A stretch of DNA of 64,000 nt from a virus. The translations under genes and the position numbers were made by a program. Of this stretch, positions 1 through 64,000 are shown one piece after another. Position 1 is the first letter of the stretch; every line of letters begins with the position of its first letter. Location: positions 33,938 through 97,937 of the IMG/VR virus record IMGVR_UViG_3300013094_000025; one strand, 5' to 3'. The notes under the pieces are model-generated. The model saw nothing but the letters and a program-made list of their open reading frames with translations, did no database searches and was not told the origin of the DNA.

Positions 1-195
1 TCTTTAGCAATTATTAGAGAATATTTAGATTATTCTAAAACTTATAAAGATAGATATACTTTAAATGTTGAAAAGCAAAATGACTATTGTAAAGGTCAAA
101 AGAAAAACGAAAAAACCTTTAAAGCTTTAGCAATTGATGTAGGGGAAGATAATGCTAAAAAATTTATTAACAATTTTATGTTTCCTGAGCTTTAA
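1..195 (+). CDS. C-terminal fragment of an unknown protein
   Basis: Frame 1 is open from the first base to a TAA at 193-195 and gives the last 64 residues of a gene that begins before the window. The fragment is charged and Lys/Asn-rich, ends in NNFMFPEL, and shows no motif I recognise. It runs in the same direction as the dpdA operon, but a reverse-strand gene lies between them, so it probably ends the preceding forward unit. Its last 20 bases overlap the end of that reverse gene. Confidence 0.6.
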   Translation, partial: SLAIIREYLDYSKTYKDRYTLNVEKQNDYCKGQKKNEKTFKALAIDVGEDNAKKFINNFMFPEL

Positions 196-397
196 TCTCT
201 TTAACAAACAATTGAATAATTTCAGCCCCTTTAAATTTTAAAAGACGTTCATTAGTTATATTAAAATGTTCAAGAGCTTTTTGTATACAGTCACTTTTAG
301 TAGCTGAGGCTGTTTTCCATAGATATACCGGACCCACTTTTATTACATGGACTATTCTTTTATGAATAAAATACTTGACATTTGTAGAATTTGACAT
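176..397 (-). CDS. small hypothetical protein (73 aa)
   Basis: A reverse-strand ORF of 73 residues starting MSNSTNVKYF. The frame extends upstream to another ATG at 430, but I prefer the start at 397 because a CATAAATA late-promoter-like box (reverse strand, 411-418) lies 13 nt before it, the arrangement seen before other genes here; the longer start would place that box inside the gene. The protein is basic, with a KVGPVYLWKTASATKSDC segment, and has no recognised domain. It diverges from dpdA and overlaps the preceding forward gene by 20 bases at its 3' end. Function unknown. Confidence 0.5.
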   Translation of the reverse strand: MSNSTNVKYFIHKRIVHVIKVGPVYLWKTASATKSDCIQKALEHFNITNERLLKFKGAEIIQLFVKEIKAQET

Positions 398-403
398 TAT
401 TAT
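375..403 (+). promoter_or_regulatory. sigma70-like promoter of the dpdA operon
   Basis: TTGACA at 375-380 and TATTAT at 398-403 are separated by exactly 17 nt. Transcription would start near 410, a few bases before the dpdA ATG at 416. The -10 hexamer lies directly beside the start codon (395-397) of the divergent small gene, so the two units share this control region. It looks like an early or middle promoter read by host-type RNA polymerase. Confidence 0.55.
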
Positions 404-410
404 TGTACAA

Positions 411-418
411 TATTTATG
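411..418 (-). promoter_or_regulatory. late-promoter-like box for the reverse small gene
   Basis: On the reverse strand the sequence reads CATAAATA, one base from the T4 late consensus TATAAATA, 13 nt before the ATG at 397. It overlaps the dpdA start codon on the other strand. Confidence 0.4.
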
Positions 419-1267
419 CTTATTAGCCACGAAACACCTATTAGTCTTCTAGATACCTCTAGAGGCTACAATGATTATGATTATTGTCTAGTACATTTAC
501 TACCTGAACAGTCGGAATATCTTAAATTTTATAAGGATTCCGTCGAAATGGGTAGACACGTATTACTTGATAATAGTATTTTTGAACTTGGAGAAGCTTA
601 TGATTCAAAAGAATTTGCTTATTGGATTAATGAATTGAAACCTACTGAGTTTATTATACCTGACGTTCTTGAAAGCACAGAAGGAACTATTGAAAGCTTT
701 AAGAAGTTTACTAGCGAATATAGAAACCTTCCGAGTAGAAGTATCGGTGTAGTTCAAGGTAAGACATATAAAGAAATTGTTGAATGTTATAATTTCTTGT
801 GCAAGTATGTAACTAAGATTGCTATTTCTTTTGATTATTCGTTTTATCTTAATGAATGGCCTACTTTAGAATCGTTTGAAAAAGAATTAGGAGTATTACC
901 TGAATGGATAAAGGGACTCGAATTTAATAAGTGGGTAAGATATTCCTTAGGTAGAGTAGCTTTACTTCATAGACTTAGTGCTAAGGATAACTATTTTGAT
1001 TATAGAAAGGGTCATCATCTACTAGGATGTGCTACCCCTTGGGAGTTTAAACTCTATAACAAGACGCCGTATAAGATGTGTATTGAATCAATAGATACTT
1101 CTAATCCTATTGTAGCAGCTATTCTTCATAAGAAGTATAATCCTGTTTATGGGCTACATGAAAAGTGGTCAGTAAAACTAGTTGACTATATTGGCGCTAA
1201 TATAACTCGAGAACAGCTCGAATTAGCTTTTTATAATACGTCCCTATTTAGAAAATTCTGTTCATGA
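416..1267 (+). CDS. dpdA: DpdA, DNA guanine transglycosylase (7-deazaguanine insertion)
   Basis: A 283-residue member of the tRNA-guanine transglycosylase (TGT) superfamily, of the phage DpdA type that swaps guanine in DNA for a 7-deazaguanine base. TGT landmarks appear in order: LDNSIFELGE (51-60, the first catalytic Asp region), IPDVLE (81-86), GVVQGKTYKE (111-120, matching the TGT VQGG motif), HHLLGCATPWEF (200-211, matching the TGT LMGVGTP motif), and IDTSNP around D227, the likely nucleophile. The family replaces bases after replication and so protects phage DNA from restriction. The gene has its own sigma70-like promoter and shares an ATGA overlap with the formyltransferase downstream. 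The compact length fits phage DpdA rather than bacterial Tgt, and queF in the same operon supports the assignment. Which DpdA subfamily it belongs to needs a phylogeny. Confidence 0.88.
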   Translation: MLISHETPISLLDTSRGYNDYDYCLVHLLPEQSEYLKFYKDSVEMGRHVLLDNSIFELGEAYDSKEFAYWINELKPTEFIIPDVLESTEGTIESFKKFTSEYRNLPSRSIGVVQGKTYKEIVECYNFLCKYVTKIAISFDYSFYLNEWPTLESFEKELGVLPEWIKGLEFNKWVRYSLGRVALLHRLSAKDNYFDYRKGHHLLGCATPWEFKLYNKTPYKMCIESIDTSNPIVAAILHKKYNPVYGLHEKWSVKLVDYIGANITREQLELAFYNTSLFRKFCS

Positions 1268-1785
1268 GAAAATGGGTAACGTTTTTTAGTCAGACAGGTT
1301 CTGAAATTTATAAGCTTTCAAATAGACTCGGAAGAAATCCGGATATTATTGTAACAAATAGTACAAAGATTAGGCCTGAAGTTGTTGATAAGTTTGGAGA
1401 TAGTATTGTTTACGTAGGTCCAAAGCCTACAGTAGAAGATTATCTTAGGTTTATACCCGTTAATAGTTTAGTTACTCTTCACGGATGGCTTAGAATAGTG
1501 CCTGAAGAAGTATGTGATAGGTACGAGATTTATAATCTTCATCCAGCTAACCTGTTTCATAACCCTGAATTGAAAGGTAAAGATCCTCAAAAGATGGCCT
1601 ATAAACAGAAACTAATATTTTCCGGTAATACTATTCATCGCTGTACAGCCGAATTAGATTCCGGAGAGATACTTGAACATAGTTATACTTCTATTGAAGG
1701 CTTAACGTTAGATGAAATTATTGCAACATTACATGAAGATGCTACAAATTTGTGGTATAGATTTTTAAAAAAGCATTTACAATAA
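1264..1785 (+). CDS. formyltransferase-fold enzyme, DpdN-like (predicted dPreQ1 formylation)
   Basis: A 173-residue protein with the signature of folate-dependent formyltransferases (PurN/Fmt fold). TLHGWLRIVP (71-80) matches the family's core strand. NLHPA (91-95) carries the catalytic Asn91 and His93, and LDSGEIL (131-137) carries the third catalytic residue, Asp132, after a TIHRC strand. It begins inside the dpdA stop codon (ATGA overlap), so the two are translationally coupled. A formyltransferase named DpdN has been predicted in other phages to formylate the aminomethyl group of dPreQ1 in DNA. I infer the same role from the fold, the coupling to dpdA and the nearby queF. A purine or methionyl-tRNA formyltransferase is less likely: it is shorter than either and stands alone. 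Confidence 0.75.
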   Translation: MRKWVTFFSQTGSEIYKLSNRLGRNPDIIVTNSTKIRPEVVDKFGDSIVYVGPKPTVEDYLRFIPVNSLVTLHGWLRIVPEEVCDRYEIYNLHPANLFHNPELKGKDPQKMAYKQKLIFSGNTIHRCTAELDSGEILEHSYTSIEGLTLDEIIATLHEDATNLWYRFLKKHLQ

Positions 1786-1789
1786 ACGA

Positions 1790-2347
1790 ATGAAAATTGC
1801 TATTTCAGGTGCTCATAGTCAAGGTAAAACTACTCTTGTAAAGTGGTTGCAGGATATAAATGTTTTAACTGATTATAAGTTTAGAACTTCTTTAACGAGA
1901 GGAATGCAGAAAGCGGGGTATAATATTAATGAAGATGGGGATGAGGTAACTCAATTAGCTATTATGGCTAAGCATTTTCAGCGACTTAGTGAAGTAGGGA
2001 ATATAATTTATGATCGTTGTGCTTTAGATGGTTATGCCTATTCTATGTCTTTAGTAAAAGATCTTAAAGTTTTAGATATTATTAGAGATATGTTTTTATT
2101 AATGGTGGATAGATATGATATTATTTTTTATGTTGAGCCGGAGTTAGATCTTATAGAAGATGGTCAAAGGACAGTAAATAAAGATTTTTTTGATAGTGTA
2201 GTGCAATCTTTTGATTGTATTATTAAATCATATGCAATACCTGTTGTAAGGCTTAGCGGTTCTGTAGAAGAACGTGCTAGACAATTCTTTGTAGCTTTAC
2301 AGGATAAAGAGGTAGAAAAACACAACAACGAATTTTACGAATTATGA
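1790..2347 (+). CDS. P-loop nucleoside/nucleotide kinase-like protein
   Basis: A 185-residue P-loop kinase fold protein. The Walker A motif is GAHSQGKTT (7-15). The YDRCALDGYAYS segment from residue 74 is the DR-x-x-x-D motif common in deoxynucleoside/thymidylate kinases and in the NadR-like AAA_28 family, and a FYVEPE strand follows. The substrate cannot be read from sequence. The gene lies between the formyltransferase (4-nt gap) and queF (ATGA overlap), so it belongs to the deazaguanine operon. It could phosphorylate a deazaguanine pathway intermediate, salvage nucleotides, or act on modified DNA as the known phage hydroxymethyluracil DNA kinases do; these are conjectures. Confidence 0.75.
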   Translation: MKIAISGAHSQGKTTLVKWLQDINVLTDYKFRTSLTRGMQKAGYNINEDGDEVTQLAIMAKHFQRLSEVGNIIYDRCALDGYAYSMSLVKDLKVLDIIRDMFLLMVDRYDIIFYVEPELDLIEDGQRTVNKDFFDSVVQSFDCIIKSYAIPVVRLSGSVEERARQFFVALQDKEVEKHNNEFYEL

Positions 2348-3255
2348 GTACAACTAACATGAATGACATTGCATCGAAGTCTTTAGGATCTTCGGCTTCG
2401 TATGCAGTATATACCGATACGTTTGATCCTACGCTTCTTAACCCGATGCCTCGATCCCTAGCTCGAGATGATTGGGGTATTAAAGCTGGAAGCTTTGTAG
2501 GATTTGATACATGGCATTGTCATGAAGCTACATTCCTTCTTAATAGTGGAGTGCCCGTAGCAGGTACACTAAAGTATGTTTATTCTTGTGACTCTGAGTT
2601 TATGGTAGAGTCAAAGTCTGCTAAGCTTTATTGTAACTCGTTTGATATGTGCAAGATGGGTGAGAATTATTCTCAGGCAATTGCTAATTATGAGAATCAA
2701 ATTAAAACAGATCTCGAAAATATTCTTAAGACACCAGTATCAGTTAAGTTTTTCCGTTCAGGATCTGATAATAATGCTGTAGACTCTGTTCCTGATTATG
2801 TTGATCTTACAGATAAGATTCATTTTAGCACTGAGATTACTGATTATGCTTCTAAGGAGGAGCATTTAAAGTTTTATTCACTTGAAGATGGTAACGAAAT
2901 TGTAGAATGTAAATATTTTACTAATGCGTTGAGGTCTCGTTGCCGTCATACAAAGCAGAAAGATACAGGTACGGCTTATATTCATATTATTACAAAGGGA
3001 TGTGAAGTAAATCCGGTATCACTCTTTAAGCAAATTGTATCGTTACGAGAAGTTAACGAGTTCCATGAATTCTGTGCTGAAAAGCTTTATACAAGTATTA
3101 AGAGTCATCCAGCAGTAATTGATTGTGCTGTAACTCTTCTTTATGCTCGTCGAGGATCGCTTGATATTAACCCGACAAGGGCTAGTCGAGCTGATCTTCT
3201 TCCATCTGTTCTTATTAATTCAAATGTCTATACAAAAAAGGCAATGGGTCAATAA
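2344..3255 (+). CDS. queF: QueF, NADPH-dependent preQ0 reductase (two-domain type)
   Basis: A 303-residue enzyme that reduces the nitrile of 7-cyano-7-deazaguanine (preQ0) to the aminomethyl group of preQ1. It has the long two-domain architecture of the Escherichia coli enzyme: an N-terminal half with ESKSAKLYCNSF (89-100), and a C-terminal half with the catalytic Cys200 in RSRCRHT, Asp207 in KQKDTG, NEFHEFC (238-244) and the terminal RRGSLDINPTR signature (269-279). It starts by an ATGA overlap with the kinase gene and ends the operon. Its presence implies that the base inserted by DpdA is preQ1 rather than preQ0. Codons are somewhat more GC-ending than in its neighbours, suggesting good expression. 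Confidence 0.93.
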   Translation: MSTTNMNDIASKSLGSSASYAVYTDTFDPTLLNPMPRSLARDDWGIKAGSFVGFDTWHCHEATFLLNSGVPVAGTLKYVYSCDSEFMVESKSAKLYCNSFDMCKMGENYSQAIANYENQIKTDLENILKTPVSVKFFRSGSDNNAVDSVPDYVDLTDKIHFSTEITDYASKEEHLKFYSLEDGNEIVECKYFTNALRSRCRHTKQKDTGTAYIHIITKGCEVNPVSLFKQIVSLREVNEFHEFCAEKLYTSIKSHPAVIDCAVTLLYARRGSLDINPTRASRADLLPSVLINSNVYTKKAMGQ

Positions 3256-3302
3256 GATTCACACTAGCACAAAACACAAAACTAATATAATATATTAACG
3301 AT

Positions 3303-3686
3303 ATGAGCGAAACAACAAACAAAATCACAATCTTCTTTGACTCTGTAGGACGTACAATCCTCGGAGAACGAGTTGACGAAGCAACAACAGATACAGTTCT
3401 TTCTATTAAGAACCCAGCAGTTGTCCACATTATGCCTAACCAGCAGACAGGACAGCTTACTCTTCAGATCCTTCCTCTCTTCTTCAGAGAGTTCTTGGCT
3501 GATAAGACCGAAGCTACAACTTGGAAGTATAACCGTTCACTCATTACTGAGTGCAATGATATTGCTTTTGACTTTAAGCTTCAGGCTCAGTACCAGCAGA
3601 TCTTCAATCCTAGTCCAATTATCACTCCAGGAGGTGTCACACCAGCCGATAAGACTGACGTAGTCCGTCTTTTTGACGAAGAATAA
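3303..3686 (+). CDS. conserved-looking hypothetical protein upstream of uvsX
   Basis: A 127-residue protein, start MSETTNKITIFFD, with a beta-rich core containing NPAVVHIMPNQQTGQLTLQ, a FFREFL segment and an acidic tail (VVRLFDEE). No catalytic motif is visible. Codons are C-ending and clean, as in well-expressed genes of this phage. A TATAAT-like hexamer lies at 3286-3291, 11 nt before the ATG, in an A/C-rich leader. It stands immediately before uvsX and is probably part of the replication or recombination block. Function unknown. Confidence 0.7.
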   Translation: MSETTNKITIFFDSVGRTILGERVDEATTDTVLSIKNPAVVHIMPNQQTGQLTLQILPLFFREFLADKTEATTWKYNRSLITECNDIAFDFKLQAQYQQIFNPSPIITPGGVTPADKTDVVRLFDEE

Positions 3687-3687
3687 T

Positions 3688-3715
3688 TGGATTTAATAGA
3701 AGCAGCATCTAATAT
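3688..3715 (+). promoter_or_regulatory. possible sigma70-like promoter of uvsX
   Basis: TTGGAT at 3688-3693 and TAATAT at 3710-3715 with a 16-nt spacer, ending 6 nt before the uvsX ATG. Both hexamers are imperfect, so the assignment is tentative. Confidence 0.3.
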
Positions 3716-3721
3716 TGTCGT

Positions 3722-4819
3722 ATGGCTAAAAACGAACTCTCTCATTTAAAAGATATTTTTAAATCTGTCGATGACTTAAACCCAGACGCTGCAGTATTAG
3801 ATGCTGCTACTCTATCAACAGCAGATGATTGGATTGATACAGGATCATATGCTTTAAACGCAATTATTTCAGGGTCTCTTTATAAGGGAATTCCTGGAGG
3901 TCGTATTACAGGTTTTGCCGGTCCTTCTATGGCTGGTAAGACTCTTATTATGAGTAAGATTATGGCTAATGCTCAAAAGAAAGGCTATATACCTGTTATT
4001 TGGGATTCTGAGGTAGCCGTAGATAAGAAGAGTGCTGAAGGCGCTGGTATGGATTCAGCTCGTGTTAAGTATTATCCGGTAGAGACAATTGAAGATTGTC
4101 GTAATCAAATGTCTGCTTTCCTTGATAATGTTATCAAAGCAGATAATCCTGATCTTAAGTTTATTGTTGCTATCGATTCCCTCGGTAATCTAGCAAGTGC
4201 TAAAGAGATTAAGGATGCTACAGCAGGTAAAGACTCTGCTGATGTCGGTCAACGCGCTAAGGCAATTAAGTCTATGATGCGCACACTTACCTATAAGGCT
4301 GCTAAGGCTAAGGTACCAATTTTGTTTAGTAACCATATTTATGAAGGAATGGAAATGTTTCCTACTCTTGTTAAAACTCAGAGTGGTGGTAAGGGGCCGA
4401 TTTATCTTGCTTCGGTTCTTGTACAACTTAGCACGAAGAACGAGAAAAGCAGTGACAATCCTAATGAACAATCTGTGGCTATTGCTCATAATATTTCAGG
4501 TGTTACGTTAGGAGCAATGACAGTAAAGAATCGATTTGTACCTTCTTATCTCAAGACTGAACTTTATTTAAACTTTAAGTCAGGGCTTGATAAGCATGCA
4601 GGTCTTTTTGAAATTGCTGAAGCCTTTAAGGTTATTGAAAAGCCAGGACGTACAGTAATGTATAAAGGTGAGAGTCTTGGTTACAGAAAAGATCTTGAAA
4701 AAGATCCTAAATTCTGGGAAAAGATTATGCCAGAGCTAGAGAAGGTTCTTCAAGAACAACTTTGCTATGGTACAGGGGATTCAGTTGATATTGAAGAAGA
4801 AGTCGATAATATCGAATAA
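3722..4819 (+). CDS. uvsX: UvsX, RecA-like recombinase
   Basis: A 365-residue RecA/UvsX family ATPase that would form filaments on single-stranded DNA and catalyse strand exchange for recombination-dependent replication and repair. The Walker A motif is GPSMAGKT (67-74). The VIWDSEVAVD segment carries the acidic residue expected after strand 2, and FIVAIDSLGNL is the Walker B strand. The acidic C-terminus (VDIEEEVDNIE) resembles the regulatory tails of RecA-type proteins. Its stop overlaps the helicase start (TAATG), so the two are probably co-translated. Length is close to T4 UvsX. Confidence 0.93.
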   Translation: MAKNELSHLKDIFKSVDDLNPDAAVLDAATLSTADDWIDTGSYALNAIISGSLYKGIPGGRITGFAGPSMAGKTLIMSKIMANAQKKGYIPVIWDSEVAVDKKSAEGAGMDSARVKYYPVETIEDCRNQMSAFLDNVIKADNPDLKFIVAIDSLGNLASAKEIKDATAGKDSADVGQRAKAIKSMMRTLTYKAAKAKVPILFSNHIYEGMEMFPTLVKTQSGGKGPIYLASVLVQLSTKNEKSSDNPNEQSVAIAHNISGVTLGAMTVKNRFVPSYLKTELYLNFKSGLDKHAGLFEIAEAFKVIEKPGRTVMYKGESLGYRKDLEKDPKFWEKIMPELEKVLQEQLCYGTGDSVDIEEEVDNIE

Positions 4820-6168
4820 TGTCTGCTCCCACTCCTGGTAAGCTAGATCTCGATTATTACGAGAACATTATTCTTTTTAATTCTCTTCTTAGTCAAGAAT
4901 ATCTAGCTTCAATTATTGATCATGCTGATCCTACTTACTTTAATGATAAAAGTATTCAAACAGTTTTTAAGTGCATTATATCGTTCTTTACTGAACGTGG
5001 AACAGTGCCTACAGCTACTGAAATTAAATCCAGACTCTCAACAGACGAAGAGAGACGATCATTTAATGAAGTAGTAACTCGCTTTAAAGAACTAGATACA
5101 AAGTTTAATAAAGAGGAGCTTCTTAATAATACAGAGAGGTTTCTAAAAGAAAGATGTTTGTATAAAACTATTGTTGATACTGCAGAAAAGTACTCTGAAG
5201 GTAAAGCAGATCCTGCTGAGATATTAAAGGAGTTTGAAAAAGCTTATAATATTAATCTTAGTGAGGATATGGGTCATTGGTACTTTGAAGAAGTAGATGA
5301 GCATATTAAAGAACTTACTAAAGTATATAATGCTATTCCTACAGGATGGAAATTCTTAGATGAGAAAATTGAAGGTGGTTTATTTCCAAAGTCTCTTTAT
5401 TGCCTAGTAGGTCAAGTTAATATTGGTAAGAGTATTTTCCTTGGTAATATTGCTGCTAATATGGTAATGAAGAATAGAAATACTCTTCTTATATCTTTGG
5501 AAATGTCTGAGTTTATGTACGCTAAACGTATTAGTGCTCAGCTTACCCAGATTCCTCATCATAGTCTTAAGTTGTATACCGATGAACTTAAAGATCAAGT
5601 TAAGCATATTGAACGACAGTTAGAGAGTAAGCTTATTATTAAAGAATACGCTCCAAAGACAGTAACAGTAAGAAATATCGATGCTTATATAACAAAACTA
5701 GCTCACAAAGGGTTTAAACCTGAAGTAGTTGTTATTGATTATATTAATCTTCTAAAGCCAACATCTAAGAATCTTAATTCGTACGAGTCTGTAAAAGAAA
5801 TAGCAGAACAACTAAGAGCAATGTCATTTAAGTATAATATACCTATTGTTACAGCTTCTCAGCTTAATCGTGGAGCGTTTAATACAGCCAGTCCAGGTAT
5901 GGAAGGTATTTCAGAATCTATTGGATTAGCAGCAACTTGTGACGTAATTTGTTCTTTGTGGCAAGAAGATGAAGATAAAGAATTAGGTATTATTAATCTC
6001 GGTATGCAAAAGAATAGATTTGGAGCTAACTTTGGTAGCTGCGCTTTTAAGGTTAAGTACGAAACTTTAACTCTTAACGAGGTTAGTGCTGATCACTTTA
6101 CTACTGAAACTCCTCAACAGGCTGTTAGTGATGCTCAAAGTGCCTTACAAAGTTTATCTGAGCCTTGA
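4819..6168 (+). CDS. 41: gp41-type replicative DNA helicase
   Basis: A 449-residue DnaB/gp41 superfamily 4 helicase. An N-terminal helical domain (about 1-150) precedes a RecA-like motor. Walker A is GQVNIGKS (198-205), TLLISLEMSE is the H1a-like segment, VVVIDYINLL is Walker B, and the sensor region TASQLNRG follows. It would unwind the lagging-strand template as a hexameric ring and interact with primase, which is not in the window. It is co-translated with uvsX. No intein or frameshift is visible. Confidence 0.92.
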   Translation: MSAPTPGKLDLDYYENIILFNSLLSQEYLASIIDHADPTYFNDKSIQTVFKCIISFFTERGTVPTATEIKSRLSTDEERRSFNEVVTRFKELDTKFNKEELLNNTERFLKERCLYKTIVDTAEKYSEGKADPAEILKEFEKAYNINLSEDMGHWYFEEVDEHIKELTKVYNAIPTGWKFLDEKIEGGLFPKSLYCLVGQVNIGKSIFLGNIAANMVMKNRNTLLISLEMSEFMYAKRISAQLTQIPHHSLKLYTDELKDQVKHIERQLESKLIIKEYAPKTVTVRNIDAYITKLAHKGFKPEVVVIDYINLLKPTSKNLNSYESVKEIAEQLRAMSFKYNIPIVTASQLNRGAFNTASPGMEGISESIGLAATCDVICSLWQEDEDKELGIINLGMQKNRFGANFGSCAFKVKYETLTLNEVSADHFTTETPQQAVSDAQSALQSLSEP

Positions 6169-6180
6169 TAAATGTAACAA

Positions 6181-6203
6181 TATGTAGTAAATAAAGCTAC
6201 ATA
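6181..6203 (+). promoter_or_regulatory. hairpin with late-like box before the 6205 gene
   Basis: TATGTAG (6181-6187) and CTACATA (6197-6203) form a perfect 7-bp inverted repeat ending one base before the ATG at 6205. The loop region includes AGTAAATA (6186-6193), which resembles the phage late box. It may be a promoter, a translational control hairpin, or chance. Confidence 0.3.
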
Positions 6204-6204
6204 T

Positions 6205-6519
6205 ATGTTTAATGAAAAGGTATTAGACGATTTCTTATCTAAGAATGACCCTTTAAAGCAAATTTGTACAAAAGAGTTTATACTCGGTGTATTTAAATTT
6301 GGTTCCTTTTTATCTATTTTACATAATAAAAGACTAAATCCTTCAGCAGTATTTGTTCTTATATTAGAAAGTAAAGAGATAAGAGATTTATTCGTAGATG
6401 TCACTCACTCAGAAAACGCTAAAGAAGCCTTACTTGGCCTCTTGCAACTTTACCCGCCGCTACTAAAATCAAAGAATACTAAACGACTATTCAAGAAATC
6501 AATATCCGGCAAAAAGTGA
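6205..6519 (+). CDS. hypothetical protein (104 aa) between genes 41 and 59-like
   Basis: A predicted helical 104-residue protein starting MFNEKVLDDF with a very basic C-terminus (KSKNTKRLFKKSISGKK). Its stop codon overlaps the GTG start of the next gene (GTGA), implying translational coupling. In T4 the late co-activator gene 33 sits just before 59 and 32, so this is the position where gp33 would be sought. The sequence does not resemble T4 gp33, so I leave it unnamed. Confidence 0.6.
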   Translation: MFNEKVLDDFLSKNDPLKQICTKEFILGVFKFGSFLSILHNKRLNPSAVFVLILESKEIRDLFVDVTHSENAKEALLGLLQLYPPLLKSKNTKRLFKKSISGKK

Positions 6520-7184
6520 CTGAACTAGAAAAAAGAATTTACAATAAACATTTAGCGGTGTCTCGATCTTTACGTAATAAGCCCTTTAAACTTAAAGGTG
6601 ATTTTACTAATTTTAAAGATAGTACAAAATACCCTTCAATAAAAAGACTTTGTATATTCTTTAACAAGTATCCTGATGTTGATATGGATACATATTTTAT
6701 GGCTCCATATAAGCTATATTCTGATACTGATTATTTTGATTTAGCTTATTTTGCCTCACCTAGAGCTATCAAAGCATATACAACTTATAAAAATCAGCTT
6801 TTACAAATGTCTCCAGACAAGCAACAAAATGAAGTTAAAGAATCATTATTGTTTATATCAAGATTTTGTTTAATGAACAAAATTCAACTTCATGAATATC
6901 CTACTTTTAGATTTAAAGGTATGGCTCCAGAATGGGTATATCATTTAAAAAGTAATAAAATAAATCCGTATTCTTTGATGGAATTTCGAGGCATTTTTAA
7001 TTATATAAATGAGATGCCCTTTGATGAAAGAGAGTTATTACTTGGTAACTTTGGTAGTAACTATGTAGACTATAAATCCCGTTACAATTCATCAACAACA
7101 TTAAAACCCTTTCTTTCTGTAGCCGCAGAAAAATTAAAACTTTTTATAGATAAGAGCTTGAACAGTTCAAAATCTTATGTATAA
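6516..7184 (+). CDS. possible gp59-type helicase loader
   Basis: A 222-residue predicted all-helical basic protein with a GTG start overlapping the previous stop. Length (T4 gp59 is 217), helical composition and position directly before gene 32 match the T4 helicase assembly factor gp59. The FKGMAPEWVYHLKSNKINPY segment is reminiscent of the gp59 C-terminal domain. No diagnostic catalytic motif exists for this family, so the call rests on synteny, size and a weak pattern. If right, it would load the gp41-type helicase onto gp32-coated DNA at recombination forks. Confidence 0.45.
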   Translation: MTELEKRIYNKHLAVSRSLRNKPFKLKGDFTNFKDSTKYPSIKRLCIFFNKYPDVDMDTYFMAPYKLYSDTDYFDLAYFASPRAIKAYTTYKNQLLQMSPDKQQNEVKESLLFISRFCLMNKIQLHEYPTFRFKGMAPEWVYHLKSNKINPYSLMEFRGIFNYINEMPFDERELLLGNFGSNYVDYKSRYNSSTTLKPFLSVAAEKLKLFIDKSLNSSKSYV

Positions 7185-7185
7185 T
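7158..7185 (+). promoter_or_regulatory. sigma70-like promoter of gene 32
   Basis: TTGAAC at 7158-7163 and a perfect TATAAT at 7180-7185 with a 16-nt spacer, located over the end of the preceding gene. It would produce an mRNA with a leader of roughly 30 nt that contains no G (7186-7222). Confidence 0.5.
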
Positions 7186-7222
7186 ACACACAACACAAAC
7201 AACCCAACAACACAATACTATT
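7186..7222 (+). promoter_or_regulatory. G-free A/C-rich leader of gene 32
   Basis: The 37 nt between the TATAAT box and the ATG contain no G and are made almost only of A and C, so the leader cannot fold and has no Shine-Dalgarno site. T4 gp32 represses its own synthesis by binding an unstructured leader; an unstructured leader here fits such autoregulation, but that is inference. Confidence 0.35.
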
Positions 7223-8113
7223 ATGACATTAACTAAAAACCTATTCGCTGAAATTACAGCATCCCTATCTAATAAGAACGAAAATATCTATAAGGATATT
7301 CTGAAGTTTGAGGCTAACAAGACTTATCTCGTTCGTCTTGTACCTAATATTAACGAGCCAAAGAAGTCTATTTACAGCTATAAGCACCACAGCTGGAAGA
7401 GTCACTCTAACGGTCAGTTTATTACCTCACTCTGTCCTAGCACTTATGGGGAGAGCTGCCCGATTGATTCCTACGTTATGAAGACGTACAATACAGGTAC
7501 TGATGAAGAGAAGAAGAAGCTTGGAGAAATCTCTCGTAAGGAGAGTTGGATGGTTAACGCTTACGTTATTTCCGATCCTACTAACCCTGAGAATGAAGGT
7601 AAGGTTAAGGTCATTCGTTACGGTAAGGAGCTTGCTAAGATTATTGACAGTGCAATTACTGGCGATGATGCAGCTGAGTTCGGAGCAGCTAAGGTATTTG
7701 ACGTTGCTAATGGTAGCACTCTTCGTATTAAGTGCGAACCTCGCACAGGTAATACTGGTAATCGTATGTCAGTAACTTATTCATCTTCTAAGTTCTTGTC
7801 TCCTTCTAAGCTCGATATCCCTGAAGAGAAGGTTGTAAGTGTACATAAGGATATTCATGATCTTGCGAAGTTTAACAAGACCAAGACTACAACTGAGCTT
7901 CAGCAGTCCCTTGATCAGCACTTCCATTGCATTGAAGATGTAAATACAACAGAAGAGGTTGATGAAGATACTCTTCCAACACCAGTAGCTAAGATCCCTA
8001 CTAAGGATGCAGCTCTTGAGTCAATCTTTGAAGGTGTTACTGAGGCTCCTAAGCCTACACCTGCTGTAGATGATACAGATGCAAAACTTAAAGAACTACT
8101 TGCTGGACTCTAA
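7223..8113 (+). CDS. 32: gp32-type single-stranded DNA binding protein
   Basis: A 296-residue protein matching T4 gp32 in size and layout: a short basic N-terminal region for cooperative binding, an OB-fold core, and an acidic C-terminal tail (DDTDAKLKELLAGL) that recruits replication partners. The core has a HHSW segment followed by LCPSTYGESCPID, the expected Zn-binding His/Cys region, although the Cys spacing is reduced compared with T4. It coats single-stranded DNA during replication and recombination. Codons are biased like those of the capsid gene, consistent with high expression from its own promoter. Confidence 0.88.
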   Translation: MTLTKNLFAEITASLSNKNENIYKDILKFEANKTYLVRLVPNINEPKKSIYSYKHHSWKSHSNGQFITSLCPSTYGESCPIDSYVMKTYNTGTDEEKKKLGEISRKESWMVNAYVISDPTNPENEGKVKVIRYGKELAKIIDSAITGDDAAEFGAAKVFDVANGSTLRIKCEPRTGNTGNRMSVTYSSSKFLSPSKLDIPEEKVVSVHKDIHDLAKFNKTKTTTELQQSLDQHFHCIEDVNTTEEVDEDTLPTPVAKIPTKDAALESIFEGVTEAPKPTPAVDDTDAKLKELLAGL

Positions 8114-8138
8114 AATATTAGCCACTATACTCAAATTT

Positions 8139-8972
8139 ATGCCTAGAATCAAAACTAACGCCGATATCCCCGATATTCAGAATACTGTTGACGGGTTCCC
8201 TAAGAAGTACATCCCTAAGGTTGGTACCCGTGATGCAACGCTTCCCGTTAAGATCATCCGTAAGGATGGCACTGTTAACGAAGGCTCAGGAAAGTTTAGT
8301 ATGTATACTGACCTTACATCTGAAAATAAAGGTACGAACATGAGCCGTTATCGTATCCTTATTGAAGAGGTCGTAGCAAAGGATGGTTACTTTGTTCACG
8401 AAGTTATTAAGGATCTTCTTCATGAGTGTAAGTCACGACTTAAGTCAGATAATGCTTATGTTAAGATTAAGTTTGACTACTTCCTTAAACGTCAAGCTCC
8501 TGTATCAAAGATTGAGTCTCATATGGATTACCGAGCTAATATGGAAGGTAAGCTTGTTGATGGTAAGGAGCGTTTGTACCTAACTGTACACGTCATGTAT
8601 GCTTCACTCTGTCCTTGCTCTAAGGAGATCAGTGATTACGGAGCTCATAATCAACGATCAGTAGCTGACGTTACCGTTGAGCTTGATGAGTCAAAGGGTA
8701 TTATGTGGATTGAAGAGATTATTGATATTGTAGAGAAGTGCTCTTCAGCTCCGATTATTAACGCTCTTAAGCGTGTTGACGAAGCTTATCAAACTGAGCT
8801 TATGTACGAGAATCCAGTCTTTGTTGAGGATATGGTTCGTAAGGTAGCTGTTGAACTTGATAAGGAGCTTGATAACCGTATTAAGGACTATTCAGTTGTC
8901 GTTAATCACTTTGAGTCAATTCATACAGCAGTAGCCGTTGCGGTTATTAATGCTGGTAGGGAGCTAAAGTAA
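8139..8972 (+). CDS. folE2: FolE2, GTP cyclohydrolase IB
   Basis: A 277-residue type IB GTP cyclohydrolase converting GTP to 7,8-dihydroneopterin triphosphate, the entry point to folate and to 7-deazaguanines. Signatures: TNMSRYR (66-72), SLCPCSKEISDYGAHNQRS (157-175, with the metal and active-site Cys), PVFVEDMVRK (226-235) and ESIHT (259-263). I start at the ATG at 8139; an in-frame ATG at 8070 lies inside gene 32. The gene sits between genes 32 and 45 rather than in the dpdA operon, but it supplies the precursor that the operon needs. Codons are highly biased, suggesting strong expression. Confidence 0.93.
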   Translation: MPRIKTNADIPDIQNTVDGFPKKYIPKVGTRDATLPVKIIRKDGTVNEGSGKFSMYTDLTSENKGTNMSRYRILIEEVVAKDGYFVHEVIKDLLHECKSRLKSDNAYVKIKFDYFLKRQAPVSKIESHMDYRANMEGKLVDGKERLYLTVHVMYASLCPCSKEISDYGAHNQRSVADVTVELDESKGIMWIEEIIDIVEKCSSAPIINALKRVDEAYQTELMYENPVFVEDMVRKVAVELDKELDNRIKDYSVVVNHFESIHTAVAVAVINAGRELK

Positions 8973-8976
8973 TATT

Positions 8977-9465
8977 ATGGCCGTTTCTGAAGAACAATTA
9001 GCAGCGGCTATTATGGCCAAAATTACCGGTAACAATCTTAAAAAGATTGATGAGAGTTCTCTTACACCAGTAACCCCAGGTATGAACGCTAATAGACTCG
9101 ACCCTATGAGTTTTATTAGTCGTAATGTACCTACAGGCCCTACACCTCTTGAGATTCAAGCAATGCAGCAGGCTAATAGAGAAGCTGAAAGGTTGTACCC
9201 ACTACCTCAAGCAGACCTAGCACCTATCCCTCAAATGCCTCCAACAGCACCGCCACCGAATACTACATATAGTATACCTGCACCAGTGCCTGTATCTCAA
9301 CCAGCACCTGTTACGTTGTCTGAGTCAATTCTTACTCGAGAAGATATAGTTTCTATTAGAGCTCAGCTAGAAAAAACAAATGCTACGTTAACAAAAATGT
9401 CTGGTATGTTAGGAAAAGTATTTGCATCTTTTACAGAAAAGAATAAACTCAATAATAGTGACTAG
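8977..9465 (+). CDS. hypothetical protein with proline-rich linker (162 aa)
   Basis: A 162-residue protein with a helical N-terminus, a long Pro/Ala/Thr-rich disordered middle (about 70-115, including PPTAPPPNTTYS) and a C-terminal coiled-coil-like helix (about 120-155). It starts 5 nt after folE2, and its end overlaps the proposed GTG start of the clamp gene. The layout suggests a flexible tether or adaptor, possibly in the replication machinery by location. No family recognised. Confidence 0.65.
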   Translation: MAVSEEQLAAAIMAKITGNNLKKIDESSLTPVTPGMNANRLDPMSFISRNVPTGPTPLEIQAMQQANREAERLYPLPQADLAPIPQMPPTAPPPNTTYSIPAPVPVSQPAPVTLSESILTREDIVSIRAQLEKTNATLTKMSGMLGKVFASFTEKNKLNNSD

Positions 9466-10195
9466 TACTATTACAGTTAATAAAGAACTTTTTGTACAAA
9501 AGTTTTTACTCCCTATTAGTAAATTAGCAGATAATATATCTCTAATTCCTGAAGGTAAAGAACTATACGCCGTTTGTTCCTCCCAGGACGGTAGTATAGT
9601 TCTACTTGCCTCTTTAACTCTAGATTTACCAATTGAGGGTATTGTCAAAATTAATTTACCTGATGTTAAAAAATTTGTACGATTACTTGAGTGTATTGAA
9701 GATAGCTATATTGAATTAACTATTGAAGACAATCATATAAAGTATCATACACCTAGTTTTAAGTTTAACTATTATTTACTTGAAGATAGTTACATGCAGA
9801 GATGCCCAGTTAATCCTACTAAGATTAAAACTCTAAAATACGATTCAGGTTTTATATTACAAAATATTAAATTTAATGAAATTCTTAAAGGCAGTTCTAT
9901 AGCTACAGATTCAGATAAGCTTTATTTCTATACAAAAAATGATGAAGTATATGCTGAGTTAAATGATTACGAAAGACAGAATATTAATAATCTCACTTAT
10001 CTTGTAACTGATAAGTTTGTAGGTGAACCTATTAAGAATGCTCTTCCGTTAAATCTTGAAAATGTTCGTATGCTTGCCGGTCTTAAGGCAGCTAGTATAT
10101 CTGTAAAAATTAATAATACATTAAAGGTAACTCTTTTTGAGGTAACAGATCAAAATGTTAATATAAAGTTTGTTATATCTGCACTTGTAAAATAA
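9458..10195 (+). CDS. 45: gp45-type sliding clamp
   Basis: A beta-rich protein of about 245 residues with the length and alternating strand/helix pattern of T4 gp45 (228 residues), the processivity clamp. The C-terminal half contains SGFILQNIKFNEILKGSSIA and NLTYLVTDKFVGEP, typical of the second clamp domain. I choose the GTG at 9458, which overlaps the previous stop (GTGACTAG) as in other coupled pairs here; an ATG at 9422 would add 12 residues and overlap by 44 nt. In T4 the clamp is also the activator of late transcription, relevant to the late boxes in this window. The clamp loader gene 44 lies on the other strand at 24515-25453. Confidence 0.78.
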   Translation: MTSTITVNKELFVQKFLLPISKLADNISLIPEGKELYAVCSSQDGSIVLLASLTLDLPIEGIVKINLPDVKKFVRLLECIEDSYIELTIEDNHIKYHTPSFKFNYYLLEDSYMQRCPVNPTKIKTLKYDSGFILQNIKFNEILKGSSIATDSDKLYFYTKNDEVYAELNDYERQNINNLTYLVTDKFVGEPIKNALPLNLENVRMLAGLKAASISVKINNTLKVTLFEVTDQNVNIKFVISALVK

Positions 10196-10205
10196 AGAGT
10201 ATACG

Positions 10206-10213
10206 TATAAATT
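10206..10213 (+). promoter_or_regulatory. possible late-type box before the 10221 gene
   Basis: TATAAATT, one mismatch to TATAAATA, 7 nt before the ATG at 10221. It lies in the loop of a weak 6-bp inverted repeat (10196-10218). Confidence 0.35.
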
Positions 10214-10220
10214 ACTCTAT

Positions 10221-10571
10221 ATGTCAAACAAACTAACTACCCTAGGTTATACTCTTAAAAGACTACGTGATAGCGGATACTACGCTCATAGACTCTTTAC
10301 TGAGTATAGTGAAATAGATCCTCGAGCCTGGACAATAGTTATTGACCCAGGTGTAGCTTCTATCTTTTGTACTTGTTATATTAATGATCCGTATATTGGA
10401 GAATCATATTTTGAATTGTTTGACGGAGGTCAGTTTATACCAGGTAGATTGAAGCTTAAGACTAGCTCTCATGAAGTGTTAGTAGAGCATCTAGTTAAGT
10501 TTGGTATTAATAATAAGGCACCAGGATACAATGAAAAAGGACAGACAGTTTCCTTACAAGGAAAAGAATAA
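10221..10571 (+). CDS. hypothetical protein (116 aa)
   Basis: A 116-residue mixed alpha/beta protein, start MSNKLTTLGYTLKRLRDSGY. A WTIVIDPGVASIFCTCYIN strand pair and a FELFDGGQFIPGR segment suggest a small compact fold. The N-terminal TLKRLRDSGY helix is basic. It has no family I recognise. It lies between the clamp gene and a small gene before the terminase, where T4-like phages often carry regulators, but nothing in the sequence proves such a role. Confidence 0.65.
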   Translation: MSNKLTTLGYTLKRLRDSGYYAHRLFTEYSEIDPRAWTIVIDPGVASIFCTCYINDPYIGESYFELFDGGQFIPGRLKLKTSSHEVLVEHLVKFGINNKAPGYNEKGQTVSLQGKE

Positions 10572-10581
10572 GTATCTATGT

Positions 10582-10956
10582 ATGTCTACAGACGAGCCAA
10601 ATAAAAAGAAGATCTCTAAAAAAAGAACTTCTAAAAAATCTATATCTCCAAAGCTTAGTGCTACAGATATAGAACAAGGTGTACCTATAGAGAAAAACCT
10701 ACATGTTGAGGACGTAATTAAGCAAGCGTTTTTACGCTTCTACGATAATGCCTCTATTAAAGGTTCTAAGGTAAAAGATTTAGAGCATCTTGATGCTATA
10801 ACTCAAGAGTATTTAGATTCATATATGATCTTAGGTTATGATATAAACGGTGAAAAGGTGTCTATCATGCATGCTGAAAACCCACATGATAGAGATGCTT
10901 TAGTTGAACATCTTCGTACTACTCTTCTTAACTTTCTTAATCCTAACGAACGTTAA
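10582..10956 (+). CDS. hypothetical protein with basic N-terminus (124 aa)
   Basis: The ATG at 10582 lies 11 nt after the previous stop; a longer frame starting at 10501 would sit inside that gene and is rejected. The first 30 residues are Lys/Ser-rich (NKKKISKKRTSKKS) and probably disordered or nucleic-acid binding. The rest is helical (VEDVIKQAFLRFYDNA, LEHLDAITQEYLDSY). Position before the terminase and the architecture would suit a transcription or packaging accessory, but I cannot identify it. Confidence 0.6.
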   Translation: MSTDEPNKKKISKKRTSKKSISPKLSATDIEQGVPIEKNLHVEDVIKQAFLRFYDNASIKGSKVKDLEHLDAITQEYLDSYMILGYDINGEKVSIMHAENPHDRDALVEHLRTTLLNFLNPNER

Positions 10957-10978
10957 TTGGTTTAAGTACTTACCATGC

Positions 10979-10986
10979 CTTAAATA
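10979..10986 (+). promoter_or_regulatory. late-promoter-like box, terminase
   Basis: CTTAAATA, 6 nt before the gene 17 start codon. Confidence 0.45.
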
Positions 10987-10992
10987 AAACGC

Positions 10993-12750
10993 ATGGAAGA
11001 TGATATCATTGAAAATCCTATAGATGATAAACAGTATTATCGAGGAGATAAAAATGTACCAAAGGAAGACGCTCAATTTGAGTGGACCCCTAAGATGGTT
11101 AAGGAGATAAAAAAGTGTAAAGAGGATATTGTACATTTTGCTGAAAGTCATTTCTATATTGTAAACCTTGATAGAGGTAAAGAAAAAATTGATTTATATA
11201 AAGCTCAAAAGAGAGCTCTTAAGAGCCTAGCTGATAATAGGTTTGTTAGTGTACTAGCCTCCCGTCAGTGCGGTAAAACAACTATTACCACTATCTATGC
11301 TCTTTGGAATACTTGTTTCTATGACGATCAGAGAGTTATTATTGTAGCTAACAAAGAGAGTACTGCTATCAATATTTTTAAACGTATTCGCATGGCCTAT
11401 GAAATGCTTCCTAACTATTTAAAACCTGGTGTTAAAGAATACGGTAAAACAGGTGTAACCTTTGCGAACGGTTCTAGTATTGGTATTAGTACAACAACAA
11501 GTACAGCGGCAAGAGGTGATTCTGCTTCCATTCTTTGTATTGACGAGGCTGCCTTTATCGATCAGAACTTTATGGAGGAATTCTGGAAATCAGTTATTCC
11601 TATTATCTCTTCTGGTAAGAAAACAAAAATCTTTATGGTTAGTACTCCAAATGGCACTGGTAATAAGTTCTATGAAATTTATTCAGGAGCTGAAAAAGGA
11701 ACTAATGGATGGAAGGCTGAACGTATCGACTGGTGGGATGTTCCAGGGAGAGGAGAAAAATGGCGTAAGCAAATGGCCAATACCTTAGGTTCTGATGAAG
11801 CCTTTCAACAAGAATTCGGTAACACGTTTTTAGATCCGTATAATTCAGCTGTTGGTGCTTCTGTTATTGAGCGATTTAAAGAAAAGAAAAAGAAACCTAT
11901 TTGGGATGCTGAAGAAGGTCATTATAAAGTTTATGAAGCTCCTGACCCTAATAAGCTATATGTAATCGGGGTGGACGTAGGAGAGGGTATTGGAAGAGCT
12001 GCAACAGTAGCACAAGTTTTAGATATAACTGATTTAAAAGAAATTAAACAAGTAGCTGTTTTTGGTACAAATATTATTGAACCCTATCATTACTCTAATA
12101 AACTTGTTATATTAGCTAATCAATGGGGTAACCCCCCACTGTTAGTTGAGAGAAATAATTGTGGCGGTCAAATTATAGATAATCTCTTTCATAAACATTT
12201 CTATGAAAAAATAGTTAGTTGTTCAAAACTAGCTAATACAGGCTCATTTTCTAATACTAGACACTTAGGTATATTAAGTCATAATAATCTTAGGTTTGCT
12301 GGTGTAGCTAACATGCGTTATTGGGTTAACTTTCTTCAAGTAGTTCATATTAATGATACAGATACTATTCAGGAACTTGAAACGTTTATTAGGTATCCGA
12401 ACGGTACATATAGAAAGAAAAATGATAATTTTTATGACGATCGAGTGATGGCTTTAGTCTGGGGGTTATTTGCCTTAGAACCTGATATATGTCAGCAATA
12501 TTTTCAAGTAGATGAATTTGATGAACAAAATAAACCTTTAAAGTTATCTAAAATGTACTATGATGAGGTAAACCCGAGCCAATTTGTTTTAGGAGAGCTA
12601 TCTACAACAGGTAATGTAACTAATATAGGAGGTGAAACAACAGAAAAATATCAATCATTAATGTCCGATGTTGATATGAACAGGGCTTTAGACAAAGAAG
12701 ATTATTGGGATCTATTAAATAATGGATGGACTACACTCCATAATTCATGA
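10993..12750 (+). CDS. 17: gp17-type terminase large subunit
   Basis: A 585-residue packaging motor. The N-terminal ATPase has Walker A SRQCGKTT (90-97), close to SRQLGKTT of T4 gp17, a Walker B strand ILCIDEAAF, and the coupling segment MVSTPNGTGNKFYE. The C-terminal RNase H-like nuclease begins at YVIGVDVGEG, with a later acidic site (FYDDRVMAL). It translocates DNA into the prohead and cuts concatemers. Its stop overlaps the next gene (ATGA). Unlike T4, the small-subunit candidate is about 14 kb away. Confidence 0.95.
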   Translation: MEDDIIENPIDDKQYYRGDKNVPKEDAQFEWTPKMVKEIKKCKEDIVHFAESHFYIVNLDRGKEKIDLYKAQKRALKSLADNRFVSVLASRQCGKTTITTIYALWNTCFYDDQRVIIVANKESTAINIFKRIRMAYEMLPNYLKPGVKEYGKTGVTFANGSSIGISTTTSTAARGDSASILCIDEAAFIDQNFMEEFWKSVIPIISSGKKTKIFMVSTPNGTGNKFYEIYSGAEKGTNGWKAERIDWWDVPGRGEKWRKQMANTLGSDEAFQQEFGNTFLDPYNSAVGASVIERFKEKKKKPIWDAEEGHYKVYEAPDPNKLYVIGVDVGEGIGRAATVAQVLDITDLKEIKQVAVFGTNIIEPYHYSNKLVILANQWGNPPLLVERNNCGGQIIDNLFHKHFYEKIVSCSKLANTGSFSNTRHLGILSHNNLRFAGVANMRYWVNFLQVVHINDTDTIQELETFIRYPNGTYRKKNDNFYDDRVMALVWGLFALEPDICQQYFQVDEFDEQNKPLKLSKMYYDEVNPSQFVLGELSTTGNVTNIGGETTEKYQSLMSDVDMNRALDKEDYWDLLNNGWTTLHNS

Positions 12751-13340
12751 CAACTTCTATTAACCCGACTCAGCAATCTGTTTTAAACGTACCAAGTAAG
12801 GATAAGTTTTTACTTGTACTCAACCTTCCCTCTATTTTAAAACAGCAAGCACAAACTGATAGTACTATTAGTTTAGAACCTTTAGAAATAAAAGTGTACG
12901 GGACCGTAGTACCAACTATACAAGTACCTTCTAATGAAGTTCGTTTTGGAGGACAATCTCACCATGTATCTAGTTATAGTCGCCCAGCTTACGAGCCTTT
13001 AAATGTTAACTTTACTGTTGATAATGGATTTAAAAATTATTGGCTACTTTGGAAATGGTTAGCTCTTTTAAATGACCCTCTAGGTAGCTATTACAACGGT
13101 ACACCTCTTCAAAATTTACCAAATAATACAAATATACAATCAGGCTCCATAGCAGAATATTGTACTACGTTCTCTATTTTCGGCTTAGATGAATATAATA
13201 ATCAGGTTATTGAATTTATTTATTATAATGCGTTTATAACTAATTTAGGATCTATAGAATATAGTTATAGAACACCTGAATATATTGAATCTACTGTGCA
13301 ATTTCAATTCAGTCAATTGAATATCAACCTTCTAAGTTAA
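12747..13340 (+). CDS. tail-tube-fold virion protein (gp19 paralogue)
   Basis: A 197-residue beta-rich protein coupled to terminase by an ATGA overlap. The segment YEPLNVNFTVDN followed by WLLWKWLALLNDPLGSYY resembles the tail-tube family, in which a strand pair precedes a Trp-rich helix. It is one of three tube-like genes around the sheath gene, so it may be a tube terminator, a minor tube protein or a tail-completion factor. The position between terminase and sheath is unusual compared with T4. Confidence 0.5.
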   Translation: MTTSINPTQQSVLNVPSKDKFLLVLNLPSILKQQAQTDSTISLEPLEIKVYGTVVPTIQVPSNEVRFGGQSHHVSSYSRPAYEPLNVNFTVDNGFKNYWLLWKWLALLNDPLGSYYNGTPLQNLPNNTNIQSGSIAEYCTTFSIFGLDEYNNQVIEFIYYNAFITNLGSIEYSYRTPEYIESTVQFQFSQLNINLLS

Positions 13341-13358
13341 AAAAATAATCTGTTAGAG

Positions 13359-13366
13359 CATAAATA
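13359..13366 (+). promoter_or_regulatory. late-promoter-like box, sheath
   Basis: CATAAATA, 11 nt before the sheath ATG; one base from TATAAATA. Confidence 0.5.
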
Positions 13367-13377
13367 ATAATAACAAT

Positions 13378-15516
13378 ATGGCACTTTCAATTCAATCACC
13401 CGGCGTTCAAATTATTGAAACCGACTTATCGCAGACAGTTACTCTACCAGTAGGTACTAGCGTATATGTTGCAGGTTTCGCTTCTCAAGGTCCTACTGAC
13501 GAAGTAATACAGATTACTTCGATTTCCGAATTTGAATCAATTTTCGGTACACCGACAAACGCTGCTGAGAGTTATTTTTATTATAATTGCCAAGCTGTTC
13601 TTAATTCAAGCGGGAATCTTCTAACTACACGTCTTCCATACGGTTCTGGTAACGGTTTAGGATTTGCTGCTACATATAGTGCCCTTGTTTACCCAGTTGT
13701 TTCTGCTTCAACAGGATTTACTATTGGTTCTCCAGTTCACCAGACACTCACTCAGAGCCAGTACTTAGCAATTCAGCAGAGTAACTTTACATGGGGTGTT
13801 ACCAATCCTGCTACTGTAGGTATCGGTACTCAGAATAATGCAGTACAGATCAACGGTGGTCTTATTGTTCTTAACGACGCTCAAACAGCTGTTGATGAAT
13901 ACAATCAAGGCTATTACGTAAACATTGCAGACAATACAAATTGGGGGCCAACCTCTCCTTACACTGAAGTTATTAACGTCGTTGGTCTTTCTGCTCAAGA
14001 CACTTTCCAGACAGTACCTCCTTCAAGCTTAGCTTTCACCTTAACAGCCGCTTATGGAACACAAGGTAGTTCAATATCTCAGGTTATTGAATCAGTACCA
14101 ACATACAACTTTGGTAATGCTAGCTATAATGATTCTCTTGTATTAACACTCTTCAAGATTCGTAAGTCAACTTATCAACCTAACGTTCTCACATATTCGT
14201 TAGTAGAGTCTTATATCGGTTCGTTAAATTCTAATCGTACAATTAACGCTCCTACAGGAGGTGCACCTCAGTCCTTCTACTTACAGAATCTTGTTAACAA
14301 TAATTCTAATAATATAGGTCTTTTTGTTAACCCAACTATTTCAACCTTTACTAATTGGACATCTCTTTCTGGTAGCATTCCAGGACAAACAGTAAGAGTT
14401 GCTACTTCAGCAGCAAATCTTTATGCTGAAGGTGTATATAATCCAACATATACAACTAACTCTGAAGTAATCGGTAGTGTCGATCAGAAGATCAGTCGTG
14501 CTCTTTCACTTGTTAGTGCACCTGAAACAACAACAGTTGATCTCGTAGTTGACGCTGGTTTATCAACAATATTTGCAAATACCTCTGGTGCCGGTTTAGG
14601 TACAAATGGTATACAAAATAATTACTACGACGACACAATTTACGCCGATGTTGCTTCTTTAAGCTCCTACGGTACATCAACTACATTACAGAATTGGAAT
14701 ACAATCTTTAATATATTCAACAACTTCTGTCAAAACACTCGTAAGGATTGTATGTTTATCGCCGATCCTTTAAGGCAGATATTCGTTAACGGTGCTAATA
14801 CAAAAACATTAGATAACCCTAGCAATAACTTTACATTAAACATCTATAACCCATTACAGAATTCATTAGCTAATGTTGATACAAACTACGCTGCAATTTA
14901 CGGTAATTGGTTAAAAGTTTATAATGCTTTCTCAAATAACTATATTTGGGTACCAGCTTCAGGATACGCTGCTGCTACATATGCTAATTCCGATGCTGCT
15001 TCTCAGCCCTGGTACGCTCCAGCTGGTTTAAATCGCGGACAGTTACAGAACGTAACTGACATTGCTTTTAATCCTAATCAGAAGCAACGTGATTACCTCT
15101 ATACAATTAGTGTTAACCCGATTGCACTCTTCAACGGTGAAGGTTACGTATTATTTGGTCAAAAGACATTACAGGCTTTACCATCTGCTTTTGATCGTAT
15201 TAACGTTCGTCGTTTATTCTTAGTACTTGAAAGAGCTACTAATAAGGCTTTAAAATACTTTGTATTTGAGCCTAATACAGTCTTTACACGTACACGTCTC
15301 GTAAATACAATTAATCCGTTGTTTGACCTCGCTAAAAATACACAAGGCTTATACGACTACTTGGTTGTTTGCGACACTAGAAACAATCCTCCAGCTGTAA
15401 TTGATAACAATCAATTAAACGTTGATATCTATATCAAACCAGTTCGTGCTGCAGAGTTTATTTTGGTAAACTTTATAGCTACAACAACAGGTCAAAACTT
15501 TAGCGAATTAATCTAA
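13378..15516 (+). CDS. 18: gp18-type contractile tail sheath protein
   Basis: A 712-residue sheath protein. The N-terminus SPGVQIIETDLSQTVT, followed by GTSVYVAGFASQGPTDEV, is diagnostic of the phage sheath family (linker strand plus first domain). The C-terminal part includes FDRINVRRLFLVLERATNKALKY cut by conserved turns, then FEPNTVFTRTRLVNTINPL, the core fold that packs on the tube. Contraction of this sheath drives the tube through the host envelope. Length is close to T4 gp18 (659). Codons are GC-enriched relative to minor virion genes, as expected for an abundant protein. Confidence 0.95.
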   Translation: MALSIQSPGVQIIETDLSQTVTLPVGTSVYVAGFASQGPTDEVIQITSISEFESIFGTPTNAAESYFYYNCQAVLNSSGNLLTTRLPYGSGNGLGFAATYSALVYPVVSASTGFTIGSPVHQTLTQSQYLAIQQSNFTWGVTNPATVGIGTQNNAVQINGGLIVLNDAQTAVDEYNQGYYVNIADNTNWGPTSPYTEVINVVGLSAQDTFQTVPPSSLAFTLTAAYGTQGSSISQVIESVPTYNFGNASYNDSLVLTLFKIRKSTYQPNVLTYSLVESYIGSLNSNRTINAPTGGAPQSFYLQNLVNNNSNNIGLFVNPTISTFTNWTSLSGSIPGQTVRVATSAANLYAEGVYNPTYTTNSEVIGSVDQKISRALSLVSAPETTTVDLVVDAGLSTIFANTSGAGLGTNGIQNNYYDDTIYADVASLSSYGTSTTLQNWNTIFNIFNNFCQNTRKDCMFIADPLRQIFVNGANTKTLDNPSNNFTLNIYNPLQNSLANVDTNYAAIYGNWLKVYNAFSNNYIWVPASGYAAATYANSDAASQPWYAPAGLNRGQLQNVTDIAFNPNQKQRDYLYTISVNPIALFNGEGYVLFGQKTLQALPSAFDRINVRRLFLVLERATNKALKYFVFEPNTVFTRTRLVNTINPLFDLAKNTQGLYDYLVVCDTRNNPPAVIDNNQLNVDIYIKPVRAAEFILVNFIATTTGQNFSELI

Positions 15517-15522
15517 TAAATA
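15515..15522 (+). promoter_or_regulatory. late-promoter-like box, tail tube
   Basis: AATAAATA, overlapping the end of the sheath gene, 9 nt before the tube ATG. Confidence 0.45.
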
Positions 15523-15531
15523 TATAAAATT

Positions 15532-16128
15532 ATGTCACAAACCATCTCCGACTTCTACACATCAGTACAAGCTAACGATTTTGCAAGACAGTTTCAGTTC
15601 CGTGTAAACGGTACTTTTGCAAATATCGATTTTGCAGAATCTCAGCTTGTATACATCGAATCTGCAGCTCTTCCAGGAAGAGCTATTAACAACGTTGCAG
15701 TTCCTTTTATGGGATTAAACTTCAACGTTCCAGGTACAGCTAGTTACCCAGGTTCAGAAGGCTGGCAGGTTACTTTCCGTTGCGATCAAAATTATAATAT
15801 TCGTACAGCCTTAGAAAATGCTACTATCGGTACATTCGATGATAGTTCTTCTACAGGTTCATATAATATTGCTGGTCCTGGTAGTACTATCTCACTTGAC
15901 TTACTCGGTAAATCTCTTGGTGGTCCTGATGGCCCTGTTGTTGTTCGTAGATATAATCTTATAGGTGCTTATATTGTTTCATTAGGAGATATTACATATA
16001 ATCTCGGAGATAATGGAACAATTGTTACATTCCCTGCAACAATTGCTTATCAATACTGGAGAGTTAGCGCTGGTGGCGGAGCTTTAAACCCTAATACTAA
16101 CTTTGCAGTAGGTAACGTTTTACCATAG
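15532..16128 (+). CDS. 19: gp19-type tail tube protein
   Basis: A 198-residue tube protein that would stack in hexameric rings inside the sheath. Family features: FARQFQFRVNG near the N-terminus, VYIESAALPGRAINNVAVPFMG cut into two strands around the conserved LPGR, a GWQVTFRCDQNYNIR strand-helix, and a C-terminal YQYWRV strand. Size and position after the sheath gene match T4 gene 19. C-ending codons indicate strong expression. Confidence 0.9.
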   Translation: MSQTISDFYTSVQANDFARQFQFRVNGTFANIDFAESQLVYIESAALPGRAINNVAVPFMGLNFNVPGTASYPGSEGWQVTFRCDQNYNIRTALENATIGTFDDSSSTGSYNIAGPGSTISLDLLGKSLGGPDGPVVVRRYNLIGAYIVSLGDITYNLGDNGTIVTFPATIAYQYWRVSAGGGALNPNTNFAVGNVLP

Positions 16129-16141
16129 TCTAGATTTTAGC

Positions 16142-16149
16142 AATAAGTA
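16142..16149 (+). promoter_or_regulatory. weak late-type box before the 16160 gene
   Basis: AATAAGTA, one mismatch to AATAAATA, 10 nt before the ATG. It lies within a 6-bp inverted repeat GCAATA/TATTGC (16140-16156). Confidence 0.25.
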
Positions 16150-16159
16150 ATATTGCTAT

Positions 16160-17545
16160 ATGTCAACTCCAACAGGTGACTCAAGTCTAGGTGGTCAGAT
16201 ACCATACTTTTTAAGTAATTTTTTAAGTAAGCCTGCTAGTGCTTTACCTAAAGGAGCTCAATGGGTATTACATTTTTTAGGTAATGGTTATACAGGTAGT
16301 AATAATACGCCTCAGTTAATACCTACAGATGCTATTAAACTTGGTATAAGCTATGAACCTAATGTAGCTAACTCTTGGAAAATACAACAAGCATTAGATT
16401 TAGTTACAACAAATGAGTACATAGAAACAAAAGGTTGTTTATTCGTACAAGCTGTACAAATACCAGGTGAGGGCAATCAAGTTAATCCGGAAGGTTTAAT
16501 GTTTAATGGGTATATTAGAGGTACAATAGGTGCTGGTAGAGAACCTTATAATGGTATGCAGATAGTGTTTCTTGAAACAAATGTTAGTTTTGTTGATAAT
16601 GTTATTAGACCCTGGACAATTGCTACATCTCATTTAGGTATGATTGCTAGACCTGGAGGAAGTAATTATCGTTGTAATATAGCTGTTTATAAACTCGGTG
16701 TTACCGATCAACAGTCCCCGCCAGTTATTTTACAAAAATATACTTTTTACGGAGCTTGTCCTACAACTATTGACGGAGAAGAATATAACTACGCTGTTTC
16801 TAATACGCCTACTAATCGTAACACTACATTTACATATTATTATTATACGTTAGACACTATTTACGATGGAGCTGAGTTTTTTATTAATAATAAAAATCCT
16901 AATGCTGATAGCAGTAGTAGCACAAGCCCTGATTACGGTAAGATAAAAGCTACTGAATCTATGGTTACACATGTACAGCCACATATACAAGCTACTGAAT
17001 CTATGGTTACACATGTACAGCCACATATACAAGCTAGTACTCCTTCCTCTGATATAAAACACGGTTCATTAGAAATTCAACCTATAGCTCCTCAAGGAAG
17101 TCTTGTAGGAGAAATTTTACAAACAATATCTAATCTTATTATACCATTTAATTTCTTTACTCCTCCTTTAGAAACTTTTATAGTAGCACCAGAAATAATA
17201 ACACCTAATCCGCCTCCTGTTATAGTACCACCTACAAGTACGGTCTCGAACACATCAAATACTATAATAGCTGATACTGCTGTTACTTCAACAACGACTC
17301 CAACAATACAAGCTGATACTGTTGTACAGCCTTCTACAATATCTTCAATACAAGCTAATAACAAATCTGAGACAACAGTAACACCCACTATAATAGCACA
17401 AAATGAAACTGCTAATTTAGATAAATTAGCTAAACAAAATATTTTAAATATCGGAGTAACTTCTTCTCCACCAGTAGTAAAACCTATAGTTTTACAAACT
17501 ATTTCTAGAGCTCAAGCTGAATCCCAAGTAGCTGTAAAAGTATAG
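16160..17545 (+). CDS. large tail-tube-like protein with Thr/Pro-rich C-terminal extension
   Basis: A 461-residue protein. The first 250 residues look like a tail-tube fold: LFVQAVQIPGEG corresponds to the conserved turn region, and VILQKYTFYGACPTTIDGE to the C-terminal strand pair. Residues after about 255 form a low-complexity tail rich in Thr, Pro, Ile and Val, with a perfectly duplicated 14-residue unit ATESMVTHVQPHIQ (DNA 16949-17032). It is followed by baseplate/hub genes, so it could be a specialised tube ring or tube-baseplate adaptor. The extension is probably flexible. Confidence 0.6.
   Translation: MSTPTGDSSLGGQIPYFLSNFLSKPASALPKGAQWVLHFLGNGYTGSNNTPQLIPTDAIKLGISYEPNVANSWKIQQALDLVTTNEYIETKGCLFVQAVQIPGEGNQVNPEGLMFNGYIRGTIGAGREPYNGMQIVFLETNVSFVDNVIRPWTIATSHLGMIARPGGSNYRCNIAVYKLGVTDQQSPPVILQKYTFYGACPTTIDGEEYNYAVSNTPTNRNTTFTYYYYTLDTIYDGAEFFINNKNPNADSSSSTSPDYGKIKATESMVTHVQPHIQATESMVTHVQPHIQASTPSSDIKHGSLEIQPIAPQGSLVGEILQTISNLIIPFNFFTPPLETFIVAPEIITPNPPPVIVPPTSTVSNTSNTIIADTAVTSTTTPTIQADTVVQPSTISSIQANNKSETTVTPTIIAQNETANLDKLAKQNILNIGVTSSPPVVKPIVLQTISRAQAESQVAVKV
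16949..17032 (+). repeat. two perfect tandem 42-bp repeats
   Basis: The units 16949-16990 and 16991-17032 are identical and in frame (14 codons each), followed by a further GCTA. Perfect identity at synonymous positions indicates a recent duplication inside the gene. Confidence 0.95.
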
Positions 17546-17576
17546 AATTTTTAACATACATTATATAAGTTAATAG

Positions 17577-18518
17577 GTGAGTAGTTTTTTAAGCAAGATT
17601 AAAGTAAGTAATAGAATTCTTTATTGTAAAGAGTTAAAAGTAAAACATCATAAGCTTATTTTAAAAAGCCTTTTTGGAGATACTCCTGATTATGAATCAG
17701 TTTTTTACAATATAAATAATGTACTTGCTGAACTATCTAATTTAACTTTTGAAGAAATAAACAAGTTTAATATTATTGATTATTTTTTATTATTGTTTGA
17801 AATAAGAAGTTTGAGTATAGGTAGTAAAATTGCTGCTGAAACAACTGGAGAAAAAGTTATTAAGTTAACTTTAGATATTAATAAATTCTGTGATTGTTTA
17901 AAAAATATTAATATATTAGATTTATTATTACCTGAAACGATTGATGATTATACTTTTAGTTACAAACTACCAACAATATTCGATATAGTTAATATAGATA
18001 TTTCTTCTCAAGAAACAATATACAATTTATTTGTAAAGTCTTTAGCAGTAAAAGATACTTATATTGATTTTACGCAATGCGATAGTGCTACGTCTATTAA
18101 AATTTTAGAATCATTACCAGCTAGAATTACATTCAATCTTAATAAACGATCTCAAAGTATAATAACAAAATTCAATGATATTAATCTTCTTTCTTACTTA
18201 CCCGGATTAAAAGATAAACAATTAATGTTTAATTTTAACATTGATAATTTAGGTACTATACTCAAATTGCTATTTGGTGAACAATTATTAACACTATATG
18301 TCAATATTTTTAATTTATGTAGAATAGGTAATCTAACACCTGAGTATATTGAAAACTGTACACCTGGGGAATATATACTTTTTACAAAAAAAATAGAAGA
18401 ATTACAACAAATTAATAAAGCATCTCAACTTGAAAATGTGAATATACCTACAAACTCGTTTGGTTACCCTGATATACCTCCTCAAGTATCAAGATCAGAA
18501 TCTCCTTCTAAAGGTTGA
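17577..18518 (+). CDS. T4 baseplate hub-type protein (gp26/PF12322-like), copy 1
   Basis: A 313-residue protein with a GTG start (no earlier ATG, and the N-terminus continues naturally). Residues about 12-80 carry the pattern of the T4 baseplate hub assembly family: a strand, KHHKLILKSLFGD, a helix with NVLAEL, then IIDYFLLLFEIRSLSIGSK. The remainder is helical and Ile/Leu/Asn-rich, with a proline-rich end. It is followed by a second gene of the same pattern. In T4 the equivalents (26, 51, 28) help assemble the central hub. Assignment is by pattern and synteny. Confidence 0.5.
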   Translation: MSSFLSKIKVSNRILYCKELKVKHHKLILKSLFGDTPDYESVFYNINNVLAELSNLTFEEINKFNIIDYFLLLFEIRSLSIGSKIAAETTGEKVIKLTLDINKFCDCLKNINILDLLLPETIDDYTFSYKLPTIFDIVNIDISSQETIYNLFVKSLAVKDTYIDFTQCDSATSIKILESLPARITFNLNKRSQSIITKFNDINLLSYLPGLKDKQLMFNFNIDNLGTILKLLFGEQLLTLYVNIFNLCRIGNLTPEYIENCTPGEYILFTKKIEELQQINKASQLENVNIPTNSFGYPDIPPQVSRSESPSKG

Positions 18519-18533
18519 TAAGAGCAAGTTCTA

Positions 18534-19367
18534 TTGTTAAATATAGCTATGAATGAGGCTAGTAAAGTTATTGAACTGTTAAAAGAATTAGAATTAAAAA
18601 CATCATTTACTGTATATATTCCTTCTTTACAAAGAGAGGTACCATTTAAGCAATTAACAACAGAGCAGCTTAAAAGAATACTTAAAACCGCTCTTGTAGC
18701 TCCTATCTATAATACAGATTTTATCTTAACGTTTAATAATATTATTCGAGAAAATTGTCTAGATAAATCTATTAACGTAAACACTTTAACCATTTATGAT
18801 AAAGTTCTTATTACTTATAAAACAAAAATAGTAAGCATATCCCCTGAGTATACATTTAATTTTACTGAAAACGAAATAGGCACATATCTTTTACAAGAAA
18901 CAAATAAGACAATCGACCTTACTGATATTTTTAATAATTTTATAGATAAAAAAATAGTATTTGAACCTAAAACTATTAGTGATGATAACTGTACGGTTAT
19001 TTGTAATATCCCGACACTTTTAACAGAAGATAAGTTAGAAAAAGAAATACATAAAGATATCGTATTAGATTTTGATTACGAAAAAGAAATAAACAAAATA
19101 ATAGGAGAAGCATTTGTTAGTGAAATAACAAAATACGTTATCTCTATTAGTATAGGAGACACTAGTGTCGATTTATTACAAATACCTTTTAAAGATAGAA
19201 TAAGCATTATTGAAAGCTTACCAATTAATGTCACAGGTGAGATATTAAAATATATAGAAAACTATAAAGAAGCTATTGAACCGCTTCAGTCTTATTTGTT
19301 TGTAACAGATAAAGGTTTAACGTTTAAAAAAGATATTCTTTTAGATCCTACGTTCTTTAATATTTAA
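18534..19367 (+). CDS. T4 baseplate hub-type protein (gp26/PF12322-like), copy 2
   Basis: A 277-residue protein. I use the TTG start at 18534; an ATG at 18549 would remove five residues and is also acceptable. TVYIPSLQREVPFKQLTT followed by a QLKRILKTAL helix and an NIIRENCLD segment is the characteristic layout of the T4 baseplate hub assembly family. The next gene starts 34 nt downstream behind a TAAATA box. It is probably a diverged paralogue of the upstream gene. Confidence 0.6.
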   Translation: MLNIAMNEASKVIELLKELELKTSFTVYIPSLQREVPFKQLTTEQLKRILKTALVAPIYNTDFILTFNNIIRENCLDKSINVNTLTIYDKVLITYKTKIVSISPEYTFNFTENEIGTYLLQETNKTIDLTDIFNNFIDKKIVFEPKTISDDNCTVICNIPTLLTEDKLEKEIHKDIVLDFDYEKEINKIIGEAFVSEITKYVISISIGDTSVDLLQIPFKDRISIIESLPINVTGEILKYIENYKEAIEPLQSYLFVTDKGLTFKKDILLDPTFFNI

Positions 19368-19383
19368 AACCTAAAACTATCTT

Positions 19384-19391
19384 CTTAAATA
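19384..19391 (+). promoter_or_regulatory. late-promoter-like box, 19402 gene
   Basis: CTTAAATA, 10 nt before the ATG. An AAGGAG lies directly against the start codon, too close to work as a normal ribosome site. Confidence 0.4.
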
Positions 19392-19401
19392 ATATAAGGA
19401 G

Positions 19402-21180
19402 ATGGACACAAATAAATTATCACCTAAAGTAGAAGCTTTTCTAGAAAAATATCTAGAGGAGTCCTTATTACCTATATTTGTTAAGCATTTTACTAAATCA
19501 GTAGAAAGTAGTCTCGCTACAACAAAAAAAGCTTCTCTAGCTGAGCGCTTCAATGAACAAGGAGGTTTATTTGGCATAGCTGGAAACTTGTTAAAAAATT
19601 CGTATAACAAGTATAAAGATAAAAAAGCAAATAAAGATATTAATGCTTCAACTGCTACAGAGCAACCTAAAGATGATAACACTTTAAAAACAGTTGATAA
19701 TACTAATATTAATACTGCTGTTCCTGAGCAAGTAAAAGCAGTTGCAGAACCAGTAGCTACTACTGATGCTCCAAAAGGTAAAAAGCATCTTATTAAAGAT
19801 GATAATATATCCGTTATGATTGGCGGTATCTCTGTAAAAGGAGTTCAAAATTTAAGAAGATCTTTACCATTAGTTTTTAAACCTATTTTAGATGATTTTT
19901 TCAAACGCTTAGGTAGTACAGAATTAAAAACAAATATTAAACAAACAGCTGCAGCTCCCGCTAAAGATGATAGCGGTCAAGATAATGGACTTTTAGGCGC
20001 TGCTTGGGACTTTTTCAAAAAGAAAAAAGGTACTGTAGCAGGAGATTTTGCAAGAAATCGTAAAGCAGCTCAATTACGTAAAGCTCGCGCTCTACGTACA
20101 ACAGAAAATACATTAAAGACAACAGCTACTACAACAAGTAAAGAGGCAGTAGAAGTAGGAGCTAAAACTGTAGGAAAAGAAGCTGTAGAATCAGGAATTA
20201 AATCTGTTGGTACTGAAGCTGTAGAATCAGGAATTAAATCTGTTGGTACTGAAGCTGTAGAATCAGGAGCTAAAGTAGCTGCTGAATCTGGAGGTAAAAA
20301 TGTTTTAAAGCAAGCAACAGGTAAGATAGGTAAAGTAGCTTCTTTAGCTGCTGCAGCTGGAGGCTCAGTAAAAAGTAAAATTGCTGAATCTATAGCTAAA
20401 AGAATACCAAAAGCAATGGCAGGGGCTATAGGTAAATCGATACCGTTTTTAGGAGAATTAGTAGGAGCTGGGTTTGCCGTTAGTCGTTTACTAAAAGGGG
20501 ATTATGTAGGAGCAGGATTAGAGGCAGTCTCAGGTTTAGGTTCAGCTGCTACAGCTATTCCTGCTACTGCACTTTTAACTGCAAAAGATGTTTACGAAGA
20601 TGCTTATGGTGTTAAACCTGAATCTGATCCTAAGGTAGGAGAAAGATTTACTGAAATAAAAGATGCTACAACCAAAGCTGCAACAGATTTTGTTAAAGGG
20701 GTTGGAGAAAAAAATAAACCAAAAGAGGAACCTAAGAAAGATAATAATACAGCAGCTACTGTTACACCAACTACCGGTTCAACACCTACAGAGACTGATG
20801 TAACTGCTGCCCCTGTCTCTACCACAAATACACCTCCTGCTTCTACTCCAGACATAGCCGCTACAACTTCTCCTGCTGTACAGCCCTCAGTACCTAGCGT
20901 ACAGCCAGTTCCTACCCCTACCCCTACTTCACCTACATCAACAGGTACAGATAACGGACATGTGCTTAACGATATATCTGACCATACTAGTAAAACAAAC
21001 GATCTTTTGGGTGCGTTAACTCAAGCAATAATGAAGCTAGCTCAAAAACCTATGGGAGCAGTTGCTAATAATAGTAGTGTATCTGTAGGAGGACAATCTT
21101 CACCTCAACCTTCAGCTTCAGAAATTATGGCTAATAATAGTGACCCTATTAGATCAGTAAGATCAAAATACGGATCTTAA
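19402..21180 (+). CDS. tape-measure/hub candidate (592 aa)
   Basis: A 592-residue Ala/Lys/Thr-rich protein with long predicted helices. It has a Gly/Ala-rich hydrophobic stretch (about 330-395: SIPFLGELVGAGFAVSRLL, then GLEAVSGLGSAATAIPATAL) like those of tape-measure and pore proteins, and a disordered Pro/Thr-rich region (about 440-520). Tandem EAVESGIKSVGT repeats lie near residue 260. It occupies the T4 gene 29 position, after gp26-like genes and directly before gp48, and T4 gp29 is 590 residues long. The fold evidence is compositional only, so tape-measure function is an inference. Confidence 0.45.
   Translation: MDTNKLSPKVEAFLEKYLEESLLPIFVKHFTKSVESSLATTKKASLAERFNEQGGLFGIAGNLLKNSYNKYKDKKANKDINASTATEQPKDDNTLKTVDNTNINTAVPEQVKAVAEPVATTDAPKGKKHLIKDDNISVMIGGISVKGVQNLRRSLPLVFKPILDDFFKRLGSTELKTNIKQTAAAPAKDDSGQDNGLLGAAWDFFKKKKGTVAGDFARNRKAAQLRKARALRTTENTLKTTATTTSKEAVEVGAKTVGKEAVESGIKSVGTEAVESGIKSVGTEAVESGAKVAAESGGKNVLKQATGKIGKVASLAAAAGGSVKSKIAESIAKRIPKAMAGAIGKSIPFLGELVGAGFAVSRLLKGDYVGAGLEAVSGLGSAATAIPATALLTAKDVYEDAYGVKPESDPKVGERFTEIKDATTKAATDFVKGVGEKNKPKEEPKKDNNTAATVTPTTGSTPTETDVTAAPVSTTNTPPASTPDIAATTSPAVQPSVPSVQPVPTPTPTSPTSTGTDNGHVLNDISDHTSKTNDLLGALTQAIMKLAQKPMGAVANNSSVSVGGQSSPQPSASEIMANNSDPIRSVRSKYGS
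20179..20268 (+). repeat. 2.5 tandem 36-bp repeats
   Basis: The units 20179-20214 and 20215-20250 are identical (12 codons, EAVESGIKSVGT), and 20251-20268 repeats the first half. In frame within the tape-measure candidate; adding or losing a unit would lengthen or shorten a helix. Confidence 0.9.
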
Positions 21181-21183
21181 ATA
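21176..21183 (+). promoter_or_regulatory. late-promoter-like box, gene 48
   Basis: CTTAAATA over the preceding stop codon, 9 nt before the ATG at 21193. Confidence 0.4.
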
Positions 21184-21192
21184 TTATAGTAT

Positions 21193-22239
21193 ATGGCTCA
21201 AAGTACATCTCCTTCAGCAATGTTTAATAATGCAAATAGTAACGCAGTTACATCTACTATTGGACCAGCTAAAGATAATGCTAATAATGTTGTTATTAAC
21301 AATTCAGATCAACCATGGGATGTTGTTAGTAAATATACCTGGACATTAACTCCTCCTTCTTCCCCCGCTATAGCTGAAACTCCTTATATACTTTTAACTG
21401 AATATAAAGTAGATGAAGCTTTTATTAAACAACAAATTTCTAATTTTTTAAATAATTCTAAAGATATTATAGGCGATACATATCAAGGAATTAAAAATGT
21501 TTTTACATATAAAACAACATATAAAAAAGATCCCGATCCGTTAGCCCCTTATAAATCTTTATATAAAAAAGATCAGTCAACAAAAACTAATAATATATAC
21601 AAATTTCCTTATTTTGATGATATTAATTTTGAAATTAATACATCTCCTTGGGAATCAATAGATGCTTTAGGATCTGCAGGGAGTATAGGAGGTGAGCTTT
21701 CTAAAGTTGCTTTTGGTAAAAATGCAGACAAAGTTAATAATTTTGCAAGCGGTGTTACAAAACTTGGTTCTGCTGCGTTAGCTTTTTCTTCTCCTAAGGT
21801 AGGTGTAGCTGATCGTCCTAAACTATGGTCTTCCCATTCTCCAAGAACAATTAATATTAAATTTCCATTGTTTAATACGCAAAGTCCTGATGATTGGGAA
21901 AAAAATAGAAACTTATGTAAATTATTAATCAATCAAAATTTATTTCAAAAAATTGATACGGTAAGTAATATACCCCCTGTATTTTACGAATTAGTTATTC
22001 CAGGACAACATTACAGTTATGCTTCTGCTGTAAGTAAATTAACTATTAATAATAGAGGAAATATGCGCTCTTTAGTAGATAGTAAAGGACAAGTTTGTGT
22101 AGTACCAGACGCTTATGAAGTAAATATGACATTAGAAGATCTTGTTATGCCTAGTCAAAATTTATTCGGAGCAATTGATAGTGTATCTAAACAAGTAACA
22201 ACATCTATACGAACAGCTCAACAAGCTATAAAAAAATAA
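21193..22239 (+). CDS. 48: gp48/gp54-type baseplate tail-tube cap
   Basis: A 348-residue protein, close to T4 gp48 (364). The C-terminal segment VVPDAYEVNMTLEDLVMPSQ matches the strand-turn that gp48 and gp54 use to mimic a tube subunit, and IKFPLFNTQSPDDWEKN occurs in the expected middle region. It sits between the tape-measure candidate and the gp53-like gene, as expected for the platform on which tube polymerisation starts. Whether it corresponds to 48 or 54 cannot be settled; only one copy is present in the window. Confidence 0.6.
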   Translation: MAQSTSPSAMFNNANSNAVTSTIGPAKDNANNVVINNSDQPWDVVSKYTWTLTPPSSPAIAETPYILLTEYKVDEAFIKQQISNFLNNSKDIIGDTYQGIKNVFTYKTTYKKDPDPLAPYKSLYKKDQSTKTNNIYKFPYFDDINFEINTSPWESIDALGSAGSIGGELSKVAFGKNADKVNNFASGVTKLGSAALAFSSPKVGVADRPKLWSSHSPRTINIKFPLFNTQSPDDWEKNRNLCKLLINQNLFQKIDTVSNIPPVFYELVIPGQHYSYASAVSKLTINNRGNMRSLVDSKGQVCVVPDAYEVNMTLEDLVMPSQNLFGAIDSVSKQVTTSIRTAQQAIKK

Positions 22240-22242
22240 TAT

Positions 22243-22599
22243 ATGAATCAAAATAGTATTCAGACTTTACCTTCTCTAACAGACGAAAATTACGAACAAA
22301 TTTTTAATGTCTACCAAGATAATAATGGGTATTATTACTATAATTTACTTCAATCGGTAATTATACCAGCTAATTTACCTCCAGGTTTTTATACAAAATA
22401 TAACGTTGTAAACGGAGATACTTGGCCTTATATATCTTATAAGAATTATAATACTCCTAATCTTTGGTGGGTTATATTAAATTCTAATAATATTATTGAT
22501 CCTACCTCCATACCTACCCCAGGTACTTCTCTTTATATTTTAGATTCTAATATAGTTTCTCAAATATTAAACAAGATTGCTAATTCTATTAATCAATAA
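22243..22599 (+). CDS. 53: gp53-type baseplate wedge protein with LysM-like domain
   Basis: A 118-residue protein containing a LysM-like motif: TKYNVVNGDTWPYISYKNYN, then LWWVILNSNNIIDPTSIPTP and a PGTSLYI strand. The same arrangement is found in T4 gp53, which clamps the baseplate wedge to the hub. It is shorter than T4 gp53 (196), lacking about 80 residues. It lies 3 nt after the gp48-type gene and ends one base before the hub gene. Confidence 0.75.
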   Translation: MNQNSIQTLPSLTDENYEQIFNVYQDNNGYYYYNLLQSVIIPANLPPGFYTKYNVVNGDTWPYISYKNYNTPNLWWVILNSNNIIDPTSIPTPGTSLYILDSNIVSQILNKIANSINQ

Positions 22600-22600
22600 G

Positions 22601-24313
22601 ATGAATGTAGTACAATCAGCTGTTTTTCAGTCAAAATTTAATCAATTAGATTATGAAGTTGAAATTTATTTAGATAACGGTGTTGATCAGTTTCCAATTA
22701 ACTCTAATGCTATTATCTCTTTAGATATTGAAGAGTCTTTATCAAATTGGCTTGTAGGAGGTACTTTATCTTTTTTATACGACCCAGAAGCAGGTGCAAA
22801 TGCTTTTAGCAAAGTTACTGGTCAAGTAGCTAACGCTACAACAAACGTTAACGAAAATTCTCTTAAACCTTTTTATGTTTTTAGAAACGATGGAAGTGAT
22901 TTATTACGTGTTAGGCTAATACCTAAAATACAAAATAAAAATAATGCAGCAGCTAATAGTGATCTACCCGATAATATTGATAAGGTAATGTGGACACTCT
23001 CTTATCTTTTCTCTGTTTATGATGCTGAAGATGTAGATAAGCTTCCAGGTATAACAGGCTCAGCGTCGGCAACAATGAAAGGGCTAAAATTATATTTTTG
23101 GGATTTTTGGTATCAAAAAATGTCTACAAATACATTAGAGTATTCTACTGGTCTCTCTCCTCTTGCTACTACTGATCAAAATACCCCAGGTACAAATTTC
23201 TATAATTCAGCTACCATACCTACTGGTATGGCTATTAAAGAAATTATTGAGCAATCTTTAAGTGATATTAAACAAACAAATAACGCTCAAAATTCATCTA
23301 CTAATTGGACCACACCATATATTAATTACGACCCTGTAGGAAGTGGTAAAGACTGGGATCAAGGTGGTGGAGAAATATTTTTTACAGCACCTGCAGAGTC
23401 AACAGCTGCTGAATGTTTGGATTACGTTTATAGTTATCACGTAAGTGGAGATTTAGACGCTGGAGGTACAACAAATATACCTAGAGATTTTTGTATATTA
23501 ACTAAAGAAAGAGGTCCTACAGAATTAGATATTGGTTATTTTTCTTTAAAGCCCTTAGCTTCTTATTATGAAAAAGCGGGTAAAACAGAAACTGCTCCAG
23601 GTGAATACCAATACGAACATTTTTACTTACAGACATACTCTGATCCAAATAAAAGACCAGGTGCTAAAAAACAGAGAGGTCCTACTGCTATAGGTAATAG
23701 TAATAAAGTAGATATGAAATTAATGAAATATAATATGATAACGAATTATCGTTTCGTAGATATATCTGCTCTTACTAACAGTCAACAATTTTGTACAACC
23801 CCTGTTTACTCATTTAATTTTAAAAATCGACAATATAAAGTTGAATTTGAAACAAATTCAGTAACAACAGCTAGAACGTTTATAGATAATAATTACATAA
23901 ACAACTTATACACATCAGGGGGTCAAGGTAGAGCAGCTGAAGGATTATTTTTAGTAACATTAAATCAAGATAAACAGAGTAAAGATATTAAACCGGTTTA
24001 TTCACTTTATGGAGATAATTCTGTCTTAAGACAAGCAAGCGGTTTACAAAAACTTCTCCGCACAGGTATCTATCAAAACGCCTGTGTACATTTTCGTACC
24101 TTAGGGTTACCCTTTAGACGTGTAGGTAGATTTATATCTATTGATAAAACTGAAGGAGTTGAATCTAGCGCATATGCTGATAAATTTTATGGTCAGTGGT
24201 TTGTTATTGATATTAAACATATCTTTGAACCAGGTGTTTATTATAATGATATTACCGCTGTAAAGATAAACCGCTTTAAACCTCTTGATCCAATATTTCC
24301 TAATACTATATAA
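22601..24313 (+). CDS. 27: gp27-type baseplate hub protein
   Basis: A 570-residue protein, with the start taken at the ATG at 22601 right after the gp53 stop; an in-frame TTG at 22577 would overlap. The N-terminal domain (YEVEIYLDNG, FPINSNAIISLDIEESLSNW) and the C-terminal LPFRRVGRFISIDK, then FYGQWFVIDIKHIFEPG, match the two beta-barrel ring domains of gp27-like hub proteins. It is larger than T4 gp27 (391), with an insertion about 150-300. It would connect the tube to the spike; no spike lysozyme (gp5) is recognised in the window. Confidence 0.65.
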   Translation: MNVVQSAVFQSKFNQLDYEVEIYLDNGVDQFPINSNAIISLDIEESLSNWLVGGTLSFLYDPEAGANAFSKVTGQVANATTNVNENSLKPFYVFRNDGSDLLRVRLIPKIQNKNNAAANSDLPDNIDKVMWTLSYLFSVYDAEDVDKLPGITGSASATMKGLKLYFWDFWYQKMSTNTLEYSTGLSPLATTDQNTPGTNFYNSATIPTGMAIKEIIEQSLSDIKQTNNAQNSSTNWTTPYINYDPVGSGKDWDQGGGEIFFTAPAESTAAECLDYVYSYHVSGDLDAGGTTNIPRDFCILTKERGPTELDIGYFSLKPLASYYEKAGKTETAPGEYQYEHFYLQTYSDPNKRPGAKKQRGPTAIGNSNKVDMKLMKYNMITNYRFVDISALTNSQQFCTTPVYSFNFKNRQYKVEFETNSVTTARTFIDNNYINNLYTSGGQGRAAEGLFLVTLNQDKQSKDIKPVYSLYGDNSVLRQASGLQKLLRTGIYQNACVHFRTLGLPFRRVGRFISIDKTEGVESSAYADKFYGQWFVIDIKHIFEPGVYYNDITAVKINRFKPLDPIFPNTI

Positions 24314-24549
24314 TGAAAAATTATTTTACTAATATTGATTTAGTTAATGGTGCTTTTGTAGGTATTGTTTATGATGCTAACAGTAACGCTGAAGTTTACA
24401 AGACTTCTTCATACGGAGATCATACTCATGCTCTTCAAGATATAAACAACTTTTTACAATCATCTAATACCCCTTTAGATGAGCTTACACCTACTACAAA
24501 CACTATTCAGTACGTTACTGTCCCAACCCGCAAATGTTGCGGAGGTTAA
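24313..24549 (+). CDS. small hypothetical protein ending in CCGG
   Basis: A 78-residue protein overlapping the hub stop by one base (TAATG). It begins with a short beta segment (FVGIVYDANSNAEVYK), has a DHTHALQDINNFLQ helix, and ends TRKCCGG, a vicinal Cys pair. The tight coupling to the hub gene suggests a small virion or assembly partner. Its last 35 bases overlap the end of the convergent clamp-loader gene. Function unknown. Confidence 0.6.
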   Translation: MKNYFTNIDLVNGAFVGIVYDANSNAEVYKTSSYGDHTHALQDINNFLQSSNTPLDELTPTTNTIQYVTVPTRKCCGG

Positions 24550-25453
24550 TACAACAACTAAACCAATTAATCTCTTTGTCAACGACGATAGCGTCTTTGT
24601 ACATATATTCTGATATAACTAAAAGAGTATTACTATTGTCACCAGCACTAAACAATACTTCAAACATTTCCTTTAAAAGCTGTAAGTAATCACCAGAAAA
24701 CTCTTGCTCTCGTTCAATAACAAACTTACGTAGTTCGGTTAAGTCAACGTTACCTTTAATCTTTTGAACTACCTTTTCAGCAATACCCTTTACCTGATTA
24801 TCCTTGATAATCAAAGTACCAGTATAAGAGAACTTTTGAATATCATTTATTACACGTCGAAGATCGGGATACCCGCTTCTAACTAGTTCTACCAGTCTAT
24901 TCTTCTCTTCTTCAGGAACCACGATGTTCTGTTGTTTAAGGACATAGACAACCCTATTTAAAACGCCGTTCAGAGGAGGAGTTAGATTAAAGATCTGACA
25001 TCTAGATTGAAGAGCAGGTATTACTTTAAATAGATAGTTACAAGTAAAGATAAAACGTGTATTAGTAGAATACTCTTCAATAACATTACGAAGAGCTTTT
25101 TGAGAGTCTAATGACAATGCATCACACTCGTCAAAGAGAACTACCTTTAATCTACCATCTAAAGACTTCGTAGAAGAGAAACCAATAACTTTACTTCTAA
25201 TAGTATCAATACCATTTTCGTCAGAAGCGTTAATATAAAGATACTGACAATCTAAAATATCATTAACAATAATCTTAGCTAAAGAAGTTTTACCTGTTCC
25301 AGGACTACCTGCAAAAAGAAGATTAGGAATTTCTTCCTTCTCTTTTAAAGAAGCAAAATAATCCTTCTCTTCTTTATTTAGAACAATATCATCCAGTGTC
25401 TTAGGACGATATTTTTCTACCAGTAGCTCTTGGAACATGAAGCTATTATACAC
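24515..25453 (-). CDS. 44: gp44-type clamp loader ATPase
   Basis: A 312-residue AAA+ clamp loader subunit. VEKYRPKTLDDIV (12-24) is the family entry motif, Walker A is GSPGTGKT (49-56), Walker B is VVLFDECDAL, and the sensor/arginine finger motif SRCQIF follows a TCNY sensor 1. It loads the gp45-type clamp onto primed DNA. The start at 25453 abuts the dUTPase stop; a second ATG at 25438 directly before the conserved motif is also possible. The small subunit gp62 is not seen. Confidence 0.92.
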   Translation of the reverse strand: MYNSFMFQELLVEKYRPKTLDDIVLNKEEKDYFASLKEKEEIPNLLFAGSPGTGKTSLAKIIVNDILDCQYLYINASDENGIDTIRSKVIGFSSTKSLDGRLKVVLFDECDALSLDSQKALRNVIEEYSTNTRFIFTCNYLFKVIPALQSRCQIFNLTPPLNGVLNRVVYVLKQQNIVVPEEEKNRLVELVRSGYPDLRRVINDIQKFSYTGTLIIKDNQVKGIAEKVVQKIKGNVDLTELRKFVIEREQEFSGDYLQLLKEMFEVLFSAGDNSNTLLVISEYMYKDAIVVDKEINWFSCCINLRNICGLGQ

Positions 25454-25936
25454 TTACTTGCCGCTACTGCCAGTACCCTTATTACCTCGATCTGTAACAG
25501 TCACTTCATCTGCAAAAGATGTTTCCATATTAACAAGCGGGTAAAAAGCTATTTGTGCAACCCGATCCCCTTTTTTAAAAGTATAATCTTTATCACTGAA
25601 ATTATAAATTTGTACGTCTAACGAACCTCTATAACCTGAATCTATTACACCTAAATGAGGTTGTAATTGATGTTTAAATCCTAAGCCGCTTCTAGGTAAA
25701 ATAAGATACCAATAACCCGGGGTAATATCAGCAACTTGTAATCCTACAGGTACAATACCATGAAGTCGAGAGTAAATAACTGTATCTTCAACACAATATA
25801 AATCATACCCGGTATCAGTTTTATGCGCTTTTGTAGGTAGTTGTGCATCATTATGCGTTTTTACAAATTTAATAAAAGGTTTATTATTGTTAACAATGCC
25901 TACCGAGGTAGAATAAGTATTATAAGATGAAAGCAT
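25454..25936 (-). CDS. dut: dUTPase (trimeric type)
   Basis: A 160-residue dUTP diphosphatase that hydrolyses dUTP to dUMP, preventing uracil incorporation and feeding dTMP synthesis. All five family motifs appear: AHKTDTGYDLY (37-47), PRSGLG (81-86), GVIDSGYRGSLDVQIYN (96-112, catalytic Asp99), GDRVAQIAF (123-131) and RGNKGTGSSG (150-159, the mobile C-terminal arm). A TATAAT-like -10 lies 11 nt upstream on the reverse strand. It begins head-to-head with, and overlaps by 10 nt, the forward GIY-YIG gene, and is probably co-transcribed with gene 44. Confidence 0.95.
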   Translation of the reverse strand: MLSSYNTYSTSVGIVNNNKPFIKFVKTHNDAQLPTKAHKTDTGYDLYCVEDTVIYSRLHGIVPVGLQVADITPGYWYLILPRSGLGFKHQLQPHLGVIDSGYRGSLDVQIYNFSDKDYTFKKGDRVAQIAFYPLVNMETSFADEVTVTDRGNKGTGSSGK

Positions 25937-26730
25937 ATACGTACATTATAGTTAGAATTAATAAATTGCCAGGTCCAAAATTTTATTTCGGTTATAAAAC
26001 AATTAAAAAAGATAACGGGCACTACTACGGTAGTAGTAAATACCTTAAAGAAGATATACAAAAATACGGTATACAATGTTTTAAAAAACCTGTTGTTCAC
26101 TATTATGAAACAGAAAAAGAAGCTCTCGAGGCTGAAGAAAAATATCTATACAAAGTTAATGCGTCTAAGAATCCTAATTTTTATAACCGTATTAATGGCA
26201 ACGCTAAATGGACAACAGTAAATACGGTATATTCACCTGAACAATATAAAAAATCTCACTACAAAATTTTTTTAAAAGGCGATCAACGAACAGAAGCTCA
26301 AAAAAAAGGTGCAAAAACAAAATACAAAAAAGGAAGATCTGCTGAAAGGATCAACGCCGATAAAGAGCATAGTGAAAGAATGAAAGGTAGAAGATTGCCT
26401 GAAATAGCTCTTATACGCTCTAGAGAGACACAATTAAAAAATCGCGATCTAATTAATGAAAAATTAAGAAAACAGTGTTTAGGTAAAACAAAAGAAAACA
26501 ATGAAGGTCGAAAAATTACTTCTGAAAAATTAAAAGGTAATCAAAATGGTCGCAAAGGAGATCTAAAACTTGCAAATATGACTGAGCAAGAATTTACAAA
26601 CTTTCTAGCAACGAAGAGTCAACATCCAAACGTACAACAAATGCTTAAAACAAGAAGAAACAACGCTTTAACTTTTTTACAAACAGGTGTATGGGGTACA
26701 TACAAGAGACGTAAAGTTTCTATTCGTTGA
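25927..26730 (+). CDS. GIY-YIG homing endonuclease (Seg-like)
   Basis: A 267-residue free-standing homing endonuclease. The GIY-YIG nuclease occupies about 4-90: TYIIVRI and HYYGSSKYL are the two namesake strands, KYG follows, and the conserved Glu lies in ETEKEALEAEEKYL, with NRING closing the domain. Residues from about 115 are basic with NUMOD3-like DNA-binding modules (GRSAERINADKEHSERMKGR, then GRKITSEKLKGNQNGRKG). It is a forward gene in a mostly reverse block, the usual sign of an invading element; its start overlaps dut by 10 nt and its end overlaps a small reverse gene by 11 nt. Confidence 0.85.
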   Translation: MKAYTYIIVRINKLPGPKFYFGYKTIKKDNGHYYGSSKYLKEDIQKYGIQCFKKPVVHYYETEKEALEAEEKYLYKVNASKNPNFYNRINGNAKWTTVNTVYSPEQYKKSHYKIFLKGDQRTEAQKKGAKTKYKKGRSAERINADKEHSERMKGRRLPEIALIRSRETQLKNRDLINEKLRKQCLGKTKENNEGRKITSEKLKGNQNGRKGDLKLANMTEQEFTNFLATKSQHPNVQQMLKTRRNNALTFLQTGVWGTYKRRKVSIR

Positions 26731-26884
26731 TAAGCTGACGACCAGTATACTCTCCCTGCTTTACTTCTCCAATAGGAGTCTGTCCAGGCTTAACGGCGTT
26801 AGCTTGAAGCCAGGCAATGAGTGCGTCAGTCTTTTCCCTAGGAACAATAAAAGTTCCGTACATAGTATTTACAGTAATTTCCAT
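26720..26884 (-). CDS. small hypothetical protein (54 aa)
   Basis: A short reverse ORF, MEITVNTMYGTFIVPREKTD... to ...GEYTGRQLINE. Clean codon usage, a sensible sequence (two strands, a KTDALIAWLQANAV helix, a C-terminal strand) and an upstream TTGAAA-16-TAATAT pair on the reverse strand support it as real. It ends 11 nt inside the convergent homing-endonuclease gene. Together with dut and 44 it continues the reverse-strand block across the endonuclease gene. Function unknown. Confidence 0.65.
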   Translation of the reverse strand: MEITVNTMYGTFIVPREKTDALIAWLQANAVKPGQTPIGEVKQGEYTGRQLINE

Positions 26885-26926
26885 ATACTATATATTATCT
26901 TATAGTTTAAGATTTTCAACTACCAG

Positions 26927-26934
26927 CTTAAGTA
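26927..26934 (+). promoter_or_regulatory. weak late-type box before gene 16 candidate
   Basis: CTTAAGTA, one mismatch to CTTAAATA, 5 nt before the ATG at 26940. Confidence 0.25.
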
Positions 26935-26939
26935 TTGTA

Positions 26940-27428
26940 ATGTCAGACAACTTAGATACATTGTTAAATGAATTATCTTCATTTGAACTTCCTGTAAGTA
27001 CCCCAAAACCAGAAGTACCCGCTATGGAAGTTAATGATGAAAACATTAACGATTACATTCTTAAAAGAACTACTCAATTAATTGATACAAGTATTACCGC
27101 TGTTGATGATATTAAGGATTATATTATCCAAGGTCAGAACCCCGATGAAATAGCTGCTTTATCCGAACTCATTAATGCTGCTACTAAAAGTATAGAAGCC
27201 TTAAACAGAATTAACCTCCTTAATAAGAAAGGTAAAATTGATAAAGAATTAAAAGAAATGGATCTAAAAAATAGAAAAGAAGTAGCAGGTATGCTTCCAG
27301 GTAATAATGTTGTTAACAACAATTTAATAGTAGCGTCGAGAGAAGAGATATTTAAACAACTTCTAAATGAACCAGAACCTATAGAAATACTTGATTCTGT
27401 TGTTATAGAAGAAAAAGAAGATAAATAA
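26940..27428 (+). CDS. 16: gp16-type terminase small subunit (candidate)
   Basis: A 162-residue protein starting at the ATG at 26940 (the frame extends upstream into a region that belongs to the reverse small gene). The layout mirrors T4 gp16 (164 residues): an acidic N-terminus, a central helical hairpin (about 38-110, including ALSELINAATKSIEALNRIN), then LIVASREEIFKQLLNE matching the gp16 C-terminal pattern, and an acidic end. It would recognise DNA and regulate the gp17 motor. It is not next to gene 17, unlike T4. Confidence 0.6.
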   Translation: MSDNLDTLLNELSSFELPVSTPKPEVPAMEVNDENINDYILKRTTQLIDTSITAVDDIKDYIIQGQNPDEIAALSELINAATKSIEALNRINLLNKKGKIDKELKEMDLKNRKEVAGMLPGNNVVNNNLIVASREEIFKQLLNEPEPIEILDSVVIEEKEDK

Positions 27429-27433
27429 TTTAT

Positions 27434-27898
27434 ATGGCGCAACAAATTACAAATGCCGGATTAACTTTCAATTATTTACAACCTAACGATTGTATAGGAG
27501 ATTCCTTAGGTTTTTTTAATGCCAATTTAACTAATTTAATAACATTAGTTAATAATTTATCATCTAATTTATATACTGTTACTAGTAATATTTCTGCAGC
27601 AGTACCTGCTTCAACCACTGTTGCTAAAGCTTGGGGTGTATTTAACGGTACAATTGCAAGTGGTTTAATAAATGGTTATCAAGTTACAAGTGTTACAAAA
27701 ACAGCTACAGGGGTATACAATGTATTATTAAGTGTTACATTACCAAATACTAATTATGCAGTCGTAGGTACAGGTTCACCAAACTGTATTTTAACAGTAT
27801 CAAATCAAGGAACAAATTCATTTCAGATTAATACTGTAAATACAGCAGGTACCGCTACTAATTACAATCCTGCTAGTTTTGTTGTTTATAGCTCTTAA
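27434..27898 (+). CDS. fibre-like virion protein with CIGDS N-terminal motif
   Basis: A 154-residue protein, 5 nt after the gene 16 candidate. The N-terminus DCIGDSLGFFNANLTNL is shared with four other genes in the window (51650, 60855, 61564 and 62282), followed by a coiled-coil-like helix. The rest is a Ser/Thr/Asn-rich beta domain (AWGVFNGTIASG, YAVVGTGSPN) typical of short tail-fibre tips. It probably docks to the same virion site as its relatives. Its stop overlaps the convergent nrdA by 4 nt. Confidence 0.6.
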   Translation: MAQQITNAGLTFNYLQPNDCIGDSLGFFNANLTNLITLVNNLSSNLYTVTSNISAAVPASTTVAKAWGVFNGTIASGLINGYQVTSVTKTATGVYNVLLSVTLPNTNYAVVGTGSPNCILTVSNQGTNSFQINTVNTAGTATNYNPASFVVYSS

Positions 27899-29544
27899 GC
27901 TTCACAGCTCTTACAATCGTTAATTGATCGAGCAAGCATCTGACTTGGATTAGCTGAACGCTGATAGTAGAGAGCTTTAATTCCTTGTTCCCAAGCAAAG
28001 ATATAAAGTTCATTAGCTTCCTTAGGCTTAGTATCAGGAGGAATCATTACATTTAATGACTGACCTTGATCGATAAACTTCTGACGTTGAGCTGCCTGAA
28101 TGATAATCTCCTTCTGAGAAATCTCACCAAACGTTTTAAAGACATCTTTTTCGTCTTGAGTTAAGAAATCTAAGTGCTGAACAGAACCTCCTTTCATAAG
28201 GATACTCTTCCAAGTTTCATCATCATGCTTACCTTTATCTTTTAGTAATTGTTTGAGATAAGGATTACGATACGTAAACTTACCCTTAGCTAAATCCTTA
28301 ACATAGTAGTTAGAGTTCTGAGGCTCGATAGAAGGACTAACTTGACCAAGAATAAACGAACTAGATGTGGTTGGAGCTACAGCTAAGGTAGTTGTATTAC
28401 GACGACCATAACCTTTCAGTAAAGGTGGTTCTCCTAGCATATCAGCTAATGTTGCTGAAGCCTTATCAGCATGTTCACGAATAAACTTCCAAACTTGTGT
28501 GTTAAGAAGTTTAGCTTCCATTGATTCAAAGCCAATCATCTTTGATTGAAGTAATGAATGCCATCCAAGAACACCAACACCAAGAGCTCGTTGATTAATG
28601 GCAAACTTCCGAGGTGCATCCATAAACTTCATACCTTCAGTCTTATCGATAAACTCAGTCATGACTGCATCTAAGAAAAATACTAAGAACTCAACAGCGT
28701 CAGTATTCTTCCACTCTTCCCATCGTTCAAGATTCATAGAAGATAAATCACAAACAAATGACTCATCTGGTCCATTAGAGAGCATAATCTCTGAACATAG
28801 ATTAGAATGATTAATCTTAAGACCTTTATCCTTATAAACTTGAGGAGCCTGATTATTAGCATTATCAGAAAAAAAGATATAGGGATAACCTGATTCAAAA
28901 CGCTTCTTAATAATTAACCCCCAAGTCTTACGCTTATCTTTATCTCCTTCAGTCATAGACTTCATCCATTCATCTGACACACAGACTCCGATTGAAAGGT
29001 CCTGAATAGAATCTCCTTCACCTTTTATCTTTAAGAACTCTTCAATGTCAGGATGATCAATAGGAAGGTAGGCAGCAAATGAACCTCGACGAACATTGCC
29101 TTGAGAAATATAATTCGTAAGAGAATCAAATACTGTTAACTGATGATGAACCCCTGTTGCTTCACCTCCTGAAGAGATAGGTGTACCTCTAGGACGAATA
29201 GCTCCAAAGTAACCAGATGTACCTCCACCAACTTTTGACATAACCCCTACCTCAGCAATTTTATAGAGAATATCATCCATGTTATCAGGAACATATGAAC
29301 CGAAGCAAGAAATAGGTAGACCACGTTTACGTCCGAAGTTTGACCAAATAGGAGAGCTAAGAGAATAGTACCCCTTATGCATATACTCTTCAAACTTTAC
29401 TGCAAAGCCTTTAAGCTTAAGAAGCTTTTCAGCAGCCTTTGCAATATCAGTTATTCTTTGTTCGGCAGTTTCTCCTTCTAAAAGGTAACCACGTTCTAAA
29501 AATTTCCTAGAATCCTTATTAAGCCAATAGATGTGTTCTGTCAT
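27895..29544 (-). CDS. nrdA: class I ribonucleotide reductase large subunit
   Basis: A 549-residue alpha subunit reducing ribonucleotides to deoxyribonucleotides. Active-site residues: Cys80 (LPISCFGS) pairing with Cys265 (SFVCDLSS), the radical site NLCSEI (Asn248, Cys250, Glu252), the conserved NQRALGVGVLGWHS, a C-terminal Tyr pair (ALYYQRS) and a tail CxxC (Cys544, Cys547) for thioredoxin or glutaredoxin. The family's N-terminal ATP-cone is missing: the protein opens directly into the catalytic domain and is about 200 residues shorter than Escherichia coli NrdA. It therefore probably lacks dATP feedback through that domain. It is followed downstream of nrdB in the same transcript. Confidence 0.95.
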   Translation of the reverse strand: MTEHIYWLNKDSRKFLERGYLLEGETAEQRITDIAKAAEKLLKLKGFAVKFEEYMHKGYYSLSSPIWSNFGRKRGLPISCFGSYVPDNMDDILYKIAEVGVMSKVGGGTSGYFGAIRPRGTPISSGGEATGVHHQLTVFDSLTNYISQGNVRRGSFAAYLPIDHPDIEEFLKIKGEGDSIQDLSIGVCVSDEWMKSMTEGDKDKRKTWGLIIKKRFESGYPYIFFSDNANNQAPQVYKDKGLKINHSNLCSEIMLSNGPDESFVCDLSSMNLERWEEWKNTDAVEFLVFFLDAVMTEFIDKTEGMKFMDAPRKFAINQRALGVGVLGWHSLLQSKMIGFESMEAKLLNTQVWKFIREHADKASATLADMLGEPPLLKGYGRRNTTTLAVAPTTSSSFILGQVSPSIEPQNSNYYVKDLAKGKFTYRNPYLKQLLKDKGKHDDETWKSILMKGGSVQHLDFLTQDEKDVFKTFGEISQKEIIIQAAQRQKFIDQGQSLNVMIPPDTKPKEANELYIFAWEQGIKALYYQRSANPSQMLARSINDCKSCEA

Positions 29545-29550
29545 ATAAAA

Positions 29551-30522
29551 TTAAAATAAATCGTCTTCAGAGAATGATTGATTCTTCTTAGCGTACTCGA
29601 CCGGACGAGCATAAAAAAAGTCGGTCATATTGTTACCGTGTAATTCCTCTGTAAACCACATTGTAGCTTTAAGAATTTCTTTATCAACGTCAAAAGCTTT
29701 TTTAAACCCGATACCTGCTAAAGATTCATTAATTCGATCTTTGATAAACTCTTTAAGGATAGGAGCTGATAGTCCTTCTTCCTTAATACCGTTTACCATC
29801 CAATCAACAATCTTAGCTTCAGACTCAAAGGCCATTTGAGCTTCATGAAGAATACGCTCTTCAAGCTCTGCATCAAAGAGCTCAGGATATTCATCTCTAA
29901 TTGTATTAATAATCTTCGTACCAACAATACCGTGAATGTTCTCTTCGTTACGAGTGTACTTGACCTGCTGATCGGTATCCTTAAGAACATTCTTAAAACG
30001 TGCAAACCAATTGATAACATAGAACTGACTAAAGAGAGATACGTTTTCAACAAAGAGAGTAAAAAGAATGAGTGCGTAAAGATACTGTTTCTTAGAATCC
30101 TTATAGAACTTATGAGTGTACTTACGAAGATACTTTACTCTACCTTCAATCCAATCAAGCTTAAGGTTTTCCTCGAATACATTCTCCAGTCCAAGAACAG
30201 AAATAAGTCTTTCATAGGCATTGTTATGAATAACTTCGACATTAGCCATAACATATCCAAGATCTTGAAAGCAAGGCTGAGGAAGATTCTCACCTAATTT
30301 AGCCCAGAAGGTTTTTACAGCGATCTCAATTTGACCGATAGCAGACAAAGTACGAATAATAATCTCTCTTTCCTGATCTGTTAAATTAACTTTAAACTGT
30401 TGAACATCAGACTTAAAAGAAAATTCTTTATCAGTCCAGAATCCGTTATGCATTGCTTCAATGAACTCATCTGTCCATTTATAATTGTTTGGTTTGCGGC
30501 TAATTTGTTCGTCGAAGATCAT
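29551..30522 (-). CDS. nrdB: class I ribonucleotide reductase small subunit
   Basis: A 323-residue beta subunit that stores the radical. Metal ligands and radical Tyr are visible: Glu66 (GQIEIAVKTFW), Glu96, His99 and Tyr103 in EVIHNNAY, Glu159 (FVENVSLF), and Glu194 with His197 (RNEENIH). Retention of Tyr103 argues for a tyrosyl-radical type rather than the Tyr-less class Ic. It is transcribed ahead of nrdA (6-nt gap). The C-terminal acidic tail (SFSEDDLF) is the expected docking peptide for NrdA. Confidence 0.95.
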   Translation of the reverse strand: MIFDEQISRKPNNYKWTDEFIEAMHNGFWTDKEFSFKSDVQQFKVNLTDQEREIIIRTLSAIGQIEIAVKTFWAKLGENLPQPCFQDLGYVMANVEVIHNNAYERLISVLGLENVFEENLKLDWIEGRVKYLRKYTHKFYKDSKKQYLYALILFTLFVENVSLFSQFYVINWFARFKNVLKDTDQQVKYTRNEENIHGIVGTKIINTIRDEYPELFDAELEERILHEAQMAFESEAKIVDWMVNGIKEEGLSAPILKEFIKDRINESLAGIGFKKAFDVDKEILKATMWFTEELHGNNMTDFFYARPVEYAKKNQSFSEDDLF

Positions 30523-30532
30523 ATTTTTTGTT

Positions 30533-30540
30533 TATTTAAT
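30533..30540 (-). promoter_or_regulatory. possible late-type box upstream of nrdB
   Basis: ATTAAATA on the reverse strand, 10 nt before the nrdB ATG. nrd genes are usually early, so this may be chance or a second late promoter. Confidence 0.25.
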
Positions 30541-30601
30541 TGGTTGCGGTACATAGTTCGAGTGTGATTATTGTAGTGAGGTTTTAGCACTTTTCTACCT
30601 T

Positions 30602-31168
30602 TTAAGTGCTTTTTGTGATACGTTTATTCTTTGGAAGATCTTTCCAATGATCGTTTTTATTATTCCACTGTCTTCCCCCAGGAAGTTTAATATTTTTGCC
30701 GTTCAAATTAACTTCGGCTTTAAATTCATTTGTTTCTTTTGTTTTTACCTTTTTAGGCTTAATATTAACATCGTTGTCATATTTAACACTATCAGGTACA
30801 GGACCACGATTAATACCATCATCTTGAATTTCTAAAGCTTCAATAGGAACTGTCATCGGGTTACGATAAAGACCAGGGGCGTATTCGATGATAACATCAA
30901 CATAGATGTTATCAGGTGCTTCAGTTCCACCCATATAGTTCTGAGTTGTTGTTGGATAAATACTCTTAACAGCTGAAACTCTTAAGTTAAGATCAAATTT
31001 AGGATGCATACAAGCCTGTATCATCTCAATAAAGTTACTAGCCTTTTGCTTAAAAAAGTCAAGCTTTAAACAATCATCGCGAAAACGTACGCGATCACCG
31101 ATTACAAACCCGCCTTGTTGATAGCGTTCCATTATACCTTCAAGTACTAAATTAAACTGTGTATCCAT
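30602..31168 (-). CDS. hypothetical protein (188 aa), possibly virion or replication associated
   Basis: A 188-residue protein. The N-terminal half contains a compact beta domain, with GGFVIGDRVRFRDDCLK resembling an SH3-like strand opening and VDVIIEYAPGLYRNPMTVP a strand pair. The C-terminal 60 residues are Lys/Asn-rich and probably disordered. It is divergent from gene 25, with paired late-like boxes between them. No family recognised. Confidence 0.65.
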   Translation of the reverse strand: MDTQFNLVLEGIMERYQQGGFVIGDRVRFRDDCLKLDFFKQKASNFIEMIQACMHPKFDLNLRVSAVKSIYPTTTQNYMGGTEAPDNIYVDVIIEYAPGLYRNPMTVPIEALEIQDDGINRGPVPDSVKYDNDVNIKPKKVKTKETNEFKAEVNLNGKNIKLPGGRQWNNKNDHWKDLPKNKRITKST

Positions 31169-31179
31169 ATTTGTGATAT

Positions 31180-31187
31180 TATTTAAG
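31180..31187 (-). promoter_or_regulatory. late-promoter-like box, reverse 188-aa gene
   Basis: CTTAAATA on the reverse strand, 11 nt before the ATG at 31168. It faces away from the forward box at 31198-31205. Confidence 0.45.
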
Positions 31188-31197
31188 CAACTCCTCC

Positions 31198-31205
31198 CCT
31201 AAATA
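31198..31205 (+). promoter_or_regulatory. late-promoter-like box, gene 25
   Basis: CCTAAATA, 9 nt before the gene 25 ATG, forming a divergent pair with the reverse box at 31180-31187. Confidence 0.45.
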
Positions 31206-31214
31206 ATAGTATAA

Positions 31215-31706
31215 ATGGCTATTAAAATTACAGAACTAAAAACAATAGCTGATATATATAATACAAATCAGTATGTTTATAAAGATTTATATTTAGATAT
31301 ACAGCAAAATCAATATGTTTTACCCGGTTTCAATCCTTCAAGGCCAGGTGCTGATATTCAAGCTAGTTATGACGATCGTGCTATATCTAACTCTTTAACA
31401 AATCTTTTTAATACTTTACCCGGACAACGTTTTTTATTCCCTGAATACGGCCTAAATTTAAAACGTTATTTGTTTGAACAAATTACTGAATATAACGCTC
31501 AACTTATAGGTAGAAAAATATTTGATACAATTACGCTCTATGAATCTAGAGTAACACCATTAAATGTTAATGTAGTAGCTGATCCTGACAGTAATTTATA
31601 CATAATTACTATCGTAGTCTTAATACCAATTTACAATGCAAATATAAGTTTGTATTATAATTTTGATATAACTCAGCAAAAATTTATCAATATAACAAAT
31701 AACTAA
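31215..31706 (+). CDS. 25: gp25-type baseplate wedge protein
   Basis: A 163-residue member of the gp25/lysozyme-like (GPW_gp25) family that links the wedge to the sheath. The core pattern is clear: YDDRAISNSLTNLFNTLPGQ, then RFLFPEYGLNLKRYLFEQIT, including the conserved Arg and the PxxG-x-x-L turn. Slightly longer than T4 gp25 (132) because of an N-terminal extension of about 30 residues. It starts a forward run of peripheral baseplate genes (25, 6, 7-like), the same relative order as in many contractile systems. Confidence 0.9.
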   Translation: MAIKITELKTIADIYNTNQYVYKDLYLDIQQNQYVLPGFNPSRPGADIQASYDDRAISNSLTNLFNTLPGQRFLFPEYGLNLKRYLFEQITEYNAQLIGRKIFDTITLYESRVTPLNVNVVADPDSNLYIITIVVLIPIYNANISLYYNFDITQQKFINITNN

Positions 31707-31712
31707 TAAAAT

Positions 31713-33527
31713 ATGGCAAATATTACTCCTCAAACACAATTTAATAATTTTGATATTCCTCAAGGAGGTTATGTTTCTTTTGATGCAATGTCTCTTCGTC
31801 AGCTTATTATTAATAGGCTTAACACACAGAACGTTTTTACAGATCAAAATTTCATTGGTTCTAATTTATCTTGTATTATTGATATCGTTGCTTATTCCTA
31901 CAATACCTTAATTTACTATTTAAATAAAACATCTAACGAATCTATGTTTTCTGAAGCCCAGCTTTATGAAAATATTAATCGTATTGTTAAGCTTATTGAT
32001 TATTCACCAGTTGGTAATCAAACTTCAACGTTATCTTTCACCTGTACAGCGTCTCAATTAAATCAAGGTGTTTACACTATACCTCTTTATTCCTATATAC
32101 CTACTAACGGTATTAATTTTTCATTTAATAAGAATGTATCTTTCAATAAGTCTCTTAATCAAACAGCAGAAGAATTAACTAATTTTGAAAATTCAACTCT
32201 TTTATATGAAGGTAAGTATGTTGAATACCCTGTATATACAGCGGCAGGAGATGAAAATGAAGTTTTAATAGTTAATCCAGAAAAAAATATTATTGATCAC
32301 TTTAATATAGATGTTTACGTTAAACCGGTAGCTACAGGTACTTGGTTACAGTATACATCTAGTCCTAATTTGTTTTTAGAAAACGGATCAGCTACAAAGT
32401 ATCAAATTCGTTTAAACGAAAAAGGCTACTACGAAATAACTTTCGGTAACAATATTAACGGTCTTCGTTTACAAACAGGTGATCAAGTAGCAGTTTACTA
32501 TTTAGCTTCTGATGGAGCTACTGGACAAGTAGGACCAGGTACTCTTAATCCTAAAACATCCACTATAACATTGTTTAATACCACTCAATATAATCAAATA
32601 ATAAATGATGTTTTTGTTAAACAATATCAGTATCTAACTACCGCTCAATTACAAAATATTAATTTTACAAATAGTACAAATTCAACAATATTTAATCCGC
32701 CTGAAACTGTACAGTCAATACAAAATAACGCACCAGCAAATTATAGAAGTCAAAACCGTCTTGTAACTACGCAAGATTATGTAACATATGTAAAAACAAA
32801 TTTTGGTAATCTTATTGCAGATATTAAGTGTGTTAATAACAATGATTACATTGCCGGGTATATGCAGTATTTTTATAATTTAGGTATTACAAATCCACAA
32901 ATTACCGATCGAGCATTATTCAATCAGGTAACTTATTCTGATGCTTGCAACTTTAATAACGTGTACGTTATTGTTGTACCTAAGTCAAACGCATTTGTAC
33001 CAAATTACATACTACCAGCTCAAAAGCAACTAATTAGCTCTTCAATTAATAGTAGCAAAGTAGCTACTACAGAGACTGTTTTTATTGATCCGGTGTATAA
33101 AGCTATAAGTATAGGTTTAGCATCTGCTCCAGATCAAATTAATCTACCTACTGATGAAAACCTCTGTGTTTTAAACGTACATAAAAAGACTAACTCTCTC
33201 AGAAGTAATCAGGCTATTGTAGGCGATATTGTTAATGTATTTACAACATACTTTAACACAAGCGCAGTAAGATTAGGTCAAATAATAGATGTTCGTAACT
33301 TAACTCAGCAAATTTATGCTGTCGATGGTGTACAAACTTTTTATACATCTAGAACAGATAATCCAGATATCTACATAGAAGGTTTATCTCTATTTGCTTG
33401 GAATCCAATTTACCCGTCATTAGATGCTACGTTTACAACTAACAATATATCTCTTAATTATTATGAATTTCCTTACTACGATAATATAAACAATCTAGGT
33501 AATCAAATCAATATTATCAGCTCCTAA
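31713..33527 (+). CDS. 6: gp6-type baseplate wedge protein
   Basis: A 604-residue protein with the layout of the gp6/baseplate J family (T4 gp6 is 660). The N-terminal LRQLIINRLNTQNVFTD, then SCIIDIVAYSYNTLIYYLNK, is the typical helical entry. A beta region follows, and the middle includes YRSQNRLVTTQDYVTYVKTN, characteristic of wedge proteins. The C-terminal VRLGQIIDVRNLTQQIYAVD strand-helix matches the dimerisation region. It would form the ring of wedges around the hub. It starts 6 nt after gene 25 without its own box, so it is probably co-transcribed. Confidence 0.85.
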   Translation: MANITPQTQFNNFDIPQGGYVSFDAMSLRQLIINRLNTQNVFTDQNFIGSNLSCIIDIVAYSYNTLIYYLNKTSNESMFSEAQLYENINRIVKLIDYSPVGNQTSTLSFTCTASQLNQGVYTIPLYSYIPTNGINFSFNKNVSFNKSLNQTAEELTNFENSTLLYEGKYVEYPVYTAAGDENEVLIVNPEKNIIDHFNIDVYVKPVATGTWLQYTSSPNLFLENGSATKYQIRLNEKGYYEITFGNNINGLRLQTGDQVAVYYLASDGATGQVGPGTLNPKTSTITLFNTTQYNQIINDVFVKQYQYLTTAQLQNINFTNSTNSTIFNPPETVQSIQNNAPANYRSQNRLVTTQDYVTYVKTNFGNLIADIKCVNNNDYIAGYMQYFYNLGITNPQITDRALFNQVTYSDACNFNNVYVIVVPKSNAFVPNYILPAQKQLISSSINSSKVATTETVFIDPVYKAISIGLASAPDQINLPTDENLCVLNVHKKTNSLRSNQAIVGDIVNVFTTYFNTSAVRLGQIIDVRNLTQQIYAVDGVQTFYTSRTDNPDIYIEGLSLFAWNPIYPSLDATFTTNNISLNYYEFPYYDNINNLGNQINIISS

Positions 33528-33529
33528 AA

Positions 33530-36500
33530 ATGATACAAGCTAATTTTACTGTCTCTCCCTCTAATGGTTATGTATTGGCAACAAATTTTACTGTTACCAA
33601 TACAACAACATCTGATAATATTAATTGGAAATATATTTGGGATCCAGGTACTGGAGAGTTAGTATATAATGTAACTAATCCTACTTTTACATATAACTAC
33701 CCTAACACATATAATATATCTTTAACAGCTGTAGATGGTAATGGTAGCACAAGTATAGCTACTCAACAAGTTACAACTTCATTAGCGTATAATGATTTTC
33801 TTACATTTACACAAATTCCTGACAGTTATGCTAATCCTGGAGAATCAACAGCTACACCTTTTCAAATTAGTGTAATAAGTTCAAATCCTAAAGCTCTACT
33901 AAACGTTGACTTATACGCTGCTAATTCTCTTTCTACTCCTTTACAATATGTTCCTAGTAAATGGAATTTTTTAACACCTACTTGGTATTTTACTGATATT
34001 GATTCTAATGTTGTTACATCTCTTTCTGTAGTACCAGTACCCGTTTATATTAACGGTATAGTTGTAGCTGTATCTGGTACAGCTCAATTTTATTATATTG
34101 ATTCAATGAGTACAGGTACACCTATAGTTAATAATCCTTTATTAATTACAGCTACCTTACAGACTAATAATTTTAGTACACCGTACGGATCAAATATACC
34201 TGGAGTACCTTCAACATATTCTAGTGTATATCCTTATCCGTCTTACGCTAATAATCAGGCCGTTAGAGCTGGGCTTATATGGCAAGTTAATGATTTACTT
34301 CCAAGCTTACTAAAAGTAACAGCTAACTATATTGACAATATAAACCCTCTTCAGTATAACGGTATTGAGATACCAACAGTAGTTACTTATCACGGTAATC
34401 GTTCCTATATTTTATCAGGGGCTTATAGTGATACAAGTGGTATTCTATTTTCTTATCCAGCTACAAATACTTTAGGTAACCAATACCCGTTAACATTAAC
34501 ATTAAGCGGTACACCATTAAACACATTTTATACTGAAACATCTCCTCTATATGTTCAACAAACTGACGCTAACGGTGCTCTTATAGGTGGATATGTTTTT
34601 ACTTCTCTTACTTCTTTAACATCAATACCTAGCACAAGTATAACAGCTCAAACTACCGCCGTTAATAATGTTAATTTAACAGGTGCGTTTCCTTACCCTC
34701 AAGGTCTTGTACCTAATACATCTGTTTGGATTTCTAATCCTGAACAAAATATTTTAAATAAAATTACTCTTACCCCTTATATAAGTGGTAGCTCTAACGC
34801 TATTAATAATTTTAATAATAGTAATTCGTTAATTGATGGTTATATTAAGCAAGTAAACGTACCACCTATTCAAGCTCCAACTACGTTCAATTATAATATG
34901 ACCGGGTTTTCAGGTATATATGGTATAGCTATAGATCCTAGAGATTATAGTATTGTTGCTGCAGATGCTGAAGCAGACATGCTGTATAGATTTACAAATA
35001 CTGGTGTATTAACTGCATCGTACAATCTCTATAATTACGATCATTATAATCCCTATCAGAGTACATTCTTAAAAGAAACTTTTAATGTTACAACACCTGT
35101 TCTTTCATCAACTACTTATATATTAGATAATATATTTAGCCCTTCAACAAACCCTAACAATTACATAGTAACACTTAATGGAGTAATACAGTCACCGGGT
35201 ATATATTCAATTAGTAACAATAACACATTTCAATTTACAGTACCTGATTTAACACCTTCACCTAACACCATTTTAAATGTAACAGAAATATTCAGTACAA
35301 GTCTTTCTTCTAATTATATTTCTTCTATTCAGTATTGGACTAGTGCAAGTAGTGTACCTGCATCTGTTTTTCCTTTAACCGGTAATCCGTCTCTTTCAGC
35401 AAGCTCAAATTATTATATTGTTACCGTAGACGGGATAATGCAATCTCCTTCTTCGTACACAATAACACCATCAGCTTATACTATCTCTTTTGCTCCAGAC
35501 GCTGTACCTTCAGCTAATCTACCTATTCAGGTATTTTACTTACCAGGCTTATTAAATCCGTATGTATGGACTTTTAATTTAACTACTCCAACTAATATTT
35601 TATCCTTGTCAAGTAACAGTGTTTATATTAGTAATCCGTATAAAACATTTTTAGTTAATATAGGAGGAGTATATCAAGGTTCTCTTAACTACGTTCTAGA
35701 TGTTGTTAACAATCAGTTAATATTCGATTCAGTATTACCAACAAATACAAATATATTTGTTACCTATACTGATACTCTTCAGTCTGTATATAACCCTTTA
35801 GCTTATACTCCTGCTAATGTTTCTATAGATAGTAATTACAATATATGGATTTCTCTTTTTAATGATCATAGTATTTTAAAATTTGATCCTAATTTTAATT
35901 TATTGTTTAATACGTCTCCTGCGTCTTTATTAGGTATAAACAGTGCAGCAAACTATCCCGGAGATCCAAAAGTCAAAACAGATATTGTTGAAGAAGATTA
36001 TTTACTTAAACCACCCACTGTAGAAACCGATAAAAATAATAATTGCTGGGCTACTTATTCGTTCTCTTTATGTAGTTTATTAGTAAAGTTTGATACATAC
36101 GGGAACCCTTTAACTGCTATTACATTACCTAATAACAGTGTACCTGCTGCTTTAGCTATCGATAACAATAATAACGTTTGGGTATCAAATAGCTACGAAA
36201 CTTCTGCTATACCAGGAAATATACAACAATATAACGGTACTAACTATACCTTAATGAATACCGTTACAGGTATACCTAGACCAGGAGAGTTAAGCTTTAA
36301 CCGTGCAGGTAATCTTTGGTTCACTCACAGTATAAGAGGTATAGGTTATTACGATATAGGTAAAAATACGACAACGTTGTATTATAACGATCCTAGTAAT
36401 TCTTTTTCCAACTTTACCCTCCTTACGGCTGCAAGCGGGGTAGTATACTCTCAATCTTCTTTAATATCATCTCTTAGTACAGTAATTGACTTTAGTGTAC

Positions 36501-37471
36501 AAAGTATGACCTATACCTTTAGTTGGACTACAAGTACGTATACTGTTTCCGGTAATCAAATTTATAACTTTGATGAAGACTTTACCGGACTTGCTGTTGA
36601 CGTATATGATCGTTTATGGGTCATTGATGCACCTTACAATTCAACATATATACTTACTTCTGCTGTACCTCAGTCTATAACTATTAATACACTTAATAGT
36701 AATACCCCTAACTTTATAAGCGATCCTATATTTAGAGAAATACAGATTGTACCTAATAACACTATCAGTTATTATACTGATCCTAATACTTCTTTTACAG
36801 TTACTAATTCAGGTAATTATTTGTTTCGTTCAGCTCAAGCTACTGGAGACTGGACAGGTAACAAATGGTATCAGAAATATACTAACTTTCAATTATTAAC
36901 TTCAGCTTTACTCTCTGGTACTTCAGCTCCTTTTGCTATAAATGATTTTAGTAACCCATATCAGATAAAACGTATTAATGAATCATTTAATACAGCAGCG
37001 TATTATAAATCTTTAGCGTTACCTGAAAATCTTCAAGAAAATACAGTTCTCTTTGATCAGTTTTTCCCTGCTGTTGTAGGTACAGGGTATCTAAGTGCTA
37101 ATGAAGATGTAGGTCAAGTAACATATGAAAGAATAGCTAACTTCGTACAGAATCACTCTGACGTAGATACTTGTTTGACTGATCAGTTATTAAACTTAGC
37201 AAAATTTGTTGATATTGATCCATCTACCTATGCTACTCTCTATCCTTCAGATATTAAAAATATGTTAGATATATCTTCTATATCAAAAAATAGATTATTA
37301 GGTTTTCCAGATCTTTCAGGTAATTACTTTAATAATATTATTGATTGGAATTCAAATCAAACTCTTCTCAATCCTACCCTATCAACATTTGAAGATTGGT
37401 ACGGTGATAACGGTATCATTGAAAGTTCTTTTAGATACTTGTTAACAAAGAATCTCTTCTTAAATAACTAG
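33530..37471 (+). CDS. giant virion protein with PKD, beta-propeller (NHL-like) and repeat modules
   Basis: A 1313-residue protein directly after gene 6. Residues about 1-85 form a PKD-like Ig domain (YIWDPGTGELV, YNYPNTYNISLTAVDGNG). NHL/propeller-like blades run through the middle (about 455-490 and 765-1030), with repeated signatures such as IYGIAIDPRD, NVSIDSNYNIWISL and ALAIDNNNNVWVSN. Between them are three modules of about 80-95 residues with a YIVTLNGVIQSP-like strand (about 535-750). The helical C-terminus (about 1180-1313) could anchor it to the baseplate. Probably a baseplate-attached adhesin or sensor; no T4 counterpart is obvious. Confidence 0.65.
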   Translation: MIQANFTVSPSNGYVLATNFTVTNTTTSDNINWKYIWDPGTGELVYNVTNPTFTYNYPNTYNISLTAVDGNGSTSIATQQVTTSLAYNDFLTFTQIPDSYANPGESTATPFQISVISSNPKALLNVDLYAANSLSTPLQYVPSKWNFLTPTWYFTDIDSNVVTSLSVVPVPVYINGIVVAVSGTAQFYYIDSMSTGTPIVNNPLLITATLQTNNFSTPYGSNIPGVPSTYSSVYPYPSYANNQAVRAGLIWQVNDLLPSLLKVTANYIDNINPLQYNGIEIPTVVTYHGNRSYILSGAYSDTSGILFSYPATNTLGNQYPLTLTLSGTPLNTFYTETSPLYVQQTDANGALIGGYVFTSLTSLTSIPSTSITAQTTAVNNVNLTGAFPYPQGLVPNTSVWISNPEQNILNKITLTPYISGSSNAINNFNNSNSLIDGYIKQVNVPPIQAPTTFNYNMTGFSGIYGIAIDPRDYSIVAADAEADMLYRFTNTGVLTASYNLYNYDHYNPYQSTFLKETFNVTTPVLSSTTYILDNIFSPSTNPNNYIVTLNGVIQSPGIYSISNNNTFQFTVPDLTPSPNTILNVTEIFSTSLSSNYISSIQYWTSASSVPASVFPLTGNPSLSASSNYYIVTVDGIMQSPSSYTITPSAYTISFAPDAVPSANLPIQVFYLPGLLNPYVWTFNLTTPTNILSLSSNSVYISNPYKTFLVNIGGVYQGSLNYVLDVVNNQLIFDSVLPTNTNIFVTYTDTLQSVYNPLAYTPANVSIDSNYNIWISLFNDHSILKFDPNFNLLFNTSPASLLGINSAANYPGDPKVKTDIVEEDYLLKPPTVETDKNNNCWATYSFSLCSLLVKFDTYGNPLTAITLPNNSVPAALAIDNNNNVWVSNSYETSAIPGNIQQYNGTNYTLMNTVTGIPRPGELSFNRAGNLWFTHSIRGIGYYDIGKNTTTLYYNDPSNSFSNFTLLTAASGVVYSQSSLISSLSTVIDFSVQSMTYTFSWTTSTYTVSGNQIYNFDEDFTGLAVDVYDRLWVIDAPYNSTYILTSAVPQSITINTLNSNTPNFISDPIFREIQIVPNNTISYYTDPNTSFTVTNSGNYLFRSAQATGDWTGNKWYQKYTNFQLLTSALLSGTSAPFAINDFSNPYQIKRINESFNTAAYYKSLALPENLQENTVLFDQFFPAVVGTGYLSANEDVGQVTYERIANFVQNHSDVDTCLTDQLLNLAKFVDIDPSTYATLYPSDIKNMLDISSISKNRLLGFPDLSGNYFNNIIDWNSNQTLLNPTLSTFEDWYGDNGIIESSFRYLLTKNLFLNN
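37459..37466 (+). promoter_or_regulatory. late-promoter-like box, 37473 gene
   Basis: CTTAAATA in the end of the previous gene, 6 nt before the GTG start. Confidence 0.4.
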
Positions 37472-37472
37472 A

Positions 37473-40400
37473 GTGAGCACTGGTATACCCCAAACATTAC
37501 AGAGATATAACGCACCTATTAGTACTACCGCGTTAACCGATAGTAGTGCCCCTTATTCTTTTACCGACTGGTATAACTCTCATCAGTTTATAACTATTGG
37601 TCAAGAATATCAGCTTTATAATATATATCTTACAAATTGGTTTAAAAATAATGCAGCTCAAACTAATAACACATCAACTCAATTACAGTTAAACTATCTT
37701 GCTTTACTAAGACAGTTACAAGTTTTCTTCTCTCAAGAAGAAACTCAAAATTGGTATAATAATGTTGATATTACTAATACAAAAGAAATATTATTAGCTA
37801 TACCATATTTTGCTAAAAAACTTAAAGAAATATCTATCTATTATTTACAGCTTAGAAAGCAAATAAAAGAAACACGTTTGAAATATAACCTAGCAGGTTC
37901 TGAAACAGGTATTAATCAAGAAGTACAAAACTACATACTTGATAACTATACTCAAAAAAATAACTCCTTAGTATCTTTACCTGCAACTATTTGGAATAGT
38001 ATACCGTCTTTAAGTTCAGTAAAAGATTATATTAATGTTCAAATTGAAGAGTTATACGATTCTCATTCTTATTTTGATCAATCTCCTACTTTGCCTGTTT
38101 CAGCGTATTACGATGTTAATAATACTGATTTATTAAATTTTCTTACAACAAAAAATTTAGCTTTAACATCAACGAATTGGATTTATAATTTAGGAGTTTA
38201 CTCCTTATCAACTAATCCGTTGATACAAACCTCTGTATTATCAGCTGATCCGGCTTTTCAAAATACTTTATATAACAATATATTAGCGTATAGTAACTTG
38301 TTAGCTGAAAGCTATATAGGTCAAAACAAATATATAGCTACAACTAATTACAACACTTTAAGTGTACAACAAGATACATTTAAAATACAGCTTGAAAGAG
38401 GTAATAATACATGGTACTGGCCAGGTACTATGTACGAGGATGTTGCTAAAACCTATCCTTACTATCAACCACAACTCTTAACTAATGCGGGTATTGAAAC
38501 ATTAGCTACAGGTGGTTCAAGTATTGATTTAGCTGATACTATTTTTGTACAGACATTAACAAGCGTTCAAGGTGCTTGGTTGTATAACCAACTATATAAC
38601 TATACTACATCTCCGATGGCAGCTACGCTTAATGCTAACGATAAAACGGTATTTGTTTATCCTTTCCCTGGCTATGGTCTATCTGCTGAAAACGTTAGTT
38701 GGACTGGTGTAAGTTTATCATCTAATCCTCAATTTACATATTTGAATCCAGATGTTAAGGAAGCAATTTTAAGTACATACTGGGCTTCAAACTTTACTCT
38801 TTCCGCTACTACAACTAATTTAAAAATTAACGATACTTCTCTTATTGATAGTAAGGCATTACCTAACACAAACTATGCGTTAGCTGATACAGTAAGAGTA
38901 CGTACTTTAGCACCAGATTATAAAAACCCTACAGAATTTGCTGACAATAGTGTAGGTGCTTGGTTATATAAATTTGTTAATACAGATATCTCTATAGCGC
39001 CTAATACTACTAATAAAATAGTTTGGCCGTTTGAACAAATTAATTCTCTATCAAGTTATCCGACATATTACCCAACTAATATTAATAACACTTGTTCACC
39101 AGTAGCTGTAAGTAGTCTTAATATAGATTTTGCCGTAGCTGGTAATGCTCTATCAAGTGCTGATGTTATATATAAAGTTAATAACTATCAAGCTACACCT
39201 GCAACAGCTCTACAATGTTGTTGGTTATCGGGTACTGAAACTACCACACCTTTACCAGGAAGTAATCTTTCTATAGATTTTGTTAATCAAACAACTTTAC
39301 AGTGTATAGTAAGTTCAGGTACATACACTCGTTTTATATGGAATGGAACAGATGGTACAGACCCTAATACTGTATTTTTATCTGTTAATCATCAACCGGA
39401 TTGTAAGTTAGTAACTACTCCTAATACTACATATAAAGATTATAACTTATGTACATGTAATGCTGTTTTATTTTCTCCGTTTGGTCAACAAGGAAGTACA
39501 TTTAACAACTTTAACGATTTTATTGTACAAGATACTTCTGACCCAGGTAGCTTAGACCTTACAACTTGGACTGATTTATCAGGACTAACAACAGCAACTT
39601 CTCCTAACTTTATGTGGTTTCAGACCAATAATAATGTTGGTTGGGGTAACGGACAATGGGTCTCTAATGCAGGTACACCAACATTAAAACAAGGTATTCC
39701 TTACATTTACTACCGTGCTAGTGATAATGATACTAGTGTTAATTTACCGGAATATGTTGCTCGTTATGATTACAATACAAACTCTTCAACTACATCTATT
39801 CAAGAACCAGTTTGGATACAAGCTACTCAAGATATAAACGGTAATTGGAATAGTACCGGGCAAGCATCTCAAATGATTATATCTCCAGGAGATATACTTT
39901 TATATTCAAGAGCAGGTTCAGTAGGTTATAATTTAATATCTTATCAAACAGTAAGTCAAGATATATCTCAAAATGTAAGTTCTATTTGGTCAAACTATGA
40001 TTATATGTCTATAGGTTTAAATTCTGTAGGCGTTGAAAAAACATTTCAAGTTACATATCCACAAACCGTTTACACTAACCCTGCTGCTTTAAATCTAACT
40101 GATACTTACAATCAATATCCGTTAATTAACTATACAAATATTTTGAGTTTTACTGTCTGGTCTTTATCATCAGTAACAGATAACACTATAACATATTTTT
40201 ATAATACGCCTTATTTTAGTTTTACACCAACTGCTACTGGTTTATACTATACCTCCTTAACAGCTATATCAGCTAATGGATTAGGTTTTGCTCATTATAC
40301 GTCAAATGGAACAAACGGTACAGGTATATCAGGTACATTTATTTTTAATAATATACCTCCTCTTACAGCTATTTCTAATACTACTTCAGTTCCTACAACT

Positions 40401-42620
40401 ACAGGCTATAGTGCATCTGTTCCAGGATTTGTTTTAAACACCTCATTAGTTGGTTGGAATTACGGTACGTTTAACTATTCAACAAATACTGATATTAATA
40501 ATGCTAATATAGGAGCCAGACCTTACTGGGGTAAAATATACGATCAAAAAGATCTAACAACCGGTTACAAAGGTATACAATCCCAAGGTACACCTTTACG
40601 TCTTGTTGACAGTTATAATATTTTAACTCAACCTGAAATTTCCGATATAGAACTTTATTCAGGATTATATTTAGAATATACAAATAAAAATATTGCGAGT
40701 ATAAATTGGACTCAATTTGTTAATCTAGCTACATACGTTAATACTAATACGTGGTGTACCTTAAACGTTACAACAACAACATCTAATTTAGGGTATCAAC
40801 TTAATAATATTAAAACGGAAGCAATTGTTACGCCAACGACAATACCGTCAAATATTATTTTACAAAATTACGTTGACACTCAACCTGTTGAAATCTTATA
40901 CAACGCTTTAAACCCGTTCGTATGGAATATAACAGCGACACCAGTTGATACCTTCACTGTTTATAGTAATGCATCAGCACTATTAGACATAAAAGCTTTA
41001 ACACCTTGGGCTAATTTCTCTAATCAAATCTTCCCTACAGTAGCGGCATTCCCTGCTTTTGATGGGTTATATAGTACAAACGATAGTGGGGAATATTTCA
41101 TACCTAGTAATTTAGGTATGTCTGTTTATGTTGATCAAAGCTATACAACAACACTTAATACATCATCAGTTGCGTTAACAGGTATATTTGAAGATATAAC
41201 AAAAACAGTTGGTATTCGAGGTTTCTCTCAACAAGATCAACCAACACCTTATACAATTACTCTTGAGAATAGTTCATGGTTAAAAGAAAATTCGTTATCA
41301 AATTCTATAGCTGGTAATATACAAAAAGATATTTTTAAGAAGTATCAAAAATTTATACCTTATCAGTCAACATATGAAACAAATCCTAATAACAAAATAG
41401 GTATTGTTTTACCTAACTCTAGACAAACACCTTGGGGAGGTGTTCAAGACTCAGAATGGACTGATACTGCTAACAGAACTGCTTCATTTGCAGGTGCGGA
41501 TAATGTAAATGCTTGGAACGGATCTCAAATACTAAAACAAAATGGTTTACAGTTAGACAACTGGGTTACTGATATTTTCGGTAACCAATACGGATTATAT
41601 AAAAATATAGAAAATGTAAGACCTGCTAATCGTAAATATGTACCAGGTCAAATCTGGACACGTAATAATTTACAGTATGTATCTCCTGCTACTACCTCTC
41701 TAACAGGGGTGTTTAATACATACGCTGGTATTAGTAGTAGTAATCTTTATAATGACTTAACTGGTGGTAACGTATTTAAGATTGATACATTCTTTGATAT
41801 TCTTTATGTTGAAACATCTGGTTGTGCTATACTTGATAAAATCAATTACGATTTTACAAACGGTACAATATACAGTACTCCAGATGTATCAAGAGGACTT
41901 TCCCTTGCTATCCCTGTTACACCGAGCTTAACTAGAGAGTTTAACGGTTATAACTTCAACAATAGCGTATACGCTACAATGGGAGATACATGGTTCTTTC
42001 CAGATAATAATCAAGTAGTATTATCTGTTTGTGGTCTTTCAGGCACAAATTTAACTCCTGAGCTTTACCAGTACGATGTTTCAAATTATATTATTAAGAA
42101 AATATTCCCTAATAATGTATCAGATATTACTACAATTAGTAGTTTAAGTAGTCTTAGTCTTTCAAGTATACAGGCCCCGATACTTTCTTACAACGAGTTA
42201 ACATCTCAATATCTATTTGCTATATTAACTAAAGATATAAACAATAACGATAATTTAATTGAAATAGTTATTAAAGATCCTCAAGTACCTGTTATTAATA
42301 CAATAACAGTTTATACACCAAACAGTGCAACAGCTATAGTTGATCCTCCTGCTATTTTACAGAATCTCAATATAACATTAAGTGCAAATACACCTTTTAG
42401 TTATACTTTAGTACCTGATAAACCTGCTAGTAGTTTTGTAGTACCTAACCCTCCTTCATGGTTAACATTTACAACTATACCTACTGCTTATAATAATTTT
42501 TACGGTAATTTTAATTTAACAACCCCTAGCTTAACTGGTATATATAATATACCGTTTTATGTAAGCAATAATATTGGACCAACATACTACACACTTACAT
42601 TAAATGTAACTAGTCAATAA
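37473..42620 (+). CDS. very large baseplate protein, possibly gp7-type wedge
   Basis: A 1715-residue protein with a GTG start behind a TAAATA box. The N-terminal 200 residues are helical, with LLAIPYFAKKLKEISIYYLQ, then KYNLAGSETGINQEVQNYIL, a pattern I associate with gp7-like wedge proteins of large T4-like phages. The rest is a long series of beta domains rich in Thr, Ser, Asn and Tyr. The last 90 residues resemble a putative Ig (He_PIG) domain (PPSWLTFTTIPTAY, then GIYNIPFYVSNNIGP). The position after 25 and 6 supports a gene 7 equivalent. Larger than T4 gp7 (1032) by about 680 residues. Confidence 0.55.
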   Translation: MSTGIPQTLQRYNAPISTTALTDSSAPYSFTDWYNSHQFITIGQEYQLYNIYLTNWFKNNAAQTNNTSTQLQLNYLALLRQLQVFFSQEETQNWYNNVDITNTKEILLAIPYFAKKLKEISIYYLQLRKQIKETRLKYNLAGSETGINQEVQNYILDNYTQKNNSLVSLPATIWNSIPSLSSVKDYINVQIEELYDSHSYFDQSPTLPVSAYYDVNNTDLLNFLTTKNLALTSTNWIYNLGVYSLSTNPLIQTSVLSADPAFQNTLYNNILAYSNLLAESYIGQNKYIATTNYNTLSVQQDTFKIQLERGNNTWYWPGTMYEDVAKTYPYYQPQLLTNAGIETLATGGSSIDLADTIFVQTLTSVQGAWLYNQLYNYTTSPMAATLNANDKTVFVYPFPGYGLSAENVSWTGVSLSSNPQFTYLNPDVKEAILSTYWASNFTLSATTTNLKINDTSLIDSKALPNTNYALADTVRVRTLAPDYKNPTEFADNSVGAWLYKFVNTDISIAPNTTNKIVWPFEQINSLSSYPTYYPTNINNTCSPVAVSSLNIDFAVAGNALSSADVIYKVNNYQATPATALQCCWLSGTETTTPLPGSNLSIDFVNQTTLQCIVSSGTYTRFIWNGTDGTDPNTVFLSVNHQPDCKLVTTPNTTYKDYNLCTCNAVLFSPFGQQGSTFNNFNDFIVQDTSDPGSLDLTTWTDLSGLTTATSPNFMWFQTNNNVGWGNGQWVSNAGTPTLKQGIPYIYYRASDNDTSVNLPEYVARYDYNTNSSTTSIQEPVWIQATQDINGNWNSTGQASQMIISPGDILLYSRAGSVGYNLISYQTVSQDISQNVSSIWSNYDYMSIGLNSVGVEKTFQVTYPQTVYTNPAALNLTDTYNQYPLINYTNILSFTVWSLSSVTDNTITYFYNTPYFSFTPTATGLYYTSLTAISANGLGFAHYTSNGTNGTGISGTFIFNNIPPLTAISNTTSVPTTTGYSASVPGFVLNTSLVGWNYGTFNYSTNTDINNANIGARPYWGKIYDQKDLTTGYKGIQSQGTPLRLVDSYNILTQPEISDIELYSGLYLEYTNKNIASINWTQFVNLATYVNTNTWCTLNVTTTTSNLGYQLNNIKTEAIVTPTTIPSNIILQNYVDTQPVEILYNALNPFVWNITATPVDTFTVYSNASALLDIKALTPWANFSNQIFPTVAAFPAFDGLYSTNDSGEYFIPSNLGMSVYVDQSYTTTLNTSSVALTGIFEDITKTVGIRGFSQQDQPTPYTITLENSSWLKENSLSNSIAGNIQKDIFKKYQKFIPYQSTYETNPNNKIGIVLPNSRQTPWGGVQDSEWTDTANRTASFAGADNVNAWNGSQILKQNGLQLDNWVTDIFGNQYGLYKNIENVRPANRKYVPGQIWTRNNLQYVSPATTSLTGVFNTYAGISSSNLYNDLTGGNVFKIDTFFDILYVETSGCAILDKINYDFTNGTIYSTPDVSRGLSLAIPVTPSLTREFNGYNFNNSVYATMGDTWFFPDNNQVVLSVCGLSGTNLTPELYQYDVSNYIIKKIFPNNVSDITTISSLSSLSLSSIQAPILSYNELTSQYLFAILTKDINNNDNLIEIVIKDPQVPVINTITVYTPNSATAIVDPPAILQNLNITLSANTPFSYTLVPDKPASSFVVPNPPSWLTFTTIPTAYNNFYGNFNLTTPSLTGIYNIPFYVSNNIGPTYYTLTLNVTSQ

Positions 42621-42628
42621 TTAATACA

Positions 42629-44041
42629 ATGTCGTACACTACAGGATTTACATTTTCAGCAGCTCAAACAGTTCCATCAAATTATACTTGGGATCAAGGT
42701 GTACCTGTATTATCTAGCACTTTAACAGCAACAACATCAACAAATAGTAACGGGGTAGTAATTGTAACTGGTTATGCTCCTTATCTTAAAGTGTTTGTTA
42801 ACAATACGTCAACATCAGACACTATTTACGGTCCAACAAGCCCTTACTATAATCCGAATATAACCGGGTTAACAACAACATACAATTGGAACTTTAATGA
42901 TTATTACAATATTAATTCTAATATTGTTTCATTGAGTGGTACTAATAATACTCCGCTAAGTACAACATATAATGCTTCTCATGTGTTTATAATGCCTGGA
43001 ACATATAATATATCTCTACAACATATACAGTCAACATTACAAGGAGTTACCGATGTTACATCTCCAGGTAATTGTTTTGGAGATTACGATATAAACTGGT
43101 TTTGGAATAATCTTGAATTTAAACCAAGTAGTTCAATAACAGGTATTCAAAATTTAACATATAAAACCTGGGATAGCTATAGTAGCTCTGCTTCGACACC
43201 TAAAACCTGGGACGGTCAACAGTATCTATGTATTCAAAATTATTGCTTTGCTTGGAATTGGAACTATTTAAAACAAGGAAGTTATAACCCTGTCACTTGG
43301 GCTCAATCTAAATCGACAGGTAAATACGCTAAACTCTGGTCTATAGAATCTAATAACTCTATATGTCAACAACCCGTCGTACCTCATAACGGCACTATGA
43401 CCGTTTATCAAAAATTGATAAACAATTGTATAGTTCAGGTACTTGAGATACCACCTACAGCTAGTATGTACAGCTTAACAAGTCCGTTAACAGGTGTTTC
43501 TCAGCTTACCGTACAACTTACACCAAGAGGCTCTATTTGTGGATCGTTCCCTATAGATAGAATAGATTGGAATTTAGGAGACGGCTCTCTTACTAAAACT
43601 GTAACTCGCTATTCCGCTCCTACAGATCCTGTTTTTACGTTTACAAATGTTTTTTCAGCTGATCCTTCTGATGTACGTAATTACGATATTACATATACAT
43701 ATTATCGCAATAGTACAAATACCTATCCAGTATTTTATCCATCTTTAACTTGCTATAGTGCTAATACAAATACAGCTAGTTCTTGCTGTATAACAGTAGG
43801 ACCTATTACTATACCTTTAGTACCTGCTAATGCTAATATATTAAAAGCAAGAAACGCTAATACAAAGGATAATATATATGTATTTGATATTAATGGTAAT
43901 GCTTCCTTCCTTACAACAGCTGCTGTAGCAACAACAGCAATTATGTTACCTACTCCTAACTTACCACCAACTACAATAGTAAGTCCAATTAGCTCTCCTA
44001 CCTTATATACAGGAAACAACGGTAATACACTGATTGTTTAA
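42629..44041 (+). CDS. PKD-domain virion protein
   Basis: A 470-residue beta-rich protein with two PKD/Ig-like regions: one around 60-140 (TYNWNFNDYYN, then HVFIMPGTYNISLQH) and one around 275-365 (IDRIDWNLGDGSL, then VFTFTNVFSADPSDVRNYDI). The middle (155-240) is Trp- and Cys-rich (WFWNNLEF, NYCFAWNWNYLKQG), similar in style to segments of the 47488 gene. Probably an exposed baseplate or tail decoration. No individual function is deducible. Confidence 0.6.
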   Translation: MSYTTGFTFSAAQTVPSNYTWDQGVPVLSSTLTATTSTNSNGVVIVTGYAPYLKVFVNNTSTSDTIYGPTSPYYNPNITGLTTTYNWNFNDYYNINSNIVSLSGTNNTPLSTTYNASHVFIMPGTYNISLQHIQSTLQGVTDVTSPGNCFGDYDINWFWNNLEFKPSSSITGIQNLTYKTWDSYSSSASTPKTWDGQQYLCIQNYCFAWNWNYLKQGSYNPVTWAQSKSTGKYAKLWSIESNNSICQQPVVPHNGTMTVYQKLINNCIVQVLEIPPTASMYSLTSPLTGVSQLTVQLTPRGSICGSFPIDRIDWNLGDGSLTKTVTRYSAPTDPVFTFTNVFSADPSDVRNYDITYTYYRNSTNTYPVFYPSLTCYSANTNTASSCCITVGPITIPLVPANANILKARNANTKDNIYVFDINGNASFLTTAAVATTAIMLPTPNLPPTTIVSPISSPTLYTGNNGNTLIV

Positions 44042-44049
44042 TTTTTACA

Positions 44050-44057
44050 AATAAATA
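44050..44057 (+). promoter_or_regulatory. late-promoter-like box, 44065 gene
   Basis: AATAAATA, 7 nt before the ATG. Confidence 0.45.
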
Positions 44058-44064
44058 ATCGATA

Positions 44065-45003
44065 ATGGCTAATGTTAATTACGCTACTCTTTCTAACCTT
44101 TCTCCTGTTGTATTGAATTATCAATATTATAGAAATGAAGCTCTTGCTTCTACAACTCACTCGTATAAGAATGGCTATAATACTTACAACATACAAGGGC
44201 TAACAAATTTTCAAGATGTAACTATTAACAAAAGTTCTTGTTTCGTTTTAACATCATCAGTAAATTTAAATAATATTTTTAATTCCCCTGTTACTGATAG
44301 TATAGGAGTTGTTCCAGGTTCCGTACTTCTTCAACCTCGCAACGCTGTTAATAACACTCAATACATTACATATAATAACACAGATGGTACGTTCCCTTTA
44401 AAGCAGCAAAGTAGTGCTTCCATATTTCATATATCCCCGATACCAAATACAAATCAAGTTGAGTTATTTATTAACAGTAATTATTTACAAGTAAATAGTT
44501 CTTATCCTTATAACGTTATTGTTAGCAGTACATCCCTTGATACTAATAATATTAGTAGACAAAGATTTTATGTTGTATATCAAAACAATACTATACAATT
44601 TTACACACTAACAAATTCAGGTTATAGATTTTTATCTCTTAATTCTCAAGATTTTAATTTAAGAGCTACAGGACTTGTTTTAGGTAATGGCGTATATAAT
44701 GAAAGTATTTTTAATTGTACACCTGTTACTACAACTTCAATAAAACCAGGCTTTGTACCTAATAACGATTGGGTAACATATTTTTACGATATTGAAACAG
44801 GTACAGAAAATAAAACGTTATCTGTTAATAAAGAATTTAGAGGATTAGCAACAAATCTTTTATTAGACTTTCCTATCGAACTAGCAACAGAAAGTGGAAC
44901 AATAACCGTTAATATAGCTAATTTAAAAACAAACTTAACACCGACTGGAGGTCCTGCACCTGTTGACAATACGTACACTAAGCAGGTTATTACAACTAAC
45001 TAA
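44065..45003 (+). CDS. hypothetical virion protein (312 aa)
   Basis: A 312-residue beta-rich, Asn/Thr/Ser-rich protein with no domain I recognise. It lies in the run of large baseplate/tail proteins, behind its own late-type box, and the next gene starts 1 nt after its stop. The C-terminus (LATNLLLDFPIELATESGTI, then NLKTNLTPTGG) is probably an exposed or trimerisation region. Virion function is inferred from context and composition. Confidence 0.6.
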   Translation: MANVNYATLSNLSPVVLNYQYYRNEALASTTHSYKNGYNTYNIQGLTNFQDVTINKSSCFVLTSSVNLNNIFNSPVTDSIGVVPGSVLLQPRNAVNNTQYITYNNTDGTFPLKQQSSASIFHISPIPNTNQVELFINSNYLQVNSSYPYNVIVSSTSLDTNNISRQRFYVVYQNNTIQFYTLTNSGYRFLSLNSQDFNLRATGLVLGNGVYNESIFNCTPVTTTSIKPGFVPNNDWVTYFYDIETGTENKTLSVNKEFRGLATNLLLDFPIELATESGTITVNIANLKTNLTPTGGPAPVDNTYTKQVITTN

Positions 45004-45004
45004 T

Positions 45005-47470
45005 ATGTCTAATTTACAACAAAGAAATTATTATAAAATTTTTACCGGTACTAATCAGACAGGCGGTAATGATAAGATTCATTTAGGGTACGAAGCTAGT
45101 ACTAATGAAATTGTATTAGCATCAGATCAAACGACCTATTTTCACGTACCGTTTTTTGCCGCTACACAAACTCTTTCTAATTCTACATTAATAGGAGATG
45201 GAGCTGTAGCAGGTACTATACCAGCTTTAGCAGATAGAATTTTTAAAAAGCAGGGAGGTTACGGTAATACAACACCTTGGGGCAACTCTACAGTTCAAGA
45301 TGGTGCTTGGTTTTGCTCCTGGCTCTATGCTGCTACAGATAACGATACACCTATTTGGATAGATCGTTATTACTACCCAGGTTATATTGATTATGGAGAG
45401 GTACTAAGTGCCGGTTATTCCCCTTTAAATAGTGCTTCATATGTAAGTTCACCAACTCTATATTATGATGTACCCTCAACATTAACACTTGAACCTGGTG
45501 TATTATATCAGTATTTTCATAATGGTGAACAAGCCGCTTTAAGTGCTGTACAAACATTTGCAGGCCCTGATAACAGTAGATTAAGACTTAATATTGATAA
45601 CTGGAACACTACTACAATAGATAGTTCTATTTATAATAACACCATTACAATAGATAATCCTCAACCGTATTGGTTTGTCGGTTATAGTGAACCAAATTAT
45701 ACAGATAGAGATATTTTAAATTTTGCTAATACAGATTATATTAGTGCTAAAGTTTCGTATAATAAATCTTATAATCTTTCTAACGAATTTACTTTAACGT
45801 TTTGGGCATTTAATAGTAATTGGAATAACGCTACAAGCACTCAACTAGTTGGTAATTTAAACCGTGGAGGTTATAGTGTATTTTATAACAATTTAAATTA
45901 TAACCCATTTTACGTAATACCGGAAAGTACCTATGGTCATTTAATTTATTTTAATCAGGATAATAAAAATTACGATGATCAAAATATAGGATATAATATT
46001 AATCAACCAGTCAAACCAGTTGTAGCTAGTATTAATTCAAACTCCCGAGTAATAATTGCTGATGCAGATAATTCTGTTTTAGCAAAATATGATCATATAG
46101 GAAATTCGTTAGCGTATTCAAATACTATCTTAGGTATTACAAATAGTACGCAGTTAGTTATTGATGGTAATGATAATGTTATAGTTGTAACTCTATCCGG
46201 TTCATACTTATTTGATCAAAACCTTGTTCAACAAAATCTATTAACATCCTCTTATGCTATTTTATCTTCAACAACAGTAACCGGAAATAGTCAGTTAGTT
46301 TTTGATATAAACGGTAATATACAATTTATACAAAATAGTTTAGCTGCTATATACGATAATAATAACAATTTATGGACTGTAAATAGTAATGACGGTAATC
46401 TTTACCTTAACGGTATCTTGTATTATACGTTAAACAGCCCTACACCAACTAATGCTAACTTAGCAATTGATCCAAATAATAATCTTTGGGTGTTAAACGA
46501 TTCTCCAGTTGTTACTACAATTAATTTAAACACTAATATTAACAATACTTTTAATATAGGAATTCTTTCCCAAGATAATAAAAATATTAGTTTTATTAAT
46601 ACATATAACCGTAATACAAATAGTTTTACCTGGTATGCTTTAATTTATTTTAGCACAGAAGGAAATTTATATCAAGTAGATTTAAACGGTAATATTTTAA
46701 AAACAACCGCTCTAGCCACAACACTAGATTTATCAGACCCTTTAACAGCTAATCAAAACAATACTTTACCTAATATTACTTTTAATAGTAATGGAGATTT
46801 TACAGGGTATGAAAGAAGAAGAATTTTTAATAAAGTTCTGTTTCATAATAATAATCAGTTACAATTTAGAGTATCTGCTAAAACATCCGCTACATATAAC
46901 CCGTCTTATTATGTATATAATCTTTCTGTACCTGTACAGTATTTAGTAAATAATGCTTGGCACCTCATTACTGCTACTTATAAAAATAATACTCTTAGTT
47001 TATACATTGATAATCAATTAAGAAATACCTTGGTAATACCGAGTAATTTAACATTAAGTTACGATTATAAAAACGATATGTATATTGGTACACCAACTGG
47101 TAAAGGTGATAATTTAAATAATGAATTGCAAACTACATCTCTTATTTGGAATGGTGCTATAGATACAGTAAGGGTTTACGATTACGCTGTAGACCCATTT
47201 TTTATAAAATATTTTATACGTGAAAAAACAATAGCAAACGATATTGTTTGGAACATACCTACAACTACTCTTCAATATATTGAAAGTATTGATAAGTTCT
47301 TTAAGCATAGAGTTCCAGGTTCAAAGAGTTCATTCTTTAATTTAAGAATTTCTGGTACTCAAATTACTGATCCTGCTCTTCGTTTACAAATAGAAAACGA
47401 AATTATACAGACAATACAAAAAATAAAGCCAGCTTATACAGAGCTACTTAACGTTGAATGGATTAATTAA
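45005..47470 (+). CDS. LamG/concanavalin-like and propeller domain virion protein
   Basis: An 821-residue protein; I start at the ATG at 45005 right after the previous stop rather than an in-frame TTG at 44963 that would overlap. A LamG/pentraxin-type jelly roll is recognisable in two parts: NLSNEFTLTFWAFN near 255, and AWHLITATYKNNTLSLYIDN, then IWNGAIDTVRVYDYAVDPFF, near 650-740. NHL-like blades sit between them (LVIDGNDNVIVV, NLAIDPNNNLWVLN). A propeller inserted in a jelly roll is unusual. The C-terminal helix (LQIENEIIQTIQKIKPAYTE) may attach it to the baseplate. Probably carbohydrate binding, by domain type. Confidence 0.65.
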   Translation: MSNLQQRNYYKIFTGTNQTGGNDKIHLGYEASTNEIVLASDQTTYFHVPFFAATQTLSNSTLIGDGAVAGTIPALADRIFKKQGGYGNTTPWGNSTVQDGAWFCSWLYAATDNDTPIWIDRYYYPGYIDYGEVLSAGYSPLNSASYVSSPTLYYDVPSTLTLEPGVLYQYFHNGEQAALSAVQTFAGPDNSRLRLNIDNWNTTTIDSSIYNNTITIDNPQPYWFVGYSEPNYTDRDILNFANTDYISAKVSYNKSYNLSNEFTLTFWAFNSNWNNATSTQLVGNLNRGGYSVFYNNLNYNPFYVIPESTYGHLIYFNQDNKNYDDQNIGYNINQPVKPVVASINSNSRVIIADADNSVLAKYDHIGNSLAYSNTILGITNSTQLVIDGNDNVIVVTLSGSYLFDQNLVQQNLLTSSYAILSSTTVTGNSQLVFDINGNIQFIQNSLAAIYDNNNNLWTVNSNDGNLYLNGILYYTLNSPTPTNANLAIDPNNNLWVLNDSPVVTTINLNTNINNTFNIGILSQDNKNISFINTYNRNTNSFTWYALIYFSTEGNLYQVDLNGNILKTTALATTLDLSDPLTANQNNTLPNITFNSNGDFTGYERRRIFNKVLFHNNNQLQFRVSAKTSATYNPSYYVYNLSVPVQYLVNNAWHLITATYKNNTLSLYIDNQLRNTLVIPSNLTLSYDYKNDMYIGTPTGKGDNLNNELQTTSLIWNGAIDTVRVYDYAVDPFFIKYFIREKTIANDIVWNIPTTTLQYIESIDKFFKHRVPGSKSSFFNLRISGTQITDPALRLQIENEIIQTIQKIKPAYTELLNVEWIN

Positions 47471-47473
47471 CGT

Positions 47474-47481
47474 ACTAAATA
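47474..47481 (+). promoter_or_regulatory. late-promoter-like box, 47488 gene
   Basis: ACTAAATA, 6 nt before the ATG. Confidence 0.4.
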
Positions 47482-47487
47482 TTACCA

Positions 47488-50400
47488 ATGACTGTTTCTG
47501 CTACTCTTATTTCAGCTGTAGGTTTTAATAACTCAAATTTTACGCGTTATTTAACAGCTACCTTACTTACCTATGTACCAGGTACAAGTACAACGGTTTA
47601 CGGAAACGTTTTTAATAATCAAGTTATATCTTGGAACTTTCCTACATTTGCAACAGCCTATTCAGCAGCAAGTTTAGTACCTAGTAGTATATATCAATCA
47701 GGTGTAACAGCTACAGTAGCAAGTATTAGTACATTGTATTTTGCTTTTAGTGCAACATCGTATAATGATACAACAACAAGTTACACTCTTTGTTCTTTAC
47801 CTATTACATGTACGTTTGCTAGTAACGTAACCAGTTATACAAGCCCAACAGGTTATAATCAAATATTTGATACATTTCCTAATATTAATTTAGCTACTTA
47901 TATTAATTACGAAAGTACAAACAATTCACCTTTCTTTTATAGGTTAACATCAACAAACTCTTTTCCAGTAACTGCTTATTTTACATCCCCTTCATTTAAT
48001 AGTTTGATTGCTACAGCTCCTTTAGTACCGAGTTTATCAACAAATCTATACGGAGCTGTTGGTACAATCAATAATGTACTTACCGCATTTAGTAATTTAA
48101 CAGCGGTTCAAAAGTTTAATGCTAAATTAGTAGGGTTATCTAGTGTAGGTATTATTCTTACAGCTGTTTCAGGTACAAATAGTTTTGCTCCTTGGTATAC
48201 CCCTCACACGTTTACTCAAAATTTAAGTGTTAGTTTTGTACCGTATTATTTGTCTGCAGGATTTATAGGTTTTCCTGATACTGTTTTTTCTGGTTTTAAT
48301 GTATTACCGGTTAATAGTAGTAATTATACATCCCCGTCAGCTACTTTAACTTTCTTAGGTGAAGGTCATACAGCTAACATTACGTTATCTGCTATTAATG
48401 ACTCTCACGCCTCTTCTTATAGTTGGAATATTTTAGATAATACTTTTAATACTGGATTAATATCTTTATCAACTTTAACAACACAAACGTCAGCAGCTAC
48501 ATCTGTAAAAGGTTATGATTTTAATACAATTTATCAGTTTGTAAGTACATTAGGAGTACCAGCATCCAGTAGTATTACATCATCAGTAAGTGCATCTGAT
48601 GGAGATTACGCTACTAATACATGGACGGTTACATATAGTGGTTATCCAAATAATTTTAGTAATACTATTCTAACAAGTTATAGTACAATAACAGCATCAG
48701 TATCTACTACACCGGCAAATAGTAATATTATACCTATTACTTTACAATTATCTGATAACAAATATTTTGCTTTATCATCTAATCCTCCAATTGTTCAGTA
48801 TGATGACAATACCGGTAAACCTTCTTATTACCCTTTTTATACATCTACATTAGATACATTTGGTAATGAAGCAACAGCAACTAATAACGGATTTCATCAA
48901 TCAATAATAGTAACTACATATGATGTATCGTCTTATGTTTTATATGTTAATATACCAAATACATTTCCATCGTCAGTAATTCCATCTAATAATCAAGTTT
49001 ATTTACCTGTACCCTCTCAGCCTTTTACAAACAATTCTTTTGGTTCTCCAATTTATTATCAATCCTCTCTTACTAATATTAGTTCGGTAAATACCTTACC
49101 TTGTTATGATACAGCAGGGGGTAATTTATCGGGTAGTCTTTTCTGGACCTGGGCAGCTCTTTCTAGTACTGCTCTTAATAATCTTAATAAAACTACCTAC
49201 CCTTTATCTTCTCAAAGTGTAATTCCGTCATCATGGTCTATGACTCAATGCTTATCTACTGTTGTTTGGAACGGTACTGATTATCATACTCTTTCTACTG
49301 TAGTAACAGCTACGTCAGGTATGTTTGCTAAAACCTGGAGGTATCAAGGAGCAGGTATTAACGCTCCCGTTTCCCCTGTATCTCTTTTAGGAGGAGGTAT
49401 TACCTGGTCACTCATTACTAATAATTGGGTATATCCTACTGTACCTTATACTAATAACGCTACTACAACATTTAACTGGACACTACAATTATCAGGAGCA
49501 GGTACAGCAATAACTAATACAGGAGGTACAGTTCCATTATATCAAAATACACCGGTAACAGTTCAAGCTCAACAAACAATAACTGCTTCTGTACTAAGTG
49601 CAAATAATAATGTTAATTACGATTGGCAACCAAGAAATATTCTTATAACACCAAGTGTTACACTTACCTCTATAGGTCTACCGTTACCTACTGTTTATAC
49701 ACCAAACCGTTTTGTGTTAACAGGGAGTAATATACCTCTACAAAATGTTTCAACAAATTCAACATTTATAACTGCAGTTAGTATGTACTTCGATAATACA
49801 TTAGTTTCTGTTGTTACCGGTAATCCGTATAATAATACAATAGTGACAAGTAGTAGCTCTATAGGATATAAAAATGTAACATTAATATCAAACACTTACT
49901 ATCCTAATTTACCGGTAATCACATCTTCGTTTCCAAATATTGTCGATGTTGTTACCCAGTACGATGATGTTGAACCTATAGAATATAGATCATTAAATTC
50001 ACCAATTAGTTTACCTTGGACAGTAGCACCAAAGATAGGAGCTAATGATTGGGTAACTGATAATAATATTAATAGTTGTATTACTAAAATTTACGATAAT
50101 CTTGAGTATCTTAATATTCTCGGTAAGTCTTACTTTAGTAGCTATTCAGATTATTTTGGATATCTTTGCCCAATAAATTATTCTACAATTATTACTACCA
50201 CTACAGTAACAAGTAGTACTAATATTAATGTTGCATATTGCCCTCACTGGACTTGGGAAAATTTAAATACGGCAATTACACCTTCTAATAATATTACATG
50301 GACTAGCTTAAGCGGAACTAATGTTCCTTGCGGTACATGGTTGAATCAAACTTGCGGTTTTAATAATGCCACACCCTCCGTCACAACAGCTACTACCTCT

Positions 50401-51624
50401 ACTACAGCAACAACATTAACATCTATTCAAGGTACGTTATTCTGTAATGCCGGTAACTGGAATGTGAATATACCGGGCCTAGATGCAAATTACGGAACTG
50501 TTAACAATGGTAATTACGTTAATACAAATTGTATATACACAGGTATAATATCAAAAAATAACAATCTTTATACATCTCAGTCAACTCAAATTAACTTACT
50601 TTCATCCGATTATCTTGCCACAGTTTACTCTGTAAGAAATACCACAGATGGTAAAAAAACGTTCTCATCAATTGTTAATTTAAGTTTAGATTCTAATGGG
50701 AAGATTTTTGTTTTAGATAGTAATCTATCGCAAGTTGTTACATTAGTATCTGATACAAATAATAATTGGTACGAATTTAATAATTGGGGAGGATTTGGTT
50801 TTGCTTCTTCTAAATTTAAGTTTAACATGCCAGGAGATATTCACGTTGATCAGTTAGACAACGTTTGGGTATGTGACACAGGTAACAATGTTATTAAACA
50901 GTATACAAATACTGGTTCTTGGTTATTAACAATTAGCGATAGCAATTTAGCTAGTCACCCTCCTTTATCCCTTGCTGTAGATAGCCAAAAAAATGTTCAT
51001 GTATTAACTGTAGGAGGTATATTAGTTTACAACTACAATGGAGATTATCAATACACTTATAGCTATAGTTCTTACGCTTCTTCAACTAACCCTCGACGTA
51101 TTAATACTTCATATAATAGAGAAGTAATTTACGTAGCGTTTGATACACAAGTTTTAAAGTTCTTTAGAACAGGTACATTTAACGGTTATATCATTCAGTC
51201 ATTAGCTAACGTTACAAATATCAATAGCTTGTATCAAGACGAGTTCCGTAACTTATTAATTGTATCAGATAATATTATTTTAAAATTTCCTGATCTTATG
51301 CAGTTAACTACCCGTCAAAGTAGTTTACCAACACAATATTGGACATTAAACGATCTCTTAATTCATAAAGAAGAGTATGTTCAAAACTGGGTATATAATA
51401 AATCTTTTGAACGTCTCTGGGATAATATAGAATTATTTAGAAATGCTCTACAGTATTCCAGTGGTAACTGTTTGTCTTATACTGCACCTATTCATAGTAA
51501 GAATAAGATGATAATTGGTCAAAATGAAATAGTAACATCAACAACAGTTAATAGAGTATTAGGTTATCTTTGGGATAATTTCTATACACTTGTTAAATTC
51601 TTTGATCCTAACTGTATTAATTAA
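47488..51624 (+). CDS. giant virion protein with C-terminal NHL propeller
   Basis: A 1378-residue protein. The first 1000 residues are serial beta domains rich in Ser, Thr and Asn, with Trp/Cys-rich inserts (YCPHWTWENLN, VPCGTWLNQTCGFNN). Residues about 1070-1270 form an NHL-like propeller (DIHVDQLDNVWVCDTGNNVI, then SLAVDSQKNVHVLTV). The last 90 residues are helical with Trp/Tyr (VQNWVYNKSFERLWDNIELF), a likely anchor similar in style to the C-terminus of the 33530 gene. Probably an adhesin-like baseplate or fibre component; no enzymatic motif is seen. Confidence 0.6.
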   Translation: MTVSATLISAVGFNNSNFTRYLTATLLTYVPGTSTTVYGNVFNNQVISWNFPTFATAYSAASLVPSSIYQSGVTATVASISTLYFAFSATSYNDTTTSYTLCSLPITCTFASNVTSYTSPTGYNQIFDTFPNINLATYINYESTNNSPFFYRLTSTNSFPVTAYFTSPSFNSLIATAPLVPSLSTNLYGAVGTINNVLTAFSNLTAVQKFNAKLVGLSSVGIILTAVSGTNSFAPWYTPHTFTQNLSVSFVPYYLSAGFIGFPDTVFSGFNVLPVNSSNYTSPSATLTFLGEGHTANITLSAINDSHASSYSWNILDNTFNTGLISLSTLTTQTSAATSVKGYDFNTIYQFVSTLGVPASSSITSSVSASDGDYATNTWTVTYSGYPNNFSNTILTSYSTITASVSTTPANSNIIPITLQLSDNKYFALSSNPPIVQYDDNTGKPSYYPFYTSTLDTFGNEATATNNGFHQSIIVTTYDVSSYVLYVNIPNTFPSSVIPSNNQVYLPVPSQPFTNNSFGSPIYYQSSLTNISSVNTLPCYDTAGGNLSGSLFWTWAALSSTALNNLNKTTYPLSSQSVIPSSWSMTQCLSTVVWNGTDYHTLSTVVTATSGMFAKTWRYQGAGINAPVSPVSLLGGGITWSLITNNWVYPTVPYTNNATTTFNWTLQLSGAGTAITNTGGTVPLYQNTPVTVQAQQTITASVLSANNNVNYDWQPRNILITPSVTLTSIGLPLPTVYTPNRFVLTGSNIPLQNVSTNSTFITAVSMYFDNTLVSVVTGNPYNNTIVTSSSSIGYKNVTLISNTYYPNLPVITSSFPNIVDVVTQYDDVEPIEYRSLNSPISLPWTVAPKIGANDWVTDNNINSCITKIYDNLEYLNILGKSYFSSYSDYFGYLCPINYSTIITTTTVTSSTNINVAYCPHWTWENLNTAITPSNNITWTSLSGTNVPCGTWLNQTCGFNNATPSVTTATTSTTATTLTSIQGTLFCNAGNWNVNIPGLDANYGTVNNGNYVNTNCIYTGIISKNNNLYTSQSTQINLLSSDYLATVYSVRNTTDGKKTFSSIVNLSLDSNGKIFVLDSNLSQVVTLVSDTNNNWYEFNNWGGFGFASSKFKFNMPGDIHVDQLDNVWVCDTGNNVIKQYTNTGSWLLTISDSNLASHPPLSLAVDSQKNVHVLTVGGILVYNYNGDYQYTYSYSSYASSTNPRRINTSYNREVIYVAFDTQVLKFFRTGTFNGYIIQSLANVTNINSLYQDEFRNLLIVSDNIILKFPDLMQLTTRQSSLPTQYWTLNDLLIHKEEYVQNWVYNKSFERLWDNIELFRNALQYSSGNCLSYTAPIHSKNKMIIGQNEIVTSTTVNRVLGYLWDNFYTLVKFFDPNCIN

Positions 51625-51632
51625 AAAAGACT

Positions 51633-51640
51633 AATAAATA
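51633..51640 (+). promoter_or_regulatory. late-promoter-like box, 51650 gene
   Basis: AATAAATA, 9 nt before the ATG. Confidence 0.45.
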
Positions 51641-51649
51641 ATTTAAATC

Positions 51650-52066
51650 ATGGCAACACTTATCCCTCCTAATAATATACCAGCCACAGATTGTATTGGT
51701 AATTCGTTAACGACTATTAACGGCAATTTTAATATTTTATTTGAAGATATACAAAACGTACAAACATCATTATCATTTCCCGCTTCTTTAAAAACAAACG
51801 GTTATCAAAAACTACCTAGCGGCTTAATTATGCAGTGGGGTACAGGTAATATCCCCGGCCCTACAGGTCTTGCAGTTACATTCCCCATACCGTTCCCGAA
51901 TGCTTGTTTAAACGTATCTGTCACTAAGCATGTATTTAGTGGCACTACATTAACTGATCAAAATCAACCAGTAGTAGTAGGAGCACCTTCTTTAACAAAA
52001 GTTAGTTTTGATAATTCAATTGGTACAAGTGCTACCCCAATATATTGGTTTGCTATTGGTTACTAA
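51650..52066 (+). CDS. short tail-fibre-like protein with gp53-like C-terminal domain
   Basis: A 138-residue protein combining the shared N-terminal motif (DCIGNSLTTINGNFNIL, about 13-29) with a C-terminal domain resembling the putative tail-fibre gp53-like C-terminal family: NGYQKLPSGLIMQWGTG, then VTFPIPFPNACLNVSVT, ending ATPIYWFAIGY. That domain is common at receptor-binding tips of phage fibres. It is a minimal fibre: a docking motif plus a tip, without a shaft. Confidence 0.7.
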   Translation: MATLIPPNNIPATDCIGNSLTTINGNFNILFEDIQNVQTSLSFPASLKTNGYQKLPSGLIMQWGTGNIPGPTGLAVTFPIPFPNACLNVSVTKHVFSGTTLTDQNQPVVVGAPSLTKVSFDNSIGTSATPIYWFAIGY

Positions 52067-52103
52067 AAAATATAAAAACTAACAGGAAAAAACGACAATT
52101 TAG

Positions 52104-52111
52104 AATAAATA
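52104..52111 (+). promoter_or_regulatory. late-promoter-like box, 52122 gene
   Basis: AATAAATA, 10 nt before the ATG. Confidence 0.45.
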
Positions 52112-52121
52112 TAATTACAAT

Positions 52122-52922
52122 ATGAACAACCCTCTCTCAGATATCTATTCAAATAAAGTTCTTCTTTCCGAAAAGAAAGAAGGAGTCGCTGCCGAAAAGA
52201 ACAAAATGAAAATTGTTCCAGGTAACAAGGTCGATGAAATCGAGCCCCTTGCTAAGGGCCGCGGAGCTGAAATGGATGCTAAGAAGGGCTATCTTAAGAA
52301 GGTTAAGAACAACCCAGCATTCTCCTCAACAAAGGGAATGAAAGGAAAAAGCATAGAAGAAAATATGAATACAAATAACAAATACGAAGGAGCTTTTGAA
52401 AGACTCTTTAAATCCACCCTCATTAATGAAGAAGACGAAATGAGTGACGTTGGCGCTCAACATGAAGTTGAAGATCACGCCGATGAAATGCCTACATCTA
52501 ACGATGAAATGAGTGACGAACTCGGTGAACACGAAGATGAAGCAGACGATCTCGTTTCCGATATCAAGGCTGTAATCGATAGCCTTCATTCCATCCTCGA
52601 TAAGCTCTCCGAGCACGAGGCTGAAGAAGGACACGATATGGAAGCTGAAGAAGGTGGAGCAGGAGAGGGAGAAGAAGAACCTTTTGAGGAAGCTACAGAT
52701 CTCAAAGCATTACCTGACACAGCTGGAAAACAGTTTGTTGGACCTAAGGGCAAGATTGACGTTCATGGCGTTAAGACTGTCAAGGGCAAGGCTATGGATG
52801 GTAATGTCGAAAATGATCCAGAACCAAAAGCTTTCTCAGGTAATCGTAAAGAGCTTGAGAACACTAAGAAGTTCAATCCAAGAACTTCAAAGATCAAGAT
52901 CGGCGATTTCTTCAATCAGTAA
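52122..52922 (+). CDS. acidic protein, possible prohead core or virion protein
   Basis: A 266-residue, very hydrophilic protein. A basic N-terminal third (to about 80) is followed by a strongly acidic middle (about 105-195, with EMSDVGAQHEVEDHADEM and EAEEGGAGEGEEEPFEEA) containing one predicted helix (DLVSDIKAVIDSLHSIL), then a basic end (TSKIKIGDFFNQ). Codon bias is strong, so it is probably abundant. Such charge-segregated proteins are typical of T4 prohead core or internal proteins, but there is no clear family match. It is followed by a strong terminator. Confidence 0.5.
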   Translation: MNNPLSDIYSNKVLLSEKKEGVAAEKNKMKIVPGNKVDEIEPLAKGRGAEMDAKKGYLKKVKNNPAFSSTKGMKGKSIEENMNTNNKYEGAFERLFKSTLINEEDEMSDVGAQHEVEDHADEMPTSNDEMSDELGEHEDEADDLVSDIKAVIDSLHSILDKLSEHEAEEGHDMEAEEGGAGEGEEEPFEEATDLKALPDTAGKQFVGPKGKIDVHGVKTVKGKAMDGNVENDPEPKAFSGNRKELENTKKFNPRTSKIKIGDFFNQ

Positions 52923-52947
52923 GAAGTAATACTTCCAAGATTTCAGA

Positions 52948-52980
52948 TAGCCCCTAGCGATAGGGGCTATTTCTATTTAA
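52948..52980 (+). terminator. rho-independent terminator after the acidic protein gene
   Basis: A perfect 10-bp stem (52948-52957 with 52962-52971) containing CCCC/GGGG, closed by a GCGA tetraloop, followed by a T-rich tail. Confidence 0.85.
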
Positions 52981-52988
52981 CAATTTAG

Positions 52989-52996
52989 CTTAAATA
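52989..52996 (+). promoter_or_regulatory. late-promoter-like box, 53002 gene
   Basis: CTTAAATA, 5 nt before the ATG and just after the terminator, so it starts a new transcription unit. Confidence 0.45.
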
Positions 52997-53001
52997 CTAT
53001 T

Positions 53002-53586
53002 ATGAATCTGTTTGAAAAAGAATTTAAAGATGGTTATTTAAAATATCATCACAACCCTATCCCGCCAAATTCTCTGGACCCTAGAGTGTTTTATAATGGT
53101 GATGAAGGTGGTGACCCTAAGATGTTACCTGAAGTTAAATTACAAATTATTCAGGATATTGATTCAATTAATTCTGCTGAAAATGAATCTGTTAAGACAA
53201 GAGTTAATGATTATGTAGTTGTCGGTCCTATTTTAAAGTCAGGTAGTTCTAAATTTTGTCCAATAACAGTTATTGTTAGACTCAATACTACTAATTTAGA
53301 TGATGTGCTTAAAGAGCGTATATTGAGTACAATGAATATGATTAACGATAGAAGAGCACCAGGCACTACTCATCCTATTCATTATATACCAACTATTAGA
53401 GAATTTGATTTAGAATCCTATGAAAGCGTCTATCATCCTTTTTATGAGAAATGGATCAAGAAGCCTCGTTTCTTAGGAGAAGCAAAACACGATTTAGATA
53501 CATTAAACGATCCTTCTAAGTATAAAAAGAAAACATATAAGAAAGCTTATCCTTTAAAAGGTTTTAGAAAATTAGGTAAGATGTAA
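53002..53586 (+). CDS. hypothetical protein resembling a degenerate nucleotidyltransferase
   Basis: A 194-residue protein. SLDPRVFYN, then MLPEVKLQIIQDI and VNDYVVVGPILKSG, follow the layout of nucleotidyltransferase-fold proteins common in aquatic viruses (LDP-x-x-F, a helix, and a GS-containing loop). However, the expected Gly-Ser and Asp-x-Asp are replaced (VVVGPILKSGSSK, CPITVIVRLN), so catalysis is unlikely. The C-terminus is basic (KYKKKTYKKAYPLKG). It precedes the neck genes 14 and 13 and may be structural. Confidence 0.4.
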   Translation: MNLFEKEFKDGYLKYHHNPIPPNSLDPRVFYNGDEGGDPKMLPEVKLQIIQDIDSINSAENESVKTRVNDYVVVGPILKSGSSKFCPITVIVRLNTTNLDDVLKERILSTMNMINDRRAPGTTHPIHYIPTIREFDLESYESVYHPFYEKWIKKPRFLGEAKHDLDTLNDPSKYKKKTYKKAYPLKGFRKLGKM

Positions 53587-53587
53587 T

Positions 53588-54283
53588 ATGGAACAAGTTC
53601 GTTATCTTAATAAAAACGGTACCACTCAAGAGCGTCTTAACTTTAGTGGTTGGTGGTACGAACAAATTCAACACTATGGTGTTCAGGTAAATTATTACAC
53701 AAACGGTTATCAGTTATCAGCTCAAAATTATCTTTACGGAGAAGATCCTACTGCTACTTACATAGAGACAGGCCCAGTTGTAATGTTAACAGACATTACT
53801 AATGACGCTATAATGTTATCAAAATTCGGTATTATGGCTGATTGTGACATGACAGCCGTTATACACTTGTCAGGTTTTTGGAAAACATTTGGCCCAGGTA
53901 GAGAACCAAAGTCAGGGGACCTTATTGAATTACAAGAATATGGTGGTTATGGTGATAGACCAGATGGAAGAGGTGCTCCAATTTATGAAGTAACCGAGCG
54001 TGATGATGAAAACTTAGCAATGAATGCTAACACTCTTATGGGTCACTATATATGGGTTATCAAGTGTCGCCGTTGGGAAGGCTCAAACGAACCTGGAGCT
54101 CCTCACGAACCTGTCAATACTCAAATCAACGATGCCGGGGAATACGGTATATTACCAGGCGGTGTCAGTACACCAGACCTTGTTCAGCCCTATCCTGATT
54201 CAGCTAATACTGAAGGCGAACAAGTATTTGATCAGGATCAAGCTAATGAACAAGGTAGTCCGTATGGCTATTACGGTTTATAA
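53588..54283 (+). CDS. 14: gp14-type neck protein
   Basis: A 231-residue protein, near T4 gp14 (256). YGVQVNYYTNGYQLSAQNYL, then YGEDPTATY, and the middle IMLSKFGIMADCDMTAVIHL match the neck/head-completion family as found in T4-like phages. It starts 1 nt after the previous stop and precedes gene 13, mirroring the T4 13-14 pair in reversed order. It would join the head portal region to the tail. The C-terminal 60 residues are Gly/Pro-rich and probably flexible. Confidence 0.75.
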   Translation: MEQVRYLNKNGTTQERLNFSGWWYEQIQHYGVQVNYYTNGYQLSAQNYLYGEDPTATYIETGPVVMLTDITNDAIMLSKFGIMADCDMTAVIHLSGFWKTFGPGREPKSGDLIELQEYGGYGDRPDGRGAPIYEVTERDDENLAMNANTLMGHYIWVIKCRRWEGSNEPGAPHEPVNTQINDAGEYGILPGGVSTPDLVQPYPDSANTEGEQVFDQDQANEQGSPYGYYGL

Positions 54284-54287
54284 AAAG

Positions 54288-54295
54288 ATTAAATA
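54288..54295 (+). promoter_or_regulatory. late-promoter-like box, gene 13
   Basis: ATTAAATA, 7 nt before the ATG at 54303. Confidence 0.35.
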
Positions 54296-54302
54296 ACTAC
54301 AT

Positions 54303-55190
54303 ATGAACGTACTCCCTAGGTATACACAAGGCTCTACTAATCTCAATCATAAGATTGCTAGTTACGATGCCCTCGCTTTAAGAGTTCGTCGTCAGTTAGG
54401 TGAACCGTTAGTACAGGTAGAAATCTCTAATGAACAAATTTATGACAATATAGCTATTGCTATGGAGTACTTCACTAAGTACGCCGGTTACACAGAAGAG
54501 TATTTACTGTTTCCGTCAACAAAATACATATCAGGAGTTGGTTTAGATGTTGCTACATTGATTAATATAACCCCGGAAATGTATACAACTACAATGGGGA
54601 CAGCCATGTCAGCAACAACATCTCCAGGGTTATCGGGTGGTTGGGATTTTGATTTAGAATCTTATAGAAGAGTATTAGATTGTTTTGCTTTCAATTACGG
54701 AGAAACAACAGGTATTAATACTTTGTTTACTTTAGAGCAAGCTATGGCTCAACAAATTTACTCTTCATATATGATTGGTAACTTTGGTTTTGATCTTCAG
54801 TCCTGGGAAGTATTAAAAGACTTCATTAAAGTTCGTGATAAAGTATTAGCACAAGTTCCTCACTTCCGTTTTGATCCAAAGACTCAAATTCTTAGAATTA
54901 TACCTGAACCTATTCCTGCTAACCAGTATCTAGGTATTGTAGGTTGTTACTTGGAAAGACCGATTAAAGATCTTATCAACGAACGTTGGATCTTTAGATA
55001 TGTTTTAGCTCTATCGAAACTAAGTGTTGCTAACGTTAGAGGTAAATTCTCTGGTACTGGTCTTTTCGCTGGAGGTTCAGTTAATGCTGGTGACTTTATG
55101 CAACAAGGTATTGAGGAAAGAAATAGACTTGAAGAAGAATTAAAGAAAGAAAACGAAGACGTAATGCCACCGATGTGGTTTATTGGATAA
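54303..55190 (+). CDS. 13: gp13-type neck protein
   Basis: A 295-residue protein, near T4 gp13 (309). The N-terminal VRRQLGEPLVQVEISNEQIY, then DNIAIAMEYFTKYAG, is the characteristic helical start, and the C-terminal segment includes INERWIFRYVLALSKLSVAN, followed by a coiled-coil-like acidic helix and MPPMWFIG. It binds the portal and completes the head before tail joining. The portal gene (20) itself is not in the window. Confidence 0.8.
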   Translation: MNVLPRYTQGSTNLNHKIASYDALALRVRRQLGEPLVQVEISNEQIYDNIAIAMEYFTKYAGYTEEYLLFPSTKYISGVGLDVATLINITPEMYTTTMGTAMSATTSPGLSGGWDFDLESYRRVLDCFAFNYGETTGINTLFTLEQAMAQQIYSSYMIGNFGFDLQSWEVLKDFIKVRDKVLAQVPHFRFDPKTQILRIIPEPIPANQYLGIVGCYLERPIKDLINERWIFRYVLALSKLSVANVRGKFSGTGLFAGGSVNAGDFMQQGIEERNRLEEELKKENEDVMPPMWFIG

Positions 55191-55198
55191 TTATTTTT

Positions 55199-55501
55199 AT
55201 GAACTTTGAATTAATTGTTGAACAAATATTAGAAGAAGGTGGCCCTAGTCTTTCTATTAAGAGAGGTGAAAAGCTTCCTGTAAGTCGTGGAGGTGGTTTA
55301 ACAGCTAAGGGAAGAGCGAAGTACAATCGTGCTACTGGCTCTCATCTTAAGGCTCCAGTAACTGGTAAAGTAAAGAAAGGTTCAAAAGCTTCTAAACGTA
55401 GGAAGAGCTTTTGTGCTAGAAGTAAAGCTTGGATACCTGCAGGAGGTTGCGCTGGTAAAGACACTAGAGGATGTGCTGCAAGAAGACGTTGGAAGTGTTA
55501 A
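55199..55501 (+). CDS. small basic Cys-containing protein (DUF6321-like)
   Basis: A 100-residue protein; the ATG at 55199 is preferred to an upstream in-frame start inside gene 13. A short acidic helix is followed by a highly basic module: GGGLTAKGRAKYNRATGSHL, then KRRKSFCARSKAW and a Cys-rich end GGCAGKDTRGCAARRRWKC. This module resembles a domain of unknown function (DUF6321) found in many phages. The four Cys could bind a metal, and the charge suggests DNA or RNA contact. It lies between the neck and head-completion genes; role unknown. Confidence 0.65.
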   Translation: MNFELIVEQILEEGGPSLSIKRGEKLPVSRGGGLTAKGRAKYNRATGSHLKAPVTGKVKKGSKASKRRKSFCARSKAWIPAGGCAGKDTRGCAARRRWKC

Positions 55502-55951
55502 GTGAACAGAAGACGTACAGTTAGGTTTAAACAGGGTCTCTTTAAGCCTAGTAACCCGGACAAGTATAAAGGCACCCATCCCATCATATACAGATCTTCA
55601 TACGAATTACGTTTTATGAGATGGGCTGATCATAACCCTGCTATTACTTCTTGGGGATCAGAATCTATAGTTATACCTTATCAGAATCCTTTAACAGGAA
55701 GAGTATCTCGATACTTTGTCGATAATAATATTACTATAAAAGCTAAAGATGGTACAACTAAAAAATACCTAATAGAAATTAAACCATCTATTCAAACTTT
55801 ACCTCCCAAGGCAACAAGAAATACAAAATCCTTAATGCGTAAACAAGCCGAGTATATAAAGAATAGAGCTAAGTGGGAAGCAGCTAGTCAGTGGGCTAAG
55901 AAAAAGAATTATGAGTTTACAATTATTACCGAGAAGCACTTAGGTTTATAA
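55502..55951 (+). CDS. 4: gp4-type head completion nuclease
   Basis: A 149-residue protein (T4 gp4: 150) with a GTG start immediately after the previous stop. It has the TnsA/endonuclease-like fold pattern: IIYRSSYELRFMRWADHNP (Glu35), ITSWGSESIVIPY, YFVDNN (Asp74) and KYLIEIKP (Glu92 and Lys94, the E-x-K motif). The family trims or seals the packaged DNA end at head completion. Its end overlaps the convergent membrane-protein gene by 6 nt. Confidence 0.88.
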   Translation: MNRRRTVRFKQGLFKPSNPDKYKGTHPIIYRSSYELRFMRWADHNPAITSWGSESIVIPYQNPLTGRVSRYFVDNNITIKAKDGTTKKYLIEIKPSIQTLPPKATRNTKSLMRKQAEYIKNRAKWEAASQWAKKKNYEFTIITEKHLGL

Positions 55952-56776
55952 ATGATTATTAGAGTTATGATAACCTTGACCAATAATAATGTTATCAGGT
56001 AAAGGTTCTTCTTTCTTTTTAGGTTCTTTAACTTCTTTTAGCATACTACCTGTTAAAGCTATATTAAGTGCTAATACTAAACTAACTGACAATGGATCAA
56101 AGACTGATACAAGAATTAAAATAAACCATTTAACAACAGTATCTAAAGGTGCATTAAAAGATTTAGCAACAAACTTAAATGTGCCAATATCATTTGCTTT
56201 ACTAGTATCAGTTTTAAGAGATATAATTTCATTATCTTTTTCAAACTTTGTTGTTTGTAACGATTGAAGTCTACCAGTTAAGTTAGTAATTTCGTCACTT
56301 GACTTCTTAATGTCATCGTAAATAGGTTTAGCAGCCCTTGAGGATAAATCTGGTAATCTTTTTTCTTGAGATTTTCGAGCTGCATTCAGCGTATCGATAC
56401 GACTCTGAATACTAACAATTTCTTCATTAACAGATTGCTTTTGATTTTCTATTAATGCTATTTTATTATCATCTAAAGAATTTTTAGAAGCATTCTTTTG
56501 ATAAGCTGAAGATAGATAACCAAAAATACCAGCTGAAGTAATAACCATTAATATACCTACAGCTATAAGAAGATAGGTTATAAGAAAGATATTTGTCTTA
56601 TTCCAATAACGATAAAGGAATGATGTTGCAATAAGTTTAGCAAATTCTAACGCCCCAGCCATAATCATAACTTGGTAGTAACACCCTGAAAACAAAGATG
56701 CTATACCTAATACTGAAAAAAAAGCAGCACTACCGGCAACCAATAATGATGAAAGACTTAACAATATAATAAACAT
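55946..56776 (-). CDS. membrane protein with central coiled coil
   Basis: A 276-residue reverse-strand protein. I prefer the ATG at 56776: an AATAAATA box lies 8 nt upstream on that strand, and the longer frame to 56842 would overlap the opposite promoter. It has three N-terminal transmembrane segments (MFIILLSLSSLLVAGSAAFF, a CYYQVMIMAGALEFAKLI helix and NIFLITYLLIAVGILMVITS), a long charged coiled coil (about 105-205), and one or two C-terminal membrane segments (VVKWFILILVSVFDPLSVSL). The topology suggests an inner-membrane protein, perhaps for exclusion, lysis timing or anchoring. Function unknown. Confidence 0.7.
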   Translation of the reverse strand: MFIILLSLSSLLVAGSAAFFSVLGIASLFSGCYYQVMIMAGALEFAKLIATSFLYRYWNKTNIFLITYLLIAVGILMVITSAGIFGYLSSAYQKNASKNSLDDNKIALIENQKQSVNEEIVSIQSRIDTLNAARKSQEKRLPDLSSRAAKPIYDDIKKSSDEITNLTGRLQSLQTTKFEKDNEIISLKTDTSKANDIGTFKFVAKSFNAPLDTVVKWFILILVSVFDPLSVSLVLALNIALTGSMLKEVKEPKKKEEPLPDNIIIGQGYHNSNNHL

Positions 56777-56784
56777 GATTACAG

Positions 56785-56792
56785 TATTTATT
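56785..56792 (-). promoter_or_regulatory. late-promoter-like box, membrane protein gene
   Basis: AATAAATA on the reverse strand, 8 nt before the ATG at 56776. It is part of a divergent pair with the box at 56823. Confidence 0.45.
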
Positions 56793-56822
56793 GATTTTAA
56801 CCGAGAAAACGGGACAGGCCGG

Positions 56823-56830
56823 TATAAATA
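56823..56830 (+). promoter_or_regulatory. late promoter, gene 21
   Basis: A perfect TATAAATA, identical to the T4 late consensus, 12 nt before the gene 21 ATG. Confidence 0.65.
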
Positions 56831-56842
56831 ATTGTAACACAT

Positions 56843-57517
56843 ATGGGACTCAAATTTTTAGTCGAAGACATTAATGACGATATTGACTTCTTAATCGAAG
56901 AGAAAAATCGTCAAGGTGAACAAAAAGTATTCATTACTGGCCCTTTCTTAATGGCCGAAGAGAAGAATCAAAACGGCCGTATCTACAAATTAGATGAAAT
57001 GGTTAAGGAAGTTAATCGTTACACTACTGACATGGTCAAGTCTCGTAGAGCAATTGGTGAAATGAATCACCCACAGTCTACAGAAGTTAACCCTGTTAAT
57101 GCCTGTCACCTTGTTACAGAATTAACACAGAAAGGCAATTATTTTTATGGTAAGTCTCAGGTTTTAAATACACCTATGGGACTTCTTCTCAAGTCTCTTA
57201 TTCAAGATAATATCAAGATGGGTATTAGTTCCAGAGCTTTAGGTAATGTAAATGAGTCTGGAGATGCTAAACATGTATCTAATTTTCATCTTATCTGCTT
57301 AGACGTTGTTCATCAACCTTCAGTACAGAGTGCTATGTTAGAGTCCATTATGGAATCTAAAGAGTGGATGATTACACCAGATGGTAAGATTGTTGAAGCT
57401 GCTGTTAAGGCTTATAAAGCTTTACAGGAGAATCTTCGTAACTTACCTAAACACGAAACCGATATTTTCTTAAAAGAGTCCTTGATGTCCTTCATCAAGT
57501 TGCTTAAGTCAGCTTAA
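56843..57517 (+). CDS. 21: gp21-type prohead protease
   Basis: A 224-residue herpes-assemblin-like serine protease (T4 gp21: 212). The catalytic His is in MNHPQS (His76), and the nucleophile Ser is in GISSRALG (Ser129 or Ser130). KNQNGRIYKLDEM and PMGLLLKSLIQ are the flanking family motifs. It would degrade the scaffold and cleave gp23 after Leu/Ile-x-Glu sequences during head maturation. It opens the head gene run 21 - small core gene - 22 - 23. Confidence 0.92.
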   Translation: MGLKFLVEDINDDIDFLIEEKNRQGEQKVFITGPFLMAEEKNQNGRIYKLDEMVKEVNRYTTDMVKSRRAIGEMNHPQSTEVNPVNACHLVTELTQKGNYFYGKSQVLNTPMGLLLKSLIQDNIKMGISSRALGNVNESGDAKHVSNFHLICLDVVHQPSVQSAMLESIMESKEWMITPDGKIVEAAVKAYKALQENLRNLPKHETDIFLKESLMSFIKLLKSA

Positions 57518-57525
57518 TTAACAAT

Positions 57526-57669
57526 ATGGACAACGTAAAGAAAGCTACACAGAATTTTATAGCTCAAATTGCTAACAAAGACTACTCCCAGGCTAAGATC
57601 GCTCTTCAAGCTGTAGTTGCTGAAAAGATAAAAAATAAGGTAAGAACCTATATTAATCAGGAAAAGTAG
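57526..57669 (+). CDS. small prohead core-like protein (47 aa)
   Basis: A 47-residue ORF, MDNVKKATQNFIAQIANKDY... to ...VRTYINQEK, 8 nt after gene 21. It is an amphipathic helical peptide with clean codons. T4-like phages carry small core proteins (67, 68) around gene 21, and the size, helicity and position between 21 and 22 match that class. There is no clear sequence signature, so the name is left open. Confidence 0.6.
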   Translation: MDNVKKATQNFIAQIANKDYSQAKIALQAVVAEKIKNKVRTYINQEK

Positions 57670-57678
57670 ACTAAATAG

Positions 57679-57690
57679 AATAAATAAATA
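57679..57690 (+). promoter_or_regulatory. double late-promoter-like box, gene 22
   Basis: Two overlapping AATAAATA boxes (57679-57686 and 57683-57690), the nearer ending 6 nt before the gene 22 ATG. Confidence 0.5.
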
Positions 57691-57696
57691 TACAAT

Positions 57697-58662
57697 ATGG
57701 ACTTCAAGAAAATTCTCCAAGAGCAATTCAAGGATCTCATCACAGAGGACACACTCACCGCCGTTCACGAAGCTTTCGAACAGGCTGTAAATGAAAAGGC
57801 AGAAAAGAAAGCCGAACTTCAGGTTGAAGCTACAGTAGCTAAGATTGATGAAGATCACTCTGAGAAGCTCCAGAAGCTCGTTGAAGCCATTGACGCTGAT
57901 CATACAGCCAAGCTTAAGAAGCTTGTTGAGACAATTGATTTCGATCACGCACAGAAGCTTAAGAAGGTTCTTACAAAGATTGATGAAGAACATACCCTTA
58001 AGCTTAAGGAAGTAATTAGTCATTACAAAACAATTTTAAATGAAGAAGCTGAGTCCTTCCGTGGACGCCTTGTCGATGAAGTATCAAACTATCTCGACCT
58101 TTACATGGAAAAGACAATGCCGACTGAACAAGTAAACGAAGCCGTAGAAAATATCCGTGCTAAGAAGACACTTGAGCAGATCCGCCAGCTTGTTGCTATC
58201 GATGAGAATTTCATCGATTCCGAGGTTAAGGAGGCCCTCGTTGACGGCAAAAGAACTATTGATTCCCTTAAGAAGGAATTGAACGAAGCATTAGAGACTA
58301 ATACAGAACTCAACCATAAGTTGAATCGTTCTGAGTCCGCTCTATTGCTTGAGTCAAAGACAAAGGATATGCCCGTTGCGGCCAAGTCCTTTGTTAGTAA
58401 GTTACTCAAGGGCAAGAGCCCTGAGTATATTCAAGAGAACTATCAGTACGTAGTTGAGATGTTCGAGAAGGAAATTACCGAACAAGAAGATTCTGCTAAG
58501 GAAAGCGTCACCCAACGTATCGTTGAGTCCGTTGATCGCCCCGAAACAGAAGTTCTTGAAGAGTCAATTTACTCACCGGCCCCGATTGTAGAATCGAGCG
58601 TTGGCGGATATCTGAATGAGATGAAAAAATTAGACGGATCTAAGCTTAACATTAAGCACTAA
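57697..58662 (+). CDS. 22: gp22-type prohead scaffold protein
   Basis: A 321-residue, highly charged, almost entirely helical protein. Residues about 49-110 contain four tandem 15-residue heptad-like repeats (IDEDHSEKLQKLVEA, IDADHTAKLKKLVET and so on). Leu-x-Glu and Ile-x-Glu sites (for example LLE, LEE) suit cleavage by the gp21-type protease. It would form the internal scaffold on which gp23 assembles. Length is close to T4 gp22 (269). Strong codon bias shows high expression, and the gene leads directly into gene 23. Confidence 0.9.
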   Translation: MDFKKILQEQFKDLITEDTLTAVHEAFEQAVNEKAEKKAELQVEATVAKIDEDHSEKLQKLVEAIDADHTAKLKKLVETIDFDHAQKLKKVLTKIDEEHTLKLKEVISHYKTILNEEAESFRGRLVDEVSNYLDLYMEKTMPTEQVNEAVENIRAKKTLEQIRQLVAIDENFIDSEVKEALVDGKRTIDSLKKELNEALETNTELNHKLNRSESALLLESKTKDMPVAAKSFVSKLLKGKSPEYIQENYQYVVEMFEKEITEQEDSAKESVTQRIVESVDRPETEVLEESIYSPAPIVESSVGGYLNEMKKLDGSKLNIKH

Positions 58663-58727
58663 GATCTTCTAACGTCTTTTCATACTCAAAAGGTCGAATC
58701 TTTTTTTATAAAGGAAAATTAATAACT

Positions 58728-60272
58728 ATGGAACTTTTTCATATCAACAAAAACGTAGCTGAAACACTCGTCGAGAAGTGGAGCCCAGTATTGGACTACT
58801 CTTCAGACAAGGTTTCTGCTATTACTAACGAAAATACTCGTCTGAACACCGCCATCCTCTTGGAAAACCAGGAGAAGTGGTGCTTTGAGAGCTCTTCAAA
58901 TTCCGCTAACGGAGTTTTCGGTACAGGTGCTGCTACAGGGTATGGTTACGGTGGACAGGTAGGCAACTCCTACCCATCCGGCGATACCTATGCTACTGGT
59001 GATGCTCGTCTTCCTAAGGTCCTTATCCCCATGATCCGTCGTACATTCCCCGAACTCATCACAAATGAGATCGTCGGTGTACAGCCCATGACAGGACCCG
59101 TTGGACTTGCCTTCGCAATGCGCTATCAGTACGAAGCTAACGCTCTCGGAAACGGAAGTAACGGTGGAAGTGGTAACTCCCAGTACGGTGACGGTAACAA
59201 CAGTCTTACCGGTACAACTGGAGGCAATACTGCTCTCTCCGAAGGTCAGGAAATTGGATATAACTACTTGAATACCGCCTTCACAGGTGCTTCAAGTGCT
59301 GCTTTATCCGGTAACTCCTATTGGACCAACATCCCTGAAGACTCCGGTGTTGCCGCTATCCTCAGCCAGTTTGAGCTTAGCTCCAACATCCCTCAGATGA
59401 CAGTTTCGTTCCAGAAGACCGCAGTAGAAGCCGGCACACGCCGTCTTGCTGCTAAGTGGTCTGTTGAACTCGAACAGGATCTTAAGAACATGAATGGTAT
59501 TGACATTGACGCTGAATTAACCAACGCAATGTCCTACGAAATTCAAGCTGAAATCGATCGCGAAATGATTATGCGTATGGTACAGACCTGCTTAAATGCA
59601 GGCGGACCTGGCACAACCACAGGAACAGGTGCTGGGCTTCCCGGTACAGGTTTCTCGATCTGGTCAGCTCTTTCCGCAGACGGCCGCTGGAGCGGTGAAC
59701 GTGCTCGTGACTTCTACAACAGAGTTGTAGTTGAAGCAAACCGCGTCGCCATCCGTAACCGTCGTGGTGCAGCCAATTTCATTATTGCTACACCTCGTAT
59801 CTGTGCCATTCTTGAGACCCTCCCTAACTTCACCTGGCAGCCTGTCACAGGTAGTGTAAACACTACCCCCGTTGGTATTGCTAAGGTCGGAGCTATCGGT
59901 GGTCGTTTCCAGATCTATCGTGATACACGTACAGAAACCGAACTCGTTGCCCAGCCTGGTTACAACACTGGTGGTCTTTCCGGCCCCAATGGTCAGCCCG
60001 GTTACGCAACCCAGCGCACAGCTCCTCTTGACTACGCCTTATTAGGCTATAAGGGTCCTGAGTACTATGACACCGGTATCGTTTACTGTCCTTATATCCC
60101 TGTTATGGTTCAGCGTACCATCGGTCCTAACGACTTCAGCCCACGTGTTGGGTTGCTCACTCGTTACGGCGTTGTTGACCATATCTTTGGCGCTAGCTTG
60201 TATTATCACTTGATTATCTGCCAAGGTCTCGGTCAGCAGTTCACCCCTGGTGCAGTTGCTGTTTACCTCTAA
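58728..60272 (+). CDS. 23: gp23-type major capsid protein
   Basis: A 514-residue HK97-fold capsid protein (T4 gp23: 521). RLPKVLIPMIRRTFPELITN, then VGVQPMTGPVGLAFAMRYQY, is the diagnostic stretch. ELEQDLKNMNGIDIDAELTN and RNRRGAANFIIATPRICAIL follow in the expected order. The N-terminal 65 residues contain a likely gp21-type cleavage region (LLENQEKWCFE). It has the strongest codon bias in the window, with many C-ending codons. An AAAGGA lies about 13 nt before the ATG, too far for a good ribosome site. A terminator follows. Confidence 0.97.
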   Translation: MELFHINKNVAETLVEKWSPVLDYSSDKVSAITNENTRLNTAILLENQEKWCFESSSNSANGVFGTGAATGYGYGGQVGNSYPSGDTYATGDARLPKVLIPMIRRTFPELITNEIVGVQPMTGPVGLAFAMRYQYEANALGNGSNGGSGNSQYGDGNNSLTGTTGGNTALSEGQEIGYNYLNTAFTGASSAALSGNSYWTNIPEDSGVAAILSQFELSSNIPQMTVSFQKTAVEAGTRRLAAKWSVELEQDLKNMNGIDIDAELTNAMSYEIQAEIDREMIMRMVQTCLNAGGPGTTTGTGAGLPGTGFSIWSALSADGRWSGERARDFYNRVVVEANRVAIRNRRGAANFIIATPRICAILETLPNFTWQPVTGSVNTTPVGIAKVGAIGGRFQIYRDTRTETELVAQPGYNTGGLSGPNGQPGYATQRTAPLDYALLGYKGPEYYDTGIVYCPYIPVMVQRTIGPNDFSPRVGLLTRYGVVDHIFGASLYYHLIICQGLGQQFTPGAVAVYL

Positions 60273-60296
60273 GGTCACAGAAATACTCAACGTAAA

Positions 60297-60330
60297 GAAA
60301 CCCCGGAGAAATCCGGGGTTTCCTATTTTA
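60297..60330 (+). terminator. rho-independent terminator after gene 23
   Basis: A perfect 11-bp GC-rich stem (60297-60307 with 60312-60322, CCCCGG/CCGGGG), a GAAA tetraloop and a T-rich tail. Confidence 0.9.
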
Positions 60331-60355
60331 TACAGCAGAAAAAAATGTAAAGTTG

Positions 60356-60363
60356 AATAAATA
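60356..60363 (+). promoter_or_regulatory. late-promoter-like box, 60373 gene
   Basis: AATAAATA, 9 nt before the ATG. Confidence 0.45.
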
Positions 60364-60372
60364 TATTTACAT

Positions 60373-60759
60373 ATGGCAACAGCATACAAATACGAAGCAT
60401 CCGTTCCAACACCCTTTTCTACCGGTGTTGATTTTCTTTCATCGACAGTAGCAGTACCTAACATAGGGTACCCACAGAGAGTACTTTTTAATAGCTCACC
60501 TAAGCCATTAACAACAACAGCATATACAACAGCTGGTTGGGTTAATACAGCAGGAGCAGGTACTTCTTCTGGAGCCGGTAAAGTTGTATTTGATAATGCT
60601 TATAATGGTGCTACATTCTATCTTATACAGTCAGATCGCTCTTCGTTCGCTTTCTACGCTCTCAGTGGTGTTGGTACTCAGACAGCTACATTAACAGCTA
60701 ACGGTTATAATGCTTGGGGACCAACAGAAGTTCGTCTTCGTAACTTAGAGTATATCTAA
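60373..60759 (+). CDS. small virion protein, possible capsid decoration
   Basis: A 128-residue beta-rich protein. It stands alone between two strong terminators directly after the major capsid gene, with its own late box and good codons. GKVVFDNAYNGATFYLIQ and TQTATLTANGYNAWGPTEVR are probable strands. Position and abundance signals suggest a head decoration or accessory capsid protein, but there is no family match. Confidence 0.55.
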   Translation: MATAYKYEASVPTPFSTGVDFLSSTVAVPNIGYPQRVLFNSSPKPLTTTAYTTAGWVNTAGAGTSSGAGKVVFDNAYNGATFYLIQSDRSSFAFYALSGVGTQTATLTANGYNAWGPTEVRLRNLEYI

Positions 60760-60781
60760 AATATATACATTAATAAATTAG

Positions 60782-60816
60782 GAAAGCCTTTCATTATTTT
60801 GAAAGGCTTTCTTTTT
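60782..60816 (+). terminator. rho-independent terminator after the 60373 gene
   Basis: A perfect 12-bp stem (60782-60793 with 60800-60811), a 6-nt loop and a T run. Confidence 0.9.
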
Positions 60817-60839
60817 GGTTGTATCTAGTAAGTATCAGA

Positions 60840-60847
60840 CATAAATA
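60840..60847 (+). promoter_or_regulatory. late-promoter-like box, fibre operon
   Basis: CATAAATA, 7 nt before the ATG at 60855, between the terminator and the fibre-like genes. Confidence 0.5.
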
Positions 60848-60854
60848 AATTATA

Positions 60855-61562
60855 ATGGCTAATACAATATATGTTATTCCAGATACTGAATGTATCGGTA
60901 CATCTCTTCAACATATTAATGACAATTTTAATTTGTTAAATCAGCAGATTACAACTGATACTACTAACATAGCTACGTTATCTAGTTATGTAGCACCTAT
61001 TGGTACAACAGTATCTCTTTCATCTAATTTTGTTTATACAGTTCATTGTGATGGAACTGATACTACAGGAATAACAAATTCCTGGCAGGATATTTACGTA
61101 GATAGTGTACCTAACCCTTTAAGAATATCATATAATAATACATCATCTTCTCCTTATACTGTTCTTTTACAAGGTAAAGTTTATGCTCGAAACTACGGTA
61201 TGGCAGTTACTAGCTTTTATAGACTTACAGCTGTTGGTAGTGATAATACAAGTACAGTATTAGATACAGCAGCCTGTGAAGGTAATGTAAGTTATAGTCA
61301 TACTTACAATACAGTATTTCAAAGTGTATTTACTATCCCTGCTAATACAACTTATCAATTCGGCCTTCAATCTTATTTTCCCTCTACCGGTGCTCAACCA
61401 AATGGTGGTGTTAATATAAACGGGTATCAAACATCTAAAAAAGATTCTTGGAATATAAACAAATCAAAACCGTATACGGCGTCATATGCTAATAATACAT
61501 CTATTGGGTATTCAGATCCAGGGGTCGGTGTTTATTCTTATCTTAAGTTAGTTGTTTTATAA
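60855..61562 (+). CDS. fibre-like protein, paralogue A
   Basis: A 235-residue protein with the shared docking motif ECIGTSLQHINDNFNLL (about 11-27), a short coiled-coil-like helix, then a beta domain. The tip domain (about 60-235: LLQGKVYARNYGMAVTSFYR, then CEGNVSYSHTYNTVFQS) is closely similar to that of the next gene. First gene of a run of fibre-like genes to the window end. Probably a receptor-binding or fibre-tip protein. Confidence 0.65.
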   Translation: MANTIYVIPDTECIGTSLQHINDNFNLLNQQITTDTTNIATLSSYVAPIGTTVSLSSNFVYTVHCDGTDTTGITNSWQDIYVDSVPNPLRISYNNTSSSPYTVLLQGKVYARNYGMAVTSFYRLTAVGSDNTSTVLDTAACEGNVSYSHTYNTVFQSVFTIPANTTYQFGLQSYFPSTGAQPNGGVNINGYQTSKKDSWNINKSKPYTASYANNTSIGYSDPGVGVYSYLKLVVL

Positions 61563-61563
61563 T

Positions 61564-62277
61564 ATGTCTTACGTTACCACTATTAATAGTAATCAGTATG
61601 TAGGTGATTCATTATCTACTATTAATAACAATTTTGCTAATTTAGAAACACAAACTAATAACGTAACTACATTTACAAATTCTGTTTCTGGTAACGTTTT
61701 TAAAAAGGGATATACAGTATCAACTATATCTAATTTTGTTTACGGCCATGTTCTTGACGGTACTGAAAAGAAATCAACTATCATTAATAATTGGAATGAT
61801 GTATATATAAACCCTCAAAAGAATCCTTTAAGAGTGTCATTTACAAACGACAATTATACACGTAAGGCTTTCTTACAAGGTAAAGTATATACCCGTAATG
61901 TAGGTATGGCAGCTACTAGTTTTTATAGGCTTGCCCGTTTTAATGATAATACATCTTCTACACCATTAGAAGTTATTGATGTAACAGCGTGTGAGGGTAA
62001 TGTAAATTATAGTCACGGGTACAATACACTATTTCAAAGTTTTTATCTACTTCAACCTAATATAACTTATACATTCGGTTTACAGCATTGGTGGCCAGGA
62101 AGTGGCGCAGGTACAGGTAACGGTATTCAAATAAACGGCTGGCAGACAAATAGTTCAGATTCCTGGGGGCAAAATTCAGGTAACACCTATAAATATATTT
62201 ACGCTAATGATAAAACTATTGGTTATCCTAATACAGGAGTCAATATTGAATCGTACATTAAACTTACACTAATTTAA
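61564..62277 (+). CDS. fibre-like protein, paralogue B
   Basis: A 237-residue protein (ATG at 61564, just after the previous stop). The N-terminal motif is QYVGDSLSTINNNFANL, with Cys replaced by Tyr. Its C-terminal domain aligns along its length with paralogue A (FLQGKVYTRNVGMAATSFYR, then CEGNVNYSHGYNTLFQS), marking a tandem gene duplication that has since diverged. Two related tips may broaden receptor range or form a hetero-oligomer. Confidence 0.65.
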   Translation: MSYVTTINSNQYVGDSLSTINNNFANLETQTNNVTTFTNSVSGNVFKKGYTVSTISNFVYGHVLDGTEKKSTIINNWNDVYINPQKNPLRVSFTNDNYTRKAFLQGKVYTRNVGMAATSFYRLARFNDNTSSTPLEVIDVTACEGNVNYSHGYNTLFQSFYLLQPNITYTFGLQHWWPGSGAGTGNGIQINGWQTNSSDSWGQNSGNTYKYIYANDKTIGYPNTGVNIESYIKLTLI

Positions 62278-62281
62278 AACT

Positions 62282-63037
62282 ATGTCTACACCTTACTTAA
62301 TTACAACATTTATTCCAGGAAGTGCCTGTATAGGAGATTCTCGAAATACAATTAATGCTAGTTTTAGCGCTCTAGATACAGCTGTACAGAATTTAAGTAC
62401 TGGTTCTATTGCAAATCTTAATGTTGCAAGTGTTATAATTAGCTCAACAGTACCTTCAGTAAACGGTAATCAATTACCTTTTACAGTAGTTGGTAACAGC
62501 AATACATCTTTATATAGTTCTATACAGAATATATATGCCGGGGTTAGTGCTAGTACTGATTTATCATTCTATAATGATAGTGGTGTTAACTATCTTGATA
62601 TCGGTATTAATAGTACTCAGTATAATGGCAACTCTTACGGTCCAAAATTTAACGTAGTAGGTGCAGGAGATTCTTACATATATACAACTGCTAATGATTT
62701 AGCAATAGGTACATCAGTGCCGAGTACTTTTGCTGATATAATATTCTTTACTGGTGGAGCTTTAAGTGGTACATCCGTCAATGGTGGTAATGAGAGAATG
62801 CGTATCACTAATACTGGCGGATCTTACTCTGGTAATGTCGGTATTAATACCTCTTTCCCTAACCAACAGTTAACAGTAAGTGGGGCAATTAGTGCTACAA
62901 CATTTGTAGCAACAAGCTCATTATGGGTAGGTAGTTTGTCTGCAACTGTAGTATCACCTGGATCTGTTGTTGCTAAAATGCCAATATATAATGCTGTTGG
63001 TACCTTTGTTGGTTTTATACCAGTTTATAATTCTTAA
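62282..63037 (+). CDS. tail-fibre-like protein with CIGDS motif
   Basis: A 251-residue protein with the shared motif ACIGDSRNTINASFSAL (about 15-31), then a beta-rich shaft. ERMRITNTGGSYSGNVGINT is a motif commonly seen in distal phage fibres, often ahead of an intramolecular chaperone domain, which is absent here. It lies 4 nt after paralogue B. The C-terminus (YNAVGTFVGFIPVYNS) probably forms the tip. Confidence 0.65.
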   Translation: MSTPYLITTFIPGSACIGDSRNTINASFSALDTAVQNLSTGSIANLNVASVIISSTVPSVNGNQLPFTVVGNSNTSLYSSIQNIYAGVSASTDLSFYNDSGVNYLDIGINSTQYNGNSYGPKFNVVGAGDSYIYTTANDLAIGTSVPSTFADIIFFTGGALSGTSVNGGNERMRITNTGGSYSGNVGINTSFPNQQLTVSGAISATTFVATSSLWVGSLSATVVSPGSVVAKMPIYNAVGTFVGFIPVYNS

Positions 63038-63040
63038 TAT

Positions 63041-63742
63041 ATGGCAGTATTAACACCAGTATTAACAGGCGGTAATGGAGTACCTACATATAACTTAGGT
63101 ATAGCAGAAACCTATTCTTGGATACCTATTCAGAATGATCAGAATAGGCCGATGTACGCTAGAGCAGGTTATATTACTAATTTATCTGATTTAACTATAA
63201 CCCTTAGTGCTAGTAATTTAACAATCGGTAATGTTAAGCTTCAGGACGGTGTTGATGGTAGTTTAGCTTCTGTTGTTCAAGCTGGTACTAATTACGCTCT
63301 TTTAGTACAGACTCAAGATTTAGATTCTCGTTTAGATAGCATCACTATTGCCGACAGAAATGGACACTTTGCCGATTGTAACGGTCCGTTAAGTGCATTA
63401 TATGTGTACGCTGCTAACGATGTTCAAGTTCACGCTTCTCAAACTTTTCCTATATCAGGTAGTGTTACCGTTCTTAACCCTGTAACAAATTGGGACGTAT
63501 TAAGTGCTGCTATTAATAGCTCTAGCTACACAACTCTTCCATCAAATCCTGCTAATGAGATAACAATTTTAAATAATACAGGTGGTATTATGTATATTAA
63601 AAATGCATCTAAAACATTAGGCTTACCAATTGATAATAACACATCTGCTGATTTTAAACTTGTTGGTAATACTAATGAAGTAGCAGTTATGGCTAGTAGT
63701 AATAATCAAACTGTATATGCTACATTTATAGCTTATAACTAA
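63041..63742 (+). CDS. hypothetical virion/fibre protein (233 aa)
   Basis: A 233-residue beta-rich protein, 3 nt after the previous gene. It lacks the CIGDS motif. ITLSASNLTIGNVKLQDGVD, then LDSRLDSITIADRNG and ALYVYAANDVQVHAS, are beta segments. Members of this type often act as structural or adaptor pieces in fibre clusters. No specific family recognised. Confidence 0.55.
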   Translation: MAVLTPVLTGGNGVPTYNLGIAETYSWIPIQNDQNRPMYARAGYITNLSDLTITLSASNLTIGNVKLQDGVDGSLASVVQAGTNYALLVQTQDLDSRLDSITIADRNGHFADCNGPLSALYVYAANDVQVHASQTFPISGSVTVLNPVTNWDVLSAAINSSSYTTLPSNPANEITILNNTGGIMYIKNASKTLGLPIDNNTSADFKLVGNTNEVAVMASSNNQTVYATFIAYN

Positions 63743-63743
63743 T

Positions 63744-64000
63744 ATGGGAAGAATATCTTTACTCGGAACTGGCAACATTGCTTTTAGTGGAAATGAAATT
63801 TATTCTACTAGCGGTAATACAGTTTTATTTGGCTCTAATATAACACCAGCAACGTCTGCTTTCTCTATAGGTACTATTGGTCAGCCTTTTAATGACTTGT
63901 ATCTTGCTGCAAATTCCTTTTCCCTTGCTTCTAATGTACTGGGTGCTTCGGGTATTAAGATGTCTAATGATGGAAATAGTTTTACCGTTCAAAATGGTGG
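63744..64000 (+). CDS. partial fibre-like protein (N-terminal part)
   Basis: The frame from the ATG at 63744 is open to the window end (85 residues). The sequence is Ser/Thr/Asn-rich with SIGTIGQPFNDLYLAANSFS, which resembles a repeat unit of phage tail fibres (a G-x-x-x-x-x-F-x-D-L-Y-L type motif). It continues the fibre-like run and is truncated by the window. Confidence 0.6.
   Translation, partial: MGRISLLGTGNIAFSGNEIYSTSGNTVLFGSNITPATSAFSIGTIGQPFNDLYLAANSFSLASNVLGASGIKMSNDGNSFTVQNG

Follow-up and report, generated by a model that had tools for sequence, protein, structure and literature searches.

Near-total replacement of guanine by 7-deazaguanines occurs in some phages, and the route to it is an unsettled question: exchange on finished DNA must reach every G, and other complete substitutions (hmC, Z) use nucleotide pools. 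In the Campylobacter Firehammervirus CP220, Crippen et al. (2019) reportedly found 100% of dG replaced by dADG. The DpdA of this phage, which we take to be the DpdA3 of Cui et al. (2023), is of the compact type, and its gene is followed directly by that of an AAA_28 kinase, as in the compact type described here; no formyltransferase or QueF gene lies beside it, and its product is dADG, whereas that of the present locus is predicted to be of the preQ1 type. The order dpdA, formyltransferase, 'thymidylate kinase', queF is already annotated in the cultured Flavobacterium phage immuto (vB_FspM_immuto, Immutovirus, NC_055915), and the operon reported here, which has the same order, is a further member of this known system, with identities of 42% (DpdA), 49% (formyltransferase), 34% (kinase), and 38% (QueF). 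Both phages also encode QueD and QueE. In immuto, FolE, QueD, and QueE are encoded directly upstream and a PRA-PH pyrophosphohydrolase precedes DpdA, whereas here the QueD and QueE genes lie on the same contig about 28 kb upstream of the start of the window (the whole 64,000-nucleotide stretch of DNA that was analysed), on the opposite strand and with a kinase gene of their own. Resistance to restriction is established for related DNA modifications (PMC6884629).

The first-pass annotation had read the operon as one for 7-deazaguanine hypermodification of DNA, with a preQ1-derived, probably formylated base that would protect against host restriction. This 7-deazaguanine/preQ1 core is well supported by conserved active sites, by QueD and QueE on the contig, and by the occurrence of the operon in many phages, but the immuto precedent had been missed and the kinase had been taken for a bystander. 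On our reading, to which we assign a probability of roughly 0.7, the operon would make a preQ1-type 7-deazaguanine and install it in phage DNA, together with a dedicated kinase partner.

Organization of the locus

The window is part of a 97.9-kb phage fragment whose T4-like character, as first annotated, is borne out by a Gp23 capsid protein, a T4-type terminase, gp32, UvsX/RecA, and a family B polymerase; a search of phage records for closely related DNA gave no match. The four plus-strand open reading frames of the operon (416–3255) were confirmed, and the features of the locus are as follows.

176–430, minus strand: conserved 84-aa open reading frame, divergent from dpdA and overlapping the dpdA start and the promoter match
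375–403, plus strand: sigma70-like promoter match, TTGACA-N17-TATTAT, weak
416–1267, plus strand: predicted compact DNA-guanine transglycosylase, DpdA3-like, 283 aa (PHROG, fold, three Asp aligned with TGT)
1264–1785, plus strand: formyltransferase (Formyl_trans_N), 173 aa (PF00551, N91/H93/D132)
1790–2347, plus strand: AAA_28 P-loop nucleotide kinase, 185 aa (AAA_28, 7.8e-13; Walker A GAHSQGKT, residues 7–14)
2344–3255, plus strand: QueF-type nitrile reductase (preQ0 to preQ1, predicted), 303 aa (C200/D207, ESKSxK NADPH motif)

The claimed run of four consecutive genes agrees with the coordinates and junctions, which comprise two 4-nt ATGA overlaps and one 4-nt gap, and the catalytic motifs picked out earlier in the transglycosylase, formyltransferase, and QueF are all intact in the reading frames. 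The single sigma70-like promoter placed ahead of them held up in part: the match at 375–403 is present (11/12, the top of 19 sites in 5 kb), but 20.3 such sites are expected from shuffled sequence, so that the count is at chance level and the match is weak evidence. The 84-aa reading frame on the minus strand was found again in 8 loci and probably lies outside the operon. This locus shares its four-gene order, and with it the linkage of the formyltransferase to DpdA and QueF, with 44 of 60 evaluable non-redundant IMG/VR loci.

Predicted enzymes and the DNA base

The first product carries the motifs D52 (LDNS), D83 (IPD), Q114-G115 (VQGK), H201-G204 (HLLG), and D227 (DTSNP). The TGT aspartates, on whose presence the first-pass annotation had staked its reading of this protein, are all there: D52, D83, and D227 correspond in the alignment to E. 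coli TGT residues D89, D143, and D264 and are invariant across 12 aligned sequences. DpdA was missed both by Pfam and when PDB sequences were searched with a profile; PHROG 19058 matched it at 4e-47. The top PDB matches of its AlphaFold model (pLDDT 91) are structures of TGT and 7ui4, a bacterial DpdA, which points to the TGT (TIM-barrel) fold. The protein is 42–43% identical to the CP220 DpdA and nearer to the CP220 type than to DpdA1 or DpdA2; in a phylogeny it groups with the proteins of CP220 and immuto and outside the DpdA1 clade, in a tree whose deep branches are long and unsure. Isoelectric point was discarded as a clue to a DNA or nucleotide substrate, the compact DpdAs being no more acidic than E. 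coli TGT or DpdA1. The four genes very probably swap guanine in DNA for a modified 7-deazaguanine, and the resulting base would likely be preQ1, probably in N-formylated form.

The product of 1264–1785, which matches Formyl_trans_N (PF00551) at 1.4e-8, far above chance, and whose N91/H93 (NLHPA) and D132 (LDSG) are invariant in 8 homologues, is probably an N-formyltransferase acting on preQ1 or dPreQ1. Cui et al. (2023) are said to have predicted such a dPreQ1 formyltransferase, DpdN; what the window has in common with it is gene context, a formyltransferase gene beside those of DpdA and QueF. It is unlikely that the protein is instead an auxiliary purine-biosynthesis (PurN-like) or other enzyme that merely sits in the operon, the DNA base then being plain preQ1. 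PurN and a cyanophage PurN PHROG are its top database names, and the immuto homologue is annotated as phosphoribosylglycinamide formyltransferase, but the protein falls far short of the PurN equivalog cut-off (33.9 against 150.1 bits). Its gene also lies between those of DpdA and the kinase/QueF in the collected loci as an optional partner, and operons that lack it retain DpdA, kinase, and QueF, which fits a dispensable tailoring step.

The QueF-type protein (E89SKSAKLY, C200, D207, EFHE at 239–242) contains both QueF_N (PF14819, 1.9e-22) and QueF (PF14489, 7.6e-8) domains. As phage QueFs are divergent and this one scores under the NCBIfam equivalog cut-off (TIGR03138, 170.7 against 293.45 bits), it is classed as QueF-type and not as a QueF equivalog. 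The formyltransferase, QueD, and QueE likewise score under their NCBIfam equivalog cut-offs, and we therefore infer the exact reactions, formyl product included. A QueF-like amidinotransferase giving archaeosine (G+), with dG+ in the genome, is highly improbable: sequence hardly separates phage QueF from QueF-L (PMC6884629), but this protein has the two-domain QueF build, and its Cys/Asp pair and ESKSxK NADPH-binding motif align with Vibrio cholerae QueF. Moreover, phages Dp-1 and HVTV-1, which have similar proteins, contain dPreQ1 (PMC6884629), and the formyltransferase needs a free amine.

FolE and QueC were not found on the 97.9-kb contig, itself a fragment, and most larger relatives carry both. 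In the pathway that we propose, QueD and QueE, with FolE and QueC provided either by the host or by phage sequence beyond the fragment, would supply preQ0, which QueF would reduce to preQ1; the formyltransferase would probably N-formylate the aminomethyl group; and the compact DpdA would replace guanine with the deazaguanine by way of a covalent Asp-deoxyribosyl intermediate.

Kinase-type partners of compact DpdA

The AAA_28 match of the third product is far above chance, and its predicted structure matches thymidylate kinases and a deoxyadenosine kinase (best E 4e-7). Similar kinases occur in Streptomyces phages with no deazaguanine genes within the stretch seen, and the family is therefore not pathway-specific. 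General dNTP supply is another role that a P-loop kinase encoded beside replication genes could have.

Pairing was counted in evaluable non-redundant loci. Among those with window-type DpdA, a kinase-type gene accompanies 75 of 76, at a distance of up to 3.5 kb in 71 and farther away in the same locus in 4, and it is the kinase that is the most conserved partner, the formyltransferase and QueF being optional. In a second compact-DpdA group, all 49 loci have a partner, either a T4-gp1-family dNMP kinase (DNMK; 20) or a DUF3310 protein (29), never both. Compact DpdA is thus accompanied by a kinase-type gene in 124 of 125 loci, against 0 of 5 for DpdA1 (0/4) and DpdA2 (0/1), a small control sample. 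In the Brevundimonas phage StAshley, no kinase gene adjoins the DpdA-like gene. The partners belong to AAA_28, AAA_18, a BSTP-type P-loop family, DNMK, and DUF3310. The last, a domain of T7 gp1.7, lies directly 3' of DpdA in second-group loci and is fused to DpdA once, in Rhizobium phage RHph_I1_18; DNMK and DUF3310 exclude each other at one slot and have been swapped at least 2–3 times. A DNMK-family kinase also lies at DpdA in Vibrio D479, and Aeromonas phage Ahp1 has, besides an ordinary gp1 kinase, a second DNMK adjoining DpdA. T7 gp1.7 phosphorylates dTMP and dGMP (PMC7693777), and the short DUF3310 proteins would be putative kinases; if so, this Pfam domain of unknown function is a nucleotide-kinase domain.

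We propose, from this pairing across unrelated phages, that compact DpdA has in the kinase a dedicated partner, predicted to be a dGMP-type deoxynucleotide kinase, which would most simply handle 7-deaza-dGMP that the pathway either produces or receives. Exchange on nucleotides before replication, rather than on the DNA polymer, is conceivable at somewhat less than even odds. Spelled out in full, a version to be held a little more tentatively, compact DpdA would swap the base on dGMP or a related nucleotide, a dNMP kinase drawn from one of five or more unrelated families (or a DUF3310 fusion) would phosphorylate the product, and the modified dNTP would replace dGTP, leaving the DNA free of guanine. 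Two reports count against a nucleotide-level route: Crippen et al. (2019) reportedly did not detect dADG phosphates in Campylobacter infected with a Firehammervirus, and Cui et al. (2023) are said to have argued for insertion into DNA. It may equally be, again with a chance below one half, that DpdA inserts preQ1 or formyl-preQ1 into duplex DNA after replication, as DpdA1 and bacterial DpdA do, and that its kinase neighbour does no more than raise the supply of dNTPs or recover dGMP from broken-down host DNA. Insertion into DNA is the established DpdA route (PMC6884629; reviewed in PMC12707154), the fold of the kinase is common to dNMP/dN kinases in general, and several lineages have DNA polymerase genes close by. 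Post-replicative insertion leaves unexplained, however, the contrast in kinase pairing between compact DpdA and DpdA1/DpdA2, the five unrelated families occupying the kinase slot, the DUF3310–DpdA fusion, and the second DNMK kept at DpdA in Ahp1.

Comparison with other complete base substitutions

The presence of a kinase-type partner in unrelated compact-DpdA phages and its absence at DpdA1/DpdA2 make the alternatives directly testable. The pattern could explain how such phages clear guanine from their DNA, and the partners may supply enzymes for the production of deazaguanine dNTPs. MazG, a candidate for depleting dGTP, was not found on the contig of the window; MazG or PRA-PH genes occur near DpdA in phiST and immuto. 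By analogy only, the nucleotide-level exchange proposed for compact DpdA resembles the T4 hydroxymethyl-dCMP route, with its gp1 dNMP kinase, and the Z-genome pathway, in both of which a modified dNMP is phosphorylated and then incorporated by the polymerase. Those routes modify the ring, whereas compact DpdA would exchange the base by means of a TGT fold, with a nucleotide-level step that is here a proposal.

The operon and its genome

The four open reading frames read in the first-pass annotation as a 7-deazaguanine DNA hypermodification operon were all recovered (dpdA, 416-1267; formyltransferase, 1264-1785; AAA_28 kinase, 1790-2347; queF, 2344-3255; all plus strand), together with their two ATGA overlaps and one 4-nt gap. 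In a Pfam search of the operon proteins, the Formyl_trans_N, AAA_28 and QueF_N/QueF domains scored over the cut-offs and no model matched the window's DpdA. The latter is matched by PHROG 19058 (4e-47), as is the annotated DpdA of Flavobacterium phage vB_FspM_immuto (immuto), and its AlphaFold model (pLDDT 91) is similar to tRNA-guanine transglycosylases and the bacterial DpdA 7ui4. All three transglycosylase active-site aspartates, whose absence would have spoken against the assignment, are there (D52, D83 and D227), and the motifs noted in the formyltransferase (N91/H93/D132) and QueF (C200/D207 with ESKSAKLY) are intact. The sigma70-like promoter proposed for the operon is the best match within 5 kb; such sites are about as numerous as expected by chance. 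A conserved 84-aa ORF (176-430, minus strand), divergent from dpdA and seen again in 8 loci, overlaps the dpdA start and the promoter match.

The virus record (97,937 bp, of which the window covers 33938-97937) is confirmed as that of a T4-like phage by Gp23, a T4-type terminase, gp32, a RecA/UvsX protein and a family B polymerase. The 34 kb preceding the window encode (whole-record coordinates):

5057-5509, minus strand, QueD
4297-5103, minus strand, QueE
3666-4370, minus strand, second AAA_28 kinase, directly after QueE

Three larger relatives retain the QueE-kinase pair with gaps of about 5 bp, which suggests two kinase steps. Neither FolE nor QueC was found on the 97,937-bp contig; most larger related records carry them. 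Directly 5' of the operon, this T4-like phage carries a bilin pathway, made up of heme oxygenase and ferredoxin-dependent bilin reductase genes (record positions 32943-34132; window 1-195 is the end of the second gene). The same record (locus handle L028, 5949-7499, minus strand) encodes a protein whose C-terminal domain is cytidylyltransferase-like and whose N-terminal part matches a DNA polymerase beta palm weakly, below the cut-off.

Kinase-type partners of compact DpdAs

Compact DpdAs grouping with that of the window were represented by 79 loci at 90% identity, 76 being long enough to evaluate. A kinase-type partner occurs in 75/76, namely AAA_28 within 3.5 kb (66 loci) or farther within the locus (4), AAA_18 (2), the BSTP type (2) and DUF3310 (1); only in L170, a Clostridia MAG contig, was no partner found. 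Since AAA_28 kinases number one or two per 100-230 kb genome, their chance proximity to DpdA is estimated at about one in ten. In a small control, kinase-type partners were found at 0/4 DpdA1 (phage 9g type) and 0/1 DpdA2 (KVP40 type) loci. The second group of compact DpdAs (49 loci) is accompanied by DNMK in 20 and DUF3310 in 29, never both or neither; these genes overlap or abut DpdA in nearly all loci, and partner type switched at least 2-3 times on the group's tree.

The adjacency recurs in unrelated cultured phages despite differing gene orders. An AAA_28 kinase follows DpdA in CP220 and CC_R7; an AAA_18 P-loop protein precedes it in Cellulophaga phiST (adjoining MazG and PolIII) and Chryseobacterium MA9V-3; and in Bacillus BSTP/BSP7 and Weizmannia Youna2 DpdA lies between a preceding P-loop protein of another kind, which bears the annotation 'putative thymidylate kinase' in BSTP10, and a following DNA polymerase. 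A DNMK (T4 gp1 family) protein follows DpdA in Aeromonas Ahp1, Vibrio D479 and Vibrio Bakedbeans, the last scoring under the Pfam cut-off. As Ahp1 encodes an ordinary gp1 kinase elsewhere, its DpdA-linked copy is an additional kinase and probably a dedicated one. One exception among cultured phages is StAshley (Brevundimonas), a distant member. In CP220, DpdA is also preceded by a gene (L031:8543-9574) for an HD domain fused to an AAA_33 kinase, which may be a nucleotide-pool enzyme.

T7 gp1.7, reported to phosphorylate dTMP and dGMP (PMC7693777), has no Pfam match other than DUF3310. The swaps of DUF3310 with DNMK beside DpdA, and its fusion to DpdA in Rhizobium RHph_I1_18, predict that this domain would have nucleotide-kinase activity. 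Swap-and-fusion loci next to DpdA are:

L186:5001-6269
L266:5828-6157
L172:667-1257

Possible roles of the kinase

In the proposed pathway, QueF would produce preQ1, the formyltransferase would probably formylate it, and DpdA would swap guanine for the product. The window's kinase model is similar to thymidylate and deoxynucleoside kinases. Two of the families found in its position include a characterised dNMP kinase, one of them being DNMK, with T4 gp1. The other is DUF3310, with T7 gp1.7 (PMC7693777). The simplest interpretation is a requirement of compact DpdAs for a dGMP-type kinase. Either DpdA would act on nucleotides, with the kinase raising the product towards the dNTP, or the kinase would serve a nucleotide demand peculiar to phages with a compact DpdA. 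The nucleotide-level route, to which we give a probability of about 0.4, would if true account for the complete guanine replacement reportedly observed in Firehammerviruses by Crippen et al. 2019, a study that PMC8713573 cites. Against it, the same authors reportedly did not detect dADG phosphates, and Cui et al. 2023 reportedly concluded that the base is inserted after replication. Deazaguanine is also classed under transglycosylation into DNA, with no mention of kinases, in a genome survey (PMC7824862).

Operon composition and relation to known systems

Relatives in IMG/VR number at least 585 for DpdA and at least 558 for the formyltransferase. Among 60 evaluable non-redundant loci, formyltransferase, kinase and QueF are all present in 44, the formyltransferase is absent in 7, the kinase stands alone in 3, and 1 has formyltransferase and QueF without a P-loop kinase; in the remainder these genes are located farther off. 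In L026, the single locus of this set lacking a kinase homologue, a DUF3310 protein fills the kinase position. This gene content indicates that QueF and the formyltransferase are optional and the kinase is retained. Insertions of about 300-800 bp separate DpdA from the formyltransferase in four loci (L010, L017, L115, L116) and the kinase from QueF in four others (L011, L042, L112, L118), and in L088, L092 and L094 an intact formyltransferase-kinase-QueF block is found 6 kb downstream of DpdA.

In a literature search of limited coverage, no earlier description was found of the near-universal kinase partner of compact DpdAs, nor of its repeated replacement by unrelated families. The operon itself is an additional member of an already known system, the DpdA/QueF/formyltransferase system of immuto. 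The closest annotated-phage DpdAs are those of immuto (42%) and the Campylobacter Firehammerviruses (42-43%), and immuto provides the sole match to the formyltransferase among annotated phages. Like the window, immuto has the order dpdA, formyltransferase, 'thymidylate kinase', queF, and it carries FolE, QueD and QueE upstream of its dpdA operon.
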